This document shows positions 1 to 64,000 of a stretch of DNA of 64,000 nt, one piece after another. Numbering within the stretch: the first letter of the stretch is position 1; each line of letters opens with the position of its first letter. A program made the translations under genes and the position numbers. The DNA comes from Thermincola carboxydiphila (lineage in GTDB: Bacteria > Bacillota > Thermincolia > Thermincolales > UBA2595), in contig JAENYP010000012.1 in NCBI GenBank assembly GCA_016841725.1, forward strand, positions 1 to 64,000. The letters are read 5' to 3'. The notes below the pieces were generated by a model, which made no database searches, had not been told where the DNA came from, and saw nothing but the letters and a program-made list of their open reading frames with translations.

Positions 1-37
1 GAACCACTTGTGAGAGCAAGTGGTTCTTCTATTTTTT
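1..37 (+). terminator. Rho-independent terminator at the window edge
   Basis: A perfect 10-bp stem (bases 1-10 with 17-26, six-base loop) is followed by a T-rich tract, the form of an intrinsic terminator. It would end a gene lying left of the window and sits just outside the IS66 left end. Confidence 0.6.
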
Positions 38-138
38 ATAAGTTCGGGTAGGTGGTAAGCGCTTAACGAACGGGTGCATGGTCAAAACAGCCTTGCCATG
101 AGAGAATATCCCCAATACGAGGAATGGGGGTAGATAAA

Positions 139-462
139 ATGGCAAGTCAGGAACAACTGGCATTGGTGGCTGAATGCCGTGCCAGCGGTATGACCGCGAA
201 AGACTGGTGTGAAGCAAGAGGTATCAACTATCGTCATTATGTGTATTGGGCTTCCCGTGTTAACCGGGCCCAGCGGACCAACCAGGATCACCATGACCAG
301 CAACAGCCACAACCACAGTGGGCTCTGGTAAAAATGACAGGGGAACCGGAGGTAATCGGTGAAATTCGGCTTGTCTGCGGCAGATGGACCATTTGCGTGG
401 GAACTGGTTTCAGTCCTGTTCTTCTTGCCGAGGTGCTTAAAGTAGTGGATGGCATATGCTAA
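139..462 (+). CDS. tnpA: IS66 accessory protein TnpA
   Basis: A small protein of about 107 residues resembling the IS66 accessory protein TnpA. The N-terminal half has the helix-turn-helix-like stretch 'ECRASGMTAKDWCEARGI', then a Gln-rich linker, then a C-terminal part with 'GEIRLVCGRWTICVGTGF'. An ATG at 124 in frame adds five residues; the ATG at 139 gives the family-like start MASQEQ. The end overlaps the tnpB start, as is usual for IS66. The frame is open, but its partners are broken, so the protein is unlikely to act in transposition from this copy. Confidence 0.82.
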   Translation: MASQEQLALVAECRASGMTAKDWCEARGINYRHYVYWASRVNRAQRTNQDHHDQQQPQPQWALVKMTGEPEVIGEIRLVCGRWTICVGTGFSPVLLAEVLKVVDGIC

Positions 463-757
463 AGGAAATCACCAGCTAGAAATCACCAGCTATGACGGGA
501 TTTATTTGGCATGCGGGGCCACTGACCTAAGAAAATCGGTATACGGTCTAGCCATCATTGTTAAGCATGAATTCAACATGGATCCGTTTGGGAACTACCT
601 TTTTCTGTTTTGCAACCGGAACCGCAATCGGCTAAAATGCCTGAACTGGGATAAGAACGGCTTCGTACTGTACTACAAGAGGCTAGATGGGGCGGGAGCA
701 CGGTTTAAATGGCCGAGGGAGCCGGGGAAGAATTGGAGATTATACCGGCCCATGTAA
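449..757 (+). pseudogene. tnpB: IS66 TnpB (Orf2), duplicated near the start and truncated at the 3' end
   Basis: The core 'YDGIYLACGATDLRKSVYGLA' region is diagnostic of IS66 TnpB. The canonical start would be the ATG at 456 (MLKEITS...), but it runs into a stop after seven codons because 14 bp are tandemly duplicated at 464-491. The frame stays open only from the ATG at 449. The C-terminus also departs from the family after 'RFKWPRE', where the sequence passes directly into tnpC coding sequence in another frame. This implies a deletion removing the tnpB end and the tnpC N-terminus. Non-functional remnant. Confidence 0.85.
464..491 (+). repeat. 14-bp tandem duplication inside tnpB
   Basis: Two adjacent 14-bp units (464-477 and 478-491) differ only in their first base (GGAAATCACCAGCT and AGAAATCACCAGCT). 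Removing one unit restores the canonical reading MLKEITSYDG from the ATG at 456, so the duplication is a secondary frameshifting mutation. Confidence 0.85.
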
Positions 758-1087
758 AGCTGCTGCGATATATCCGATACAGCTATGTCTGCGAATGTTG
801 CGAGAAGGAAACGGGAGAAGCGACGATAGTGAAAGCACCTACTCCCGCACCTGTCATAAAACGAAGCCTTGCTTCGGCCTCTACTGTGGCCCATGTCATG
901 TACCAGAAATATGTCAACGGCATGCCCTTGTACCGGCAGGAAAAGGACTGGGCCAATCAAGGTATTGTCCTATCCAGAGCGACTTTAGCCAACTGGATTA
1001 TCCGGTCGGCAAATGACTGGCTGGTAGCCTTTATGGGAGACAATGAAGGCATATCTGCTTAAACAGGCGGTGATTCATGCGGACGAA
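709..1087 (+). pseudogene. tnpC: IS66 transposase TnpC, 5' fragment
   Basis: Encodes the internal part of an IS66 DDE transposase: the 'EELEIIPAHVKLLRYIRYSYVCECCEKE' zinc-finger-type region, then 'YVNGMPLYRQEKDWANQGIVLSRATLANWI', typical of the family. The N-terminal portion of the family protein is absent. The open frame ends at 1062. A shifted frame continues as LLKQAVIHADE up to 1087, so there is a frameshift shortly before the break. HADE contains the first catalytic Asp of the transposase. Coding resumes at 4258, after the inner element. Confidence 0.85.
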
Positions 1088-1113
1088 TTATGTAGAGCTT
1101 CACATAATTCGTC
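1082..1113. repeat. 12-bp perfect palindrome at the left junction of the inner element
   Basis: GACGAATTATGT (1082-1093) and its exact reverse complement (1102-1113) flank an 8-bp spacer. The first arm includes the GAC GAA codons of the interrupted transposase. Its TTATGTAGAG subsequence is repeated in the adjoining terminal inverted repeat. It may be a recombinase core or attachment site, or a remnant of an earlier integration; this role is inferred. Confidence 0.6.
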
Positions 1114-1142
1114 TTATGTAGAGCCATATATTATGCCGAGTC
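1112..1142 (+). repeat. Left terminal inverted repeat of the RIT-like element
   Basis: The sequence starting TCTTATGTAGAGCCATAT matches the reverse complement of 4229-4259 at 28 of 31 positions by eye. The unit contains a TTATGTAGAG motif, also found once more just outside at 1088. Confidence 0.8.
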
Positions 1143-1295
1143 GTGGGCAGTTATGCCGCATAGACATGGGATTTGCGGCATAACCACTCAACATAATTAT
1201 TAGATGTTTTTCCGAAGCCAGGTAATCAAGGCCTCTTTTTCTCTTTTACTGTACTCCTTAACGGATTCCGTAATCAGACTGCTTGCTTGTTCAAT

Positions 1296-2217
1296 TTATT
1301 TTCTTTTCAGTTCAGGGTTGCATCTTGCATAGATCTCTGTTGTGGTAACGGAGGAATGCCCAAGAAAACCCCTAATATATATTAAGTTTACTCTGTTTTC
1401 AAGCAGATGCATTGCTTTAGAATGCCTTAATATATGAGGATGCAGCTTAGATGGATATAATTCTGGCCTTGCCTGACGAGCCATGTGCCCATATTTATCA
1501 AGAACATAGGATATTCCCGACCTTGACAAGGGCTTATCAAATCTGTTGACAAACACTGGATGCGCCATGTTGTAGATGCTGGCAGAGTTAAGATAAGCTT
1601 TTATGATATCCGCAGCGTTGGTACTTATAGGTATTACTCTTGCCTTGTTTCCTTTTCCGGTAAGGGCAACCGTGTTTGGGCTACGGAAGGCAAGGTCACC
1701 CACCCTCAAATCAATAAGTTCCTGAACCCTGCAGCCGGATTCATACATTAATGCAATCATTGCAAGATCACGGATACCTTGCGTAGAATGACTGTCGGCA
1801 TTTTGAGAAGATATTCAACAGCATCTACGCTTAGGTATTGAACCGGTTTCTGTGGGGCCTTCTTAACACGGATTTTTAAGATACCCTGACACTGGGCACT
1901 TTCCTCCGGACTTTTGCGCGTGCTACATAACCACAAAATGCTTTTAATGCAGCAAGCCTCTGATTTCTTGAACTGATGCTGCAGCCTCTTGACTGTTCCA
2001 GCCAATCCAGAAATCCGCTTACATTATCTGTATTCAGCGTATCCATTTTTAGTTTGCTGATCTTGCAGATACCGGCTTCCTCAAGGTATTTGAGAAACAG
2101 TATGAATGCATCCCGGTATGACTTTATGGTATTGATTGACAAACCAGCCTCATTACCAAGATATTTTGTAAAGAAGCTGCTTACATAATAAGATAAATCC
2201 TTCCTGTGCATAGTCAC
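1296..2217 (-). pseudogene. Third tyrosine recombinase (RitC-like), broken by two frameshifts
   Basis: Three partial frames together make one integrase of about 305 residues. Residues 1-95 or so (from 2217) hold the SAM-like core-binding domain ('LSINTIKSYRDAFILFLKYLEE'). A frame change near 1890-1915 leads to 'PVQYLSVDAVEYLL'. A second near 1790-1797 leads to the catalytic domain 'MIALMYESGCRVQELIDL', with 'HPHILRHSKA', 'LGHSSVTTTEIYAR' and the terminal Tyr. The catalytic Arg, HxLR, GH and Tyr motifs survive, but the gene cannot make one protein as read. Its start overlaps the end of gene B by 4 bp, as expected of translationally coupled trio recombinases. Confidence 0.85.
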
Positions 2218-3190
2218 ACCTCCGGAAAAATCTTTTCAGCATCTTGGTGGCTGAACTGCAGTATATCAATAAAGTACTGCTTTGTCAGGCGGAGATATTT
2301 CTCTGTCGATTCAATACCCTTGTGCCCAAGATAGGTACTAAGTATGGGAAGTGAGCAGTAAGGATCCATGCCTTTGCGAATCATTTGCTCCAAAGCATGG
2401 ACACTGAAAGTATGTCTCAGGTCATGTATGCGCGGATACTTTCCACTACTTAACTGGGATATGCCGGCTTTCTCCTCCAGCCTTCTAAACTGGTTTAGAA
2501 TGGTTGTTGAAGAGTATCGTTCATGGCGAAGCGCAGGAAAAAAGAATGGATTTCCAGCTCTTTGAACCTTTGAATCAAACATGGATAAGTACTGTCGTAG
2601 TGATTCGGATACCGGAACCAGACGGGATACATTATTTTTGCCATTCATAATGACAAGAACTCCATTATCGAGATTAACGTGTTCACACTTGAGGGCAAGA
2701 GCTTCGCTAACTCGTAATCCACATCCATACAGCATACGGATTACCGCAGGATATATATAAGGGGTATTTACAAACTTATTCTTGTTTGGCCCGATTGCAT
2801 CAGCTTCCCGAAGAATCCGATTGATTTCATCTTTGGTAAAAATATACGGAACAAAGTCTTCGGTAGTTTTAACCAGTTCCTTTGGGTAAACATAAGCTGG
2901 AATGCCTCTTAAGTCTAAGAAAAGGGCAAACTGTCTCATATGGGATTGTCTTCTATGAAGGGTCCGGGCACTTTCATTGCCCCGTTCGATGCATACATAT
3001 TAACCAGTTCCGGCTGTAAAGCCAATATAGGATCTGATTTTGAATTAGTGTATATAAAATTAAGCATACGGTTTACTTCGGCTTGTTCGCTATAGGAGTA
3101 CCTAAATCCAAGGGATTGTTTATATTCCACATACTCCATAGCAATGTCACGGTAAGTCTCGGGAAAATTGAAGGTGTTATACTGTTTCAT
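2214..3190 (-). pseudogene. Second tyrosine recombinase (RitB-like), one frameshift
   Basis: The N-terminal 84-codon frame (3190-2936) holds the core-binding domain ('ETYRDIAMEYVEYKQSLGFRYSY'). The 241-codon frame (2939-2214) carries the catalytic domain. An alternative frame across 2936-2990 reads ERGNESARTLHRRQSHMRQFA and joins them, so one base is missing or extra around 2980-2990, in the short G run. Catalytic residues are present: Arg in 'YGCGLRVSEAL', 'IHDLRHTFS', 'YLGHKGIESTEKYLR'. About 325 residues would be normal. It overlaps gene A by 14 bp. A sequencing error in the G run cannot be excluded; programmed frameshifting seems less likely. Confidence 0.85.
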
Positions 3191-4112
3191 ACGGCACCTC
3201 CAAAGCTAATTTTCTAAGGGTATCAATATCGATGTTAAGATACATTCTGGTGGTATTGATGTTTGAATGTCCCAATACCTCCTTGATTACATACATAGGG
3301 GTATTGTTATGGAGCATGCTACTTGCCAGAGAATGCCGCATGGCATGCGGACCATGCTTACGTTCCGATTTGTCTACGCCTGCTTTTTGGAAGTATTTAG
3401 AAACTATGTGGTGTATGCAGGTATTAGTCAACGGCTTCCCGCTATTTTTTACACCTATAAAAATATACTCTGAGTCGCTATTCGGGCGTCCATTTTTTAG
3501 ATAATCGATCAGTCCATATCTGATATTTTTCAGCAAAGGCAACTGATTAAACATTTTAGTCTTATACTGAACAAACTCAATCGTATCGTGTTCCCAATGT
3601 ATATCCGACATTTTCAGCCGGATGATGTCTCCGGACCGGATACCAAGTTCTGCAGCCAGTAGTACAACCACAAAGTCCCTTTTTCCATAAGGAGTAGTCC
3701 GGTCTATGGCAGAGACGATTCGCCTGATTTCCTCAATGGAATAAAAGGAAAGTATACGTTTCCGTTTGTTGGTAAATATGACCGGAAACAGCTCATTACC
3801 TGAAAACAGTGTAAGTTTTCTGCTGTTCAGGTAATTAAAAAAGTGGCGCAAAATAAATTTGCGTCCACTGATGGTGGAAGAAGATAGGTCAGCGTTGGAA
3901 GATAAATAACCAGTCACATTTTTCTGTAAGCAGTGCTGAAAATCCTTCACGTTGTTGCCACCAAGATAATTCGCAAAAGAAGTAATCGTTACTCTTTTAG
4001 ATGAAATTGTCAGTGGTGACAGGCTCCTGAACTCTTCTAGGTTCAGGTATTCTTCCAGGATATCGGAATAAATATCATACCTGAGAAGAATCTTCTTGTT
4101 TTTGTTATGCAT
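3177..4112 (-). CDS. First tyrosine recombinase (RitA-like), intact
   Basis: A 311-residue site-specific recombinase. The N-terminal SAM-like core-binding domain spans roughly residues 10-110 ('LSPLTISSKRVTITSFANYLGG'). The C-terminal catalytic domain has Arg in 'LGIRSGDIIRL', 'HAMRHSLASS' (HxxR), 'VLGHSNINTTRMYLN' with the His and the nucleophilic Tyr. All catalytic positions are present and the frame is uninterrupted, unlike its two partners. It is the promoter-proximal gene of the trio on the minus strand; a purine-rich ribosome-binding site (AGGAGG) lies just upstream. It would cut and rejoin DNA at the element ends together with the other two recombinases. Confidence 0.88.
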   Translation of the reverse strand: MHNKNKKILLRYDIYSDILEEYLNLEEFRSLSPLTISSKRVTITSFANYLGGNNVKDFQHCLQKNVTGYLSSNADLSSSTISGRKFILRHFFNYLNSRKLTLFSGNELFPVIFTNKRKRILSFYSIEEIRRIVSAIDRTTPYGKRDFVVVLLAAELGIRSGDIIRLKMSDIHWEHDTIEFVQYKTKMFNQLPLLKNIRYGLIDYLKNGRPNSDSEYIFIGVKNSGKPLTNTCIHHIVSKYFQKAGVDKSERKHGPHAMRHSLASSMLHNNTPMYVIKEVLGHSNINTTRMYLNIDIDTLRKLALEVPYETV

Positions 4113-4228
4113 TTTGATGCACCTCCTTTTTTATGAGGATAACATCAAAATGTTATGTTGAGTTGTAATTCCAAAAAAATGACCCAATTGCCTGCAATGC
4201 AATAACTTTTTTCAACTTAATTAGGAAT

Positions 4229-4259
4229 GACTCTACATAATATATGGCTCCACATAAGA
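4229..4259 (-). repeat. Right terminal inverted repeat of the RIT-like element
   Basis: Inverted partner of 1112-1142. It contains two inverted copies of the CTCTACATAA / CTCCACATAA motif, so the subrepeat structure of the left end is mirrored here. IS66 coding resumes within it at GAT GAG ACT (4258). Confidence 0.8.
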
Positions 4260-5069
4260 TGAGACTGTAATCCAGGTGCTTAAAGAAGAGGGCAAGAAAC
4301 CACCCTCAGAGTCACGGATGTGGCTGTACTGTTCAGGCAATATAGCCACTAAGCAGGTGGTGTTGTATGAATATCAGCCCACCAGGTCGGGTGAGCATGC
4401 GAGACGGTTTCTGGCGGGCTTTCGTGGGTATTTGCAAACAGACGGCTACAGCGGTTATAATAAGGTGCCCGATGTAACCCGATGTGGCTGCTGAACTCAC
4501 CTACGGCGTAAATTTCGGGAGGCCATGCCAAGGGGAGTCGCCGTTGGTTCCACCGCCGCAATAGGTTTCGAATACTGCAACAAGCTGTTTGCAATTGAGA
4601 AAGACCTGGAACAGCTCACTACCGAAGAACGTAAAACCCAGCGTCAGGAACGGTCTAAGCCAGTTCTTGAGGCTTATTGGTCATGGGTAGTCACAGTGAA
4701 TGTTCTCAAAGGATCCAAACTTGCCGAAGCAATAACTTATTCTGTAAATCAGAGAATGAGCCTGGGCACATTTCTGGAGGACGGGCAGATTGCACTATCC
4801 AACAACCGGGCTGAGAATGCAATCAGGCCCTTCGTCATAGCAGAAAAGGATGGTTGTTTTCAGATACAGCTAAAGGAGCCCAAGCCAGTGCCGTTGTCTA
4901 CAGTATTGTGGAAACGGCAAAGGCCAATAAACTCAACGTATTTATGTATCTGGTTCATATCTTCAGCACAATGCCGGGGGCTGACTTTAAGACCACCCCG
5001 TCTATCATAGAAGACTTTATGCCCTGGTCAGAAAAACTGCCGGATTACTGCCGAAACACAAAAGATTGA
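4258..5069 (+). pseudogene. tnpC: IS66 transposase TnpC, 3' fragment with two frameshifts
   Basis: Continuation of the transposase catalytic domain: 'DETVIQVLKEEGKKPP', 'SRMWLYCSG', 'GFRGYLQTDGYSGYNKV'. The frame breaks near 4480-4525 and resumes with the 'CNKLFAIEKDLEQLTTEER' region. It has the 'ALSNNRAENAIRPFVI' motif that carries the catalytic Glu, breaks again near 4854-4900, and ends with the family C-terminus 'PWSEKLPDYCRNTKD'. With the 5' fragment it accounts for the C-terminal two thirds of an IS66 transposase. Confidence 0.88.
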
Positions 5070-5149
5070 ATATGATTATTCCTGCCGGCACATGCAGTTC
5101 AGTCATGCCGGGGTCGTTTTGTCAATGCGCCTTTTCGTTAAGCGCTTAC

Positions 5150-5262
5150 ATATGTTCCGGAAGGATGAGTCTGACGTCCGTCGGCCTGCAGGCCGCACAG
5201 AGTGCGGGAGCAGATGCCGACGGAGTTGTAGCCATCCTGGAGGAATATATCTGCCACCCTCC
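5150..5262 (+). repeat. MITE-like repeat, copy 1, truncated by the IS66 right end
   Basis: Begins directly at the IS66 end with ATATGTTCCGGAAGGATGAG and ends with the inverted partner AGGAATATATCTGCCACCCTCC. Both ends and the outer interior match the reverse complement of 35396-35564. The first dozen or so bases of the left terminal repeat, present in that copy, are missing here, consistent with IS66 insertion into or next to the repeat. No coding potential is evident. Confidence 0.65.
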
Positions 5263-5341
5263 ATCAGCGCGACCCGAGCTTCAGACTTGCGACGGCGCCG
5301 CAGGTGCCTAAGATTATCTGGTAAGAGCTACATGGAGGAAG

Positions 5342-5370
5342 TTGGCTATCTTTATCGAATATGATATAAC
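5342..5370 (+). promoter_or_regulatory. Likely promoter of the Crp/Fnr-family gene
   Basis: TTGGCT and TATAAC are separated by 17 bp, 30 bp upstream of the start codon. No clear Fnr or Crp dyad operator is seen nearby. Confidence 0.45.
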
Positions 5371-5400
5371 AAAAGCAAAACATAAAAGTGGTGGGTTAAA

Positions 5401-6084
5401 ATGCAACGATGTGTGCTGTGCTTAAAAGAGTTACTATTATTTGAAGGTTTGGATAAAGAAGATTTTTATAGCATTTGCCCTGGAGCAATGAACAAAGCAG
5501 TACTAAAGGGACAGTATTTGTTCCGCCAGGGAGAACATGATCATGCTGTCTACCTGATAAAGTCAGGCAAGCTGAAGCTTATTCAAAACACTGAGGAGGG
5601 CAGGGAAATTATTATCAATATCATCGGTCCCGGGGATGTGTTGGGAGAAACGGCATTATTTCAGGAACAGGAAATGACCTTTAGTGCAGTTGCTATAGAA
5701 GATGTAAGGTTGTGTGCTTTTAACAGGAGCGATTTAGAAATGATAGTTCAGCGGAATCCTGAATTTGCGGTCAAGATAATCAGTCATTTGGCCCGCAAGT
5801 TGAATGCAGCAATGCAGCAGGTCAGTGAAGTTTCAGGAGCTTCAGTGAAAGAGAAGTTGCTGCGGTTACTGCTACGGCTGGCCAATGAATATGGAAAAAT
5901 AACATCTGATATGACGATTATCGAATTAAAGATTACGCAGCAGGAGATGGGCAGCATGATTGGAGCTTCCAGGGTCAAGGTATCCCAGGTTTTAAGGGAA
6001 CTGAAAGCGGCAGGGATTCTGGGCAACAATGGGAAGTACTATATGATAAAAACCGATTTTTGCGCAAAAAGTGCCAGTGTTTAA
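5401..6084 (+). CDS. Crp/Fnr-family transcriptional regulator
   Basis: A 227-residue protein. The cyclic-nucleotide-binding-type beta-roll covers about residues 10-130 ('GQYLFRQGEHDHAVYLIKSGKLKL', 'IIGPGDVLGETALF'). A long dimerisation helix follows (about 120-155). The C-terminal winged helix-turn-helix is at about 175-220 ('ITQQEMGSMIGASRVKVSQVLRELKAAGIL'). Four cysteines (C4, C7, C26, C105) have an arrangement that recalls Fnr [4Fe-4S] ligands, but the CxxC sits at the extreme N-terminus and the roles are unproven. Effector and targets cannot be read from the sequence. It is a single-gene unit with its own promoter and terminator. Confidence 0.88.
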   Translation: MQRCVLCLKELLLFEGLDKEDFYSICPGAMNKAVLKGQYLFRQGEHDHAVYLIKSGKLKLIQNTEEGREIIINIIGPGDVLGETALFQEQEMTFSAVAIEDVRLCAFNRSDLEMIVQRNPEFAVKIISHLARKLNAAMQQVSEVSGASVKEKLLRLLLRLANEYGKITSDMTIIELKITQQEMGSMIGASRVKVSQVLRELKAAGILGNNGKYYMIKTDFCAKSASV

Positions 6085-6091
6085 AAATAAT

Positions 6092-6120
6092 GTTCAGGAC
6101 AGGGTGTCTTGGACTTTTTT
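6092..6120 (+). terminator. Rho-independent terminator after the Crp/Fnr-family gene
   Basis: A 10-bp stem (GTTCAGGACA with TGTCTTGGAC, including G-T pairs) with a 3-base loop is followed directly by TTTTTT. Confidence 0.75.
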
Positions 6121-6318
6121 ATTTGAGCTTCCATCCATGGGCTGTGGAAATAATCATTACCTATCGATGGTCATTAAAAACTCTTTTAAATGTAAATTAA
6201 TTAACAGAATTTAATAGACAAGAGGTATAAAATTGAGAATAGGAGGTGACAAGTTGCTTTTTCACTAAACGTGGACGGTTCTGAACAAACCAAAAAAAAT
6301 CAAACGGGGGTGCCTAGT

Positions 6319-6705
6319 GTGGCGAAGTTAACAACAGAAATAAAAGAGTTTATCCAGGAAGTTAAGTTATGTGTTGCTGCTACTGCAGACAAAAACGGGA
6401 TGCCTAACGCATCTTTCAAAGGTTCTCTGCAGGTTTTGGATGATGAACATCTGATTTTTGCAGACATTTTCTCAGCCAAAACACGAAAGAACTTAATGGA
6501 AAACAATAAGATATGTATCATTGTAGGAGACCACAAAAAAATGGTCAGTTATCAGTTCAAAGGGGAAGCGGAACTATTGAATCAGGGGGAACTCTTTGAA
6601 AAGGTCTGTGCTGCTATAGAGGGGATGAATTTAAATCTTCCCAGACCACAATATGTGGTGAAGACAAAAATCACTGAGATATACCCCGACCCTGCTGCCA
6701 AGTAG
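6319..6705 (+). CDS. Pyridoxamine 5'-phosphate oxidase-family (flavin-binding split-barrel) protein
   Basis: About 128 residues with the fold signature of small FMN-binding split-barrel proteins: 'VAATADKNGMPNASFKGSLQVLDDEHLIFAD', then 'SAKTRKNLMENNKICIIV' and 'YQFKGEAELL'. The substrate is unknown; relatives are often annotated as pyridoxamine oxidase-like without proven activity. I chose the GTG at 6319 (start VAKLTTEIKE), which has GGGGG eight bases upstream. An in-frame GTG at 6271 would add 16 residues without homology-like character, and the strong AGGAGGTGAC at 6241 is too far from it. It is monocistronic. Confidence 0.82.
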   Translation: MAKLTTEIKEFIQEVKLCVAATADKNGMPNASFKGSLQVLDDEHLIFADIFSAKTRKNLMENNKICIIVGDHKKMVSYQFKGEAELLNQGELFEKVCAAIEGMNLNLPRPQYVVKTKITEIYPDPAAK

Positions 6706-7208
6706 CAGATATGCCAAAGCAACTCGGAGATGAAAAGGCAGGGGGAATTTGCTTCTGAAAACTTAGAGGCAATAGATTTACAGGGGAATTTCGCTTTAAT
6801 AATTAATATGATTATAATTAGTTGCCGGTTATAATGTCAAAAATAAAGGAATTCACGCTAAGGTTGTAGTATTATAGACGGCATAATATGGAAATTGACA
6901 TAGTAACTGACAGACTTTGCGGAAGCTGGAGCCGCAAGAGTCCAGTCAACGCCAAAGGGGCTAGACTGTAAGGCCTATTACAAACAAGGGACATATCGAT
7001 AGAAGGGTCCTTGGAATTAATAAAAGGAAGCGAGAGTTTATTGCTAAGTGAGATGGATTGATACTGCTTCCGGGGACGGGGATACGGTGAAAACATTCGC
7101 TTGCCTAATCATTCCACGTATTGAACACATTAGAAATGAAAACAATTAGAAACGAATTACTCTTGAAATAGACTTCAAAGTATGTTAATATATTATTCGT
7201 TGAGGTAT
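6706..7208. other. 500-bp intergenic stretch without a gene; possible structured RNA
   Basis: No convincing coding frame is seen. The 6900-7030 part is richer in G+C than its AT-rich borders and contains short nested stems (AGTC...GACT around GCC-AAAGG-GGC near 6934-6970; AAGG/CCTT near 6986-7014). I do not recognise a known RNA family here. Confidence 0.35.
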
Positions 7209-7283
7209 TCCTCGGTAGCTCAATGGTAGAGCAACCGGCTGTTAACCGGTAGGTTGTAGGTTCGAATCCTACCCGGGGAGCCA
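7209..7283 (+). tRNA. tRNA-Asn (GTT)
   Basis: A cloverleaf with a 7-bp acceptor (TCCTCGG with CCGGGGA, one G-T pair), D-arm TAGCTCAATGGTAGAGC, anticodon GTT at 7241-7243, T-arm with GGTTCGAATCC, discriminator G and encoded CCA. A terminator follows at once, so it is transcribed alone. Confidence 0.96.
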
Positions 7284-7293
7284 TAAAGAATAC

Positions 7294-7320
7294 AAGACAG
7301 GTGAAAACCTGTCTTTTTTT
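7294..7320 (+). terminator. Rho-independent terminator of tRNA-Asn
   Basis: AAGACAGGT and ACCTGTCTT form the stem with a GAAA loop, followed by a T run. Confidence 0.88.
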
Positions 7321-7341
7321 GTTATAAGTGTTTGTTCATAA

Positions 7342-7403
7342 GTGCCTCCGGAGTGAAACTCTCAGGGGCAAAAGAGAGACGCACATCAACCGGTGATGTG
7401 CGT
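7342..7403 (+). promoter_or_regulatory. Partial glycine-riboswitch-like aptamer and hairpin
   Basis: GGAGTGAAACTCTCAGGGGC followed by AAAAGAGAGAC resembles the conserved 3' half of a glycine riboswitch aptamer (the GAA-CTCTCAGG-CAAAAG signature). The 5' half (GAGAGACC... GCCGAAG) is not visible upstream. A 10-bp hairpin (ACGCACATCA/TGATGTGCGT) follows without a long T run. No gene on the same strand follows; the next coding sequence converges from the other side. Probably a decayed remnant. Confidence 0.45.
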
Positions 7404-7456
7404 TCTCATTATTATAGAGAGAGGAGGTTTACATACTTGTCATTTACTGAACCAGA

Positions 7457-9250
7457 TTACTTATTAACTGTCCTGAAGTCATTATCTGTTAATGTCAGCC
7501 TGATCCTGTTAAACAGGAGGGACCATTCTTTGAAGAACAGACCTACCAGAACCTTAAAAAGTGTGAAACCATTTGACAGCCTTTCTTTAAACGGCCACTT
7601 TAGCTCGTCATTGCCGCATATTGTAGCTTTATTCACGGCTTCAACCTTTTGGCGCATTTGCTCTCTCATAGCCTTTTGCTCACTTTGAGGGAGTTTAACT
7701 ATTTCATCAATTTCCCTGATTATATCTCTGGCCATTCTTATCCGGTAATCGATATCGGCATAAAGTTTCTCTTCAATCAAGCCATAATCTTTTTTAACCT
7801 GATTTAATCTTAATGCGGCTTCATATGTGGCCTCAACGATTTCATCCCGGGTCATGGAGTCAGTCTCATAACTGAGGATATATTTCCAACTGGGCATGGT
7901 GAGAGCCTGACGGTGTTCTTCAAGGGTGCGGTAAAACTGCCTGTAGCCGAACTTCTCCGGTTCTTCGAAAGCGCGGCATCCGGGATCCAGGAAAGGTGCC
8001 AGCGGAGCTACAAAGAAACACAGGCGTTTATCACCCTGGAACTTATCCAGAAGGTAAGCACAGTAATCAACCGAAGAAACGGCATCCTCGTAAGATTGTT
8101 TGGGAATTCCCGTCATAAAGAAGATGTCAATTTTGCGGCAGTTATTTCTCAAGGCTGATTCCAGGGATGCCTCAATCTTTTCATTGCTTACCGGTAGTTT
8201 GCCGTTAAACTTACGAATCCGTTCAATGTGTGATTCCAAGGTAATTTCTATGCTGTACTGTGGCAGGGCCTTGTCCAGTCTCCCGAAAAATTCATCACCC
8301 GCCGGGAAAAATAGCTCTAACACCAGCTCATTCTTTATGTTGGACTCTTCCAGTAATGTCAGAAATTCTTCGGTGAACTCAGGACCTGCCATGCGAAAGT
8401 CGTTTAAGATAAAAATCGGAGCCTGCCCCAGGTTTTGCAGAAAAAGGATGTCCTCAATCAAAACCTTGGGTGACCTGAAGGCCGGTTTTGACCTGTTGCA
8501 TATTTTCTTATATGCAGATGCCGAACCGCCGCAGATGGAACAGTTCTGGGTACAGCCGCGGGAAGTCAGCAGAGCTGTAACCGGATATTTTAACCAGTCT
8601 GCATAGGGAACGGTGTTGTGCAGGCTGGCATATTTAAAAACAGAGCGGACTACATACTTGTAGCTTGGAATTGAGGCATAGTCCATATCGTCCGGGACGT
8701 GGGTAAGCGGGTTAACAACTACCTCACCGTCCGGCTTTTTCCAGGTAAGGTTGGGGATTTTGTCCACCGGAACTCTCTGCCTGACTGCGATAACAAGTTG
8801 TTTCACAATCTCTTCAGTGGAATCTCCCCTGACGACATAATCAACACATGGGTATGATACCAGTTCTTCATGATAATAAGAAGCCGACAGACCGCCAAAC
8901 AGAACAGGTGTATCCGGGTGATACTTTTTGACAATTTTGGCTACCTCTACACTGCCATGAGCATGTGGCAGCCAGTGCAGGTCAAAGGCGAATATCCTGG
9001 GGTTAAGCCCGGCAATAACCTTTTCCACGTCATAATCAGGACTTCTCAGCATCTGATAGGCAAGATTGATCAACTGCACGTTAAAACCGTTTTGTTCCAG
9101 GGTGTCAGCGATGCTGGTGATGCCAACCGGGTACATTTCAAAGGTTGGTGATGAAGGAACAACATCACTGATTGGGCCAAACATAATTGTATCTTTCCGA
9201 AAATCATAAACACTTGGAGCGTGTAAAAAAACTAAGTCTTTACGGAACAA
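7457..9250 (-). CDS. B12-binding domain/radical SAM protein, paralogue 2
   Basis: About 597 residues. The N-terminal cobalamin-binding-type domain (about 1-180) has 'MYPVGITSIADTLEQNGFNVQLINLAYQML' and 'FAFDLHWLPHAHGSVEVAKI'. The radical SAM domain (about 230-480) has the CxxxCxxC cluster motif 'CTQNCSIC'. This is the architecture of the uncharacterised TIGR04190-type family. The C-terminal helices are charged. I prefer the TTG at 9250, which has GGGGGGAG upstream and aligns with the neighbour's start (LFRKDLVFLHAP); an ATG at 9295 gives 15 extra residues. Product and substrate are unknown. It lies 137 bp downstream of its paralogue on the same strand, probably after a tandem duplication. Confidence 0.85.
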   Translation of the reverse strand: MFRKDLVFLHAPSVYDFRKDTIMFGPISDVVPSSPTFEMYPVGITSIADTLEQNGFNVQLINLAYQMLRSPDYDVEKVIAGLNPRIFAFDLHWLPHAHGSVEVAKIVKKYHPDTPVLFGGLSASYYHEELVSYPCVDYVVRGDSTEEIVKQLVIAVRQRVPVDKIPNLTWKKPDGEVVVNPLTHVPDDMDYASIPSYKYVVRSVFKYASLHNTVPYADWLKYPVTALLTSRGCTQNCSICGGSASAYKKICNRSKPAFRSPKVLIEDILFLQNLGQAPIFILNDFRMAGPEFTEEFLTLLEESNIKNELVLELFFPAGDEFFGRLDKALPQYSIEITLESHIERIRKFNGKLPVSNEKIEASLESALRNNCRKIDIFFMTGIPKQSYEDAVSSVDYCAYLLDKFQGDKRLCFFVAPLAPFLDPGCRAFEEPEKFGYRQFYRTLEEHRQALTMPSWKYILSYETDSMTRDEIVEATYEAALRLNQVKKDYGLIEEKLYADIDYRIRMARDIIREIDEIVKLPQSEQKAMREQMRQKVEAVNKATICGNDELKWPFKERLSNGFTLFKVLVGLFFKEWSLLFNRIRLTLTDNDFRTVNK

Positions 9251-9387
9251 TATACTCCCCCCATTTATGAGCTTGTAAAAAAAATCACAAGCCAATCACA
9301 AAAAATAAGTCAAATGTCATGAGCTAATTTTATCATATATACAGATGAGACGTAAATAGAATATCAGGCAGAATTCGATAATATTGT

Positions 9388-11184
9388 TTACATTGGGCGC
9401 ATCTTATGACCTAACAGCAGCCGGGCCCTATTGTAGAAAAGCTTCATCTCTGTAAAAAAGAGCCGGGTGAAAACTCCGGTCAGGGAAACAATGTTTCCAA
9501 ATCGCTGCGTGATGGGCCACTTCAGTTCATCTTTGCCGCAAATTGTATGCCGGTTAATTTGTTCGACTTTGGTTTTAAGTTCTTTCAATGCTTCTTGTTT
9601 CCGGCTTTCGTCCTCGATTTCCATTATCCTGTCTATCTCATCCATTACCTTTTGGGCGTTGCTAATCCTAAATTCTATCTGGCTGTAAACATCATCATCA
9701 ATCAAATTATACTCATGTTTAAGAGCATTGAGTCTCAGGGCGGCTTCATACGTTGAACGCACAATTTCATCACGGGTCATGCTGTCGGTTTCATAACTGA
9801 GGATGTGTTTCCAGCTTGGTTTAGTAAGGGCATGATAATGGTCCTCAAGGGTATGGCAAAACTTTTTATAACCATATTTTTCCGGAAACTCGAAGGCCAG
9901 ACAGCCCGGGTCCAGAAATGGCGCCAATGGTGCAATAAACAGGGCCAGTCTTTTATCACCATCAAATTTTTCAAGTAAGTGACGGCAGTAATTAATAGAA
10001 TCCATGGCCTGTTCATAGGTCTGTTTGGGGATACCGGTCATGAAAAAGATATCAATTTTACGACAGCCATATTTAAAAGCTGAAGCGATAGTGCTTTCGA
10101 CTTGTTCATTGGAACAGGCAAATTTTCCGTTCATCTTCCGGATAGACTCTATATGGGTTTCGAGAGTCATTTCCAGGCTGAATTTGGGCACTGCATCCGC
10201 AATTTTAGCAAAATATTCATCGCCGGCTTCCCAGAACAATTCTATAATCAGTTCATTCTTGACGTTTTCTTTTTTCAGGAGGCTGAAGAATTCGTCCACA
10301 TACTCAGGGCCTGCCTGGCGCAGGTCGTGAAGCACAAAAATCGGGGCCTGACCAAGTTTCTGAATCAGCCTGATATCCTCCATAAGGGACTGGGGTGATC
10401 TATATGCCGGCTTGTCCCGGTTACAGACCCTTTTGTAGGCGAATTCAGAACCGCCGCAGATTGAGCAGTTTTGGGTACAGCCCCGTGCCGTCAGCAGGGC
10501 CGTAATCGGATATTTTAACCAGTCAAGATAAGGCACGGTGTTATGCAGATTTGCATACTTAAATACAGACCGCACCACATAACTGTAGCAGGGTACCGAA
10601 ATATAATCAATATTTTCGGGCACATGTGTTAACGGGTTAACCACAGGGGTTCCGTCAGGCTTTTTCCAAGTCAGGTTTGGAATCTTATCAAAGGGCAGGT
10701 CATACCTTATAGCCTTCATTAACTGAAGCATGGGCTCTTCAGTGCTGTCCCCCCTGACAACGAAATCAACAAATGGGTAAGATATAAGCTCTTCATGGTA
10801 ATAAGTTGAAGATAAGCCGCCAAAAATCACCGGAATATCAGGATGATACTTCTTGCATATTTTGGCCAGCTCAATACTGCCATGAACATGGGGCAGCCAG
10901 TGCAAGTCAATGCCAAAGGCAGCCGGATTCATGGCGGCGATTACTTTTTCGGGGTCATAGTCCTGGCTTCTCAGCATCTGATAGGCAACATTGACAATCT
11001 GTACATTGAAACCACCGTGCTCAAGGGTTTCAGCGATACTGGTTATTCCCACGGGATACATTTCGAAAGTGGGAGATGAAGGCACGACGTCACTTATCGG
11101 ACCGAACATAGTGGTATCTTTTCTAAAATCGTAAACACTTGGAGCGTGGAGAAAGACCAGGTCCTTTTTAAATAATTTAAGCAT
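9388..11184 (-). CDS. B12-binding domain/radical SAM protein, paralogue 1
   Basis: A 598-residue protein colinear with its neighbour over the whole length ('DLVFLHAPSVYDFRKDTTMFGPISDVVPSSPTFE' is nearly shared). The N-terminal Rossmann-like B12-binding domain is followed by a radical SAM barrel with 'CTQNCSIC' for a [4Fe-4S] cluster. It lacks the classical DxHxxG cobalamin His-on motif as far as I can see, but has 'DLHWLPHVHGS'. Radical SAM enzymes with B12 domains often do methylations or ring rearrangements; nothing here says which. It is divergent from ctsR, with a 450-bp spacer containing CtsR-like repeats. Confidence 0.87.
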   Translation of the reverse strand: MLKLFKKDLVFLHAPSVYDFRKDTTMFGPISDVVPSSPTFEMYPVGITSIAETLEHGGFNVQIVNVAYQMLRSQDYDPEKVIAAMNPAAFGIDLHWLPHVHGSIELAKICKKYHPDIPVIFGGLSSTYYHEELISYPFVDFVVRGDSTEEPMLQLMKAIRYDLPFDKIPNLTWKKPDGTPVVNPLTHVPENIDYISVPCYSYVVRSVFKYANLHNTVPYLDWLKYPITALLTARGCTQNCSICGGSEFAYKRVCNRDKPAYRSPQSLMEDIRLIQKLGQAPIFVLHDLRQAGPEYVDEFFSLLKKENVKNELIIELFWEAGDEYFAKIADAVPKFSLEMTLETHIESIRKMNGKFACSNEQVESTIASAFKYGCRKIDIFFMTGIPKQTYEQAMDSINYCRHLLEKFDGDKRLALFIAPLAPFLDPGCLAFEFPEKYGYKKFCHTLEDHYHALTKPSWKHILSYETDSMTRDEIVRSTYEAALRLNALKHEYNLIDDDVYSQIEFRISNAQKVMDEIDRIMEIEDESRKQEALKELKTKVEQINRHTICGKDELKWPITQRFGNIVSLTGVFTRLFFTEMKLFYNRARLLLGHKMRPM

Positions 11185-11361
11185 TGATTAGTCCCCTCTT
11201 TCCATTAACGCATCTTGTAGGAGTAATATAACAAATAAACAAAAAAAATAACCAAACAAGCCATGTTTTATGGTGAAAACTTTGTCTGGGGCGAACCATC
11301 TACATTTTACCACATTAGATGTGTGTTTAGAAGAGAATTTTTCTTCCAAAATGTCGATAAA

Positions 11362-11386
11362 GGTCAGAAAAGGTCTAAAGGTCAAA
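11362..11386 (+). promoter_or_regulatory. CtsR-like repeat cluster, distal
   Basis: Three heptamer-like units in a row: GGTCAGA, GGTCTAA, GGTCAAA. They resemble the CtsR operator (direct GGTCAAA repeats) but lie about 250 bp upstream of ctsR, in the shared spacer with the divergent radical SAM genes. They could serve a second ctsR promoter or the minus-strand transcript. Confidence 0.55.
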
Positions 11387-11550
11387 AATAGAAAAGCAGA
11401 TTACTGACCAAGGAACAAAAGTTCATTGCAGTAAATAAAGAAATAACCAGTAAAGAGGCGTAAAACATATGAATTAAGCGTGAAAACAACCTGATGGGCA
11501 AAACAGAGAGATATCCACAAAATAAGCGCATGAATGGAATATTACAGTAC

Positions 11551-11606
11551 TTGAATGTTTTGGTCAAAAAAGGTATATAATATATTAAAGGTCAGTTAAG
11601 GTCAAA
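11551..11606 (+). promoter_or_regulatory. ctsR operon promoter with CtsR operator
   Basis: TTGAAT (11551) and TATAAT (11576) are separated by 19 bp. A GGTCAAA unit lies in the spacer. A canonical tandem CtsR box, GGTCAGTTAAGGTCAAA, lies just downstream at 11590-11606. Binding there would block RNA polymerase, giving autoregulation as known for CtsR in Firmicutes. Confidence 0.85.
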
Positions 11607-11633
11607 CAATAGGGTTGGCAGGAGGGGATGCAT

Positions 11634-12101
11634 ATGGCAAATATTACAGATATCATTGAGGAATACATAAAGGCAAGATTAGGCCGGAGCAGCGGTGGAG
11701 CAATTATTTTCCGCCGCGGCGAACTGGCTGAAAAATTCAGCTGTGTACCCTCACAGATTAATTATGTGCTGAGTACCAGGTTTTCTTCAAGCCGGGGGTA
11801 TATTGTGGAGACAAGAAGGGGTGGTGGCGGTTTTATCCGTATAATCAGGATTCCACTGGAGGAATCTGAAGAGCTGCTTGATATTGTCTATGAAAAAATC
11901 GGTGATCAGGTTGGTATCAATGAGGCTATTGGCCTGATTCGTTATCTTTTCGAGGAAGATATTATTTCCAGGCGCGAGGCTCACCTTATGGAAACCGTAA
12001 TTGAGGTGGCTGCGCCTGACCACAGCCATCCTGAAGCCCGGAGGAACAGGGCGGTAATTTTGAAATCAATGCTGATGGTATTGCTGAGGCATAAAAAATA
12101 G
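11634..12101 (+). CDS. ctsR: Transcriptional repressor CtsR
   Basis: Class III heat-shock repressor, 155 residues, controlling clp genes. The N-terminal winged helix-turn-helix is at about residues 25-70 ('GELAEKFSCVPSQINYVLSTRF'), with the glycine-rich wing 'RRGGGG' at 61-66. Arg62, the arginine phosphorylated by McsB in Geobacillus CtsR, is conserved. The C-terminal four-helix dimerisation domain is 'AIGLIRYLFEEDIISRREAHLM'. The ATG at 11634 has GGAGGGG at good distance; the ATG at 11628 touches it. First gene of ctsR-clpB-mcsA-mcsB-clpC. Confidence 0.95.
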   Translation: MANITDIIEEYIKARLGRSSGGAIIFRRGELAEKFSCVPSQINYVLSTRFSSSRGYIVETRRGGGGFIRIIRIPLEESEELLDIVYEKIGDQVGINEAIGLIRYLFEEDIISRREAHLMETVIEVAAPDHSHPEARRNRAVILKSMLMVLLRHKK

Positions 12102-12119
12102 AGGAGAGGGGGCGTAAAT

Positions 12120-14714
12120 ATGGATTTTAACCGTTTTACCCAAAAATCCAGAGAAGCCATTTCTGCTGCCCAGCAGCTGGCTGCGGAACGGCATCACCAG
12201 GAACTTACGGGAAAACACCTGATGGCTGCCCTGATGGACCAGGATGGGGGGATGACGCCCCGGTTTCTGGAGCATGCCGGAGTAAATCCGGATATTTTTG
12301 TCAGCAGAGTTTCCCAACTGCTGGACAGGATTCCCGTTGTTACGGGATATGAAGGTTCTCTGTCGATGGGCAGCGGTCTGGCCCGCGTCCTTGTCAGGGC
12401 TGAAAAGGAAGCCCGGGACATGAAAGACGATTATGTCAGTGTGGAACACTTGCTGCTGGCCCTGCTTGAAGACGGGGAGCCAGAGACCAAGGAAGCACTG
12501 GCCCAGGCCGGACTTACCCGGGAAAACCTGCTGAATTCCCTGCGGGCAGTAAGGGGAAACCAGAGGGTCACCGGGGAAAATCCTGAAGAGACCTATGAGG
12601 CCCTGGAACGATATGGTCGTGACCTGACCAAGCTGGCCCGCGATGGGAAGCTGGACCCGGTTATCGGTCGTGACGATGAAATCCGCAGGATTATCGAAAT
12701 CCTGTCCCGGAGAACCAAAAACAACCCGGTGCTTATCGGGGAGCCCGGGGTTGGTAAGACAGCTGTTGCCGAAGGCCTGGCGAGGCGAATTGTAGCGGGT
12801 GACGTTCCCGAGGGCTTAAAGGACAAACGGTTGATAAATTTGGATATGGGTGCACTAGTAGCAGGCGCCAAGTACCGCGGTGAGTTTGAGGAAAGACTGA
12901 AAGCGGTGCTTAAAGAGGTCCAGCAGTCAGATGGCAAAATAATTCTGTTTATTGATGAACTGCATACAGTGGTGGGCGCAGGCGCTGCCGAGGGCTCTGT
13001 TGATGCGGGGAACCTTCTTAAGCCAATGCTGGCCAGAGGCGAGCTGCGCACAGTTGGCGCCACTACCTTAAATGAATACAGAAAATATGTTGAGAAAGAC
13101 GCCGCTCTGGAGCGCCGCTTCCAGCCGGTTTTAGTAAATCCTCCATCAGTTGAGGATACCGTTTCTATCTTAAGGGGCTTAAAGGAGCGTTATGAGGTCC
13201 ATCACGGGGTGCGTATTCAGGATGGCGCTATAGTGGCGGCGGCGGCGCTGTCTGACCGCTACATTTCGGACCGTTTCCTGCCTGATAAGGCAATTGACCT
13301 TATGGATGAAGCGGCGGCCAAGCTGCGTACAGAGATTGACAGCATGCCGACAGAACTGGATGAAATTACGCGAAAGATCATGCAGCTGGAAATTGAGGAA
13401 GCGGCCCTGGGAAATGAAAAGGACCAGGCTTCCGGAGAACGGCTTAACAAGATCAAGGAGCAGCTGGCCGACCTGCGCAGTGAAGCTGATGGCATGAAGG
13501 CTCAGTGGCAGGTGGAAAAAGAGGCTATTTCCAGGGTGCGTGGTTTAAAGCAAGAAATGGAGAAAACCAGGCAGGAAATGGAAAGAGCTGAACGTGAGTA
13601 TGACCTTAACCGGTTGGCTGAGCTAAAATACAGCCGCCTTGACAACCTCGAAAGACAGTTGAAATCAGAGGAGGAGCTTCTGGCCGGTAAGCAGAAAAGC
13701 GGAATGCTTCTAAAGGAAGAGGTTGATGCAGAGGATATTGCCAGGGTAGTCAGCCGCTGGACTGGTGTGCCGGTCAGCAAGCTGGTGGAAGGTGAAAAAG
13801 AAAAATTGCTTCACCTTGATGAGGAACTGCACAGGCGTGTTATCGGCCAGGATGAAGCCGTACGAGCTGTTGCTGATGCCGTTCTCCGGGCGAGGGCGGG
13901 GATCAAGGATCCCAATCGTCCCGTTGGTTCGTTTGTATTTTTGGGGCCAACCGGTGTGGGCAAGACTGAGTTGGCAAGAGCTCTGGCGCAGGCGCTTTTT
14001 GATGATGAGCGCAGTATGATCCGGCTGGATATGTCTGAATACATGGAAAAACACGCGGTTTCCAGGCTGATTGGAGCCCCTCCGGGATATGTCGGCTACG
14101 AGGAGGGCGGTCAACTGACAGAGGCTGTAAGACGAAAGCCCTATTCGGTTATACTACTTGATGAGATTGAAAAGGCCCATCATGATGTGTTTAATGTTCT
14201 GCTGCAATTATTGGATGACGGCAGGCTGACAGATGGGCATGGGCGCACTGTTAACTTCAGGAATACAGTTGTAATCATGACATCAAACCTGGGCAGCCAG
14301 GAGATATTGGCCCATCAGGAAAACGGCGGGGATTTTGACCGGATGAGAAACAGTGTCTTAAATATTATGAGGCAGCACTTCAGGCCTGAGTTTCTCAACA
14401 GGGTTGACGAAATTGTGGTCTTCCATGCCCTGGGACAGGAGCATGTCCGGAAAATCGCCGGACTTCTGCTGGAGAGGCTGGCTCTGCATGTGGAAGCTGC
14501 TGTAGGGATAAGGTTCCGGTATGAGGATAGCGCCCTTGACTACCTGGCAGCCAGGGGATATGAGGCTGCATATGGCGCCCGTCCCCTGAAAAGGCTGGTC
14601 AGGCAGGAAGTAGAAACCCCTTTTAGCCGGCACGTTGTCAAGGGGGACCTCCTGCCCGGTGATACCGCTGTACTGAGAGGCAGTGATATGGGGTTAAGCA
14701 TTGACAAAGCGTAA
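12120..14714 (+). CDS. clpB: ATP-dependent disaggregase ClpB
   Basis: An 864-residue AAA+ unfoldase that, with DnaK, pulls polypeptides out of aggregates. Two Clp-N repeats lie at about 1-145. AAA-1 has Walker A 'GEPGVGKT' (207-214) and Walker B 'ILFIDE' (275-280). The long coiled-coil M domain covers about 410-525, which separates ClpB from ClpC. AAA-2 has Walker A 'GPTGVGKT' (609-616), then the ClpB-type C-terminal domain. No ClpP-binding IGF/IGL loop is obvious. It sits between ctsR and mcsA, where Bacillus has no clpB, so disaggregation is placed directly under CtsR. Confidence 0.95.
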
Positions 14715-14796
14715 TCAGCCAACGTAATTTTCCCCGGACAGATATTATTTTCGTATAATAAATGAGGAAACAATACTAAGGAGGAGGGATTTTGGG

Positions 14797-15306
14797 ATGA
14801 TATGTGAGAAGTGTCAGAAGAGACCGGCTGCGGTTCATGTGACCAAAATTATTAATGGCAAAAAGACCGAAACAAACCTCTGTGATATTTGTGCTCAGGA
14901 AGACAGTGCCGCTTTCGGTGAACCTAAATGGATGCTGCATAATATTTTTGCTGATCTCTTTAATCAGCCTGCAGCGGGCAGTCCTTCGATACCGGAAAAG
15001 CGGGAGGGCACGATCCAGTGTGAGCACTGTGGTTTTACCGATGTTCAGTTTTCACAGGTGGGCAAACTAGGCTGCCCAAAATGCTATGAGGTTTTTGAGA
15101 ACAAACTTGAACCTGTATTAAGGCGGATACATGGCAATCCGGGGCATACGGGCAAAATACCCAAAAGAACCGGGGGTACTATCGGTTTGCGCAAGGAAAT
15201 CGAAGAATTAAAACTAAAGCTGAAGGCTGTCGTGGGAAGTGAAGAATATGAAAAGGCCGCTGAAATAAGGGATAAGATTCGCGGCCTGGAAAAGAAACTG
15301 GGTTAG
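14797..15306 (+). CDS. mcsA: McsA, zinc-binding activator of the McsB arginine kinase
   Basis: 169 residues. Two pairs of CxxC lie in the N-terminal half ('CEKCQ' and 'CDICA', then 'CEHCG' and 'CPKCY'), which bind zinc in the family. A C-terminal UvrB/UvrC-type motif is at about 130-165 ('LRKEIEELKLKLKAVVGSEEYEKAAEIRDKI'). McsA stimulates McsB and stabilises CtsR regulation. An 82-bp gap separates it from clpB. It has a good AAGGAGGAGGG ribosome-binding site and is followed after 11 bp by mcsB. Confidence 0.93.
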   Translation: MICEKCQKRPAAVHVTKIINGKKTETNLCDICAQEDSAAFGEPKWMLHNIFADLFNQPAAGSPSIPEKREGTIQCEHCGFTDVQFSQVGKLGCPKCYEVFENKLEPVLRRIHGNPGHTGKIPKRTGGTIGLRKEIEELKLKLKAVVGSEEYEKAAEIRDKIRGLEKKLG

Positions 15307-15317
15307 GGGGTGCTTTC

Positions 15318-16388
15318 ATGACGATAAAAGATACTGTAATCAGTGCGAAAAGTAAGTGGGCCGAAGGGACAGGACCGGATATAGACGTAGTCATCAGCTC
15401 CAGGATCAGACTGGCCAGAAATTTAAAGGATTATCCCTTTCCGCATTTTATGTCGGAAGAACAGGCTGATCAGATTCTGCAGGGGGTCAGGACTGCTGTT
15501 TTGCAAGATGAAGCCGTGGAAAAAACAGGCCGGCCGGAGTTTATCTTACTCTCTGAATTAACCGCCACCGAACGGCAAATATTAGTGGAAAAGCACCTGA
15601 TAAGCCCCCATCATATCAAAGACCCGGTAAACCGGGCCGTAGTCCTGGCAGCTGATGAGTCTGTCAGCATCATGGTCAATGAGGAGGACCACCTGAGAAT
15701 CCAATGCCTCCTTCCGGGACTACAGTTGGAGGAGGCTTGGAACCTGGCCAATGAGACTGATGATATTCTGGAAAATAAGCTTGATTATAGCTTCTGTGAA
15801 AAGAAGGGGTATCTGACCTCGTGTCCCACAAATGTGGGCACAGGGCTTCGGGCTTCGGTGATGCTGCACCTGCCCTGTATGGTAATGACAAAACAGGTGG
15901 GGAAAGTTGTTGCTGCCATTGCCCAGCTTGGTCTCGCTGTAAGAGGGTATTACGGTGAAGGGACCGAAGCCTATGGGAACATTTTTCAGGTATCCAACCA
16001 GGTTACCATGGGACATACTGAGGAAGAAATTGTAAAAAACCTGCTTACAGTGACCAGACGGATTGCTGCCCAGGAACGCGCCACCAGGGAAAAGGTTTAT
16101 AAAGATAATCAATCTGTGCTTGAAGATAGGATTTTCCGCTCCTATGGAGTAATGAGCCATGCCAGAGTAATGACTTCCCAGGAGGCGCTGAAAAACATTT
16201 CAAATATCAGGCTGGGTGTGGAACTGGGAGTATTGAAAAACATAAATTTTGCACAAATCAATGAACTGATAATTCTTACCAGACCTGCCTTCCTCATTCA
16301 AAAGGCAGGTAAGGACTTAAACGCTGATGAGCGGGATCTGCTGCGGGCTGAGATTATCAGAGAAAAAATAACTATAACTGCGAGGTGA
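15318..16388 (+). CDS. mcsB: Protein arginine kinase McsB
   Basis: 356 residues of the phosphagen-kinase fold. It phosphorylates protein arginines, marking proteins for ClpCP and inactivating CtsR. Visible motifs: '[12 protein letters not shown]' near residue 25 (nucleotide binding), '[13 protein letters not shown]' (catalytic loop Glu), the family Cys in '[22 protein letters not shown]', and '[20 protein letters not shown]'. The length is normal. It is translationally close to clpC, whose start lies 5 bp after its stop. Confidence 0.95.
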
Positions 16389-16393
16389 CATCT

Positions 16394-18832
16394 ATGTTTG
16401 GAAGGTTTACGGAAAGGGCCCAAAAAGTTTTGATGCTTGCCCAGGAGGAAGCCAGACGGTCAAATTACCCTTATGTTGGCACTGAACACCTGTTGTTGGG
16501 TTTAATCGAAGAAGGGGGCGGGATTGCTGCTAAGGTTATGCATTCTTTGGGCATAGAGTCTGAAAAGGTCAGGCGGGAAGTAGAAAAGATTATTGGTAAG
16601 GGCGGCGGTGCGGCCATTGGAGATATCGGGTTTACTCCCAGGTCCAAAAGGGTTTTGGAGCTTTCCTTTGATGAAGGCAGAACCCTTGGTCATAACTACA
16701 TTGGTACTGAGCATATTTTGCTTGGTCTCATCAGGGAAGGCGAAGGAGTGGCGGCAACTGTTCTGCAGAACCTCGGGGCGGACCTGAAATCTGTCCGCCA
16801 GGGAGTTATGGGGATGTTAAACGGAGCCAAGCCGTCAGGCGGACTACCCAAATCCGGTGAGAGCAAGACCACTCCAAATCTTGATGAGTTTGGCCGGGAT
16901 TTGACTGTCCTGGGTAAAGAAGGCAAACTGGACCCTGTAGTTGGCAGGGAGAAAGAGATTGAGCGTGTAATCCAGGTGTTAAGCAGAAGAACCAAGAATA
17001 ACCCGGTCCTCATAGGTGAGCCAGGGGTAGGTAAAACCGCCATTGCTGAGGGCCTGGCCCAGAGAATTGACCAGGGCAACGTGCCGGAAACCCTATTGGA
17101 CAAAAGGGTTGTTACCCTTGATTTGGCATCAGTGGTTGCCGGGACCAAATTTCGTGGGGAATTTGAGGAGCGGTTGAAGAAAGTAATGGAAGAAATCAGG
17201 ATTGCCGGGAATATCATACTCTTTATAGATGAACTGCATACCCTTATTGGCGCCGGAGCGGCAGAAGGCGCCATCGATGCCGCAAACATACTGAAACCGG
17301 CCCTGGCAAGAGGGGAGCTCCAGTGTATTGGTGCTACAACTCTTGATGAATACAGGAAGCACATTGAGAAAGACCCTGCCCTGGAGCGGAGGTTCCAACC
17401 AATTACCGTTGAGGAGCCCGGAATCGAAGAAGCCCTGGAAATTCTCCGCGGGTTAAGGGACCGCTATGAAGCTCATCACCGGGTGAAGATTTCCGATGAG
17501 GCCATGGAAGCCGCGGTCCGGTTGTCTGATAGGTATATTACCGACAGGTTTATGCCTGATAAGGCCATAGACCTGATAGATGAAGCGGCATCAAGGGTAA
17601 GGCTGCAGACTTATGTTGCACCTCCGGGAATTAAAGACAAAGAAAAAGAACTGGAAAAAATCCGCCAGGAAAAGGAAGCTGCTATTTCAGGCCAGGAATT
17701 TGAGAAAGCCGCCGGTTTAAGGGATAGTGAACAAAAACTTCGGGGCGAACTGGAAAACATCAAAAAGGACTGGGAAAAGCAGAAGGGGCTTGAAAGGAAG
17801 ACTGTTGAAGAAGAAGACATTGCCCATATTGTATCCAGTTGGACCGGAGTTCCTGTGAGCAAACTGGCTGAAGAAGAGAGCGCCAGACTTCTGAAAATGG
17901 AGGATGTCCTGCATCAGCGGGTTATCGGACAGGATGAAGCGGTTAAGGCAGTATCCAGGGCTGTCCGCCGGGCAAGGGCCGGGCTTAAAGACCCCAAGCG
18001 TCCTATTGGGTCATTTATCTTCCTGGGACCGACAGGTGTTGGCAAGACTGAATTGGCCAGAGCTTTGGCTGAGGCCTTGTTTGGTGACGAAGATGCTTTG
18101 ATCAGGGTTGATATGTCTGAATATATGGAAAAACATGCCGTGTCCAGGCTTGTCGGAGCTCCCCCAGGATATGTGGGCTATGATGAAGGAGGCCAGTTAA
18201 CCGAAGCAGTCAGGCGAAAACCATATAGTGTGATTCTTCTTGATGAGATTGAAAAGGCTCATCCGGAAGTCTTTAATATTCTGCTTCAGGTGCTGGAGGA
18301 CGGCAGGCTTACCGATGCCAGGGGACGTACTGTTGATTTCCGCAATACCGTACTGATTATGACTTCAAATGTCGGCGCTGAGATGCTCAAAAAAGAAACC
18401 TCACTCGGTTTCCGGCCTGCAGGCAGGGAAAAAAGTTATGATGATATGAAGGATAAAGTAACCAATGAACTCCGCCGTACATTCAGGCCTGAGTTTCTGA
18501 ACCGTATTGATGAAATAATTGTATTCCATTCTCTGGATGAAGGCCATATCAAACAGATAGTTGAGCTTATGGTGAACGAGGTTGCCGCTAGGCTCAGAGA
18601 CGGTGATTTGATTATTGAGGTTACGGAGAAGGCCAAAGAGTTTCTGGCTAAAGAAGGTTTTGACCAGATGTATGGCGCCAGGCCGCTGCGCCGGGCTATC
18701 CAAAAGTATGTAGAAGACCGGCTCTCAGAGGAAATCCTGGCAGGCACCTTTAAGAAGGGGGATAAACTGGTTATTGATGCCGGCGCAGAGGGAATAGCTG
18801 TAACCAAAGATACTGTGGGCGCAGGTGCCTAG
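16394..18832 (+). CDS. clpC: ATP-dependent Clp protease ATPase subunit ClpC
   Basis: 812 residues. Two Clp-N repeats lie at 1-145 ('[20 protein letters not shown]'). AAA-1 has 'GEPGVGKT' at 208-215. A short M domain bears a UVR-like helix pair ('[19 protein letters not shown]'). AAA-2 has 'GPTGVGKT'. It unfolds phospho-arginine-tagged and adaptor-bound substrates for ClpP. The ATG at 16394 follows GAGGTGAC; a GTG at 16385 would add three residues. Last gene before a strong terminator, so ctsR-clpB-mcsA-mcsB-clpC is one unit. Confidence 0.95.
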
Positions 18833-18897
18833 CAGACTGGTGTCACGGATGTAGGCGGCAGGTATCCGATAAATATGGCAGATAGATATGTATAAGG

Positions 18898-18930
18898 GGA
18901 AAGGCCGGCCGGATTTGGCCGGTCTTTCCT
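18898..18930 (+). terminator. Terminator of the ctsR-clpC operon
   Basis: A long GC-rich stem (GGAAAG-CCGGCC with GGCCGG-CTTTCC, single bulges) is followed by a short T-rich stretch. Confidence 0.72.
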
Positions 18931-18956
18931 TCACTGTCTTTCCGCTAAAGTGTATC

Positions 18957-18985
18957 TTGTGGACCATCTTTTTCGATGATATAAT
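18957..18985 (+). promoter_or_regulatory. radA promoter
   Basis: TTGTGG and TATAAT are separated by 17 bp, 34 bp before the radA start. It lies after the clpC terminator, giving radA-disA a separate transcript. Confidence 0.6.
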
Positions 18986-19019
18986 TAAAAATTAAGAAGT
19001 TTGGATTGTGAGGTATACT

Positions 19020-20387
19020 GTGGCTAAAATAAAGACTAGGTTTATTTGCGCGGAATGCGGCCATGAAGAGCCTAAGTGGTATGGAAGATGTCCGGGTTGT
19101 GGCACATGGAATTCCCTTTCTGAGGAAATAAATATAAAGAAAACCAAAAAAAATGGCTGCAGGCAGGTTGTTTCGCAGCCGATACCGATTACCCAGGTGT
19201 CGGATGCATCAGAAGAGCGGATGATTACCGGGATCGCCGAACTGGACAGGGTCCTGGGGGGTGGCATTGTACCGGGTTCCCTCGTTCTTATCGGGGGAGA
19301 TCCGGGGATCGGCAAATCGACCATTGCCATTCAGGCGGCTTCAGTTATAGCAAAGAAACAGGGTGTTTCCCTATATGTTACTGCTGAGGAATCTGTCAGG
19401 CAGACCAGGATGAGGGCAGCCAGGCTTGGGGTTGTTGATGAAAACCTTTTTGCGGTGGCCGAAACCTCACTGGACCAGATTTTGGTCCATATAGAACGTT
19501 TGGCACCAAAACTGGTCATCATTGATTCTATCCAGACGATTTTCCGCGAGGAAATTCCGTCCGCCCCCGGTAGTGTCGTTCAGGTTAGGGAATGTACGTA
19601 TTGCCTCATGCAGGAGGCCAAAAACCGGAATATTCCCGTGTTTATAGTAGGACATGTAACTAAAGAGGGGTCTATTGCAGGTCCCCGGGTTCTGGAACAT
19701 ATAGTGGATGCCGTACTGTATTTTGAAGGTGAACGCAATCACAGTTTCCGGATTTTAAGGGCGGTTAAAAACCGGTTTGGCTCAACCAATGAAATAGGGG
19801 TTTTTGAGATGGGGGAGCGGGGCCTGATAGAGGTGGCCAACCCATCCGAAATATTTCTTGCCGAGCGGCCCACCGGTGTCTCGGGCTCGGTTGTGATAGC
19901 CGGTATAGAGGGAACCAGGCCTGTGCTGGTTGAAATACAGGCCCTGGTAAGCGCCAGCAGCTTTGGTAATCCAAGGAGAATGACAAGCGGGGTTGATTAT
20001 AACCGTTTAAATCTGATTTTGGCAGTTTTGGAAAAGAGGGTGGGACTGCAACTGGGCAGTCAGGATGCCTATGTTAATGCAGCAGGAGGTGTCAAACTGG
20101 ACGAACCTGCTGTTGATCTGGGTATTGCCGTTGCTCTGGCCTCCAGTTTTAGGGATATTCCGGTTGAACCGTCAACAATCGTCTTGGGTGAAATAGGCCT
20201 TACGGGGGAAGTGAGGGCAATAAACCAGGCTGCCAAGAGAATACATGAGGGGACGAAACTGGGTTTTCGCACTTTTGTCATTCCTGCGGCTAACTCCATC
20301 CAGTGTAAGGATATCCCGGGAATCAACATAGTTGGTGTAAAAACAGTTAATGAGGCATTTGAGACAGCATTGGGGGTGAAGAGTTGA
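19020..20387 (+). CDS. radA: DNA repair protein RadA
   Basis: 455 residues. A RecA-like branch-migration helicase acting in recombinational repair. Order: N-terminal four-Cys zinc finger ('CAECG', 'CPGCG'), Walker A 'GGDPGIGKS' near residue 95, the RadA-specific 'KNRFGSTNE' motif near residue 250, and a C-terminal Lon-protease-like domain ('NAAGGVKLDEPAVDLGIAVALAS'). The GTG at 19020 follows GAGGT and gives the usual 'AKIKTRFICAECG' start; a GTG at 19008 is in frame. The stop overlaps the disA start by 4 bp. Confidence 0.95.
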   Translation: MAKIKTRFICAECGHEEPKWYGRCPGCGTWNSLSEEINIKKTKKNGCRQVVSQPIPITQVSDASEERMITGIAELDRVLGGGIVPGSLVLIGGDPGIGKSTIAIQAASVIAKKQGVSLYVTAEESVRQTRMRAARLGVVDENLFAVAETSLDQILVHIERLAPKLVIIDSIQTIFREEIPSAPGSVVQVRECTYCLMQEAKNRNIPVFIVGHVTKEGSIAGPRVLEHIVDAVLYFEGERNHSFRILRAVKNRFGSTNEIGVFEMGERGLIEVANPSEIFLAERPTGVSGSVVIAGIEGTRPVLVEIQALVSASSFGNPRRMTSGVDYNRLNLILAVLEKRVGLQLGSQDAYVNAAGGVKLDEPAVDLGIAVALASSFRDIPVEPSTIVLGEIGLTGEVRAINQAAKRIHEGTKLGFRTFVIPAANSIQCKDIPGINIVGVKTVNEAFETALGVKS

Positions 20388-21463
20388 AAGACGAGCATTT
20401 ACTTGACGGCGAATTCCTGAAAGCCATTAAAATACTGGCTCCGGGTACACCCCTAAGAGAAGGGCTGGAAAACATCCTCAGCGCCAGGACCGGGGCCCTG
20501 ATAGTAATCGGTGATAGCTCTAAGGTTATGGAAATCATTGATGCGGGTTTTGAAATTAATGCCGATCTGACACCGGCAGGTATATATGAGCTGGCAAAGA
20601 TGGATGGGGCCATAATTTTAAACAATGATGCTAAAAAGATTTTGTATGCCAACACTCAGTTGATACCTGATTCGATTATCCCTTCCATGGAAACCGGAAT
20701 TCGCCACCGGACCGCGGAAAGAGTGGCCCGCCAGACGGGGGTGATGGTAATCTCGATTTCACAGAGGAGAAATGTAATCACAATCTATAAAGGGGCTGGT
20801 AAGTATGTTCTCAGGGATATTGGGGTCATACTTACCAAGGCCAACCAGGCGGTACAGACCCTGGAGAAATATAAGGTGGTGCTTGATAAATCCCTGGCAA
20901 CACTCAGCACTCTGGAATTTCAGGACCTGGTTACCCTCTACGATGTCGCCAAGGCCTTACAGCGTACTGAAATGGTTGTCAGGGTGGTTAAAGAGATTGA
21001 AACATATATTGGAGAACTGGGGAGTGAAGGACGCCTTGTCAGTATGCAGATGGATGAGCTGGTAGCAAATGTTGAAGATGACGGACTGCTTATTGTGGAA
21101 GACTATTACCTGCATGAAGATAAGAATCCTGAGGAAGTGCTCCATACTATAGGCCAGTGGGATGCGGAAGATTTATTGGATTTGTCTCTGATATGCCGTG
21201 CCCTGGGTTATGCGGGCGGTGCCGGCATCCTGGACCAGTCTGTTTCATCAAGGGGTTACCGGATTCTTTACAAAATCCCCAGGCTGCCTTGGCCGGTAAT
21301 AAAAAACCTGGTAGATACCTTTGCTTCACTGCAGAGAATCCTAAATGCATCCATTGAGGAACTTGACGATGTGGAGGGTATCGGTGAGGTAAGGGCCAGG
21401 GCGATAAAGGAAGGGCTGAAAAGGTACAGAGACCAAGTCCTTTTAGACAGGCATCACTGGTAA
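20384..21463 (+). CDS. disA: Diadenylate cyclase DisA
   Basis: 359 residues. It makes c-di-AMP from two ATP and scans DNA for recombination intermediates, pausing sporulation on damage. The N-terminal DAC domain has 'MDGAIILNND' (DGA) and 'GIRHRTAERVA' (RHR) motifs. A helical linker follows, and a C-terminal helix-hairpin-helix domain has 'LDDVEGIGEVRARAIKEGLKR'. Start is TTG 20384, overlapping radA (TTGA-type coupling), with GGGGGTGAAG upstream. RadA is a known inhibitor of DisA activity, fitting the coupling. Confidence 0.95.
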   Translation: MKDEHLLDGEFLKAIKILAPGTPLREGLENILSARTGALIVIGDSSKVMEIIDAGFEINADLTPAGIYELAKMDGAIILNNDAKKILYANTQLIPDSIIPSMETGIRHRTAERVARQTGVMVISISQRRNVITIYKGAGKYVLRDIGVILTKANQAVQTLEKYKVVLDKSLATLSTLEFQDLVTLYDVAKALQRTEMVVRVVKEIETYIGELGSEGRLVSMQMDELVANVEDDGLLIVEDYYLHEDKNPEEVLHTIGQWDAEDLLDLSLICRALGYAGGAGILDQSVSSRGYRILYKIPRLPWPVIKNLVDTFASLQRILNASIEELDDVEGIGEVRARAIKEGLKRYRDQVLLDRHHW

Positions 21464-21505
21464 GTGGTAAAAACAACACCGGTAAGAAGAGCAATATGAA
21501 GAAAG

Positions 21506-21540
21506 GCTCAAGCCCTCCGGAACAGGGTTTGAGCTCTTTT
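21506..21540. terminator. Bidirectional terminator between disA and the convergent gene
   Basis: GCTCAAGCCCT pairs with AGGGTTTGAGC (7-base loop), followed by TCTTTT on the plus strand. An A-rich 5' side could serve the convergent minus-strand gene. Confidence 0.7.
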
Positions 21541-21573
21541 CGAATGATGGGTAGTACTGATAGGCGGATATAA

Positions 21574-21969
21574 TTATGTAAAATTAAAGTACCTAAGAGT
21601 AGAAAGTTTCTTATGTTCTTTAATGAAGACATCATAAAGGTTGATATCCATGTGATTACACAGTGCCGCCAAGTAGAAGAGTGTCCGGCCGATTTCAGCT
21701 TCAATAATTTCCTCGCACTTGGGACAGAGGTTCCCATTAAGATGAGAGTCGGTATATTGTTTTAGTTCCAATATGGAGATGTTATCCGGGATGTCCTTTT
21801 TCTTTGCCGTCACTTCAATACATCCACAGCTGGTTACGGATTTTGTAACAGCACGGTTAATGCGGGCAGAAGCTTCCTGGAGCTTGCTTAATACATCAAG
21901 TACACTCTGGTGACGTATTAACAGTTCGGAGACTGTATTTTGAAACTCATCGCATAATAAATCTTTCAT
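21574..21969 (-). CDS. Conserved Clostridia protein with paired cysteines (DUF1573-annotated type)
   Basis: 131 residues with no transmembrane segment or signal peptide. N-terminal helices ('MKDLLCDEFQNTVSELLIRHQSVLDVLSKLQEAS') lead to 'AVTKSVTSCGCIEV'. Then come 'LCPKCEEIIEAEIGRTLFYLAALCN' and 'LYDVFIKEHKK'. The CGC and CPKC pairs could bind a metal; the C-terminal half faintly recalls MazG-like all-alpha folds. I recall close relatives next to carD in Desulfotomaculum-like genomes, often labelled DUF1573, but the function is unknown. It is the only minus-strand gene between ctsR and the window end and has GGGGGGAC upstream of its start. Confidence 0.75.
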   Translation of the reverse strand: MKDLLCDEFQNTVSELLIRHQSVLDVLSKLQEASARINRAVTKSVTSCGCIEVTAKKKDIPDNISILELKQYTDSHLNGNLCPKCEEIIEAEIGRTLFYLAALCNHMDINLYDVFIKEHKKLSTLRYFNFT

Positions 21970-22067
21970 GGTGTCCCCCCTGTTACATTTTTATTAGAAT
22001 TCTTCCTGGCTTAATTATACTTAGATTGCTCTTCACCTGTCAATGTGATAAAAGCCAAAAGTTTTTG

Positions 22068-22137
22068 TTGACATATTGGAAATAGATGTGATATAATACA
22101 TTTTTATTTGACACTGTCAGATTATTTGTGCTATACT
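22068..22137 (+). promoter_or_regulatory. Two tandem sigma-A promoters of carD
   Basis: TTGACA (22068) with TATAAT (22092), and TTGACA (22108) with TATACT (22132), each with 18-bp spacing. Both are near-consensus and the second is 28 bp from the start codon. Confidence 0.82.
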
Positions 22138-22164
22138 ATTATAGAAACTCATTATAGGAGGTCT

Positions 22165-22644
22165 ATGATGTTTAATGTAGGAGATAAAGTAGTTTATCCG
22201 ATGCATGGAGCCGGTGTTATTGAGGCCATCGAGGAACAAGAGGTTCTCGGTGAAAAAAGAAAGTACTATATCATGAGAATGCCCATCGGTGACATGAAAG
22301 TGATGATTCCAATAAACAATGTTAGTGAAATCGGATTGCGGCAGGTGATCAATGAAGAAGGTGTGCAGAAGGTTCTTGATATACTGCATGACAGACAAAA
22401 TACCATGTCCCAGAACTGGAATCACCGTTACAGAAACAACCTTGAAAAAATTAAAAGCGGGAATATTTACGAGGTTGCTGAAGTTGTAAGGAATCTTATT
22501 CTGCGGGAGCAGGAAAAGGGTTTATCCACAGGGGAACGCAAAATGCTGGAAAATGCGAGACAAATTCTTATTAGCGAGCTTGTTCTGGCTCGTGGTGCAG
22601 AGGAAGAGAAAATTGAACTTATGCTGGATGCCGTGTTTGCTTAA
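22165..22644 (+). CDS. carD: CarD/CdnL-family RNA polymerase-binding regulator
   Basis: About 159 residues. An N-terminal Tudor-like RNA polymerase-interaction domain ('FNVGDKVVYPMHGAGVIEAIEEQEVLGEKRKYYIM') binds the beta subunit in the family. A C-terminal helical domain contacts promoter DNA ('QNWNHRYRNNLEKIKSGNIYEVAEVVRNL'). CarD proteins modulate open-complex stability, notably at rRNA promoters. Start ATG ATG at 22165/22168 with TAGGAGGT upstream. It is monocistronic between strong promoters and a terminator. Confidence 0.92.
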   Translation: MMFNVGDKVVYPMHGAGVIEAIEEQEVLGEKRKYYIMRMPIGDMKVMIPINNVSEIGLRQVINEEGVQKVLDILHDRQNTMSQNWNHRYRNNLEKIKSGNIYEVAEVVRNLILREQEKGLSTGERKMLENARQILISELVLARGAEEEKIELMLDAVFA

Positions 22645-22672
22645 TACGTCAGAGTTCTGACGTATTATTTTT
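22643..22672 (+). terminator. carD terminator
   Basis: A perfect 10-bp stem AATACGTCAG/CTGACGTATT with a 4-base loop, then ATTTTTA. It overlaps the stop codon. Confidence 0.85.
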
Positions 22673-22677
22673 ATAGC

Positions 22678-22720
22678 TGCCCCCTGCTTCTTTAAGTAGG
22701 GACAAGTGGCTCTAAGTCCC
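22678..22720 (+). other. Leader hairpin upstream of yacL, related to one upstream of sigH
   Basis: TGCCCCCTG at 22678 begins a stem (CCCTGCTT with AAGTAGGG). The same GGG can instead pair in GGGAC...GTCCC (22699-22720), so two exclusive folds are drawable. TGCCCCCTG and GGGACAAG recur at 32473-32494. The hairpin precedes the yacL promoter, so any role in yacL expression is uncertain. Confidence 0.3.
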
Positions 22721-22749
22721 CGAATATTATATCAGGATAACCTTTTTTC

Positions 22750-22779
22750 TTGATACTACGTTATTAGTTGGCGTATAAT
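22750..22779 (+). promoter_or_regulatory. yacL promoter
   Basis: TTGATA and TATAAT with 18-bp spacing, about 40 bp before the start codon. Confidence 0.72.
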
Positions 22780-22820
22780 GGTAATAATAAAATCATAAGC
22801 TAACCGAAGGAAAGGGGGTG

Positions 22821-23966
22821 ATGAAATTGTTTCGCAGGGCTTTAAGAATCATAGTAATAGTTCTTTTCACGGGTTTGGGGTTTGGATTAAGCTATTATTA
22901 TCTGCCTGGCAGTATTGCCGGGGTTGATATCACAAAACCGACTATGCACTATGGGATTATAGGTATTATTACCTCTTTATGCGGTTTATTGGGGATTCTT
23001 CTGGCGTCGGGTATTATCGAACGGACGGTTCGATTGACTTCCTGGCTTGAACAGAGGCTTATCAGGATGTCAATTCAAGAAATGGTAGGCGGCGCCATTG
23101 GTTTAATAATCGGACTTATAATAGCTACTTTATTAGGGGCGGCTATTTCATGGCTTCCCTGGTGGGTTGGCGGAGTATTGCGGATTATTGTTACCTTGTT
23201 ATTGGGATATCTGGGTATGAGTGTGGGCATGAAAAGAAAAGAAGAACTACTCGGGTTTCTGCCGCGCTTTAGTAGGGATAAACAGACCAAAACAGATATT
23301 AAGTCACCCCAGTCCTGTAAGATACTTGATACCAGCGTGATTATAGACGGAAGGATAGCAGACATCTGCAAAAGCGGGTTTATTGAGGGTACTCTGATAA
23401 TTCCCGGCTTTATTCTGGAAGAACTCAGGCATATTGCAGACTCGTCGGATTTACTGAAAAGAAACAGGGGCCGCAGGGGCCTTGATATCCTGAATAAAAT
23501 CAGAAAAGAACTTGATGTAATGGTACAGATATATGAACAAGACTTCGAAGAAATCGCCGAGGTTGACAGCAAATTGGTTAAACTTGCCCAGGTGTTGAAT
23601 GCAAAAGTGGTTACCAACGATTTTAATCTGAATAAGGTCGCTGAACTGCATGGGGTCAAGGTCCTAAACATTAATGAACTGGCAAATGCGGTGAAACCGG
23701 TTGTGCTGCCGGGTGAGGAGATGCTGGTACAGGTTATTAAAGACGGCAAGGAAATCGGACAGGGTGTTGCTTACCTCGATGATGGGACAATGATTGTTGT
23801 TGACGGTGGTAGGAGGTTTATCGGACAGACAATAGGAGTAATTGTTACCAGTGTATTACAGACAGCAGCCGGCAGAATGATTTTTGCCAAACCCAAGTCG
23901 GCTGACAAAAAGAGCATTGACCACGATCCGCCATCCTCCTACAATGAGGTGAATCTGATTGGATAA
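22821..23966 (+). CDS. yacL: PIN/TRAM domain membrane protein YacL
   Basis: About 381 residues. Four hydrophobic segments in residues 5-140 ('[20 protein letters not shown]', '[20 protein letters not shown]', then two more) anchor it in the membrane. A cytoplasmic PIN nuclease-like domain is at about 165-285, with acidic residues in '[15 protein letters not shown]', '[12 protein letters not shown]' and '[14 protein letters not shown]'. A C-terminal TRAM domain follows ('[19 protein letters not shown]'). The molecular role in Firmicutes is not settled; the domains suggest RNA binding or cleavage. A GTG at 22818 is also possible. Overlaps ispD by 8 bp. Confidence 0.9.
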
Positions 23967-24657
23967 GTTTACAGCTATTATACCTGCCGCCGGTCAGGGC
24001 AGAAGGATGAAGAGTTATCTGAATAAGCAGTTTATACTTCTTAGGGGTATGCCTATTATAGTGCATACCCTAAGAGTCTTTCAGGATGCTGAGGTTGTCA
24101 GCAATATAGTGCTGGTCTGTGCTTCGGGTGAAGAGGAGTATTACCGTCAGGAAATACTCTCCAACTATGGAATAAGCAAACCCACTATTGTAGTTGCCGG
24201 GGGCAGCGAGAGACAGGACTCAGTATGCTGCGGTCTGCAAACAATCAATGACTCCAGCGATTATATTATGATTCATGACGGAGCCAGGCCGCTTCTGACT
24301 GTTGACCTGATAAACAGACTTGCTGAAGAGGCCAAGGTTACCGGAGCAGTTGTGGCCGGTGTACCTGTCAAGGACACCATTAAAAGAACTGATGCCGGAG
24401 GAATAATAACAGATACATTACTGAGGGAACGGCTGTGGAGTATCCAGACCCCTCAGGTTTTTCGCTTTGACCTGATAAAGAAGGCGCATAAACTGGCAAA
24501 GGCTGCAGAGTTTTTCGGAACAGATGATGCCACCCTGGTTGAAAAACTGGGGGTGCCGGTTAAGGTTATCCCCGGTTCTTATGAAAATATTAAGATAACC
24601 ACTCCTGAAGATATTGTAGTTGCCGAGGCCATTCTGAAGAGGAGGGGTCTTGGTTGA
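23959..24657 (+). CDS. ispD: 2-C-methyl-D-erythritol 4-phosphate cytidylyltransferase IspD
   Basis: 232 residues. Third step of the MEP isoprenoid pathway: CTP + MEP to CDP-methylerythritol. The nucleotide-binding start '[20 protein letters not shown]' is near residue 5; '[15 protein letters not shown]', '[11 protein letters not shown]' and 'TPQVFRFD' are diagnostic. TTG start with GAGGTG nine bases upstream, overlapping yacL. Its stop overlaps the ispF start by 4 bp, so the two enzymes are made together. Confidence 0.95.
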
Positions 24658-25139
24658 GATTTGGTATTGGGTATGACGTTCACAGACTGGTAACAGGCAG
24701 GGAGCTTGTGCTGGGAGGGGTATCGGTTCCGTTTGAAAAGGGACTTGAAGGACATTCCGATGCCGATGTACTGGCACACGCGATTATGGACGCACTGTTG
24801 GGAGCAGCGGGACAGGGTGATATCGGCAGGCATTTCCCTGATACCGATGTCAAATATAAAGGCATATCTAGCCTGGTACTTTTGGAACGGGTAATAGAAA
24901 TCGTTAGTGAAAGCGGGTTTCAGGTTAATAATGTTGACAGTATAATCGTCGCTCAAAGGCCAAAATTGGCCCCGTACATAAACGAGATGGCAGAAAACCT
25001 GGCAGGGGCTATGGGTGTTTCGGTTTCCGCTGTTAATGTAAAAGCCACCACAACTGAGGGGTTGGGTTTTGTTGGCAGCGAGGAAGGGATTGCTGCTCAT
25101 GCTGTAGCCGGATTAAGAAGTAACGGGACCGTAAGATAA
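24654..25139 (+). CDS. ispF: 2-C-methyl-D-erythritol 2,4-cyclodiphosphate synthase IspF
   Basis: 161 residues, forming trimers in the family. Cyclises CDP-ME 2-phosphate in the MEP pathway. Metal ligands are in 'GYDVHR' (Asp8/His10) and '[31 protein letters not shown]'. C-terminal signature '[25 protein letters not shown]'. TTG start overlapping ispD. The intervening enzyme IspE is not in this window. Confidence 0.95.
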
Positions 25140-25213
25140 TTACACAGGATACGGGAATTTCCGGCACGATTTCAACAAATAATAATACCACACCCAAAAG
25201 AGGAGGGGATTAG

Positions 25214-26122
25214 TTGAAATCCAGCCAGAGGGTCCCGGTAGTTTTGTGTATGTTTCTGATATTCATGAGTATTATCCCGGCATTCGTATGTATGTTCCCC
25301 GGAGCGGCGGCTGCCGCTTATTCACAGGTAATCACCTTTGGAGCAGACCTGACGACGGCCCAGAGAACTATGCTGGCATCAGAGTTCGATGTTAATCTGA
25401 CTCAAACGGACATACCTGTTACTGATATCACCAATGCCGAAGAAAGGAAATACCTGTCAGGACTGGTGCCCGAAGAAACGCTGGGAACAAGGGCAATTTC
25501 TTCTGCGATGGTGGAACTGCTGCCTGCGGGTCAGGGAATCAGGGTGACTTCCCGAAATATTACCTGGGTGACAGATGACATGTATGCCAATGCCCTGGTC
25601 ACTGCAGGAGTAAGAGATGCCAGGGTAATTGTGGCCGCACCCTTCCGGGTTTCGGGTACTGCGGCTCTGACTGGCATTTTTAAGGCAGTTGAGGTGGCAA
25701 CAGGAAAATCACTCGGTGAAAAGCCCAAAAAGGCAGCCAGCAGGGAGCTTGTCGAAACAGGCAGCCTTGGCGAGTCAATCGGGCGTGACAAAGCGGTCCA
25801 GTTTATTCTGCTGGTGAAACAGCAGGTGATTGCAGAAAGGACAGCCGACCCTGAGAGGATCAGGCAAATAGTCATTAATGTGGCCGGAGACCTCAACATA
25901 AACCTCAGTAACAAACAGATTGAGGAGGTAACCGGCTTGATGCAGGAAATTCGCGGGCTCAATCTGAGGGCAGAAGATTTGACAGGTCAGCTGCAATCAT
26001 ATAGAGACAAGCTGGAAGCTTATGCTGTAAAGCAGGAAGAAGTGAAAAGCTGGATACAGAGGGTTTTGGATATTTTGGATCGCCTTATCCAGCAGATTAG
26101 AGCAGTCCTACTGGGGGAATGA
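25214..26122 (+). CDS. DUF1002 secreted or membrane-associated protein
   Basis: 302 residues. N-terminal signal sequence (hydrophobic stretch at about 9-37 ending in 'GAAAAA'). The mature part matches the DUF1002 family ('VITFGADLTTAQRTMLASEF', 'GIRVTSRNITWVTDDMYANALVTAGV'). A C-terminal helical part has coiled-coil character ('LNLRAEDLTGQLQSYRDKLEAYAVKQEEVKSWIQRVLDIL'). The function is unknown. It sits 74 bp after ispF with its own ribosome-binding site AGAGGAGGGG and is followed by a terminator. Confidence 0.82.
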   Translation: MKSSQRVPVVLCMFLIFMSIIPAFVCMFPGAAAAAYSQVITFGADLTTAQRTMLASEFDVNLTQTDIPVTDITNAEERKYLSGLVPEETLGTRAISSAMVELLPAGQGIRVTSRNITWVTDDMYANALVTAGVRDARVIVAAPFRVSGTAALTGIFKAVEVATGKSLGEKPKKAASRELVETGSLGESIGRDKAVQFILLVKQQVIAERTADPERIRQIVINVAGDLNINLSNKQIEEVTGLMQEIRGLNLRAEDLTGQLQSYRDKLEAYAVKQEEVKSWIQRVLDILDRLIQQIRAVLLGE

Positions 26123-26130
26123 CAGCAAAA

Positions 26131-26166
26131 AGGCCTTTATTTCAGAAGGAAATAAGGGCTTTTTCT
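26131..26166 (+). terminator. Terminator after the DUF1002 gene
   Basis: AGGCCTTTATTT and AAATAAGGGCT pair around a short loop, followed by TTTTTC. Confidence 0.82.
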
Positions 26167-26181
26167 TCAGCGTGTTTTCTG

Positions 26182-26211
26182 TTGATTAAGAGAAGGATAA
26201 AATGGTATAAT
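26182..26211 (+). promoter_or_regulatory. gltX promoter
   Basis: TTGATT and TATAAT with 18-bp spacing, 33 bp before the gltX start. The leader is too short for a T-box. Confidence 0.72.
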
Positions 26212-26243
26212 GTGTTAGAGTTTTTAAGGAGGTTTCATGACTG

Positions 26244-27707
26244 ATGGACAATTCTGTGGTGGTGAGGTTTGCGCCCAGCCCGACGGGCCCTTTACATATA
26301 GGCGGCGCCCGTTCAGCGCTTTTTAACTGGCTTCTGGCAAGGAAATACGGAGGCCGGATTATAGTAAGGATTGAGGATACGGATCTGGAAAGGTCCAGTA
26401 CCGAGTCTGAAGAGAACATTCTGGAATCTTTATTATGGCTTGGCCTGGACTGGGATGAAGGCATCAAAAAGGGTGGGGAGCACGGCCCCTACAGGCAGAC
26501 AGAGCGGTTAAACACATATACTGAAGCTGCCGGGAAGCTTCTCGAAACGGGACAGGCTTACTATTGTTACTGTACCGAGGAAGAGCTTGAAGCCGAACGC
26601 CAGGCATGTATGGCAAAGGGAGAGCTGCCGCGTTACCTGGGTAAATGCCGCAGTCTGTCTGCAGAAGAAAGAAACAGGCTGGAAGCGGAAGGCAGGAAAA
26701 GGGTTATCAGATTCCGGGTTCCGGATGATGAAAATGTAATCGTCCAGGACCTGGTGAGGGGTAATGTTATATTTGAAAGTAATGGTATCGGGGATTATGT
26801 CATTGTTAAATCAGACGGGATTCCCACTTATAATTTTGCTGTTGTTTTGGATGATTCCCTGATGGGGGTTACTCACGTAATCAGGGGTGAAGAGCATTTG
26901 TCCAACACCCCGCGCCAGTTGCTGCTTTATAACGCACTTGGCCTGAAGACCCCGTATTTTGCCCATGTCTCCCTGATTTTGGGCAAGGACCGCAGTAAAA
27001 TGAGTAAAAGACACGGATCCACATCTATAGAAGCATATCGGAGCAAGGGGTATCTCCCCGAAGCCCTGGTTAATTTCCTGGCCCTTTTGGGATGGTCCCC
27101 CGCCGGTGAGGAGGAAATATTCACCCTGGAAGAGATGGTTGAGCAGTTTTCCCTGGACAGGGTGGCCAAGAATCCGGCTGTTTTTGATATCGACAAGCTT
27201 AACTGGCTGAATGGGTCGTACATACGGAAGACTGACGTGGGGAGAATTACTGACCTGGCTATCCCGTTCCTTCGTGAAGCCGGCTATATTACCGGAGAGA
27301 TTACTCCTGACAGGTATGAATTGCTGAAAATGATGGTTCTCTCTGTTCAGGAAAAACTGGAGTATGTTGCCCAGGTAACAGACCATATGAAGATTTACTT
27401 TGATGACCATGTGAAAATGGAGAATGAAGAAGCCGCTGCCGTTCTGGAGGAACCTGAAGTTCCGGAAGTAATGTCTGTTTTCAGGCAAAAGATTACCGAA
27501 GCTGAAGAACTGACTCCGGAAAACACCAAGGGAATTCTTAAGACACTGACAAAAGAGCTTAAACTGGGCGGTAAAAAAGTTTATATGCCTCTGAGGGTTG
27601 CCCTGACAGGGCAGATGCATGGACCGGAGCTGTTTTATATTATTCCCGTTCTGGGCCGGGACAGGGTTCTGGTCAGGCTGGCACAGACTGTAGGCCTAAA
27701 AGATTGA
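26244..27707 (+). CDS. gltX: Glutamate-tRNA ligase GltX
   Basis: 487 residues, class I synthetase. It charges tRNA-Glu (and often tRNA-Gln for amidation). HIGH-type motif '[14 protein letters not shown]' at about residues 10-24, a Cys-containing '[15 protein letters not shown]' region, KMSKS-type loop '[11 protein letters not shown]' near residue 253, and a helical anticodon-binding C-terminal domain. AAGGAGG ribosome-binding site. Heads the gltX-cysE-cysS-mrnC-thyX-rlmB-yacP run. Confidence 0.96.
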
Positions 27708-27735
27708 CAGGAGGCTGCTGAGGAGGGTTCAGAAA

Positions 27736-28407
27736 TTGTTTAGCAGGATTAAAAAAGACATCAGGGTTATTTTTGAGCGCGACCCGGCTGCCAGGAGTTT
27801 TTTGGAGGTTTTGCTAGCCTATCCTGGGCTGCATGCCCTTTTGTTTCACCGGGCAGCCCACTACCTGTATAAAAAAGGACTAATACTACTGCCAAGGCTC
27901 ATATCGCAGTTTTCGCGGTTTATAACCGGTATTGAGATACACCCCGGGGCCCGAATCGGTGAAGGCCTGTTTATAGACCATGGGACAGGTGTGGTCATCG
28001 GTGAAACGGCTGAAGTAGGTAATAACGTTACTATATACCAGGGAGTAACTCTGGGCGGCACAGGCAAAGAAAAGGGGAAACGTCATCCCACGGTGGGGAA
28101 CAATGTGGTTATCAGCACCGGTGCCAAGGTCCTGGGGAATATTAAAGTTGGTGATAATACCAGGATCGGGGCGGGCTCGGTAGTGCTCAAAGACGTCCCG
28201 GCCAATACTACTGTTGTAGGCATCCCCGGGAAAGTAGTCATCAGGGATGGAATTAACATTGCCGATATGGATGTAGAGGACATTATAGACCTCCATCACG
28301 AAAACCTGCCCGATCCGGTTGCTGAAATGATACTGTGCCTGCAGCGCAAGGTAGGGCGGCTTGAAAGACGAATAGAGGAAACAAGGGGGCCCGGAAATGA
28401 CGGTTAG
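27736..28407 (+). CDS. cysE: Serine O-acetyltransferase CysE
   Basis: 223 residues. First step of cysteine synthesis: acetyl-CoA + serine to O-acetylserine. N-terminal helical domain, then left-handed parallel beta-helix hexapeptide repeats ('[45 protein letters not shown]'), with the catalytic His in 'IDHGTG'. The C-terminal tail is longer than the shortest family members. TTG start with GAGGAGG upstream. Overlaps cysS by 11 bp, coupling cysteine synthesis with its charging. Confidence 0.94.
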
Positions 28408-29863
28408 GATTTATAATACTTTGACAAACCGTAAAGAGGAATTTGTGCCGCGTAATTCCGGTAAAGTGGAGATGTATATCTGCGGACCGACGACCTATAA
28501 CCTGATACACCTGGGCAATGCCAGGCCGTTAATTGTGTTTGATACTGTCAGAAGATATTTTCAGTACCTTGGTCTTGAAGTCAAGTACATTCAGAATTTT
28601 ACCGATATAGATGATAAGATAATCAACCGGGCTGCCGAAGAGGGCATGGATGCCCTGGCGCTGGCGGAAAAGTATATCAAGGAATATTATAAAGATGCCG
28701 GTGCCCTTGGGGTCAGAACTGCTGATATTCACCCCAAAGTCAGTGATCATATGCCGGAAATCATTGACATGATTCAAAAAATCATTGATAATGGGTACGG
28801 TTATGAAAAAGAAGGGGACGTATATTTCTCGGTAGGCATATTTACCGGATATGGAAAGCTGTCAGGGCGGAAACTGGAAGATATGCAGGCAGGCGCCCGG
28901 ATTGATGTTGATGAACGCAAGAAGCATCCCATGGATTTTGCTCTATGGAAGGCAGCCAAACCCGGTGAGCCCTGCTGGGACAGCCCGTGGGGCAAGGGAC
29001 GCCCGGGGTGGCATATAGAATGCTCCGCCATGGCCAATAAATACCTGGGCATGGGTTTTGATATCCATGGCGGCGGTTTTGACCTGGTATTTCCCCATCA
29101 TGAAAATGAGATTGCCCAGGCAGAGGCCTTTGCAGGTTGTGGTCCTTTCGCCAGGTATTGGATGCATAATGGTTTTATCACGGTAAATGAAGAAAAAATG
29201 TCCAAATCCCTGGGGAACTTTTTTACCGTGCGCGAAATTTTAGGAAAATATGACCCGGAAGTGGTCAGGTTTTACATAGTCTCAACTCATTACAGGAGTC
29301 CGCTGGATTTTGATGATACCAAACTGGAGATGAATAAAAAAAGTCTCTCCAGGCTGCACAATGCCATGGACAATATTGCGGCACTAAAGAACAGTGTTAG
29401 CTTCGGGGATTCCGACATTTCCCTGGATGCCGAAATCACCGCATTTAATGAGGCGCTTGCCAAAGCGGAACATGACTTCCGCGAAGCCATGGATGATGAT
29501 TTCAATACAGCTCTGGCAGTTGCCAGTCTGTTCGATCTGGCCAGGGAAGCCAATGCCTTTGGCAAAAAAATGGATACATATGCGGGCCGGAAGCTGCCCC
29601 TCCCGGTGAAAGATGTCCTTGAAAAGGCCCAGGGCAGTTTTATCAGGCTGGGCCAGGTGCTGGGGCTGTTCGAAACGGGCAGCGCAGGCGGTCGAAATGA
29701 ATCTGACCTGGCAGATAAGCTGATGAACCTGATAATTGATATCAGGCAGGAAGCCCGTTCCCGGAAGGACTGGGCAATGGCTGACGACATTCGGGACAAG
29801 CTGAAGGAAACCGGCATAATATTGGAAGATACTCCCCAGGGAGTGCGGTGGAAGTTGAAATAG
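28397..29863 (+). CDS. cysS: Cysteine-tRNA ligase CysS
   Basis: 488 residues, class I synthetase. Zinc-site Cys in 'YICGPTTYN', HIGH-type 'IHLGNARP', then 'GWHIECSAM' and '[20 protein letters not shown]' with the other zinc ligands, and KMSKS motif '[11 protein letters not shown]' at about 268. C-terminal helical tRNA-binding domain. The start lies inside the end of cysE. Confidence 0.96.
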
Positions 29864-29883
29864 AAACAGGAGTTGGCTGATCC

Positions 29884-30306
29884 ATGAAAAATTTTCCCGG
29901 GCAGGAGAACCCGGCAGGTATACCTGCCCTTGTTCTCGCATACCTTGGTGATGCGGTATATGAGTTATATGTGCGGAAATACCTGATATCTTGCGGGTAT
30001 ACCAAAGTTGACTCACTCCATAAAAAAGCAGTCGAGTTTGTTAATGCAGCTACACAGGCAAGGGTGTTGCGAGCTATCAGTGATAACCTGTCAGATGAGG
30101 AGGCGGCTGTGGTCAGAAGGGGCAGAAATGCCAAGTCAGGTTCGGCGCCTAAAAACATGTCTGTATCGGACTATAGGCACGGTACTGCTCTGGAAACCCT
30201 GATAGGCTACCTGTCCTTTTGCGGGAGAGAAGACCGGATTGAGGAAATATTATGTACTGCCCGTGAAATTGTATTATCTTCTGCAGAGGGGGACCATAAC
30301 CATTGA
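29884..30306 (+). CDS. mrnC: Mini-ribonuclease 3 MrnC
   Basis: 140 residues. RNase III catalytic domain without a double-stranded-RNA-binding domain; in Bacillus it matures 23S rRNA ends. Signature '[17 protein letters not shown]' with the acidic metal ligand, '[15 protein letters not shown]', and '[33 protein letters not shown]'. It follows cysS by 20 bp and overlaps thyX by 4 bp, the cysS-mrnC order known from Bacillus. Confidence 0.93.
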
Positions 30307-30977
30307 AAGTACAACTGATTAACCATACGCCCGACCCTGACAGGACCGTAGCTGCAGCTGCGAAGCTGTGTTATTCCCCTGCGGGAGCGGAACAGATTCT
30401 GGATAATCTCGATAAAGCAGAGACAGATCGTTTTCTTAAAATGCTGGTTGAGCTTGGGCACTGGTCACCTACTGAGCATGTCTCTTTTACATTTTCTGCT
30501 GAGGGTGTCAGCAGGGTTCTGACCCACCAATTGGTCAGACACAGGATTGCATCGTACTCTCAGCAGTCACAGCGGTATGTCAGGCTTGATGACTTTGCAT
30601 TTATTGTTCCACCGTCTATAAAGAACAATCCGGAAGCTGGTGCATTATTTATGAATATAATGAAGGAAATCGGTTCAGCATATAAGGAGTTAGCCTCAAT
30701 GGTACATCAAGAGGATGCCAGGTATGTGCTGCCTAATGCCTGTGAAACAAAAATTGTCCTGACCTTTAATTGTCGCTCCCTGTACAATTTCTTTGAACAC
30801 AGGTGTTGTGACCGGGCTCAGTGGGAAATCCGAAGCCTGGCCAATCTGATGTTGTCTGAGGTTAAAAAAGTGGCTCCAGGATTATTTGCCAAAGCAGGCC
30901 CGCCGTGCATTGCCAAGGGGGTTTGCCCGGAAGGCACAATGTCCTGTGGTAAAATAGATAAACTAAAAAAGGTTTGA
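30303..30977 (+). CDS. thyX: FAD-dependent thymidylate synthase ThyX
   Basis: 224 residues. It makes dTMP from dUMP using FAD and methylene-tetrahydrofolate. The ThyX motif RHRxxSxNxxSxR appears as '[14 protein letters not shown]', with Gln in place of the usual Asn at one position. '[19 protein letters not shown]' and '[21 protein letters not shown]' are also typical. TTG start overlapping mrnC; end overlaps the longest rlmB frame. It lies where Bacillus has none, between mrnC and rlmB. Confidence 0.94.
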
Positions 30978-30997
30978 CAGGAGTTGGATTAATTAGA

Positions 30998-31741
30998 ATG
31001 TCTGATTACATATTGGGCCGTAATCCGATTATGGAAGCCCTGAAAAGCGGCCGGCAGGTTCACCGGGTACTTGTGGCCAAAGGTTCTGGTAAAGGTTCTG
31101 TTGTTGAAATAATATCAAGAGCCCGAGATGCGCGGATTCCTATCCAGGAGGTGGAGCGGAATGCCCTGGATAAAATGACCGGGGGCCAAAACCACCAAGG
31201 GGTGGTTGCCCTTGTGCCTGCTATGGAATATGTAGAAGTTGAGGATATTCTGGAGTCTGCCCGTAAAAAAGGAGAACCCCCTTTTGTTTTGGTGCTGGAT
31301 GAAATTGAGGATCCGCACAATCTTGGAGCAATACTGCGAACTGCAGATGCTGCCGGGGTTCATGGTGTTATTATTCCAAAACGCAGGGCAGTGGGTCTTA
31401 CCGGGACTGTGTCCAAGGCATCTGCAGGAGCTGTGGAATATGTTCCGGTGGCCAGGGTGGTGAACCTGGTGCGAACCCTGGAAACGCTGAAAAAGGAAGG
31501 CCTATGGGTTATCGGCGCCGATATTGACGGTGAAGTAATCTGGCAGAGTAAAGGGCTGTCAGGGTCACTGGCCTGTGTGATTGGCGGTGAAGGCAGGGGC
31601 ATTTCACGCCTTATCAAGGAAAAGTGTGATTATATTGTCAGTATTCCTATGAGGGGGCAGGTCAATTCCCTCAATGCCTCGGTTGCGGCTGCTGTACTCT
31701 GTTATGAGATACTGAGACAAAAGGAAAAGGTAAACACGTAA
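30998..31741 (+). CDS. rlmB: 23S rRNA 2'-O-methyltransferase RlmB (TrmH family)
   Basis: 247 residues. N-terminal L30e-like RNA-binding domain ('YILGRNPIMEALKSGRQVHRVLVAKGS'), then a SPOUT methyltransferase domain with knot motifs 'LDEIEDPHNLGAILRTADAAG', 'VIGGEGRGISRL' and 'SIPMRGQVNSLNASVAAAVLCYE'. It would methylate a 23S rRNA ribose (G2251 in E. coli). I prefer the ATG at 30998 (MSDYILGRN); a TTG at 30974 overlapping thyX adds eight residues. It abuts yacP (stop and start overlap by 1 bp). Confidence 0.92.
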   Translation: MSDYILGRNPIMEALKSGRQVHRVLVAKGSGKGSVVEIISRARDARIPIQEVERNALDKMTGGQNHQGVVALVPAMEYVEVEDILESARKKGEPPFVLVLDEIEDPHNLGAILRTADAAGVHGVIIPKRRAVGLTGTVSKASAGAVEYVPVARVVNLVRTLETLKKEGLWVIGADIDGEVIWQSKGLSGSLACVIGGEGRGISRLIKEKCDYIVSIPMRGQVNSLNASVAAAVLCYEILRQKEKVNT

Positions 31742-32247
31742 TGACTGAATATCTTTTGGTGGATGGTTACAATATACTTCATTCGTGGCCTGTACTTAAG
31801 GAAATGACAATGAAGGATCTGGACCATGCCAGGGCGCGTCTGTTGCATATTATGGCTGACTACCAGGCGGTAAGCGGGGTGAAGGTGGTTGTTGTGTTTG
31901 ATGCTCACCTTGTAAAAAAGGGGACCGGCTCAAGAGGGGTTGTTAACGGGGTTGAAGTGATATACACTGCTGAAGGTGAAACGGCGGATATGGTTATTGA
32001 GAAGTTTGCGGGGCAGGTTGGGGAAGGTGACCGCATGACTGTAGCCACTTCGGATTGGGCTCAGCAAAGGATAGTTTTTGGCAAAGGGGCGGTTCGTTTA
32101 TCTGCCAGGGAACTGGAAGAGGAGGTCAAAGCACACCGCAAACAAAACCAGCCATATCTGGAAACGCCTGGGGCCAGGCGGGACCTTGGCGGTCGTCTGG
32201 ATGACAAAGTCAGAGAGTTTCTTGAAAGAATGCGTCGACAAAAATAG
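31741..32247 (+). CDS. rae1: NYN-domain ribosome-associated endoribonuclease (YacP/Rae1)
   Basis: 168 residues of the PIN-like NYN fold: 'LLVDGYNILHSWP' (first acidic residue), 'VVVVFDAH', 'ETADMVIEKFAG' and 'MTVATSDWAQQRIVFGKGAVRLSARELEEEV'. The Bacillus homologue Rae1/YacP cleaves mRNA in the ribosomal A site. Start overlaps the rlmB stop. It ends the gltX-to-yacP run; the next gene, sigH, has its own promoter. Confidence 0.9.
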   Translation: MTEYLLVDGYNILHSWPVLKEMTMKDLDHARARLLHIMADYQAVSGVKVVVVFDAHLVKKGTGSRGVVNGVEVIYTAEGETADMVIEKFAGQVGEGDRMTVATSDWAQQRIVFGKGAVRLSARELEEEVKAHRKQNQPYLETPGARRDLGGRLDDKVREFLERMRRQK

Positions 32248-32304
32248 AATATTGCGAATTTGGCTTCAAACCGGGATTTTCCCCCTGTTTTTTGAGTTCG
32301 CTTC

Positions 32305-32333
32305 TTGACGGGAGGTAACCCTTTATGTATAAT
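32305..32333 (+). promoter_or_regulatory. sigH promoter
   Basis: TTGACG and TATAAT with 17-bp spacing, close to sigma-A consensus. The transcript would have a leader of about 200 nt. Confidence 0.75.
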
Positions 32334-32538
32334 AGGTTATGTAAATTAGCAAGTGGTTGTCTCCATAATCTCTCTGACAGTGTTCTGGCTGCTATGGTTG
32401 CGGGACATTTTGTTTTGTAGGGCTGTTGTTTTAGTTAATTTAATTGTTAAAATTCAATATCTGTTTCAGGATTGCCCCCTGTTAAAGGGACAAGCGTTTC
32501 GGGTACTGTTATTAAAGTAGAGCGGAGGCGATTTTTTA
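32334..32538 (+). other. sigH leader
   Basis: A 200-nt untranslated leader without an open frame. At 32473-32494 it has TGCCCCCTG followed by AAAGGGACAAG, forming a short hairpin. The same two blocks occur upstream of yacL (22678-22706). AGCGGAGGCG near 32521 is the sigH ribosome-binding site. Confidence 0.4.
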
Positions 32539-33183
32539 ATGAGTCTTAGTGCACAAAGGGAAGTCTTTGACACCTATGATGTGATGTTAGACGAGGATAT
32601 CGTGGAGTTCGCCAAAGATGGTGATGATAGTGCTCTAGAGTACCTTATTAATAAATATAAGAACTTTGTGCGTGCTAAAGCTCGTTCTTACTTTTTAATC
32701 GGGGCAGACAGAGAGGATATTATTCAGGAAGGGATGATCGGCCTCTACAAAGCCATCCGTGATTTTAAGTCGGACAAGCTGTCATCATTCAGGGCTTTTG
32801 CTGAGCTTTGCATAACCCGGCAGATTATAACCGCTATTAAAACAGCAACCCGCCAAAAGCATATTCCGCTTAATTCGTATGTATCACTTAACAAACCGAT
32901 ATATGATGAAGATTCCGACCGTACCTTGCTGGATGTGATTTCAGGTTCTAAGATTACCGACCCTGAAGAACTGATTATCAGCAGAGAAGAGTTTGACGAT
33001 ATTGAGGAGAAGATGGGTGAGATCCTTAGTTCACTTGAATGGAAGGTTCTTATGTCTTACCTTGAAGGCAAGTCATACCAGGAGATTGCAGTCGACTTAA
33101 AGAGGCATGTCAAGTCAATTGACAATGCCCTGCAGAGAGTAAAAAGGAAACTTGAAAGATATCTGGAAAAAAGGGAAAACTAA
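32539..33183 (+). CDS. sigH: RNA polymerase sporulation sigma factor SigH
   Basis: 214 residues. Region 2 is 'LEYLINKYKNFVRAKARSYFLIGADREDIIQEGMIGLYKAIRDF', with 'SSFRAFAELCITRQIITAIKTATRQKH' (2.3-2.4). Region 4 is 'SSLEWKVLMSYLEGKSYQEIAVDLKRHVKSIDNALQRVKRKL' with its helix-turn-helix. SigH drives early sporulation and transition-phase genes, so the host is probably a spore former. Order yacP-sigH is as in Bacillus. The next unit is a tRNA cluster. Confidence 0.95.
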   Translation: MSLSAQREVFDTYDVMLDEDIVEFAKDGDDSALEYLINKYKNFVRAKARSYFLIGADREDIIQEGMIGLYKAIRDFKSDKLSSFRAFAELCITRQIITAIKTATRQKHIPLNSYVSLNKPIYDEDSDRTLLDVISGSKITDPEELIISREEFDDIEEKMGEILSSLEWKVLMSYLEGKSYQEIAVDLKRHVKSIDNALQRVKRKLERYLEKREN

Positions 33184-33219
33184 CGAAAAGAACTCTGGTT
33201 TTATGGGATAAAAAAACAG

Positions 33220-33248
33220 TTGACCTGCACTTTGAAACTTGGTATAAT
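33220..33248 (+). promoter_or_regulatory. Promoter of the tRNA cluster
   Basis: TTGACC and TATAAT with 17-bp spacing, 14 bp before the first tRNA. Confidence 0.82.
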
Positions 33249-33262
33249 GGTTTTTGTCAGTC

Positions 33263-33338
33263 GCCGACGTAGCTCAATTGGCAGAGCAGCTGACTTGTAA
33301 TCAGCAGGTTGCGGGTTCGAGTCCCATCGTCGGCTCCA
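33263..33338 (+). tRNA. tRNA-Thr (TGT)
   Basis: Acceptor GCCGACG/CGTCGGC, D-arm TAGCTCAATTGGCAGAGC, anticodon TGT in CTGACTTGTAATCAG, T-arm GGTTCGAGTCC, CCA encoded. Confidence 0.96.
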
Positions 33339-33346
33339 TTTAATCT

Positions 33347-33431
33347 GGAGGGATTCCCGAGTGGTCAAAGGGAGCAGACTGTAAATCTGCCGGCTCAGCC
33401 TTCGAAGGTTCAAATCCTTCTCCCTCCACCA
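33347..33431 (+). tRNA. tRNA-Tyr (GTA)
   Basis: Class II tRNA with a long variable arm. Acceptor GGAGGGA/TCCCTCC, anticodon GTA in CAGACTGTAAATCTG, T-arm GGTTCAAATCC, discriminator A, CCA encoded. Confidence 0.96.
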
Positions 33432-33508
33432 TTGAAATTCATTTTGGACTGGCGAATATTTTTTATACAGCATGTATATGCTAGGCGTAGATTACACTAA
33501 ACTAACGT

Positions 33509-33584
<76 letters not shown>

Positions 33585-33663
33585 AATGTAAGTAATCTTG
33601 TTTTGTTGGCGGTATGTTTATCCGCTAACTTTTTAATGAAACAAGGTCTTAATAAAATCGTTT

Positions 33664-33739
33664 GCTGCTATAGCTCAGTAGGTAGAGCGTATCCTTGGTA
33701 AGGATAAGGTCACCGGTTCAATCCCGGTTAGCAGCTCCA
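33664..33739 (+). tRNA. tRNA-Thr (GGT)
   Basis: Acceptor GCTGCTA/TAGCAGC. Anticodon stem TATCC/GGATA with loop TTGGTAA, so anticodon GGT. T-arm GGTTCAATCCC, CCA encoded. Second threonine isoacceptor of the cluster. Confidence 0.94.
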
Positions 33740-33746
33740 CATTCAT

Positions 33747-33823
33747 GGCGGCGTAGCTCAGTTGGCTAGAGCATGCGGTTCATACCCGCAGTGTCAGGGG
33801 TTCAAATCCCTTCGCCGCCACCA
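33747..33823 (+). tRNA. tRNA-Met (CAT), elongator type
   Basis: Acceptor GGCGGCG/CGCCGCC fully paired, anticodon CAT in GCGGTTCATACCCGC, CCA encoded. It lacks the initiator C1-A72 mismatch. An Ile(CAT) identity, with lysidine-modified C34, cannot be fully excluded by eye. Confidence 0.88.
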
Positions 33824-33837
33824 TTATAAGAAACTAA

Positions 33838-33867
33838 GGCAGGTTATTATGTACCTGTCTTTTTAAT
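33838..33867 (+). terminator. Terminator of the tRNA cluster
   Basis: GGCAGGT pairs with ACCTGTC across an 8-base loop, followed by TTTTTAATTT. Confidence 0.78.
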
Positions 33868-34016
33868 TTGTTCCTGGAAGGACAACTTTTAATTAATTAA
33901 TGATTTACGGAAGGAATTTTTAGGTGCATGTAGAAATACAGAAATTTAATAGAATCGTCAAATAAGCCATAATACATAAAAACTGCCAAAAATGGCAAAG
34001 CTTCTATAAGGTGTGT

Positions 34017-34046
34017 TTGATGGTATAGACCGGTTAGATGTATAGT
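34017..34046 (+). promoter_or_regulatory. Possible promoter of tuf copy 1
   Basis: TTGATG and TATAGT with 18-bp spacing, 70 bp before the tuf start. The surrounding 33868-34115 is AT-rich, with a small GCCA/TGGC hairpin near 33984 and no gene. Confidence 0.45.
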
Positions 34047-34115
34047 GAATAAAAATCAAATTATATCAAATCAAATAAAAAAACACTTTAAAAGGATTTA
34101 AGGAGGCAGGCTAAA

Positions 34116-35318
34116 ATGGCAAAGGCAAAATACGAACGTACCAAACCCCACGTTAACGTAGGAACCATCGGTCACGTTGACCATGGCAAGACAACCCTTA
34201 CAGCAGCAATCACCACATGTATGGCAACAAAGGGCTGGAGTTCAATCAAGAAGTATGACGAGATTGACAATGCCCCTGAAGAGAGGGAAAGGGGTATCAC
34301 CATCAATACCGCCCACGTTGAGTATGAGACAGAGAACCGTCACTATGCTCACGTAGACTGCCCGGGACACGCCGACTATGTAAAGAACATGATTACCGGA
34401 GCAGCCCAGATGGATGGCGCTATCCTGGTAGTATCTGCAGCAGACGGCCCGATGCCCCAGACCAGGGAGCATATCCTGCTGGCTCGCCAGGTAGGTGTTC
34501 CCTACATCATAGTATACCTCAACAAGTCAGACCAGGTAGATGACGAAGAACTTATGGAACTGGTAGAAATGGAAGTCCGGGAACTCCTGACTGAATACGA
34601 ATTCCCCGGTGATGATATTCCTATTGTTGCAGGATCAGCTTTAAAATCTCTGGAGTGCGGCTGTGGCACCCCTGAATGTGAGTGGTGCGGCTCAATCTGG
34701 AAATTGATGGCAGAGGTAGATGCATATATCCCGACACCTGAGCGTGATATTGACAAACCGTTCCTGATGCCTGTAGAGGATGTATTCTCCATCACCGGAC
34801 GTGGGACTGTTGCCACCGGTCGTGTGGAGCGGGGCGTGGTCAAGGTCGGTGATGAGATAGAGATAGTCGGGATGACTGAAGAGCGCAAGAAGTCAGTAGT
34901 CACCGGGGTTGAGATGTTCCGCAAGCTGCTGGATCAGGCTCAGGCCGGAGATAATGTCGGCTGCCTGCTGCGTGGTGTGGACCGTAAGGAAATAGAGCGC
35001 GGTCAGGTACTGGCAAAGCCGGGTTCCATTAACCCACATACTAAATTCCAGGCAGAGGTTTATGTCCTGACCAAAGAAGAGGGCGGCCGCCATACTCCGT
35101 TTTTCCAGGGATACCGTCCGCAGTTTTACTTCCGGACCACAGACGTTACCGGAGTGGTTACCCTTCCTGAGGGTGTTGAAATGGTAATGCCTGGTGACAA
35201 CATCAAAATTGACATTGAACTTATTACCCCGATTGCAGTTGAAGAAGGTCTGCGTTTTGCTATCCGTGAGGGTGGCCGGACCGTAGGCGCCGGTGTGGTA
35301 AGCGCAATTTCAGCGTAA
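34116..35318 (+). CDS. tuf: Elongation factor Tu, copy 1
   Basis: 400 residues. GTPase delivering aminoacyl-tRNA to the ribosome. G1 'GHVDHGKTT', switch regions '[16 protein letters not shown]', G3 'DCPGHADY', G4 'NKSD', G5 'SAL'. Between the G domain's last strands and domain 2 lies a cysteine-rich insert '[11 protein letters not shown]' (CxCx4CxxC), likely to bind zinc. The coding sequence is the same as copy 2 (50717-51919) except for one silent third-position base in the third codon. The AAGGATTTAAGGAGG leader is also shared. It follows tRNAs and precedes rpmG-secE-nusG. Confidence 0.97.
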
Positions 35319-35395
35319 AAAGAGGCAGATTACCGTAATCCTGTAATTAAGTATCGCTCATAATTTATGTAGTTCATTAATTTTAGTTTTAATTA

Positions 35396-35564
35396 AAGGA
35401 GTGGCAGACATGTTCCTCCCGACGGCTACGATTCTGCTTGCGGCTTTCGCTTGCGCGGATTTACCCCAAGGGTACCGCCACCTCTAAGCGCTAGAGCGCT
35501 AAGAGCTGCCATGGCCGACAAGCGGACATCAGACCGTCGTTCCGGAACATATCTGCCACTCCTT
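35396..35564 (-). repeat. MITE-like repeat, copy 2, complete
   Basis: 169 bp bounded by inverted repeats: AAGGAGTGGCAGACATGTTCC at the left, and AAGGAGTGGCAGATATGTTCC on the complementary strand at the right, about 26 of 30 positions alike. The interior contains smaller palindromes (AGCGCTAGAGCGCT near 35489) and no gene. It is related in inverse orientation to 5150-5262. The left arm's AAAGGAG resembles a ribosome-binding site but no start follows usefully. Confidence 0.68.
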
Positions 35565-35809
35565 ATTTGAAGTTCTCGGGAATAAATCTCCTTTATATTC
35601 AAAGCTAATTGAGCCATCGAGTCCGGGGACGCTGCCATGTTGCCGTGGGACGGCAGCTTAGACTCATAGGCGGCAGTGCGGAAAATCGGTACAATAACTC
35701 ACTATATTTCCTTCCCGATCATTTCTGAAAGTCAACGAATAATTTTTGGCCATATTGTTATAAAAATTGAAAAAACAGGTAAACTATAATTATGTGTTTC
35801 ATTAAACTA
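35565..35809. other. Non-coding stretch between the repeat and rpmG
   Basis: No gene is seen. A nested stem at 35619-35665 (GAGTC outer and GCTGCC inner arms with their complements) could be the tuf 3' end structure, but no T run follows. The rest is AT-rich. Confidence 0.35.
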
Positions 35810-35837
35810 TTGACAGTCAAAATTAATTGTGATAAAT
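35810..35837 (+). promoter_or_regulatory. Probable rpmG-secE-nusG promoter
   Basis: TTGACA followed 16 bp later by ATAAAT (in TGTGATAAATTG), about 100 bp before rpmG. Confidence 0.55.
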
Positions 35838-35940
35838 TGTTAAAGTAACCGGTTTTGCGGGTTTATTTTTATTGCCCAAAAAAACAGTTTAAAAAAACCT
35901 GGCAGCTTATCCGGTGTATTGCTGTGGGAGGTGTTTTGAA

Positions 35941-36090
35941 ATGAGAGTCGGAGTTACACTTGCCTGTACGGAATGTAAGAACAGGAATTACCAGACTAAT
36001 AAGAATAAAAAGAACAATTCTGAGAGAATCGAAATGAAGAAATACTGTAAATTCTGCCATAGTCATACACTTCATAAAGAAACCAAGTAA
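35941..36090 (+). CDS. rpmG: 50S ribosomal protein L33 (zinc form)
   Basis: 49 residues. [17 protein letters not shown] start and '[17 protein letters not shown]' end. Two CxxC pairs (CTEC, CKFC) show the zinc-binding version rather than the Cys-less one used in zinc starvation. GGGAGGTG lies upstream of the start. Next to secE, as in most bacteria. Confidence 0.96.
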
Positions 36091-36166
36091 GGTTCGGAAA
36101 TTAACAGTAAAGATTTCTTCGTTTGCACCACATGGTAAAAATGGTATTAAGGATGTGTGGGAGAAC

Positions 36167-36535
36167 ATGGTCGAAACCAACCAGGATTCGGTTCAAAGCC
36201 AAGAAAGCACTAAAAAGAAAAAGTTATCATCACAAAAAAATGCTGTTAAGCCTAATGAAGGGGATAAGCCCCTGGTAAGAAAAATGCCAATCAAAAAAGA
36301 CGGTAAACCGACAAAAGCAGCAGGGCCTTCCGGGGCCGGCAGAGGACAAACTGTTGCCAATATGAAGAAGTTTCTAAAAGGCGCCTGGAATGAACTGAAA
36401 AAGGTTCATTGGCCAAACAGGCGCGAAATTATTGCATTTACCAGTGTGGTTTTGGTTGCGGTGACTATGATAGCTGTCCTTATATTTGCTATTGACGGCA
36501 TATTGAGCAGACTGCTCAAATTCGTAATTCGCTAA
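36167..36535 (+). CDS. secE: Preprotein translocase subunit SecE
   Basis: About 122 residues. The last 60 are the conserved SecE core: amphipathic 'FLKGAWNELKKVHWPNRREIIAFTSVVLVAVTMIAVLIFAIDGILSRLL', with one membrane helix. The N-terminal 60 residues are a Lys-rich low-complexity extension, longer than in Bacillus. Starts possible at GTG 36155 or ATG 36167; I prefer the ATG (MVETNQDS). Partner of SecY (61488). Confidence 0.92.
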   Translation: MVETNQDSVQSQESTKKKKLSSQKNAVKPNEGDKPLVRKMPIKKDGKPTKAAGPSGAGRGQTVANMKKFLKGAWNELKKVHWPNRREIIAFTSVVLVAVTMIAVLIFAIDGILSRLLKFVIR

Positions 36536-36653
36536 CCGCCTGAGTGCACCGGGTATCTTTTAACATTCGTTATTGATGCCGGGCGGGTGATTTTATTATA
36601 CCCGAAATAGATTTGAGGGGGTGAGGGGCCTTTGGCTGAAGGTCCCTTGTATT

Positions 36654-37196
36654 ATGGATAGTAATTTAGAAAACAACAAACAATGGTACGTAATACATAC
36701 CTATTCAGGATATGAAAACAAGGTCAAGGCTAATCTGGAAAAAAGAGTTGACTCCATGAATATGGGTGATAAAATCTTCCGGATTCTGGTGCCGATGGAA
36801 GATGAAGTGGAGATCAAGGACGGAAAAAAGAAGATTACTAAGCGTAAGGTTTTTCCGGGTTATGTCCTGGTTGAAATGATTATGACTGATGATTCATGGT
36901 ATGTGGTGCGCAATACTTCCGGGGTTACCGGATTTGTCGGTTCCGGGACAAAGCCTATACCGCTTCACGAGTCCGAGGTGAAGTTAATCCTGAAGCAAAT
37001 GGGAGTGGAAGAGCCTAGGGCCAGAAGCCTGTATCGGGTTGGCCAAAATATTCGGGTAATTTCAGGACCTTTTGAGAATTTCGTAGGTGTAATTGAGGAA
37101 AACCATCCTGAAAAAGGCAAGTTAAAAGTACTGGTTTCTATGTTTGGCCGGGAAACTCCTGTTGAACTGGAGTACACCCAGGTCGAAGATGTATAA
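36654..37196 (+). CDS. nusG: Transcription termination/antitermination protein NusG
   Basis: 180 residues. NGN domain ('WYVIHTYSGYENKVKANLEKRV', 'FPGYVLVEMIMTDDSWYVVRNTSGVTGFVG') and C-terminal KOW domain ('GQNIRVISGPFENFVGVIEENHPEKGKLKVLV'). It couples RNA polymerase pausing and elongation to ribosomes. ATG 36654 gives the compact family N-terminus; a GTG at 36621 would add 11 residues and has GAGGGGG just before it, so the longer form is possible. Confidence 0.94.
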   Translation: MDSNLENNKQWYVIHTYSGYENKVKANLEKRVDSMNMGDKIFRILVPMEDEVEIKDGKKKITKRKVFPGYVLVEMIMTDDSWYVVRNTSGVTGFVGSGTKPIPLHESEVKLILKQMGVEEPRARSLYRVGQNIRVISGPFENFVGVIEENHPEKGKLKVLVSMFGRETPVELEYTQVEDV

Positions 37197-37267
37197 GCGC
37201 CTGTAAGTGGGAGGGCATTTTGTCATTTGCCCGTCTTACCACATTGTAGATAAGGAGGTGTAGAACC

Positions 37268-37693
37268 ATGGCAAAAAAGGTAGTGGGAATGATTAAGTTA
37301 CAGGTTTCCGCAGGCAAAGCTACTCCGGCTCCTCCGGTTGGTCCGGCACTTGGTCAGCATGGTGTTAATATTATGGCCTTTTGCAAGGAATATAATGAGA
37401 GGACTGCCAACCAGGCTGGGCTGATAATTCCTGTTGAAATAACAGTCTATGAAGACAGGTCGTTTACATTTATTACAAAGACCCCGCCTGCTTCGGTCCT
37501 GTTAAAAAAAGCAGCTGGAATTGAGACCGCTTCCGGGGAACCCAACAAGAAAAAAGTTGCCAAGTTATCCCGTGAAAAGGTACGTGAAATTGCTGAGTTT
37601 AAGATGAAGGACCTGAATGCTGCCAATGTTGAGTCTGCCATGAGAATGGTTGAAGGAACTGCCCGCAGCATGGGAATCGAAATCGAAGGGTAA
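37268..37693 (+). CDS. rplK: 50S ribosomal protein L11
   Basis: 141 residues. '[34 protein letters not shown]' with the Pro-rich linker motif, and the C-terminal rRNA-binding '[25 protein letters not shown]'. Binds the GTPase-associated centre of 23S rRNA. AAGGAGGTG ribosome-binding site. Confidence 0.97.
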
Positions 37694-37831
37694 TTTGAGC
37701 CAGCAGCTATCAAATTGGAGATTAAGATTGTAACGTAACTCTGACAGTTATGAGCAAACCGGGTTCGCCGGCCGTTAGCCATAAAAGTGGGAGGATGATT
37801 CCGTTATAACCACAAAGGAGGTATATACGCA

Positions 37832-38527
37832 ATGCCTAAACACGGCAAAAAGTATCAGGATGCAGTAAAGAATATTGACCGTGATACATTAGTGGAGCCT
37901 GCAGAGGCAATTTCTCTTGTCAAGACAACTGCCCCTGCAAAGTTCGATGAAACTGTTGAAGTGGCTGTCAGGCTTGGGGTGGATCCCAGGCATGCTGACC
38001 AGCAGGTAAGGGGAGCTGTAGTTCTGCCCCATGGTACCGGGAAAACAGCAAAGGTTATTGTTTTTGCCAAGGGTGAAAAACAGAAGGAAGCTGAGACCGC
38101 CGGTGCCGATGAAGTGGGCGCAGAAGACCTGGTAGAAAAGATTCAGGGTGGTTGGCTTGATTTTGATGTTGCTATTGCTACTCCTGATATGATGGGAGCA
38201 GTAGGAAAACTGGGCCGGGTACTTGGTCCCAGGGGACTTATGCCAAACCCGAAGACCGGAACTGTTACCTTTGATGTTGATAAGGCTGTAAAAGAGGTCA
38301 AGGCCGGTAAAATTGAGTACAGGACCGATAAGGCCGGTATTATACATGCCCCTATTGGAAAGGTATCCTTTGACGCTGAAAAGCTTGTAGAAAACTTTCT
38401 GACCTTGTTGGAAACCCTAATCAGGGTTAAACCTGCGGCTGCCAAAGGGACTTATCTGAAAAGCATCACGGTGTCTTCAACAATGGGACCGGGCATCAGG
38501 ATTAATCCTCTCAAGGCTGTAAAGTAA
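37832..38527 (+). CDS. rplA: 50S ribosomal protein L1
   Basis: 231 residues. Family start '[29 protein letters not shown]' and signatures '[17 protein letters not shown]', '[16 protein letters not shown]', '[12 protein letters not shown]'. Forms the L1 stalk; in many bacteria it also represses its own mRNA. 138 bp after rplK with a strong AAAGGAGG site. Confidence 0.97.
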
Positions 38528-38599
38528 GTATTGACCAGTTGATATTTTCAGTATATAATATGTGCTGTGGTATTATCAGTATGTAATATGTGCTGTTAA

Positions 38600-38745
38600 T
38601 TAAATATATAACCTGAATTGGGCTGTAGACAGTTGGTGCCATAAAGGCTTAATGTTTGCCAACCGAGGCTGGGGTTCTGAATTAAACTTATTGTTTGAAT
38701 TTCAGGCCGCGGTATGTCTGCCGCGGTCTTTGATTTTTTACAAAA
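38600..38745 (+). promoter_or_regulatory. Ribosomal protein L10 leader
   Basis: The segment with GTAGACAGTTGGTGCC, then GGCTTAATGTTTGCCAACCGAGG, and the hairpin CCGCGG-TATGTCTG-CCGCGG before a T-rich run has the layout of the L10 leader RNA. In that family the L10(L12)4 complex binds to control rplJL. The hairpin at 38707-38735 can act as an attenuator. Confidence 0.75.
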
Positions 38746-38797
38746 AGTTCTCCGGAGGGACCGGCTCAACAGGGTTATTGTCAAGGAGGTGGAATGG

Positions 38798-39328
38798 TTG
38801 TTAAATCTTGAAGCAAAAAAGCAGGTGGTTGAAGAAATCAAGGAAAGGCTTCAGAGGACCCAGGGCGCTGTTATTACAGACTATAGGGGACTCAATGTTG
38901 CTGAAGTAACCGAACTAAGGACCAAGCTGAGAGAAGCAGGTATAGAATACAAAGTACTTAAAAATACTCTTATCCAGATTGCTGCCAATGACATTGGCCT
39001 GGAAGGTCTGGATCCCGTTTTGGAAGGTCCTACGGCTATAGCCTTTAGTTTTGAAGACCCAGTGTCTCCGGCCAAGATCATTTCTGAATTCAGTAAACAG
39101 CATAAGGCTTTGGAAATTAAGGCCGGAATCCTTGAGAACAAGGTGCTTGATGCTGATAGTGTCAAGGCATTGGCTGACCTTCCGTCAAGGGAAGTACTCC
39201 TGGCAAAACTGCTTGGCTCTATGCAATCGCCAATGTATGGATTCGCAGGCGCTTTACAGGGCTTGCTGCGAAATCTTGTTTATGTGCTGGATGCAGTCAG
39301 GGAGCAGAAAGCATCTGCTGAGGCATAA
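38798..39328 (+). CDS. rplJ: 50S ribosomal protein L10
   Basis: 176 residues. 'EAKKQVVEEIKERLQRTQGAVITDYRGLNVAEVTELRTKLREAGIEYKVLKNTL' is the conserved rRNA-binding part; the C-terminal helix that anchors L7/L12 is 'SMQSPMYGFAGALQGLLRNLVYVLDAVREQK'. The TTG at 38798 is eight bases after AAGGAGGTGG and gives the family length; the open frame extends further upstream but into the leader structure. Confidence 0.95.
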   Translation: MLNLEAKKQVVEEIKERLQRTQGAVITDYRGLNVAEVTELRTKLREAGIEYKVLKNTLIQIAANDIGLEGLDPVLEGPTAIAFSFEDPVSPAKIISEFSKQHKALEIKAGILENKVLDADSVKALADLPSREVLLAKLLGSMQSPMYGFAGALQGLLRNLVYVLDAVREQKASAEA

Positions 39329-39420
39329 CTTTGGTTGGGAAAACTGCTGCTCCAGTTATTAAGCCGCCGGTAACCGGCTGCTAACACTAAAATTCAACTG
39401 ATTTTAAGGAGGAATTATAA

Positions 39421-39798
39421 ATGTCTAAAGTTAATGAGATTTTGGAAGCTGTTAAGGGTTTAACCGTGTTGGAACTTGCTGAGTTGGTAAAGGCTTTTGA
39501 GGATGAGTTCGGAGTTACCGCTGCCGCTCCGGTTGCTGCAGTGGCTGCTCCTGCTGCCGCTGCTGCCGGCGCTGCTGTTGAAGAGCAGAGCGAATTTGAT
39601 GTAATCCTTACCGGTGCAGGGGACAAGAAAATCAATGTTATCAAAGTTGTCCGTGAAATCACTGGGCTTGGCCTTAAAGAGGCAAAGGCTCTTGTTGATG
39701 AGGCTCCGAAGCCTGTTAAAGAGAAAATTGGCAAGGAAGAAGCCGAAGCCCTCAAGGCAAAACTTGAAGAAGCCGGCGCAAGTATTCAACTTAAGTAA
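39421..39798 (+). CDS. rplL: 50S ribosomal protein L7/L12
   Basis: 125 residues. N-terminal dimerisation domain, Ala-rich hinge ('[17 protein letters not shown]'), and C-terminal factor-binding domain ('[45 protein letters not shown]'). Stalk protein that recruits EF-Tu and EF-G. AAGGAGG ribosome-binding site. Confidence 0.97.
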
Positions 39799-39835
39799 CC
39801 TGTTTAGATATTAATTGGTGAAGGTGCCCGGTTAT

Positions 39836-39888
39836 CCTGGGTGAGGTGTACATCAAGTTCACCATAACCCTGGGTCAACCGGGCTTTT
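39836..39888 (+). terminator. Terminator-like hairpin after rplL
   Basis: GCCCGGTT and AACCGGGC form the outer stem with an internal GGGT...ACCC stem, then TTTT. It would end or attenuate the rplKAJL transcript before rpoB. Confidence 0.72.
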
Positions 39889-39921
39889 GCATCTGCAAGG
39901 GAAATAGGCCGATGGTTGTTA

Positions 39922-39950
39922 TTGACATTAATGCTTAATTGTGCTATCAT
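39922..39950 (+). promoter_or_regulatory. Promoter upstream of rpoBC
   Basis: TTGACA and TATCAT with 17-bp spacing, between the rplL terminator and rpoB. It gives a leader of about 340 nt. Confidence 0.68.
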
Positions 39951-40100
39951 TAAATAATGCAATTGTATTACAATGCCAGAAATATCAGTCTTTCTAAGGG
40001 TTTTATGTATACTAATATCATTTGCAGGGAATAGTAAATAGATGCCGGATGTAGTTCTGAGATGTAAAGAATGCAAAGAATGTAAATAAACAAAGGTATA

Positions 40101-40206
40101 AAGCGAGGTTTATATTAAGCCTTGCTTTTAAATGTTTACCTTTAAAAAGGCTTTGCTTCGCAAGTGCCTTCAAATTCGCCTTTTGGCGAAGCTTAGCCTT
40201 TTTTTA
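40101..40206 (+). terminator. Two tandem terminator-like hairpins in the rpoB leader
   Basis: Hairpin 1 (40101-40129): AAGCGAGG with CCTTGCTT followed by TT. Hairpin 2 (40144-40206): AAAAAGGCT-GCTTCGC with GCGAAGC-AGCCTTTTTTT, a long stem and T run typical of an intrinsic terminator. Both are downstream of the 39922 promoter and about 90 bp before rpoB, so they may attenuate rpoBC. A promoter after 40206 is not obvious. Confidence 0.7.
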
Positions 40207-40297
40207 AGCAGGTAGGACAAAATTTATACTTCCCTATCTGCCAATAATTACTAAGAGTCAAGCAGTAGCTAAGTCTTGTTAAGGGGTGAAGGTCTTA

Positions 40298-43200
40298 ATG
40301 GTTTATCCGATCAAGGTGGGGAAGCGGGAGAGATTGAGCTTCGCTAAGATTCAGGAAGTATTGGAAATGCCCAACCTAATTGAGATTCAGCAGAATTCAT
40401 ACGAATGGTTTCTCAATGAAGGACTGCGAGAAATGTTTTATGATATTTCCCCCATTCAGGATTTCACAGGCAATTTGATCCTAGAGTTTGTAGACTATAC
40501 CCTCGGGGAACCCAAGTACAGTGTTGACGACTGCAAGGAGCGGGATGTTACATATGCTGCGCCTTTACGGGTAAAAGTGCGCCTGATAAATAAGGAAACC
40601 GGGGAAGTCAAGGAACAGGAAGTATTTATGGGGGACTTCCCGCTGATGACAGAAAAGGGCACATTTATTATCAATGGCGCTGAACGGGTTATTGTTAGCC
40701 AGTTAGTGCGTTCTCCGGGTGTTTATTATGCAGAGCAGATAGATACTTCCGGAAAAAGGCTCTATAATGCCACGATAATTCCCAACAGGGGTGCCTGGCT
40801 GGAATTTGAGACAGATGCTAATGATAATATTTTTGTTCGTATTGACAGGACCCGAAAACTTCCGGCAACAGTCCTTATTAGGGCATTGGGGCACGGAACA
40901 AATGCAAAGGTACTTGATCTTTTTGAAGATGATGAGAGAATCAGGGCTACCTTGGAGAGGGATAACACCGATTCTGAAGAAGAGGCTCTGGTTGAGATAT
41001 ATAAACGGCTGAGACCCGGTGAGCCGCCTACGGTGGAAAGCGCCAGGTCACTACTGGAAACACTGTTTTTTGATCCCAAGAGATATGACTTAGCAAGTGT
41101 GGGACGCTATAAACTGAACAAGAAACTGAAAGTCCAGATTGCTCCTGAAATACGTAACTTAACTAAAGACGATATTATTGCCGCAGTCAGGTATCTGCTT
41201 AACCTTGTCGACGGGGAAGGACGGGGTGATGATATTGACCACCTGGGAAACCGCAGGCTCAGGTCTGTGGGAGAACTTCTGCAGAACCAGTTTCGTATCG
41301 GGTTGTCCAGGATGGAGAGAGTCGTTCGTGAACGGATGACTATCCAGGATGTTGATGTGATTACACCACAGGTCTTGATTAATATCAGGCCTGTTGTTGC
41401 AGCCATAAAGGAATTCTTTGGCAGCAGCCAGCTGTCACAGTTCATGGACCAGACCAACCCGCTTGCCGAACTGACTCACAAGCGCCGTCTCAGCGCCCTC
41501 GGCCCAGGAGGCCTGAGCCGGGAGAGGGCGGGTTTTGAGGTGCGTGACGTGCACCACTCGCACTACGGGCGGATGTGTCCTATTGAGACTCCTGAGGGTC
41601 CTAACATTGGTTTGATAGGGTCTCTGAGTACTTTTGCGCGGATCAATGAATATGGCTTTATCGAGACTCCTTACCGGAAAGTGGATAAGGAAAAAGGCCA
41701 GGTTACCGATGCCATAGAGTATCTGACAGCTGATGAGGAGGATAACTACGTTGTTGCCCAGGCTAATGCCCCGCTTGATGATGACAAGAAATTTGTTAAC
41801 AGCAAGGTAAATGCAAGGCACGGGCACGACATCATGGTTGTCACCAGTGAGAAAGTTGATTATATGGATGTCTCACCCAAACAGGTCGTCAGTATCGCTA
41901 CAGCTCTTATTCCATTTCTGGAGAATGATGATGCCAACCGGGCTTTGATGGGTTCCAACATGCAGAGGCAGGCTGTTCCGCTGCTGCGTACTGAAGCTCC
42001 TCTGGTAGGTACCGGTATGGAGCATAAGGCAGCAAAGGATTCCGGTGTTGTAGTGGTCGCCAAGAACCCGGGAACTATACATAAAGTAACTGCTGATGAG
42101 ATAGTTATAAAAACTGATTCAGGTCAGACTGACAAATATAAATTGATGAAATTTACCAGGTCAAACCAGGGAACATGTATGAACCAGAAGCCGATTGTGG
42201 ATTCACGGGTAAGGGTAGAGGCGGGAGATGTCATCGCTGACGGGCCTTCCACCGAAATGGGTGAACTTGCTCTGGGACGCAATGTGTTGGTGGCATTCAT
42301 GCCATGGGAGGGCTACAACTACGAAGATGCCATTCTGGTTAGTGAAAAAATGGTCAAACAAGACTATTTTACGTCAATTCACATTGAAGAATATGAATGT
42401 GATGCCAGGGATACCAAACTTGGTCCTGAAGAGATTACCAGGGATATTCCAAATGTTGGTGAAGATGTGCTGAAAGACCTTGACGAACGGGGAATTATCA
42501 GAATCGGGGCTGAAGTCAGGCCGGGTGACATTCTTGTGGGCAAGGTTACCCCTAAGGGTGAAACTGAACTGACAGCAGAAGAAAGACTCCTGAGGGCAAT
42601 ATTTGGTGAAAAGGCAAGGGAAGTACGGGATACCTCCCTGAGGGTCCCACACGGTGAAGCAGGTAAAATCGTTGATGTCAAAGTATTTTCCAGGGAGAAC
42701 GGAGATGAATTGGCTCCTGGTGTCAACCAGCTGGTAAGGGTTTACATAGCGCAGAAAAGGAAGATATCTGAAGGGGACAAGATGGCAGGACGCCACGGCA
42801 ACAAAGGTGTTATTGCCCGGATTATGCCTGAAGAGGATATGCCCTTTATGCCTGATGGGACTCCTATAGAAATTGTACTTAACCCACTGGGGGTTCCTTC
42901 CAGGATGAATCTGGGGCAAGTACTGGAAACGCATTTAGGTTGGGCTGCCAAGGTTATGGGAGTTTACATGGCTACCCCGGTGTTCGACGGGGCTTCTGAA
43001 GATGATGTGCTGGATACACTGAAAGAAGCAGGGCTGCCGCCAGCCGGAAAATCGCTTTTGTTTGATGGACGTACGGGTCAGGCTTTTGACAGCCCGATAA
43101 CAGTTGGTTACGTATATATGCTGAAACTGGCTCACCTGGTTGATGACAAGATACATGCAAGATCGACAGGGCCATATTCACTGGTTACACAACAGCCCCT

Positions 43201-43651
43201 TGGCGGTAAGGCACAGTTTGGCGGGCAGAGATTCGGGGAAATGGAAGTGTGGGCACTGGAAGCATATGGTGCTGCCTATACTCTTCAGGAGATACTCACC
43301 GTGAAATCTGATGATGTTGTGGGACGTGTAAAAACATATGAAGCGATAGTAAAGGGTGAAAATGTTCCCGAACCGGGAGTCCCTGAATCGTTCAAGGTTC
43401 TTATCAAGGAACTGCAGAGCCTGGGTCTTGATGTCAAGGTCCTCTCAGAGCAGGATGAGGAAATACAAATTAAAGAAGCCGAAGATGATGTGAGTGAAGC
43501 TGCCAAGGAGTTGGGGATTGACATCCAGGGTGAACAGGAAGGTGATGAAGGCTTTGATTCTCCGGGCGAAGAAACAGATGAAGAGTCCGAGGATTTTGAT
43601 GAGGAATTTCTTGAGGAAAACTTTGAATTTGATGATGAGAACGGAGAATAG
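40298..43651 (+). CDS. rpoB: DNA-directed RNA polymerase subunit beta
   Basis: 1117 residues. Rifampicin pocket '[32 protein letters not shown]', carrying the residues seen in sensitive enzymes, '[17 protein letters not shown]', and '[39 protein letters not shown]'. The C-terminus has an acidic tail ending '[12 protein letters not shown]'. ATG 40298 ([15 protein letters not shown]) is preceded by GGGGTGAAGG; a GTG at 40286 would add four residues. Confidence 0.97.
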
Positions 43652-43712
43652 GCTGCAAAGTTCTACGGCCGCACTGGCTTTTAAATAAAAACGGTGAAGG
43701 GAGAGTGGCCCT

Positions 43713-46700
43713 TTGTTGGATGTAAATAATTTTGACCGTATGCGCATCGGTTTGGCTTCTCCGGAACAGATCAGGGCATGGAGCAGTGGAGAGGTAAAAA
43801 AGCCTGAAACCATCAACTACCGGACATTAAAGCCGGAACGCGACGGTTTGTTCTGTGAACGAATTTTTGGACCAACCCGGGACTGGGAGTGTCATTGCGG
43901 TAAATACAAGAGGGTAAGGTATAAAGGTATTATCTGCGATCGCTGTGGTGTTGAGGTAACCAGATCCAAAGTAAGACGGGAACGACTGGGACATATTGAG
44001 CTGGCAGCCCCGGTATCCCATATTTGGTATTTTAAAGGAATACCGAGCCGGATGGGACTACTGTTGGACATGTCACCGCGGTCCCTGGAAAAAGTACTCT
44101 ACTTTGTTTCCTATATTGTAGTTGAGCAGGGGGAGACTCCCCTGATGAAAAAACAGCTGCTAACTGAAACAGAATATCGTGAGTATAAGGAGAAATACGG
44201 TAACCTGTTTAAGGCAGGCATGGGAGCAGAGGCAATCAAGGTTCTCCTGGAAGAAATTGAGATGAATAAGCTGGCCAAAGAGCTCCGCCAGGAACTCAAG
44301 GAGGTCAGTGGGCAGCGTAAAATCAGGGCCATCCGCAGGCTCGAAGTAGTCGAAGCATTCAGAAAGTCGGGCAATCGTCCGGAATGGATGGTAATGGATG
44401 TTATCCCGGTTATCCCACCGGAACTGCGGCCTATGGTCCAGTTGGACGGAGGCCGTTTTGCCACCTCTGATCTGAACGATCTTTACAGAAGGGTAATTAA
44501 CCGCAATAACAGGTTAAAGAGACTATTAGACCTTGGGGCACCTGACATTATTGTCAGGAATGAGAAGAGGATGCTTCAGGAAGCCGTTGATGCTTTGATT
44601 GACAACGGCAGGCGCGGGCGTCCCGTTACCGGACCTGGCAATCGGCCACTGAAATCACTTAGTGATATGCTCAAGGGCAAACAGGGCCGGTTCCGTCAAA
44701 ACCTCCTGGGTAAGCGGGTTGACTATTCAGGGCGGTCTGTTATTGTTGTTGGACCGGAAATGCAGCTGCACCAGTGTGGTTTGCCCAAAGAAATGGCTTT
44801 GGAGCTTTTCAAGCCTTTTGTAATGAAAAAATTGGTAAATGACGGCTTTGCCCACAACATCAAGAGCGCCAAAAGAATGGTTGAACGCGTGCGCCCTGAG
44901 GTGTGGGATGTCCTTGAAGAAGTTATTAAAGAGCACCCGGTTCTCCTAAACCGTGCCCCGACCCTTCACAGGCTGGGGATTCAGGCCTTTGAGCCGGTAC
45001 TGGTTGAAGGCAGGGCCATTCAGATTCATCCAATGGTATGTACAGCATATAATGCAGACTTTGACGGAGACCAGATGGCTGTTCATGTGCCCCTTTCGGC
45101 TGAGGCACAGGCTGAAGCCAGGTTGTTGATGCTGTCGGCACATAATATCCTAAACCCTAAGGATGGACGGCCGGTGGCGACTCCGACACAGGACATGGTG
45201 CTGGGCTGTTATTACCTGACCCTTGAGAGGCAAGGGGCCCATGGAGAAGGGCGGATATTCAAGGATGCTGAAGAGGCTGTAATGGCTTATCAGACTGGGA
45301 ATGTATCGCTTCATGCCAAGGTAAAGGTACGGCGTCAAGACGGCACCCTTCTGGAAACAACCACAGGAAGGACCATTTTCAACGAGGTTATTCCCGAGGA
45401 AATTGGTTATATCAATGAGGTCGCCAGTAAAAAGGTGCTCGGTAATATTGTGGCCATAGTGTACAGGGATCTTGGCTATGCAAAGACAGCAGCCTTGCTT
45501 GACGGGTTAAAGAGCTTGGGTTATACATATGCAACCCGGGCCGGGGTCACTATCGGCATTGAAGATATTACCATTCCTGAAGAGAAAAAGGCTCTTTTGG
45601 CTGAAGCCGAAAAAAGCGTGGAAACTGTTGAATTGCAGTATAGAAGGGGCCTGATCACTGATGATGAGCGTTATAACAAAGTAATCGGAATCTGGAACGA
45701 GGCCACCGAAAGTGTTACCAAGGCGCTCCTCAGTACACTGGACAAATTTAATCCGGTTTATATGATGGCAACATCAGGTGCCCGGGGTAATATCCAGCAA
45801 ATCAGGCAATTGGCTGGGATGAGGGGACTTATGGCAGACCCGTCAGGAAGAATTATTGACCTGCCCATTAAGGCTAATTTCCGTGAAGGACTTACAGTTC
45901 TGGAGTACTTCATCTCAACACACGGGGCCAGGAAGGGTCTTGCTGATACCGCTCTAAGGACTGCCGACTCCGGATACCTTACCAGGCGTCTGGTAGATGT
46001 CGCTCAGGATGTGATAGTCCGTGAAGATGACTGTGGGACCACAAACGGCATCGAGGTTGAAGAAATCAAAGATGGCAATGAATCAATAGAAAAGCTGGAA
46101 GACCGTATCACAGGAAGGGTTTCTGCTGAGGAAATAGTAAATCCACAGACAAACGAGGTTATTGTTCCGGCTGATCAGGAAATCTCAGAAAGTATGGCCA
46201 ATAGCATAATCGAATCCGGCATTACCAAAGTCAGAATACGTTCCGTACTGACCTGTAAGACAAGGTATGGAGTCTGCAAGAAGTGTTACGGGCGCAACCT
46301 GGCTACAGGCAGACAGGTTGATATCGGTGAGGCTGTCGGGATTATTGCCGCCCAGTCCATCGGAGAACCGGGAACACAGTTGACCATGAGGACCTTCCAC
46401 ACCGGCGGTGTTGCCGGGGATGACATCACCCAGGGTCTGCCGCGGGTTGAGGAGCTTTTTGAGGCCAGGAAACCCAAAGGCCAGGCGGTGATTGCAGAGA
46501 TCGACGGTCAGGTAAGGGTTCAAGAAGTAAAAGGACGCAAGGAAATCGAAATTGTCAATGACAGTGGTGAAAGAAACTCTTATCAGATACCCTATGGAGC
46601 AAGGCTTAAAGTAAAAGAAGGCCAGATTGTAGCAGCTGGAGATGAATTAACAGAAGGCTCGGTAAACCCGCACGACATGCTTAAGATTAAAGGGCTAAAA

Positions 46701-47183
46701 GGAGTTCAGATGTATCTGGTGCATGAAGTGCAGCGTGTCTACCGACTGCAGGGTGTCGATATTAATGACAAGCATATAGAAGTAATGGTCCGCCAGATGC
46801 TGCGCAAGGTTAAGATCGAGGACCCCGGTGATACAGAACTTCTGCCTGGAGGACTGATTGATATTTTTGACTTTGAGGAAGAGAACGTTGCCGCCATAGG
46901 CGGCGGCGGACAGCCCTCAACAGCAAGGCCGGTGCTCCTGGGGATTACCAAGGCTTCATTGGCAACAGATTCGTTCCTGTCAGCCGCATCGTTCCAGGAG
47001 ACCACCCGTGTTCTTACTGAAGCAGCCATTAAAGGGAAGCTGGATCCTCTGCTTGGCCTGAAGGAAAATGTTATTATTGGCAAACTGGTGCCGGCCGGTA
47101 CAGGGATGTCCAGGTACAGAAACATAAAAATTATTCCTGAGGGGCAGGAAGTAGATCCAAAAAATCTTGACAGCGACCTCTAA
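43713..47183 (+). CDS. rpoC: DNA-directed RNA polymerase subunit beta'
   Basis: 1156 residues. N-terminal zinc finger '[20 protein letters not shown]', the catalytic magnesium loop '[12 protein letters not shown]' near residue 450, trigger loop region '[38 protein letters not shown]', and second zinc site '[13 protein letters not shown]'. TTG start, 62 bp after rpoB. No large lineage insertion is seen; the length is like other Firmicutes. Confidence 0.97.
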
Positions 47184-47228
47184 AGGTGGTATTATCTTTA
47201 AGTGTCTGGAATTCTGAGGGGAGGGGTT

Positions 47229-47480
47229 ATGGTGCCCGCGAGCAGTTTGGCTACAGCAAGGAAGAAGACTGTTGGCACTAAACAAACTCTTAAGGCCTTG
47301 GAAAAAGGGCTGGCAAGGACAGTTTTTGTGGCCCTGGATGCAGAACAGCACGTCATCAGGCCCTTAATACAGATATGTCATGATAAGAATATTCCGGTTG
47401 TTCAGATTGATTTTATGAAGGACCTGGGTAAAGCCTGTGGCATAGAAGTTGGCTGTGCTGCTGCGGCTGTTATCGAATAA
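47229..47480 (+). CDS. rplGB: L7Ae-family ribosomal protein (YbxF-like)
   Basis: 83 residues. L7Ae/L30e kink-turn-binding fold: 'TVGTKQTLKALEKGLARTVFVALDAEQHVIRPLIQICHDKNIPVVQIDFMKDLGKACGIEVGCAAAAVI'. Bacillus YbxF binds k-turns and ribosomes. ATG 47229 follows GAGGGGAGGGG; a GTG at 47202 is also in frame. Conserved position between rpoC and rpsL. Confidence 0.92.
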   Translation: MVPASSLATARKKTVGTKQTLKALEKGLARTVFVALDAEQHVIRPLIQICHDKNIPVVQIDFMKDLGKACGIEVGCAAAAVIE

Positions 47481-47588
47481 AATAGCGCCGGCTTTGGGGT
47501 AACCAGAAATAATTGTCTGTTTCTGCCCCTTGCTTCGGTAAGGGGCTTTTAATATTTTCTTGTAACATACAGGAAGGAGGTGCATTGG

Positions 47589-47963
47589 ATGCCTACCATC
47601 AGTCAGTTAGTCCGCAAGAGAAGACAGGTTACAGAAAAGAAATCTACAGCACCGGCTCTTAAAGAGTCTCCACAAAAAAGGGGTGTATGTACCCGGGTTT
47701 ATACAACTACACCCAAAAAGCCTAATTCCGCATTGCGTAAAGTAGCCAGGGTAAGATTAACCAATGGTATTGAGGTTACTTCATACATTCCGGGAATTGG
47801 CCATAACCTTCAGGAACACTCTGTTGTTCTGGTCAGGGGAGGAAGAGTAAAGGACCTTCCCGGTGTAAGATACCATATTGTGCGCGGAGCGCTGGATACA
47901 GCCGGAGTTCAAAACCGGAACCAGGGTCGTTCTAAATACGGAGCCAAGAGGCCTAAGAAGTAA
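47589..47963 (+). CDS. rpsL: 30S ribosomal protein S12
   Basis: 124 residues. '[12 protein letters not shown]' start, '[20 protein letters not shown]' and '[17 protein letters not shown]'. Both lysines linked to streptomycin sensitivity are present (PKKPNS and RVKDLPG). The ATG at 47589 follows AGGAAGGAGGTG. First gene of the str operon. Confidence 0.97.
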
Positions 47964-48011
47964 ATCCATTTATTTTCCTATACATTTTTGTTATTATAAA
48001 ATTCCATTTAA

Positions 48012-48500
<489 letters not shown>

Positions 48501-48557
48501 TTGTGATTTATTGTTCTGCTTTGTTTTTTCACCTCAAGGTAGAAAGGAGGATAAGAA

Positions 48558-50633
48558 TTGGCTAGAGAATTTACTTTAGAAAAAACTCGCAATATTGGTA
48601 TAATGGCCCATATTGATGCCGGCAAAACAACAACAACTGAAAGAATACTGTTTTATACTGGAAGGGTTCATAAAATCGGCGAAGTGCATGACGGTGCTGC
48701 TACAATGGACTGGATGGTTCAGGAACAGGAGCGTGGGATTACTATCACGTCAGCAGCTACTACATGCCAGTGGAAGGGTCATCGTATTAATATTATAGAC
48801 ACACCTGGGCACGTGGACTTTACGGTTGAGGTGGAAAGGTCACTCCGGGTACTTGACGGGGCTGTTGCTGTTTTCTGTTCGGTTGGCGGTGTTGAACCCC
48901 AGTCGGAGACTGTATGGAGGCAGGCCGATAAATACCGGGTTCCCCGGTTAGCTTTTATAAACAAGATGGATCGTATGGGTGCCGATTTCTTCAGGGGGCT
49001 CAGCATGATTAAGGAAAGGCTGGGGGCTAATCCCATCGCCCTGCAAATTCCCATAGGTGCAGAGGAACATTTTCGCGGGATTATTGATCTGGTTACCAAT
49101 GAGGCTCTCGTTTATACAGATGACCTGGGTACTACCAGTGAAAAGTCAATAATCCCAGAAGATCTGGCGGAGCTGGCTGCTGAGTACAGAGAAAAGCTTG
49201 TGGAGGCAGTTGCCGAATCAGATGAAGACCTCATGATGAAGTACTTAGAAGGTGAAGAAATAACCGAGGACGAGCTTAAAAAGGGGATCAGGAAGGCGAC
49301 TATTGCCGTTAAAATGATTCCTGTGCTCTGTGGCTCTGCTTTTAAAAATAAGGGAGTTCAGCCTCTTCTGGATGCAGTTGTGGATTACATGCCTGCACCT
49401 GTTGATGTTCCTGCAATTAAGGGTGTCAATCCTGACACAGGTGTAGAGGATAAGAGGGAAGCCAGTGATGAGGTTCCCTTCTCAGCGCTTGCATTTAAGA
49501 TAATGGCAGACCCGTATGTAGGCAAACTGGCATTCTTCAGGGTTTACTCAGGGGTACTCAAGTCCGGTTCATATGTCTTTAATTCATCAAAAGGCAAAAA
49601 AGAGCGGATTGGACGTATTCTTCAGATGCATGCAAACCATAGGGAAGAACGCACCGAAGTATACACAGGGGATATAGCTGCTGCAGTTGGTCTGAAGGAT
49701 GTCTCTACAGGAGATACCCTCTGTGATGAAAAGTCCCCCATTATCCTGGAAGAGATGGAGTTCCCGGATCCGGTTATAGATGTTGCCATTGAGCCTAAAA
49801 CAAAGGCCGACCAGGAAAAAATGGGCCTGGCCCTGCAGAGGCTCTCAGAAGAAGACCCTACGTTCAGGACACACACCGATACTGAGACCGGACAGACAAT
49901 TATCTCCGGAATGGGAGAACTCCACCTGGAAATAATTGTAGACAGGATGCTCAGGGAGTTTAAAGTTGATGCCAATGTCGGTCGTCCCCAGGTGGCCTTT
50001 AAAGAGACCATCAGGAATACAGTTAAGGCAGAGGGCAAGTTTGTCAGACAGTCAGGAGGACGCGGTCAGTACGGGCACGTCTGGATAGAATTGGAACCCC
50101 TTGAACCGGGACTGGGATTTGAATTTGTTAATAAGATCGTTGGCGGTGTTGTGCCAAGAGAATATATAGCCCCGGTAGAGGCCGGTATCAAGGAAGCCAT
50201 GGTAAACGGTATTGTTGCCGGTTATCCGGCACTAGATATCAGGGCAACCTTGTATGACGGTTCCTATCACGACGTTGACTCTTCAGAAATGGCATTTAAG
50301 ATTGCCGGCTCCATGGCCTTCAAAAGCGGAGCTGCAAAAGCAAAGCCGGTTATTCTGGAACCCATCATGAGAGTCGAAGTGGTAGTACCCGAAGAATACA
50401 TGGGTGATGTTATGGGAGATATTAACTCCCGCCGCGGCAGGATTGAGGGGATGGAGGCCAGGGGTAATACTCAGGTAATCAGAGGCTTTGTTCCGCTCTC
50501 AGAAATGTTTGGGTACGCTACGGACCTTAGGTCCAAGACCCAAGGGCGCGGGGTATATACCATGCAAATGTCTCATTACGAGGAAGTACCCAAAAACATC
50601 GCCGAGGCCATTATTGCCAAGAGGCAGGGATAA
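48558..50633 (+). CDS. fusA: Elongation factor G
   Basis: 691 residues. Translocase GTPase: G1 '[20 protein letters not shown]', switch '[16 protein letters not shown]', G3 '[23 protein letters not shown]', G4 'NKMDR', and domain IV '[21 protein letters not shown]'. Full length. TTG start with AAAGGAGG upstream. Single fusA in the window, followed by tuf copy 2. Confidence 0.97.
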
Positions 50634-50716
50634 GGTTGGCAGCAAGCCGGAGATTCTCGGTCACCGGCTGTACAAATAATTACTTTTTACAAGGATTTAA
50701 GGAGGAAAGATAAAAA

Positions 50717-51919
50717 ATGGCAAAAGCAAAATACGAACGTACCAAACCCCACGTTAACGTAGGAACCATCGGTCACGTTGACCATGGCAAGACAACCCTT
50801 ACAGCAGCAATCACCACATGTATGGCAACAAAGGGCTGGAGTTCAATCAAGAAGTATGACGAGATTGACAATGCCCCTGAAGAGAGGGAAAGGGGTATCA
50901 CCATCAATACCGCCCACGTTGAGTATGAGACAGAGAACCGTCACTATGCTCACGTAGACTGCCCGGGACACGCCGACTATGTAAAGAACATGATTACCGG
51001 AGCAGCCCAGATGGATGGCGCTATCCTGGTAGTATCTGCAGCAGACGGCCCGATGCCCCAGACCAGGGAGCATATCCTGCTGGCTCGCCAGGTAGGTGTT
51101 CCCTACATCATAGTATACCTCAACAAGTCAGACCAGGTAGATGACGAAGAACTTATGGAACTGGTAGAAATGGAAGTCCGGGAACTCCTGACTGAATACG
51201 AATTCCCCGGTGATGATATTCCTATTGTTGCAGGATCAGCTTTAAAATCTCTGGAGTGCGGCTGTGGCACCCCTGAATGTGAGTGGTGCGGCTCAATCTG
51301 GAAATTGATGGCAGAGGTAGATGCATATATCCCGACACCTGAGCGTGATATTGACAAACCGTTCCTGATGCCTGTAGAGGATGTATTCTCCATCACCGGA
51401 CGTGGGACTGTTGCCACCGGTCGTGTGGAGCGGGGCGTGGTCAAGGTCGGTGATGAGATAGAGATAGTCGGGATGACTGAAGAGCGCAAGAAGTCAGTAG
51501 TCACCGGGGTTGAGATGTTCCGCAAGCTGCTGGATCAGGCTCAGGCCGGAGATAATGTCGGCTGCCTGCTGCGTGGTGTGGACCGTAAGGAAATAGAGCG
51601 CGGTCAGGTACTGGCAAAGCCGGGTTCCATTAACCCACATACTAAATTCCAGGCAGAGGTTTATGTCCTGACCAAAGAAGAGGGCGGCCGCCATACTCCG
51701 TTTTTCCAGGGATACCGTCCGCAGTTTTACTTCCGGACCACAGACGTTACCGGAGTGGTTACCCTTCCTGAGGGTGTTGAAATGGTAATGCCTGGTGACA
51801 ACATCAAAATTGACATTGAACTTATTACCCCGATTGCAGTTGAAGAAGGTCTGCGTTTTGCTATCCGTGAGGGTGGCCGGACCGTAGGCGCCGGTGTGGT
51901 AAGCGCAATTTCAGCGTAA
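50717..51919 (+). CDS. tuf: Elongation factor Tu, copy 2
   Basis: 400 residues, protein identical to copy 1, with the same '[11 protein letters not shown]' cysteine cluster. It lies in the classical str-operon place after fusA. By eye only the third codon differs from copy 1 (AAA here, AAG there); flanking DNA diverges right after the stop. This suggests gene conversion keeps the two copies alike. Confidence 0.97.
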
Positions 51920-52189
51920 TTTTGCAGTAAGGTGTTTGGTGTGCGGTTTCGGGCATTTCCCGGAATCGCTCACTGGCCTTTGTGTTTTAAAAGAGGTAAT
52001 CAGGACATTACAGGAATTGAAATGTGGGATTGTCTCTTAATAATATTTATGAAAAAAATAAAAAAAAAGAACCCGATAAAATGAAGTATGCCATGATACA
52101 CATTGCGATGAAGTGAGAGGTTGCTAATCTTGGATTAGGTATTTTTCACTGAGAATGTCCGCTTAATCGGGCGAAAAGGAGGTACAAAT
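51920..52189. other. Spacer between the str and S10 operons
   Basis: No gene is seen. It holds CGGGCATTTCCCGGAATCG (small stem), an A-rich stretch near 52050-52070 and the rpsJ ribosome-binding site AAAGGAGGT at 52175-52185. No clear terminator; a promoter for the S10 operon is not obvious. Confidence 0.4.
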
Positions 52190-52498
52190 ATGGCAAAACA
52201 GAAAATCAGGATTAGGCTTAAGGCCTTTGATCACAAAATTCTTGACCAGTCTGCGGAAAAAATCGTTGATACCGCAAAGAGGACCGGTGCTGATATTGCC
52301 GGACCGGTTCCACTTCCCACAGAAAAAAGTATTTATACAATTTTGAGGTCTCCTCATGTAAACAAGGATTCCAGGGAACAGTTTGAGATGAGGACTCATA
52401 AACGGTTAATTGACATTTTGGAACCCACACCGAAAACGGTAGATGCTCTCATGCGGCTTGATTTACCTGCAGGTGTTGATATAGAGATTAAGCTGTAG
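52190..52498 (+). CDS. rpsJ: 30S ribosomal protein S10
   Basis: 102 residues. '[30 protein letters not shown]' and '[23 protein letters not shown]'. Also NusE of the antitermination complex. First gene of the S10 operon. Confidence 0.97.
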
Positions 52499-52600
52499 AA
52501 ACAAAATATGCCTTATATTAGAAGGGTGTCGGATGTCAGCGAAAATGTGGATAAACCACAGTGGTTGACCTCTGGACACATAATTTAGGAGGTGGCTTAA

Positions 52601-53227
52601 ATGAAAGGCATACTGGGCACCAAACTGGGAATGACCCAGATTTATAATGAAAATGGCCGGATTTTGCCTGTTACCGTTGTTCAGGCGGGGCCCTGCTTTG
52701 TGGTACAAAAGAAGACCCAGGAATCTGACGGCTATAATGCTATTCAGGTCGGCTTTGGAGAGATTCGTGAAAACCAGACCAATAAACCGGAAAAAGGCCA
52801 TTTTAACAAGGCTGAGATAAAACCACTGAGATACCTTAGGGAATTTAGGGTTGATAATGTTGATGAATACAATGTTGGTCAGGAAATCAAGGCAGAATTG
52901 TTTGAACAGGGCGAGCAGATTGATGTGACCGGCACTTCCAAAGGTAAAGGCTTTGCCGGGACTATTAAGAAATATAACTTTCAGAGAGGCCCGATGGGTC
53001 ACGGCTCCAAGAGCCACCGCCGGGTAGGCAGCGCCGGCGCCAAGGGTCCGGCCAGGGTATTTAAAGGCACCAAGAGACCCGGGCGCATGGGTGCTGAAAG
53101 GGTGACGGTGCAAAATCTGGAAGTTGTCAAAGTGGACAATGAACGAAATTTGCTTATTATCAGAGGCGCTGTGCCAGGTCCTAAGGGCAGCCTGCTTGTA
53201 ATAAAAAGCAGTGTTAAGGCGCAGTAA
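52601..53227 (+). CDS. rplC: 50S ribosomal protein L3
   Basis: 208 residues. '[30 protein letters not shown]' and '[36 protein letters not shown]'. One of the earliest proteins to bind 23S rRNA. AGGAGGTGG ribosome-binding site; 102-bp spacer after rpsJ. Confidence 0.97.
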
Positions 53228-53255
53228 ATGAACGGGCAGGAAAGGAGGAAGTCAT

Positions 53256-53879
53256 ATGCCAAAGGTTGCTTTATATAATTCCAAAGGCGAACAGGTAGGC
53301 GAAGTTGAACTTAAAGAAGAAGTTTTCGGTGTCGAAGTAAATGAAGCAATACTTCATGATGTTGTAGTAAACCAGCTTGCAAACAAAAGGCAGGGGACCC
53401 ATTCCGCCAAGACTCGCAGTGAAGTCCGTGGCGGGGGCAGAAAGCCATTTAGACAGAAAGGTACCGGGCGCGCGAGGGCCGGGACTATCCGTTCACCGTT
53501 GTGGCGCAAGGGTGGTATTGCATTCCCGCCTAAGCCGAGGTCTTATAAGTACAGCCTGCCTAAGAAGGTAAGAAGGCTGGCGCTTAAATCTGCATTGAGT
53601 TCCAAGGTACTGGATGGAAACATAATCGTCCTTGAAGGGCTTCAGATAGCTGAGCCTAAAACAAAGGAAATTGTCGGTTTGCTCGCAAACCTCAAAGTAG
53701 ACAGCAAGGCCCTGGTGGTAACAGCTGAGGCCGATACTGCTATAGTTAAATCTGCAAGGAACATGCCAAGGGTAACTCCGACTCATGCTAACAGCCTCAA
53801 TGTTTATGATATACTGAATCATGAAAAACTCATTATTACCAGGGATGCGGTAACCAAGGTTGAGGAGGTGCTGGCATAA
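53256..53879 (+). CDS. rplD: 50S ribosomal protein L4
   Basis: 207 residues. '[51 protein letters not shown]' is the extended loop reaching the exit tunnel. Stop and rplW start overlap by 1 bp. Confidence 0.97.
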
Positions 53880-54166
53880 TGAGAAATCCCAGGGATGTGC
53901 TGAAAAAGCCGATTGTTTCTGAACGCAGTATGGGTTTAATGGAACAAAACAAGTATAGTTTTTATGTTGAGCCCAAGGCAAATAAAATTGAAATTAAGAA
54001 TGCTGTTGAGGAATTATTCAAAGTTACCGTTACCGGGGTTAACACAATGAATGTCAAGGGTAAGGCAAAGCGGGTCGGCAAGCATACAGGCCGTACATCA
54101 GACAGGAAAAAAGCGATTGTTACCCTGAAGCAGGGTGACAAAATCGAAATCATGGAAGGCATGTAA
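53879..54166 (+). CDS. rplW: 50S ribosomal protein L23
   Basis: 95 residues. '[45 protein letters not shown]' and '[31 protein letters not shown]'. Lies at the tunnel exit, where SRP and trigger factor dock. Confidence 0.97.
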
Positions 54167-54195
54167 TTTAGTTTCAGGTAAAGGAGGGAACACAA

Positions 54196-55023
54196 GTGCC
54201 TGTTAAAAAGTTTAAGCCAACATCACCCGGGAGAAGGTTTGTAACAGTTTCAGATTTTAGTGAAATTACAACAGATCAACCGGAAAAGTCCCTGTTAGAA
54301 CCACTTAAGAGTAATGCGGGACGAAATAACAAGGGTCGGGTTACCGTCAGGCATCGTGGCGGTGGACATAAAAGGCAGTATCGGGTTATTGATTTCAAGC
54401 GTAATAAGGACGGGATTCCCGCCAAGGTGGCCACTATTGAATATGACCCTAACCGGACATGCAGGATTGCTTTGTTAAATTATGCTGACGGTGAAAAGAG
54501 ATATATTCTGGCGCCAAATGGTATCAAGGTTGGAGACACAGTGGAATCAGGACCTAATGCAGACATTAAAACCGGAAATGCGCTTCCTTTGAAGAATATT
54601 CCCGTGGGTACTATTATCCACAATATTGAGCTCAAGCCATTAAAGGGTGCGCAGATAGTACGCTCTGCAGGTACAGCCGCACAGCTGATGGCCAAAGAGG
54701 GCGATTATGCACATGTCCGGATGCCATCTGGAGAGGTTCGCCTGATACACATCAATTGTAAGGCCACAGTTGGCCAGGTTGGCAACCTGGAACATGAGAA
54801 TATTACGGTGGGCAAGGCAGGCAGAAGCCGTTGGCTGGGCCGCCGTCCTACTGTCCGCGGTGTTGTAATGAACCCGGTTGACCACCCACATGGTGGTGGT
54901 GAAGGCCGTTCACCTGTTGGACGGAACCCGGTTACTCCGTGGGGTAAACCGGCTCTGGGTGCAAGGACAAGGAAAAAGAAAAAGAGTTCAGATAAAATGA
55001 TCGTGAAGCGTCGAACCAAGTAA
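54196..55023 (+). CDS. rplB: 50S ribosomal protein L2
   Basis: 275 residues. '[23 protein letters not shown]', '[17 protein letters not shown]', and '[39 protein letters not shown]' with the conserved peptidyl-transferase-proximal His. GTG start after AAAGGAGGG. Confidence 0.97.
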
Positions 55024-55061
55024 TTTTTAACTGAGCTGTCGGAAAGGAGGCTGTTTGCTTA

Positions 55062-55346
55062 ATGGCTAGATCCCTAAAAAAGGGCCCTTATGTTAGTGAA
55101 AGACTGTTAGAGAGAATCGAGGCAATGAACGAAAAGAATGAGAAAAAGGTTCTTAAGACCTGGTCAAGGAGATCAACTATTTTCCCACAGATGATTGGAC
55201 ATACAATTGCTGTACATGATGGTCGGAAACATGTTCCGATATATATTACCGAGGATATGGTAGGTCACAAGCTGGGTGAATTTGCGCCAACAAGATTTTT
55301 CAGGGGACACGGATCTCATACAGAGCGATCCACTTCCCTTAAATAG
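55062..55346 (+). CDS. rpsS: 30S ribosomal protein S19
   Basis: 94 residues. '[23 protein letters not shown]' and '[47 protein letters not shown]'. Binds the 30S head with S13. Confidence 0.97.
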
Positions 55347-55364
55347 TGAGAGGGGGTATATTTT

Positions 55365-55709
55365 ATGTCAGAAGCGCGTGCGACTGCAAAGCACATCCGC
55401 ATTTCCCCTCGGAAGGTAAGACAGGTGGTAGATTTAATCAGGGGGAAAAAGGTTGACGAAGCTCTGGCGGTCCTGAAGTTTACGCCAAGGCGGGCGGCTA
55501 CTGCTGTGGAGAAGGTTGTCAAATCTGCTGCAGCTAATGCTGAACATAACCTGGATATGGATAAAGCTGCACTGATTATCGCAGAGGCATTTGTTGACCA
55601 AGGGCCCACACTTAAGAGATTTAAGCCCAGGGCTATGGGCAGGGCAGACCTCATTAGACGTAGAACAAGCCACATTACAGTAGTAGTTCGTGAAAAAGAG
55701 GAGGGATAA
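55365..55709 (+). CDS. rplV: 50S ribosomal protein L22
   Basis: 114 residues. '[41 protein letters not shown]' and beta-hairpin '[24 protein letters not shown]' that lines the exit tunnel. Confidence 0.97.
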
Positions 55710-55712
55710 TGA

Positions 55713-56378
55713 GTGGGTCAAAAGGTACACCCAAAGGGTTTGCGAATCGGAATTATAAAAGACTGGGATGCCAAGTGGTTTGCTGAAAAAGACTATGCCA
55801 CTTTATTGAACGAAGATATCAGGTTAAGGAAATACATTAAAAAGAGGCTGTTTATTGCCGGTATTTCTAGGATTGAAATAGAGAGAGCGGCTAACCGGGT
55901 GAAAATCACCATTCATACAGCCAAACCGGGGATAGTTATCGGTCGTGGCGGTACTGAAGTGGAATCACTAAGGAAACAGCTGGAAAAGATGACCGGTAAA
56001 AATATTAATGTTAATATTGTCGAAGTTAAGGTGCCGGAACTTGATGCCCAACTGGTTTCAGAGGGTGTTGCTGCTCAGTTGGTTAAAAGGGTTTCCTTCC
56101 GCCGGGCCATGAAGCAGGCTGTTTCCCGGACCATGAGGATGGGCGCGCTGGGAATCAAGATCTCCTGCAGCGGTCGTTTAAATGGCGCTGAGATGGCCAG
56201 AACTGAGTGGTACAACGAAGGGAAAGTGCCCTTGCATACACTTAGGGCAGATATTGACTATGGTTTTGCCGAAGCAGATACAACCTACGGAAAAATTGGG
56301 GTAAAAGTGTGGATATATAAGGGAGAGATTCTTCCGGAGGCAAAGAAAGGCACTGTTGCTAAGGAAGGAGGAGAATAA
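55713..56378 (+). CDS. rpsC: 30S ribosomal protein S3
   Basis: 221 residues. '[27 protein letters not shown]', the KH domain '[28 protein letters not shown]', and '[41 protein letters not shown]'. GTG start 4 bp after rplV. Confidence 0.97.
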
Positions 56379-56381
56379 TTT

Positions 56382-56813
56382 ATGTTAGTACCCAAGAGAG
56401 TAAAACACCGTAAACAACATAGAGGTAAAATGGCCGGAAAATCAAAGGCCAATACCATCACTTTCGGTGAATTCGGCCTGCAGGCTCTGGAGCCGGCATG
56501 GATTACCAACAGGCAGATCGAGGCAGCCCGTATCGCCATGACCAGGTATATCAAGCGGGGCGGTAAAGTATGGATTAAAATATTCCCCGATAAGCCTGTC
56601 ACTGCGAAGCCTGCTGAGACACGGATGGGAAGTGGTAAAGGGACACCGGAGCATTGGGTTGCTGTAGTGAAACCGGGCAGGGTCATGTTCGAATTGGCCG
56701 GAGTTACTGAAGAGATTGCCCGTGAAGCAATGCGCCTGGCTGCTCATAAACTGCCCATCAAAACCAAGTTTGTTAAAAGAGAAGATGTAGGTGGTGAAGC
56801 TAATGAAAGCTAA
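56382..56813 (+). CDS. rplP: 50S ribosomal protein L16
   Basis: 143 residues. '[64 protein letters not shown]' and '[25 protein letters not shown]'. Close to the A site. Its end overlaps rpmC by 11 bp. Confidence 0.97.
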
Positions 56814-57006
56814 AGAGGTTCATGAATTATCCACTGATGAACTGGCAAGAAAGGCCGATGACCTTAAGGATGAACTCTTCAAGCTACGCTTTCAGTTAGC
56901 CACCGGGCAACTTGAAAATCCTATGAGAATCAGGGATGTTAAAAGGTCAATTGCCCGTGTGAAAACAGTTTTGCGGGAGAGAGAACTGAAAGCCCTGGAA
57001 GGATAA
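56803..57006 (+). CDS. rpmC: 50S ribosomal protein L29
   Basis: 67 residues. '[60 protein letters not shown]'. The ATG at 56803 follows GGTGGTGAAGC; a GTG at 56791 would add four residues. Confidence 0.95.
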
Positions 57007-57050
57007 AAATTAAAATGATGAGGATCCAAATGAGAAAGGGGGCTTAGACT

Positions 57051-57314
57051 TTGACAGAAAGAAAAGCACGTAAGGTACAGGTTGGCAAGGTTGTCGGTGA
57101 CAAAATGGATAAAAGTGTAGTTATTGCCATAGAGACACTGGTTAGGCATCCTTTGTACGGAAAGATTGTTAAAAGTACAAAGAGGTTTCAGGCCCATGAT
57201 GAAGAAAATGCCTGCCGTGTTGGAGATAAAGTAAGGGTTATGGAAACCAGGCCGATCAGCAAGAATAAACGCTGGCGGGTTATTGAGATTCTGGATAGAG
57301 AACAGCAAATCTGA
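57051..57314 (+). CDS. rpsQ: 30S ribosomal protein S17
   Basis: 87 residues. '[70 protein letters not shown]'. TTG start after AAAGGGGG. Confidence 0.96.
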
Positions 57315-57358
57315 ATTATACCGGATAAACCCGAGATCGTTGAAAGGAGGGTTACAGC

Positions 57359-57727
57359 ATGATTCAACCTGAAACAATGCTGAACGTTGCAGATAATACC
57401 GGAGCCAGAAAGCTTCTGTGTATCAGGATATTGGGCGGTTCATTCAGACGTTATGCCCGTGTTGGTGATATCATAATTGCTTCGGTGAAAGAAGCTACAC
57501 CCGGCGGCGTGGTAAAGAAAGGCGATGTTGTCAAAGCTGTTATTGTCAGGACCGTCAAAGAAACCAAGAGACCTGACGGTTCCTATATCAAGTTCGATGA
57601 GAATGCTGCCGTTATTATCAATGACCAGAAAAACCCGAGGGGTACCAGGATATTTGGTCCTGTAGCCAGGGAGTTGAGGGACAGGGATTTTATGAAAATA
57701 GTTTCTCTTGCCCCTGAAGTTCTGTAA
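57359..57727 (+). CDS. rplN: 50S ribosomal protein L14
   Basis: 122 residues. '[27 protein letters not shown]' and '[48 protein letters not shown]'. Confidence 0.97.
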
Positions 57728-57769
57728 ATTAAAACCTCAACACGCACTAGAGTTAGGAGGTGGATTACA

Positions 57770-58117
57770 TTGGCACATGCCAAGGCAAAAATAAAGGCTA
57801 AGATACATGTGAAAAAGGGAGATACAGTTCTTGTTATTACAGGTAAAAATGCCGGTAAAAAAGGGAAAGTGGTTGAGGTGCTGCCCAAGGATAACCGGTT
57901 GGTTGTTGAGGGGGTTAATGTTGTTAAAAGGCATACCAAGCCTTCACAGCAAATGCCTCAGGGCGGTATCGTGGAAAAGGAAGCTCCAATCGCAGTTTCA
58001 AATGTAATGATTTTTTGCTCAAAATGTAACTCTCCGAGGAGAATTAACAAGGAGATTTTAGCTAACGGTAAAAAAGTCAGGGTTTGCAACAAGTGCGGAG
58101 AAGCCTTTGATAAATAG
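57770..58117 (+). CDS. rplX: 50S ribosomal protein L24
   Basis: 115 residues. KOW motif '[47 protein letters not shown]', and a C-terminal zinc-ribbon-like part with CSKC and CNKC. TTG start after TAGGAGGTG. Confidence 0.96.
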
Positions 58118-58137
58118 TCCGGGAAAGGAGGTTAATC

Positions 58138-58677
58138 ATGGCACGTCTAAAAGAGAAATATGTTAATGAGACAGTTGCTAAGCTGAAGGAGAAGTTCAGC
58201 TATAAGAATATTATGCAAGTACCCAAACTTGAAAAGATTGTGATTAACATGGGCCTGGGTGAAGCCATCCAGAATCCCAAGGCAATTGATGCAGCTGTAG
58301 GTGATTTATCCTTAATTACCGGGCAGAAGCCGGTTGTCACCAGGGCTAAAAAATCAATTGCTGGTTTTAAGCTCAGGGAAGGAATGCCAATTGGTGTTAA
58401 AGTTACTCTGAGAGGCGAGCGGATGTTCGAGTTTGCCGATAAACTTTTTAATATTGCCCTTCCCAGGGTAAGGGACTTCCGGGGGGTATCAGGCAAGGCT
58501 TTTGACGGCCGGGGCAACTATACCCTTGGCATCAGGGAACAGCTGATGTTTCCGGAAATTGAGTATGACAAGGTTGACAAAGTACGGGGTATGGATATAG
58601 TTTTTGTTACCAGTGCCAGGAGTGATGAGGAAGCTAAAGAGTTGCTTGCCCAGTTAGGGATGCCATTCAGGGACTAA
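58138..58677 (+). CDS. rplE: 50S ribosomal protein L5
   Basis: 179 residues. '[62 protein letters not shown]' and '[25 protein letters not shown]'. Binds 5S rRNA. Confidence 0.97.
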
Positions 58678-58711
58678 TAAAACCATAAAACCGTAAGGAG
58701 GGAAAACTATA

Positions 58712-58897
58712 GTGGCTAAAAAGTCAATGATGGTGAAAATGGACCGTAAACCCAAGTTTTCAGTGCGCGGGTACAATAGATGTAAAATTTGCGGCAGGCC
58801 CCATGCTTATATGAGGAAATTCGGCATTTGCCGTATTTGTTTCCGTGAGCATGCTTACAAGGGAGATATTCCAGGAGTTAAGAAGGCCAGCTGGTAA
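58712..58897 (+). CDS. rpsN: 30S ribosomal protein S14, type Z
   Basis: 61 residues. The short zinc form with CKIC and CRIC pairs ('[30 protein letters not shown]'). GTG start after AAGGAGGG. Confidence 0.97.
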
Positions 58898-58919
58898 TCA
58901 TGGAAAGGGGGTTAATTAT

Positions 58920-59318
58920 ATGGTGATGACAGATCCTGTTGCGGACTTCCTGACCAGAGTCCGGAACGCTAACATGGTACACCACGAGAGAGTGGAAATA
59001 CCGGCATCCAGGATGAAAAAGGCCATTGCGGAAATCTTTAAGTCCGAAGGCTATATCAAGGACTGTGAATTCATAGATGACGGTAAGCAGGGCATTATCA
59101 GGGTCTACCTGAAGTATGGTCCCAACAAAGAAAAAGTAATTACCGGCTTAAAGCGTATCAGTAAGCCAGGTTTGCGCGTATATGCCAAAAAGGATGAAGT
59201 TCCCAAGGTCCTTGGGGGTCTGGGTACTGCAGTAATCTCCACTTCTCAGGGAATTATGGCAGATCGGGATGCCAGAAAGCAGGGACTGGGCGGAGAAGTA
59301 GTCTGTTATATCTGGTAA
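58920..59318 (+). CDS. rpsH: 30S ribosomal protein S8
   Basis: 132 residues. '[44 protein letters not shown]' and '[27 protein letters not shown]'. The ATG at 58920 is eight bases after AAGGGGG; an ATG at 58926 is a close alternative. The open frame extends upstream into rpsN without homology. Confidence 0.96.
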
Positions 59319-59375
59319 ACAGGCATGACATATCATGTTATTTCGGTACAATTATAGTGCACAGGAGGTGTAATC

Positions 59376-59918
59376 ATGTCCAGGATAGGGAAAATGCCCA
59401 TAACCATCCCTCAGGGGGTTGATATAAAAATCGAGGGCAGTGTTGTAACAGTCAAAGGACCTAATGGACAATTGACCAGAACGGTCCATAATGACATGAT
59501 CCTGGAACTCGAAGATGGTCAAATTGTAGTAAAAAGACCAAGTGAAGAGAAGTTCCACAAGTCACTGCACGGGTTGACAAGAAGCCTGATAAACAACATG
59601 GTGGAAGGGGTAACCAAAGGCTTTCAGAAGTCTCTTGACCTGGTAGGCGTCGGTTACAGGGCCGCCAAACAGGGCAATAAGCTGGTACTTACTGTTGGTT
59701 ATTCACATCCCGTGGAAATTGAACCAAAAGAAGGTATTGAAATTGAAGTGCCTGTAGCCACAAAGGTAGTTGTAAAGGGCGCTGACAAGGAAGCTGTCGG
59801 GGCTCTGGCAGCAAATATCCGTAAGGTCAGGCCGCCTGAGCCTTACAAGGGCAAGGGAATCAAGTATGATACAGAGCGTATCCGCCGCAAGGCCGGTAAG
59901 GCCGGGACTAAGAAATAA
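59376..59918 (+). CDS. rplF: 50S ribosomal protein L6
   Basis: 180 residues, two related domains. '[34 protein letters not shown]' and '[27 protein letters not shown]'. Confidence 0.97.
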
Positions 59919-59962
59919 CAGCCGTTATATAACAGCTTGTTAGCAGAAAGGAGTGAAACCCT

Positions 59963-60313
59963 TTGTTCAAGCAAGTAGACAGAAAGGCTGAAAACAAGAA
60001 AAGACACCTTCGTGTGCGCAATAAGGTAAAAGGTACCTCTGAGCGCCCGAGGTTAAATGTTTACAGAAGCCTGAACAATATTTATGCCCAGATTATAGAT
60101 GATACCAAGGGTGTTACGCTGGCAGCCGCATCTTCCATGGAAGACGGTAAAGGCGGCAACATCGAAGCGGCAAAGGCTGTAGGCAAATCCATAGCAGCGA
60201 AGGCCGCAGATAAAGGTATTAAGCAGGTAGTGTTTGACCGGGGAGGACATATTTATCACGGACGTATCAGGGCACTGGCTGATGCGGCCAGGGAAGCCGG
60301 TCTGGAATTTTAA
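59963..60313 (+). CDS. rplR: 50S ribosomal protein L18
   Basis: 116 residues. '[44 protein letters not shown]' and '[28 protein letters not shown]'. 5S rRNA binding. TTG start after AAAGGAG. Confidence 0.97.
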
Positions 60314-60337
60314 CTCTTTAAGCAAGGAGGGAAATTA

Positions 60338-60838
60338 ATGGCTCGGATTGATGCCAGCAAACTTGAAATATCCGAAAAAGTAGTCAGCATAAATCGTGTT
60401 GCCAAGGTCGTTAAGGGTGGACGCCGCTTTAGCTTCAGCGCTCTGGTGGTTGTCGGCGATAACGACGGGCACGTGGGGTCTGGCCTGGGTAAAGCAGGCG
60501 AGGTTCCGGAATCGATTCGCAAGGGTATCGAAGATGCCAAGAAAAAGATGATCGAGGTTCCGCTGGTAGGGACTACTATTCCACACGAAGTGGTTGGCCG
60601 TTTCGGCGCCGGTAAGGTTTTGTTGAAACCTGCTGCACCGGGTACCGGAGTTATCGCCGGCGGACCTGTCAGGGCGATTCTTGAACTGGCAGGGGTAAAA
60701 GATATTCTTACTAAGTCCCTTGGTTCAAATAATGCGCATAACATGGTTAATGCAACCATGGACGCCCTGAAGAACCTGAAGCGTGCTGAAGATGTAGCCA
60801 AACTTCGTGGCAAGACCGTAGAAGAGCTTTTAGGTTAG
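60338..60838 (+). CDS. rpsE: 30S ribosomal protein S5
   Basis: 166 residues. '[58 protein letters not shown]' and '[40 protein letters not shown]'. Confidence 0.97.
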
Positions 60839-60851
60839 GGGGTTGTTGGAG

Positions 60852-61034
60852 ATGGCGAAACTGAAAGTTACCTTAGTTAAAAGTGTCATCGGAAGTTCTG
60901 AATCCCAGAAGGCAACTGTCAAAACACTGGGATTGACGAAGATTAACAGCAGCGCTGAACACAATGATACACCGCAGATTCGCGGCATGCTGCGTAAGGT
61001 TGACCATCTGGTAAAAGTCGAAGAAACGGAGTAG
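60852..61034 (+). CDS. rpmD: 50S ribosomal protein L30
   Basis: 60 residues. '[56 protein letters not shown]'. The ATG at 60852 follows AGGGGGTTGTTGGAG; a TTG at 60843 would add three residues. Confidence 0.95.
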
Positions 61035-61045
61035 GAGGTGTAACC

Positions 61046-61486
61046 ATGGAACTACACAACCTGAAACCTGCCAAAGGGGCCAGGAAACAGCCTACCCGCA
61101 AAGGAAGGGGAATAGGTACAGGCCTGGGGAAAACTGCAGGCCGCGGCCATAAGGGACAAAAGGCCCGTTCCGGGAGCGGGGGCAAAGTAGGATTTGAAGG
61201 TGGCCAGAAGCCACTGATTCAGAGGGTCCCCAAAAGAGGTTTCCATAATAAGTGGGGCAAAGAGTATGCGGAAATTAATGTAGCTGCACTGAACAAGTTT
61301 GATAATGGTATTACAGTTACTGAAGAAGGTTTGAAGCAGGCAGGTATTGTAAAAAGCATCAAAGACGGAGTGAAGATACTTGGCAAGGGTAACCTGGAGA
61401 AGTCACTTAATGTACAGGTCCGTGCCTTCAGCAAGTCTGCTGTGGAAAAGATTACCGCTGCCGGCGGAAAAGCCGAGGTGATTTAG
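61046..61486 (+). CDS. rplO: 50S ribosomal protein L15
   Basis: 146 residues. '[44 protein letters not shown]' and a C-terminal globular part ending '[14 protein letters not shown]'. secY starts 2 bp after its stop. Confidence 0.97.
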
Positions 61487-61487
61487 T

Positions 61488-62753
61488 TTGTTTGGAGCCT
61501 TAAAGAGTTCTCTAAAAGCTGGGGATTTGCGGAACAGAATTCTTTTTACCTTGATGATGTTCGTTGTTTTCAGAATCGGGGCACATATTCCGACACCGGG
61601 GATAAATGCTGATGCTATGGATGCATTGGTTAAGGGTGGCAGCATCCTGGGATTTTTTGATGTTATTTCCGGGGGAGCCTTTAAAAGGTTTTCCATATTT
61701 GCGATGAGTATTACTCCTTATATTAATGCCTCAATCATAATGCAGCTTTTGACTGTGGTTATTCCTAAGCTTGAAAGACTGTCAAAAGAAGGTGAGGAAG
61801 GCAGAAAGAAAATGACCCAGTATATCAGGTATGGCACTGTGGTCCTGGCCTTTATCCAGGCAATCGGAATGGCCTTTACTTTAAGGGCGGCTAACGCCCT
61901 GACCAATCCGGGGATTGGTTCTTACCTGATGATAGCTATAACGCTTACAGCCGGAACTGCATTTCTTATGTGGCTAGGTGAGCAAATTACTGAAAAAGGC
62001 ATTGGGAACGGGATTTCACTGATAATTTTTGCAGGGATTGTAGCAGCGCTTCCCGGTGCCCTTTACCGGATTTACCAAGGACTTACTGCCGGAACGATTA
62101 ATATTTTCAGTGTAATTTTCCTGGTTGTCATTGCAGCAATGGTTATAGCTGCGATAGTAGCAGTAAATGAAGGGCAGCGCAGGATTCCGGTACAATATGC
62201 CAAAAGGGTTGTTGGCCGGCGCGTATATGGCGGGCAGAGCACCCATATACCTCTTAAGGTGAACCAGGCAGGTGTTATTCCGGTAATTTTTGCATCTTCA
62301 ATTTTGCTTTTCCCAACTACCATAGCGCAGTTCTTCCAGTCTTCCGGTATATCCCAGTGGATTCTGGATGTATTCAGGTGGGGCGGGCCGACACATTCCA
62401 TATTGTATGCAGTGTTTATCATATTTTTTACCTATTTTTATACAGCAATTACGTTTAATCCCGTTGACGTGGCGGACAATATGAAGAAACACGGCGGATT
62501 TATCCCCGGACTGAGACCGGGTAGGCCTACAGCTGAATATCTGGATAAGATACTTACCAGGGTTACTCTTTCTGGTGCCATATTTTTGGCATTGATAGCT
62601 ATTTTGCCAACTTTTGTATTAGTTGCCACAAAAATTGAGAACGTATATTTCGGTGGCACCGGACTTCTCATAGTTGTGGGTGTAGCCCTTGAGACCATGA
62701 AACAGATTGAATCTCACCTGCTTATGAGGCATTATCAAGGGTTTATGAAATAG
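61488..62753 (+). CDS. secY: Protein translocase subunit SecY
   Basis: 421 residues with ten hydrophobic segments. 'AGDLRNRILFTLMMFVVFRIGAHIPTPGI' (TM1 and plug side), 'GNGISLIIFAGIV', 'RIPVQYAKRVVGRRVYGGQSTHIPLKVNQAGVIPVIFASS' and 'GFIPGLRPGRPTAEYL'. Forms the membrane channel with SecE. TTG start, coupled to rplO. The usual next gene adk is absent; map follows 10 bp later. Confidence 0.97.
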   Translation: MFGALKSSLKAGDLRNRILFTLMMFVVFRIGAHIPTPGINADAMDALVKGGSILGFFDVISGGAFKRFSIFAMSITPYINASIIMQLLTVVIPKLERLSKEGEEGRKKMTQYIRYGTVVLAFIQAIGMAFTLRAANALTNPGIGSYLMIAITLTAGTAFLMWLGEQITEKGIGNGISLIIFAGIVAALPGALYRIYQGLTAGTINIFSVIFLVVIAAMVIAAIVAVNEGQRRIPVQYAKRVVGRRVYGGQSTHIPLKVNQAGVIPVIFASSILLFPTTIAQFFQSSGISQWILDVFRWGGPTHSILYAVFIIFFTYFYTAITFNPVDVADNMKKHGGFIPGLRPGRPTAEYLDKILTRVTLSGAIFLALIAILPTFVLVATKIENVYFGGTGLLIVVGVALETMKQIESHLLMRHYQGFMK

Positions 62754-62763
62754 TTAGGAGCGA

Positions 62764-63516
62764 ATGTCCGTGATTGTTTGTAAATCTGACCGTGAACTTG
62801 ATTATATGAGAGATGCGGGCAGAATAGTGGCCCAAGCACACGAAGAAATAAAAAAAGTGGTCAGGCCGGATGTCACTACACTTGACCTGGATAAGATTGC
62901 CGAAGACTTCATCATTGCCAGTGGCGCCAGGCCTGCATTTAAAGGTTATCATGGTTTTCCGGGTTCTATTTGCGCTTCAGTGAATGAACAGGTGGTTCAC
63001 GGTATCCCTGGTTTAAGAAAATTGGAAAATGGGGATATTATTAGTATTGACATTGGAGCGGAAATAAATGGATATTTTGGGGATGCAGCCTTAACCGTCC
63101 CGGTAGGGGAGGTCAGGGATGAAGCAATGGAGCTGATCAGGGTTACCGAGGAAGCCTTGTTTACCGGAATCGGCAAAGCGGTGGATGGTAATCGGTTAAG
63201 CGACATTTCCCATAGTATTCAAACCTTTGTTGAGGGAAAAGGTTATTCGGTTGTCAGGGACTATGTTGGACACGGGATTGGCAGCCAAATGCATGAAGAA
63301 CCGCAGGTACCTAATTTCGGCAGGCCGGGTCGCGGACCCAGGCTTAGGTCCGGAATGACACTGGCTATAGAACCCATGGTCAATCAGGGCACACATGAAG
63401 TCATGACCCTGGGTGATAACTGGACAGTCGTTACAAAGGACGAAAAACTGTCTGCCCATTTTGAACACTCAGTTGCGATAACTGATAAACTGCCTGAAAT
63501 CCTGACTAAGGTATAA
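62764..63516 (+). CDS. map: Methionine aminopeptidase type I
   Basis: 250 residues of pita-bread fold. Removes the N-terminal Met from new proteins. Metal ligands: Asp in '[19 protein letters not shown]', His in '[19 protein letters not shown]', Glu in 'AIEPMVNQG' and the final Glu in 'FEHSVAIT'. ATG 62764 lies 3 bases after AGGAG; the GTG at 62770 is at better distance and equally possible. Confidence 0.95.
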
Positions 63517-63555
63517 CGTAATATTAGGGCGGATTTCAGGAGGTGTTTGGCAGTA

Positions 63556-63834
63556 ATGGATAATGTACAGGTAGGCCAGTTGGTTAGGTCCTCTGCAGGT
63601 CGAGACAAAGGGAAGGTATTCTTGATTTATGACTTGCTTGATGAAGCCTTTGTTCGGGTAATTGATGGCGAAAAAAGGAAATTGACAAATCCCAAGAGAA
63701 AGAACATTAAGCATCTTGATATTTTTCCTGTAAAAGCTGATACTGTAGCTGAAAAGCTGATCAGGGGGGAACCCGTTACAGAGAAAGAAATCTCTGAAAC
63801 CATAAAAACCTTGGGGTTAAGCCATATAGATTGA
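63556..63834 (+). CDS. KOW-domain RNA-binding protein (L14e/L27e-like)
   Basis: 92 residues. N-terminal KOW-type barrel '[47 protein letters not shown]', then a short charged tail. Such genes are common between map and infA in Clostridia and are annotated as L14e-like; binding to rRNA is inferred, not proven. The ATG at 63556 follows AGGAGGTG at 10 bases; a TTG at 63547 is in frame. Confidence 0.85.
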
Positions 63835-63865
63835 AAAGTCGAACAAAAGGGAGGGTGTTTGCCTA

Positions 63866-64000
63866 GTGTCAAAACAGGATGTAATTGAGGTAGAGGGTAC
63901 TGTAATAGAACCACTACCTAATGCCATGTTCAGGGTAGAACTTGAAAATGGACACAGAGTATTGGCTCATGTATCCGGCAAAATCAGGATGAATTTTATC
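63866..64000 (+). CDS. infA: Translation initiation factor IF-1, 5' part (runs off the window)
   Basis: The first 45 codons are visible: '[44 protein letters not shown]', the OB-fold start of IF-1, usually about 72 residues in all. GTG start with GGGAGGG upstream. The expected next genes (rpmJ, rpsM, rpsK, rpoA) lie beyond the window. Confidence 0.95.

Follow-up and report, generated by a model that had tools for sequence, protein, structure and literature searches.

A recombinase-in-trio element at the HADE codons of an IS66 transposase gene and its candidate two-core palindromic attachment site

Recombinase-in-trio elements and their reported insertions

Recombinase-in-trio (RIT) elements have been known since about 2009, and single insertions of them into IS66, radC and Tn6049 are already published. 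According to passages of PMC2864759, the ritA1B1C1 trio of C. metallidurans CH34 is reported to inactivate an IS66 tnpA, and radC is inactivated by trios in CH34 and B. petrii. RITs of A. ferrooxidans lie inside a Tn6049-like transposase; their ends are described as a 28-29-bp inverted repeat that a palindrome overlaps, with nothing convincing as a recombinase site (PMC3414803). A passage of PMC8138268 gives two core-binding domains as typical of RitA. How do these elements move? In the passages of the literature that mention RITs, mobility and the integration mechanism are treated as undemonstrated, and the ends are said not to fit the usual recombinase sites. Neither codon-level, clade-specific targeting nor a two-core site was found in such passages of the PubMed Central literature; Ricker et al. 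2013 and Nielsen et al. 2017 fall outside this scope, and novelty is conditional to that extent.

The window copy, its IS66 host and empty sites

The window, a stretch of 64,000 nucleotides from Thermincola carboxydiphila, contains an RIT element of 3,144 bp (1114-4257) with ritA, ritB and ritC all on the minus strand, and a 26-bp appendage at 1088-1113 adds to it (Table 1). Signatures of IS66 TnpA-like, TnpB and TnpC proteins are present on both sides of the insert. The earlier note had placed the element in the catalytic motif of TnpC, and the coordinates agree: tnpC is broken after ...VIHADE (GACGAA, 1082-1087) and restarts at GATGAG (4258-4263) in the frame DETVIQVL. The first catalytic Asp of the IS66 DDE transposase lies in HADE. 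The host IS66 is decayed, like the RIT copy it contains, and a search of the source genome for an uninterrupted IS66 copy returned none, the sole match being the interrupted one.

The insert proteins are three Xer-like tyrosine recombinases, encoded between inverted repeats by genes that overlap (A/B at 3177-3205, B/C at 2217-2235), as had been read from the DNA at the outset. No open reading frame besides the trio was found between the inverted repeats of the window element. The best match of each recombinase is the same-position protein of the Cupriavidus necator pHG1 trio (H16_RS31805/31810/31815), with identities of 33% for A-A (E 2e-56), 38% for B-B (4e-50) and 42-44% for C-C (1e-22, 8e-42). 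In alignments the R-K-HxxRH-H-Y catalytic set is seen in all three recombinases, in the window in RitA and in the fragments of RitB and RitC (R..K..HxxRH..GH..Y is readable in those of ritC). The positional matches and the catalytic residues together identify the window element as an RIT, the type first proposed for it; the trio does not group with phage integrases or Tn554-type genes, the outcome that had been named as contrary. Its ends also have the form expected of an RIT, with terminal inverted repeats of about 28-34 bp and an adjoining palindrome. The repeat is imperfect, 34 nt long (1109-1142 / 4229-4262) and 88% complementary, the inner part of it being element-specific (Table 1). The window RitA does not carry two core-binding domains: it aligns from about residue 105 of other RitA proteins, with only 145 bp from its ATG to the element end, and RitA is short (about 311 aa) throughout the window clade. 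Because gene order, orthology, ends and layout all fit an RIT, the short RitA is taken as a variant trait.

The nearest relative is a 3,153-bp contig of Desulforamulus putei, which starts and ends exactly at the core and is 92% identical to the window element over 3,157 aligned positions. Compared with this relative, ritB of the window has a -1 frameshift (near 2987) and ritC a -1 (near 1799) and a +2 (near 1919); the premature stop in ritC is deduced from a reading frame that ends near 1296. Judged by these lesions the window RIT copy is decayed, and with both ritB and ritC broken it has probably lost independent activity. Intact trios are found in relatives (loci L021, L024, L025 and others).

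Table 1. Coordinates of the IS66 host, the RIT element and their junctions in the window
Feature	Position	Strand	Remarks
Host IS66 element	47..5149	+	terminal inverted repeats about 55-106 and 5098-5149
IS66 tnpA-like	124-462	+	within host IS66
IS66 tnpB	449-757	+	within host IS66
IS66 tnpC halves	725-1087 and 4264-5069	+	decayed by frameshifts
Core 1, GACGAA	1082..1087	+	Asp-Glu codons of tnpC HADE, upstream junction
20-bp palindromic unit TTATGTAGAGCTTCACATAA	1088..1107	.	between two inverted cores; absent from intact tnpC
Core 2, TTCGTC	1108..1113	+	inverted relative to core 1
ritC-side terminal inverted repeat	1114..1142	+	two TTATG(N)3AG-type motifs
ritC	1203..2235 (about)	-	decayed; two frameshifts (near 1799 and near 1919) and an early stop near 1296
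ritB	2217..3205 (about)	-	frameshifted once, near 2987; overlap with both neighbouring rit genes; catalytic residues retained
ritA	3177..4112	-	intact, 311 aa; first core-binding domain (N-terminal ~105 aa in other RitA proteins) missing
ritA-side terminal inverted repeat	4229..4257	-	partner of 1114-1142
Core 3, GATGAG	4258..4263	+	same as empty-site core in congener

What did the site look like before the insertion? The left junction reads tnpC, GACGAA, 20-bp palindrome, TTCGTC, element; the right junction reads element, GATGAG, tnpC. With the joined window flanks as query, 398 genomes of the phylum were searched. An uninterrupted tnpC is present in the genome of a congener (97.8% identity over 464 nt), where the site reads CATGCG-GATGAG-ACTGTA; this intact gene, CATGCGGATGAGACTGTA, has no palindrome. 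Sporolactobacillus nakayamae provides a second empty site, an intact tnpC with a 553-aa open frame; its genome also has an interrupted upstream half, which matches it at 93% identity over 1,554 bp and ends at GATGAA|TTATG. The uninterrupted gene that the earlier note had called for was thus found, with both flanks in the congener and one in Sporolactobacillus, and intact IS66 relatives do share the flanks. A search of a plasmid collection for the empty site gave only a 58-nt match.

Core 3 of the window is the empty-site core of the congener, and cores 1 and 2 (GACGAA) are not. This comparison indicates that the 6-bp core was replaced or exchanged and that the element's own cores were added, the target not being duplicated. 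Core 1, to judge from the letters, was probably brought in by the element, as it differs from the empty-site core and equals core 2. Aligning the junctions had been suggested as a means of defining both the exact ends and a target duplication; the ends were obtained (1114-4257), but there is no classical duplication, since the two 6-bp junction cores are unlike (GACGAA / GATGAG).

Targets, palindrome geometry and a proposed attachment site

When 84,980 species genomes were searched with a profile, 80 loci were obtained. All 16 window-clade loci that have flanks (window counted) carry the element at one and the same Asp-Glu codon pair in tnpC of IS66, and where both halves are available, joining the flanks over a single core restores the frame, at phase 0, in 10 of 10 loci. 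GAYGAR sites number 3-10 per tnpC neighbourhood, and the HADE one alone is used. Bases flanking the core vary, save at positions fixed by the protein; when conserved bases around the core were sought as a basis of specificity, only codon-constrained positions stood out. By its genes and junctions, the window element is an RIT that belongs to a clade with short RitA and lies at the HADE codons of IS66. That its clade integrates site-specifically at these codons (GAYGAR), by way of the two-core mechanism set out below, is considered quite probable.

Are other genes hit in a similar way? Members of a sister clade (L040-L047, L055, G306) are inserted in IS21 istB, at the Asp-Glu codons of Walker B, and most remaining loci with flanks lie at a KG|KIER-type sequence of rve-type transposases, a region that in this family contains the catalytic Glu. 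There are single cases in radC (L095) and in the gene of a YhcG-type nuclease (L059), and when viral contigs were scanned without bias for the pattern, RITs turned up in phage genes as well. RITs overall are therefore not confined to transposases, whereas the window's clade is.

The palindrome follows a regular geometry. In the 29 loci that have exactly one palindrome, the target is followed by core 1, the 20-bp palindrome (of the TTATGNNNAGCTNNNCATAA type) and core 2, and then by the element, core 3 and the target again. The window contains the appendage pattern a single time and none of 100 shuffles contains it, which puts the arrangement far beyond chance. Of the 29 loci, 15 have the palindrome at the ritA side and 14 at the ritC side, and both element orientations occur, but relative to the target strand the palindrome's side is fixed: upstream for tnpC and istB, downstream for rve-type hosts, in which the core is reversed relative to the gene. 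Proteobacterial plasmid RITs, including that of pHG1, by inspection also have a 20-bp palindrome at one end. Locus L033 (T5/T5) has two palindromes and two upstream halves, and L024 and L055 (T3/T3) have no palindrome and two downstream halves. These are the reciprocal products expected from recombination between two copies, but ordinary homologous recombination might also produce them. In clades whose cores vary, 11 of 17 informative loci have cores 1 and 3 as their most similar pair (p about 0.008 against 1/3), and core 2 is often different, a pattern to be expected of a leftover from an earlier site; over all 39 loci, related elements included, p is only 0.028.

How might such a layout arise? 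The three recombinases would excise the element as a circle, joined in the order ritA-end, core, 20-bp palindrome, inverted core, ritC-end, so that the attachment site of the circle would be a palindrome with two cores. As the site itself is palindromic, either core could meet the core of a target. Recombination of one or the other with the GAYGAR core of tnpC may take place over a 6-bp crossover region in which mismatches at the two wobble positions would be tolerated. Whichever core is used, the palindrome would come to lie upstream in tnpC and the element in either orientation; both routes thus predict one palindrome position and opposite element orientations, which matches the observation. 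One junction would retain the core of the target, the other could carry that of the element, an outcome seen in the window, and the unused core would stay beside the element. Recombination of core 1 with core 3, which are direct, would restore tnpC exactly, and that of core 2 with core 3, which are inverted, would flip the element. Insertion at codons that the transposase cannot change would keep a target available in diverse IS66 elements. The empty sites and the recurrent insertion, both read from genome sequences, suggest that the RIT trio is mobile. No circle junction was found in the loci or in IMG/VR, where L144 and L145 represent an abutting second RIT end and L146 a chance match.

With moderate confidence, the data can be read further as a two-core palindromic attachment site, of which either core can integrate and the unused core records an earlier host site, combined with RIT clades that are specialised parasites on functional-motif codons of mobile-element genes (IS66 HADE, IS21 IstB Walker B, rve-type KG|KIER). 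Could integration be equally site-specific but replicative? A copy-out route is proposed for strand-biased circularizing elements (SEs), with a double-stranded circle that takes 6 bp of flank while the donor stays. SE circles hold 6 bp of left flank and leave no empty site, according to passages of PMC10214605; several RIT contigs of 3.1-3.5 kb start and end at or within the core, as collapsed repeats would, and such multi-copy contigs would fit copy-out. An exchange of cores looks alike under both models. The fourth gene (Srap/GinD) of SEs and GInts is absent here, however, and copy-out is regarded as unlikely, though less so than the other alternatives.

The appendage might also be the remnant of an earlier, decayed RIT at the same place, lying outside the attachment site, and its make-up, two 10-bp element-end motifs back to back with cores on both sides, is in keeping with this. 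Yet it measures 20 bp and is palindromic (7-10 of 10 pairs) in the 29 loci, which range from Bacillota to Bacteroidota and Actinomycetota, and it recurs in the proteobacterial plasmid RITs. It also keeps to a fixed side of the target, whereas both length and side would be expected to vary in a product of decay. Solo palindromes were sought by pattern in the 398 genomes of the phylum; five sites came up in four genomes, one of them the source genome of the window, and the inspected sites adjoin RIT ends. A remnant is very improbable on these grounds.

Does the shared site reflect descent, from a single RIT insertion in one ancestral IS66 that later spread and diverged with its host? The IS66-targeting rows of the RitA tree are monophyletic (100/99), and IS66 transposes itself and could carry an RIT along. 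But between L022 and L037 RitA is 91% identical and TnpC 48%, and in 63 of 66 pairs conservation is higher for RitA than for TnpC. RitA identity so far above TnpC identity among divergent IS66 hosts argues for repeated rather than single insertion, and one insertion followed by co-spread with IS66 was rejected on this comparison. Both orientations, the 98%-identical empty copy of the window's host in the congener and the hits of sister clades on analogous codons of unrelated genes speak against it as well, and a single insertion is given slightly less credence still than a decayed remnant. That the element chose a palindrome already inside tnpC, as the earlier note had supposed and as the 12-bp stem visible at 1082-1113 might seem to suggest, can practically be dismissed: the stem (1082-1093/1102-1113) is missing from the 98%-identical empty site and was ruled out as tnpC sequence, and in every relative it is borne by the element.

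Significance and comparison with known systems

The interest of this locus lies in the comparison, which brings together fixed functional-motif codons, a proposed two-core palindromic attachment site and true empty sites. In other species, the element's close relatives all occupy this Asp-Glu codon pair in a variety of IS66 transposase genes, and they look like specialised parasites of mobile elements. The case shows cleanly how a mobile element can specialise on codons for functional motifs in the genes of other mobile elements. Introns and inteins inserted at conserved active sites offer a parallel; the target can hardly change such codons and keep its function. Exact ends, a 6-bp core, true empty sites, an orientation rule and a defined attachment site make integration directly testable on a plasmid.

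The window element is like other RITs (pHG1; C. metallidurans CH34 ritA1B1C1) in its overlapping A-B-C gene order, orthology, terminal inverted repeats and lack of cargo. It differs in a short RitA (311 aa, in an element of 3.1 kb) that is missing the first core-binding domain, in the clade-wide fixation on IS66 HADE codons and in the explicit two-core layout of its ends. Tn554-type transposons likewise have several tyrosine recombinases moving together, and they insert site-specifically with a 6-bp core, another likeness. The third gene of Tn554, tnpC, is not a tyrosine recombinase, whereas that of the window matches Phage_integrase (E 2e-28) and RitC and belongs to the RitC family; the window element moreover is without cargo and ends in long inverted repeats. 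GInts and SEs share the multiple recombinases and, in passages of PMC10214605, a 6-bp flank carried on the circle, which for the window element would be a predicted circle. They need a fourth conserved gene (GinD/Srap) and carry cargo, however, and the window element has its three genes only. With the coupling sequences of Tn916-type elements there is the similarity that target- and element-derived junction cores can differ (GACGAA / GATGAG), but three small recombinases, two cores per attachment site and a fixed target codon pair set the window element apart.

Decay of the window copy and the short RitA

The recombinase-in-trio (RIT) element of the window and its host IS66 are both decayed. 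ritB and ritC are disrupted via frameshifts and a premature stop, unlike ritA, which is intact, and frameshifts are also found in the host tnpC. The RitA is a short form (open frame of about 306-324 aa) that lacks the first core-binding domain and is shared with the comparison loci L021-L037, L047 and L062; RITs with this short RitA comprise the IS66 clade, inserted at the same Asp-Glu codons of HADE, and the sister pair L047 and L062. A RitA-like gene distinct from that of the element also occurs in the window's genome, with a gene for a 279-aa recombinase after it (L002, L020). These recombinase genes do not constitute a trio, and group II intron fragments adjoin the pair.

Coordinates of recombinase features in the window and its genome
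Feature	Position
Disrupted ritB and ritC	window 1203-3205
Short ritA	window 3177-4112
Separate RitA-like gene pair	G000:C25:414422-416616

Rearranged, nested and truncated copies

In tnpC and istB hosts the RIT palindrome normally lies with the upstream half of the target gene. In L033, however, there are two palindromes and the upstream half is on both flanks, whereas L024 and L055 have no palindrome and the downstream half on both; L044/L045 are identical copies with one flank in common and the other different. Such patterns are traces of inter-copy recombination. L144/L145 represent nested or tandem insertions at a single site, where the core-palindrome-core unit of one RIT directly adjoins the end of another; a phage ClpP-like protease gene neighbours this junction. 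L103 (genome G160) is the truncated remnant of an insertion at the HADE codons that the IS66 clade uses, consisting of the upstream half of tnpC, core-palindrome-core and a mere stub of the element end.

Other target sites

Where else do RITs insert? L135 is carried on a plasmid of Sinorhizobium meliloti. This RIT, which has a palindrome at one of its ends, lies inside the C-terminal coding part of an IS66 tnpC (AKLNRIDPQAWLADVL), and thus a different IS66 site is used by another RIT lineage. Two further insertions lie outside transposase genes, again at conserved functional motifs: L095 within radC, at the JAB-domain motif LVHNHPSG, and L059 within the gene of a YhcG-type PDDEXK nuclease, near VIELKTGKFKP. 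RIT recombinases are encoded by about 25 of the 44 viral contigs (IMG/VR, L147-L187), which were found through the end pattern alone, and the same phage gene seems to be occupied repeatedly in several of them (L151, L155, L157, L164, L183 and L184).
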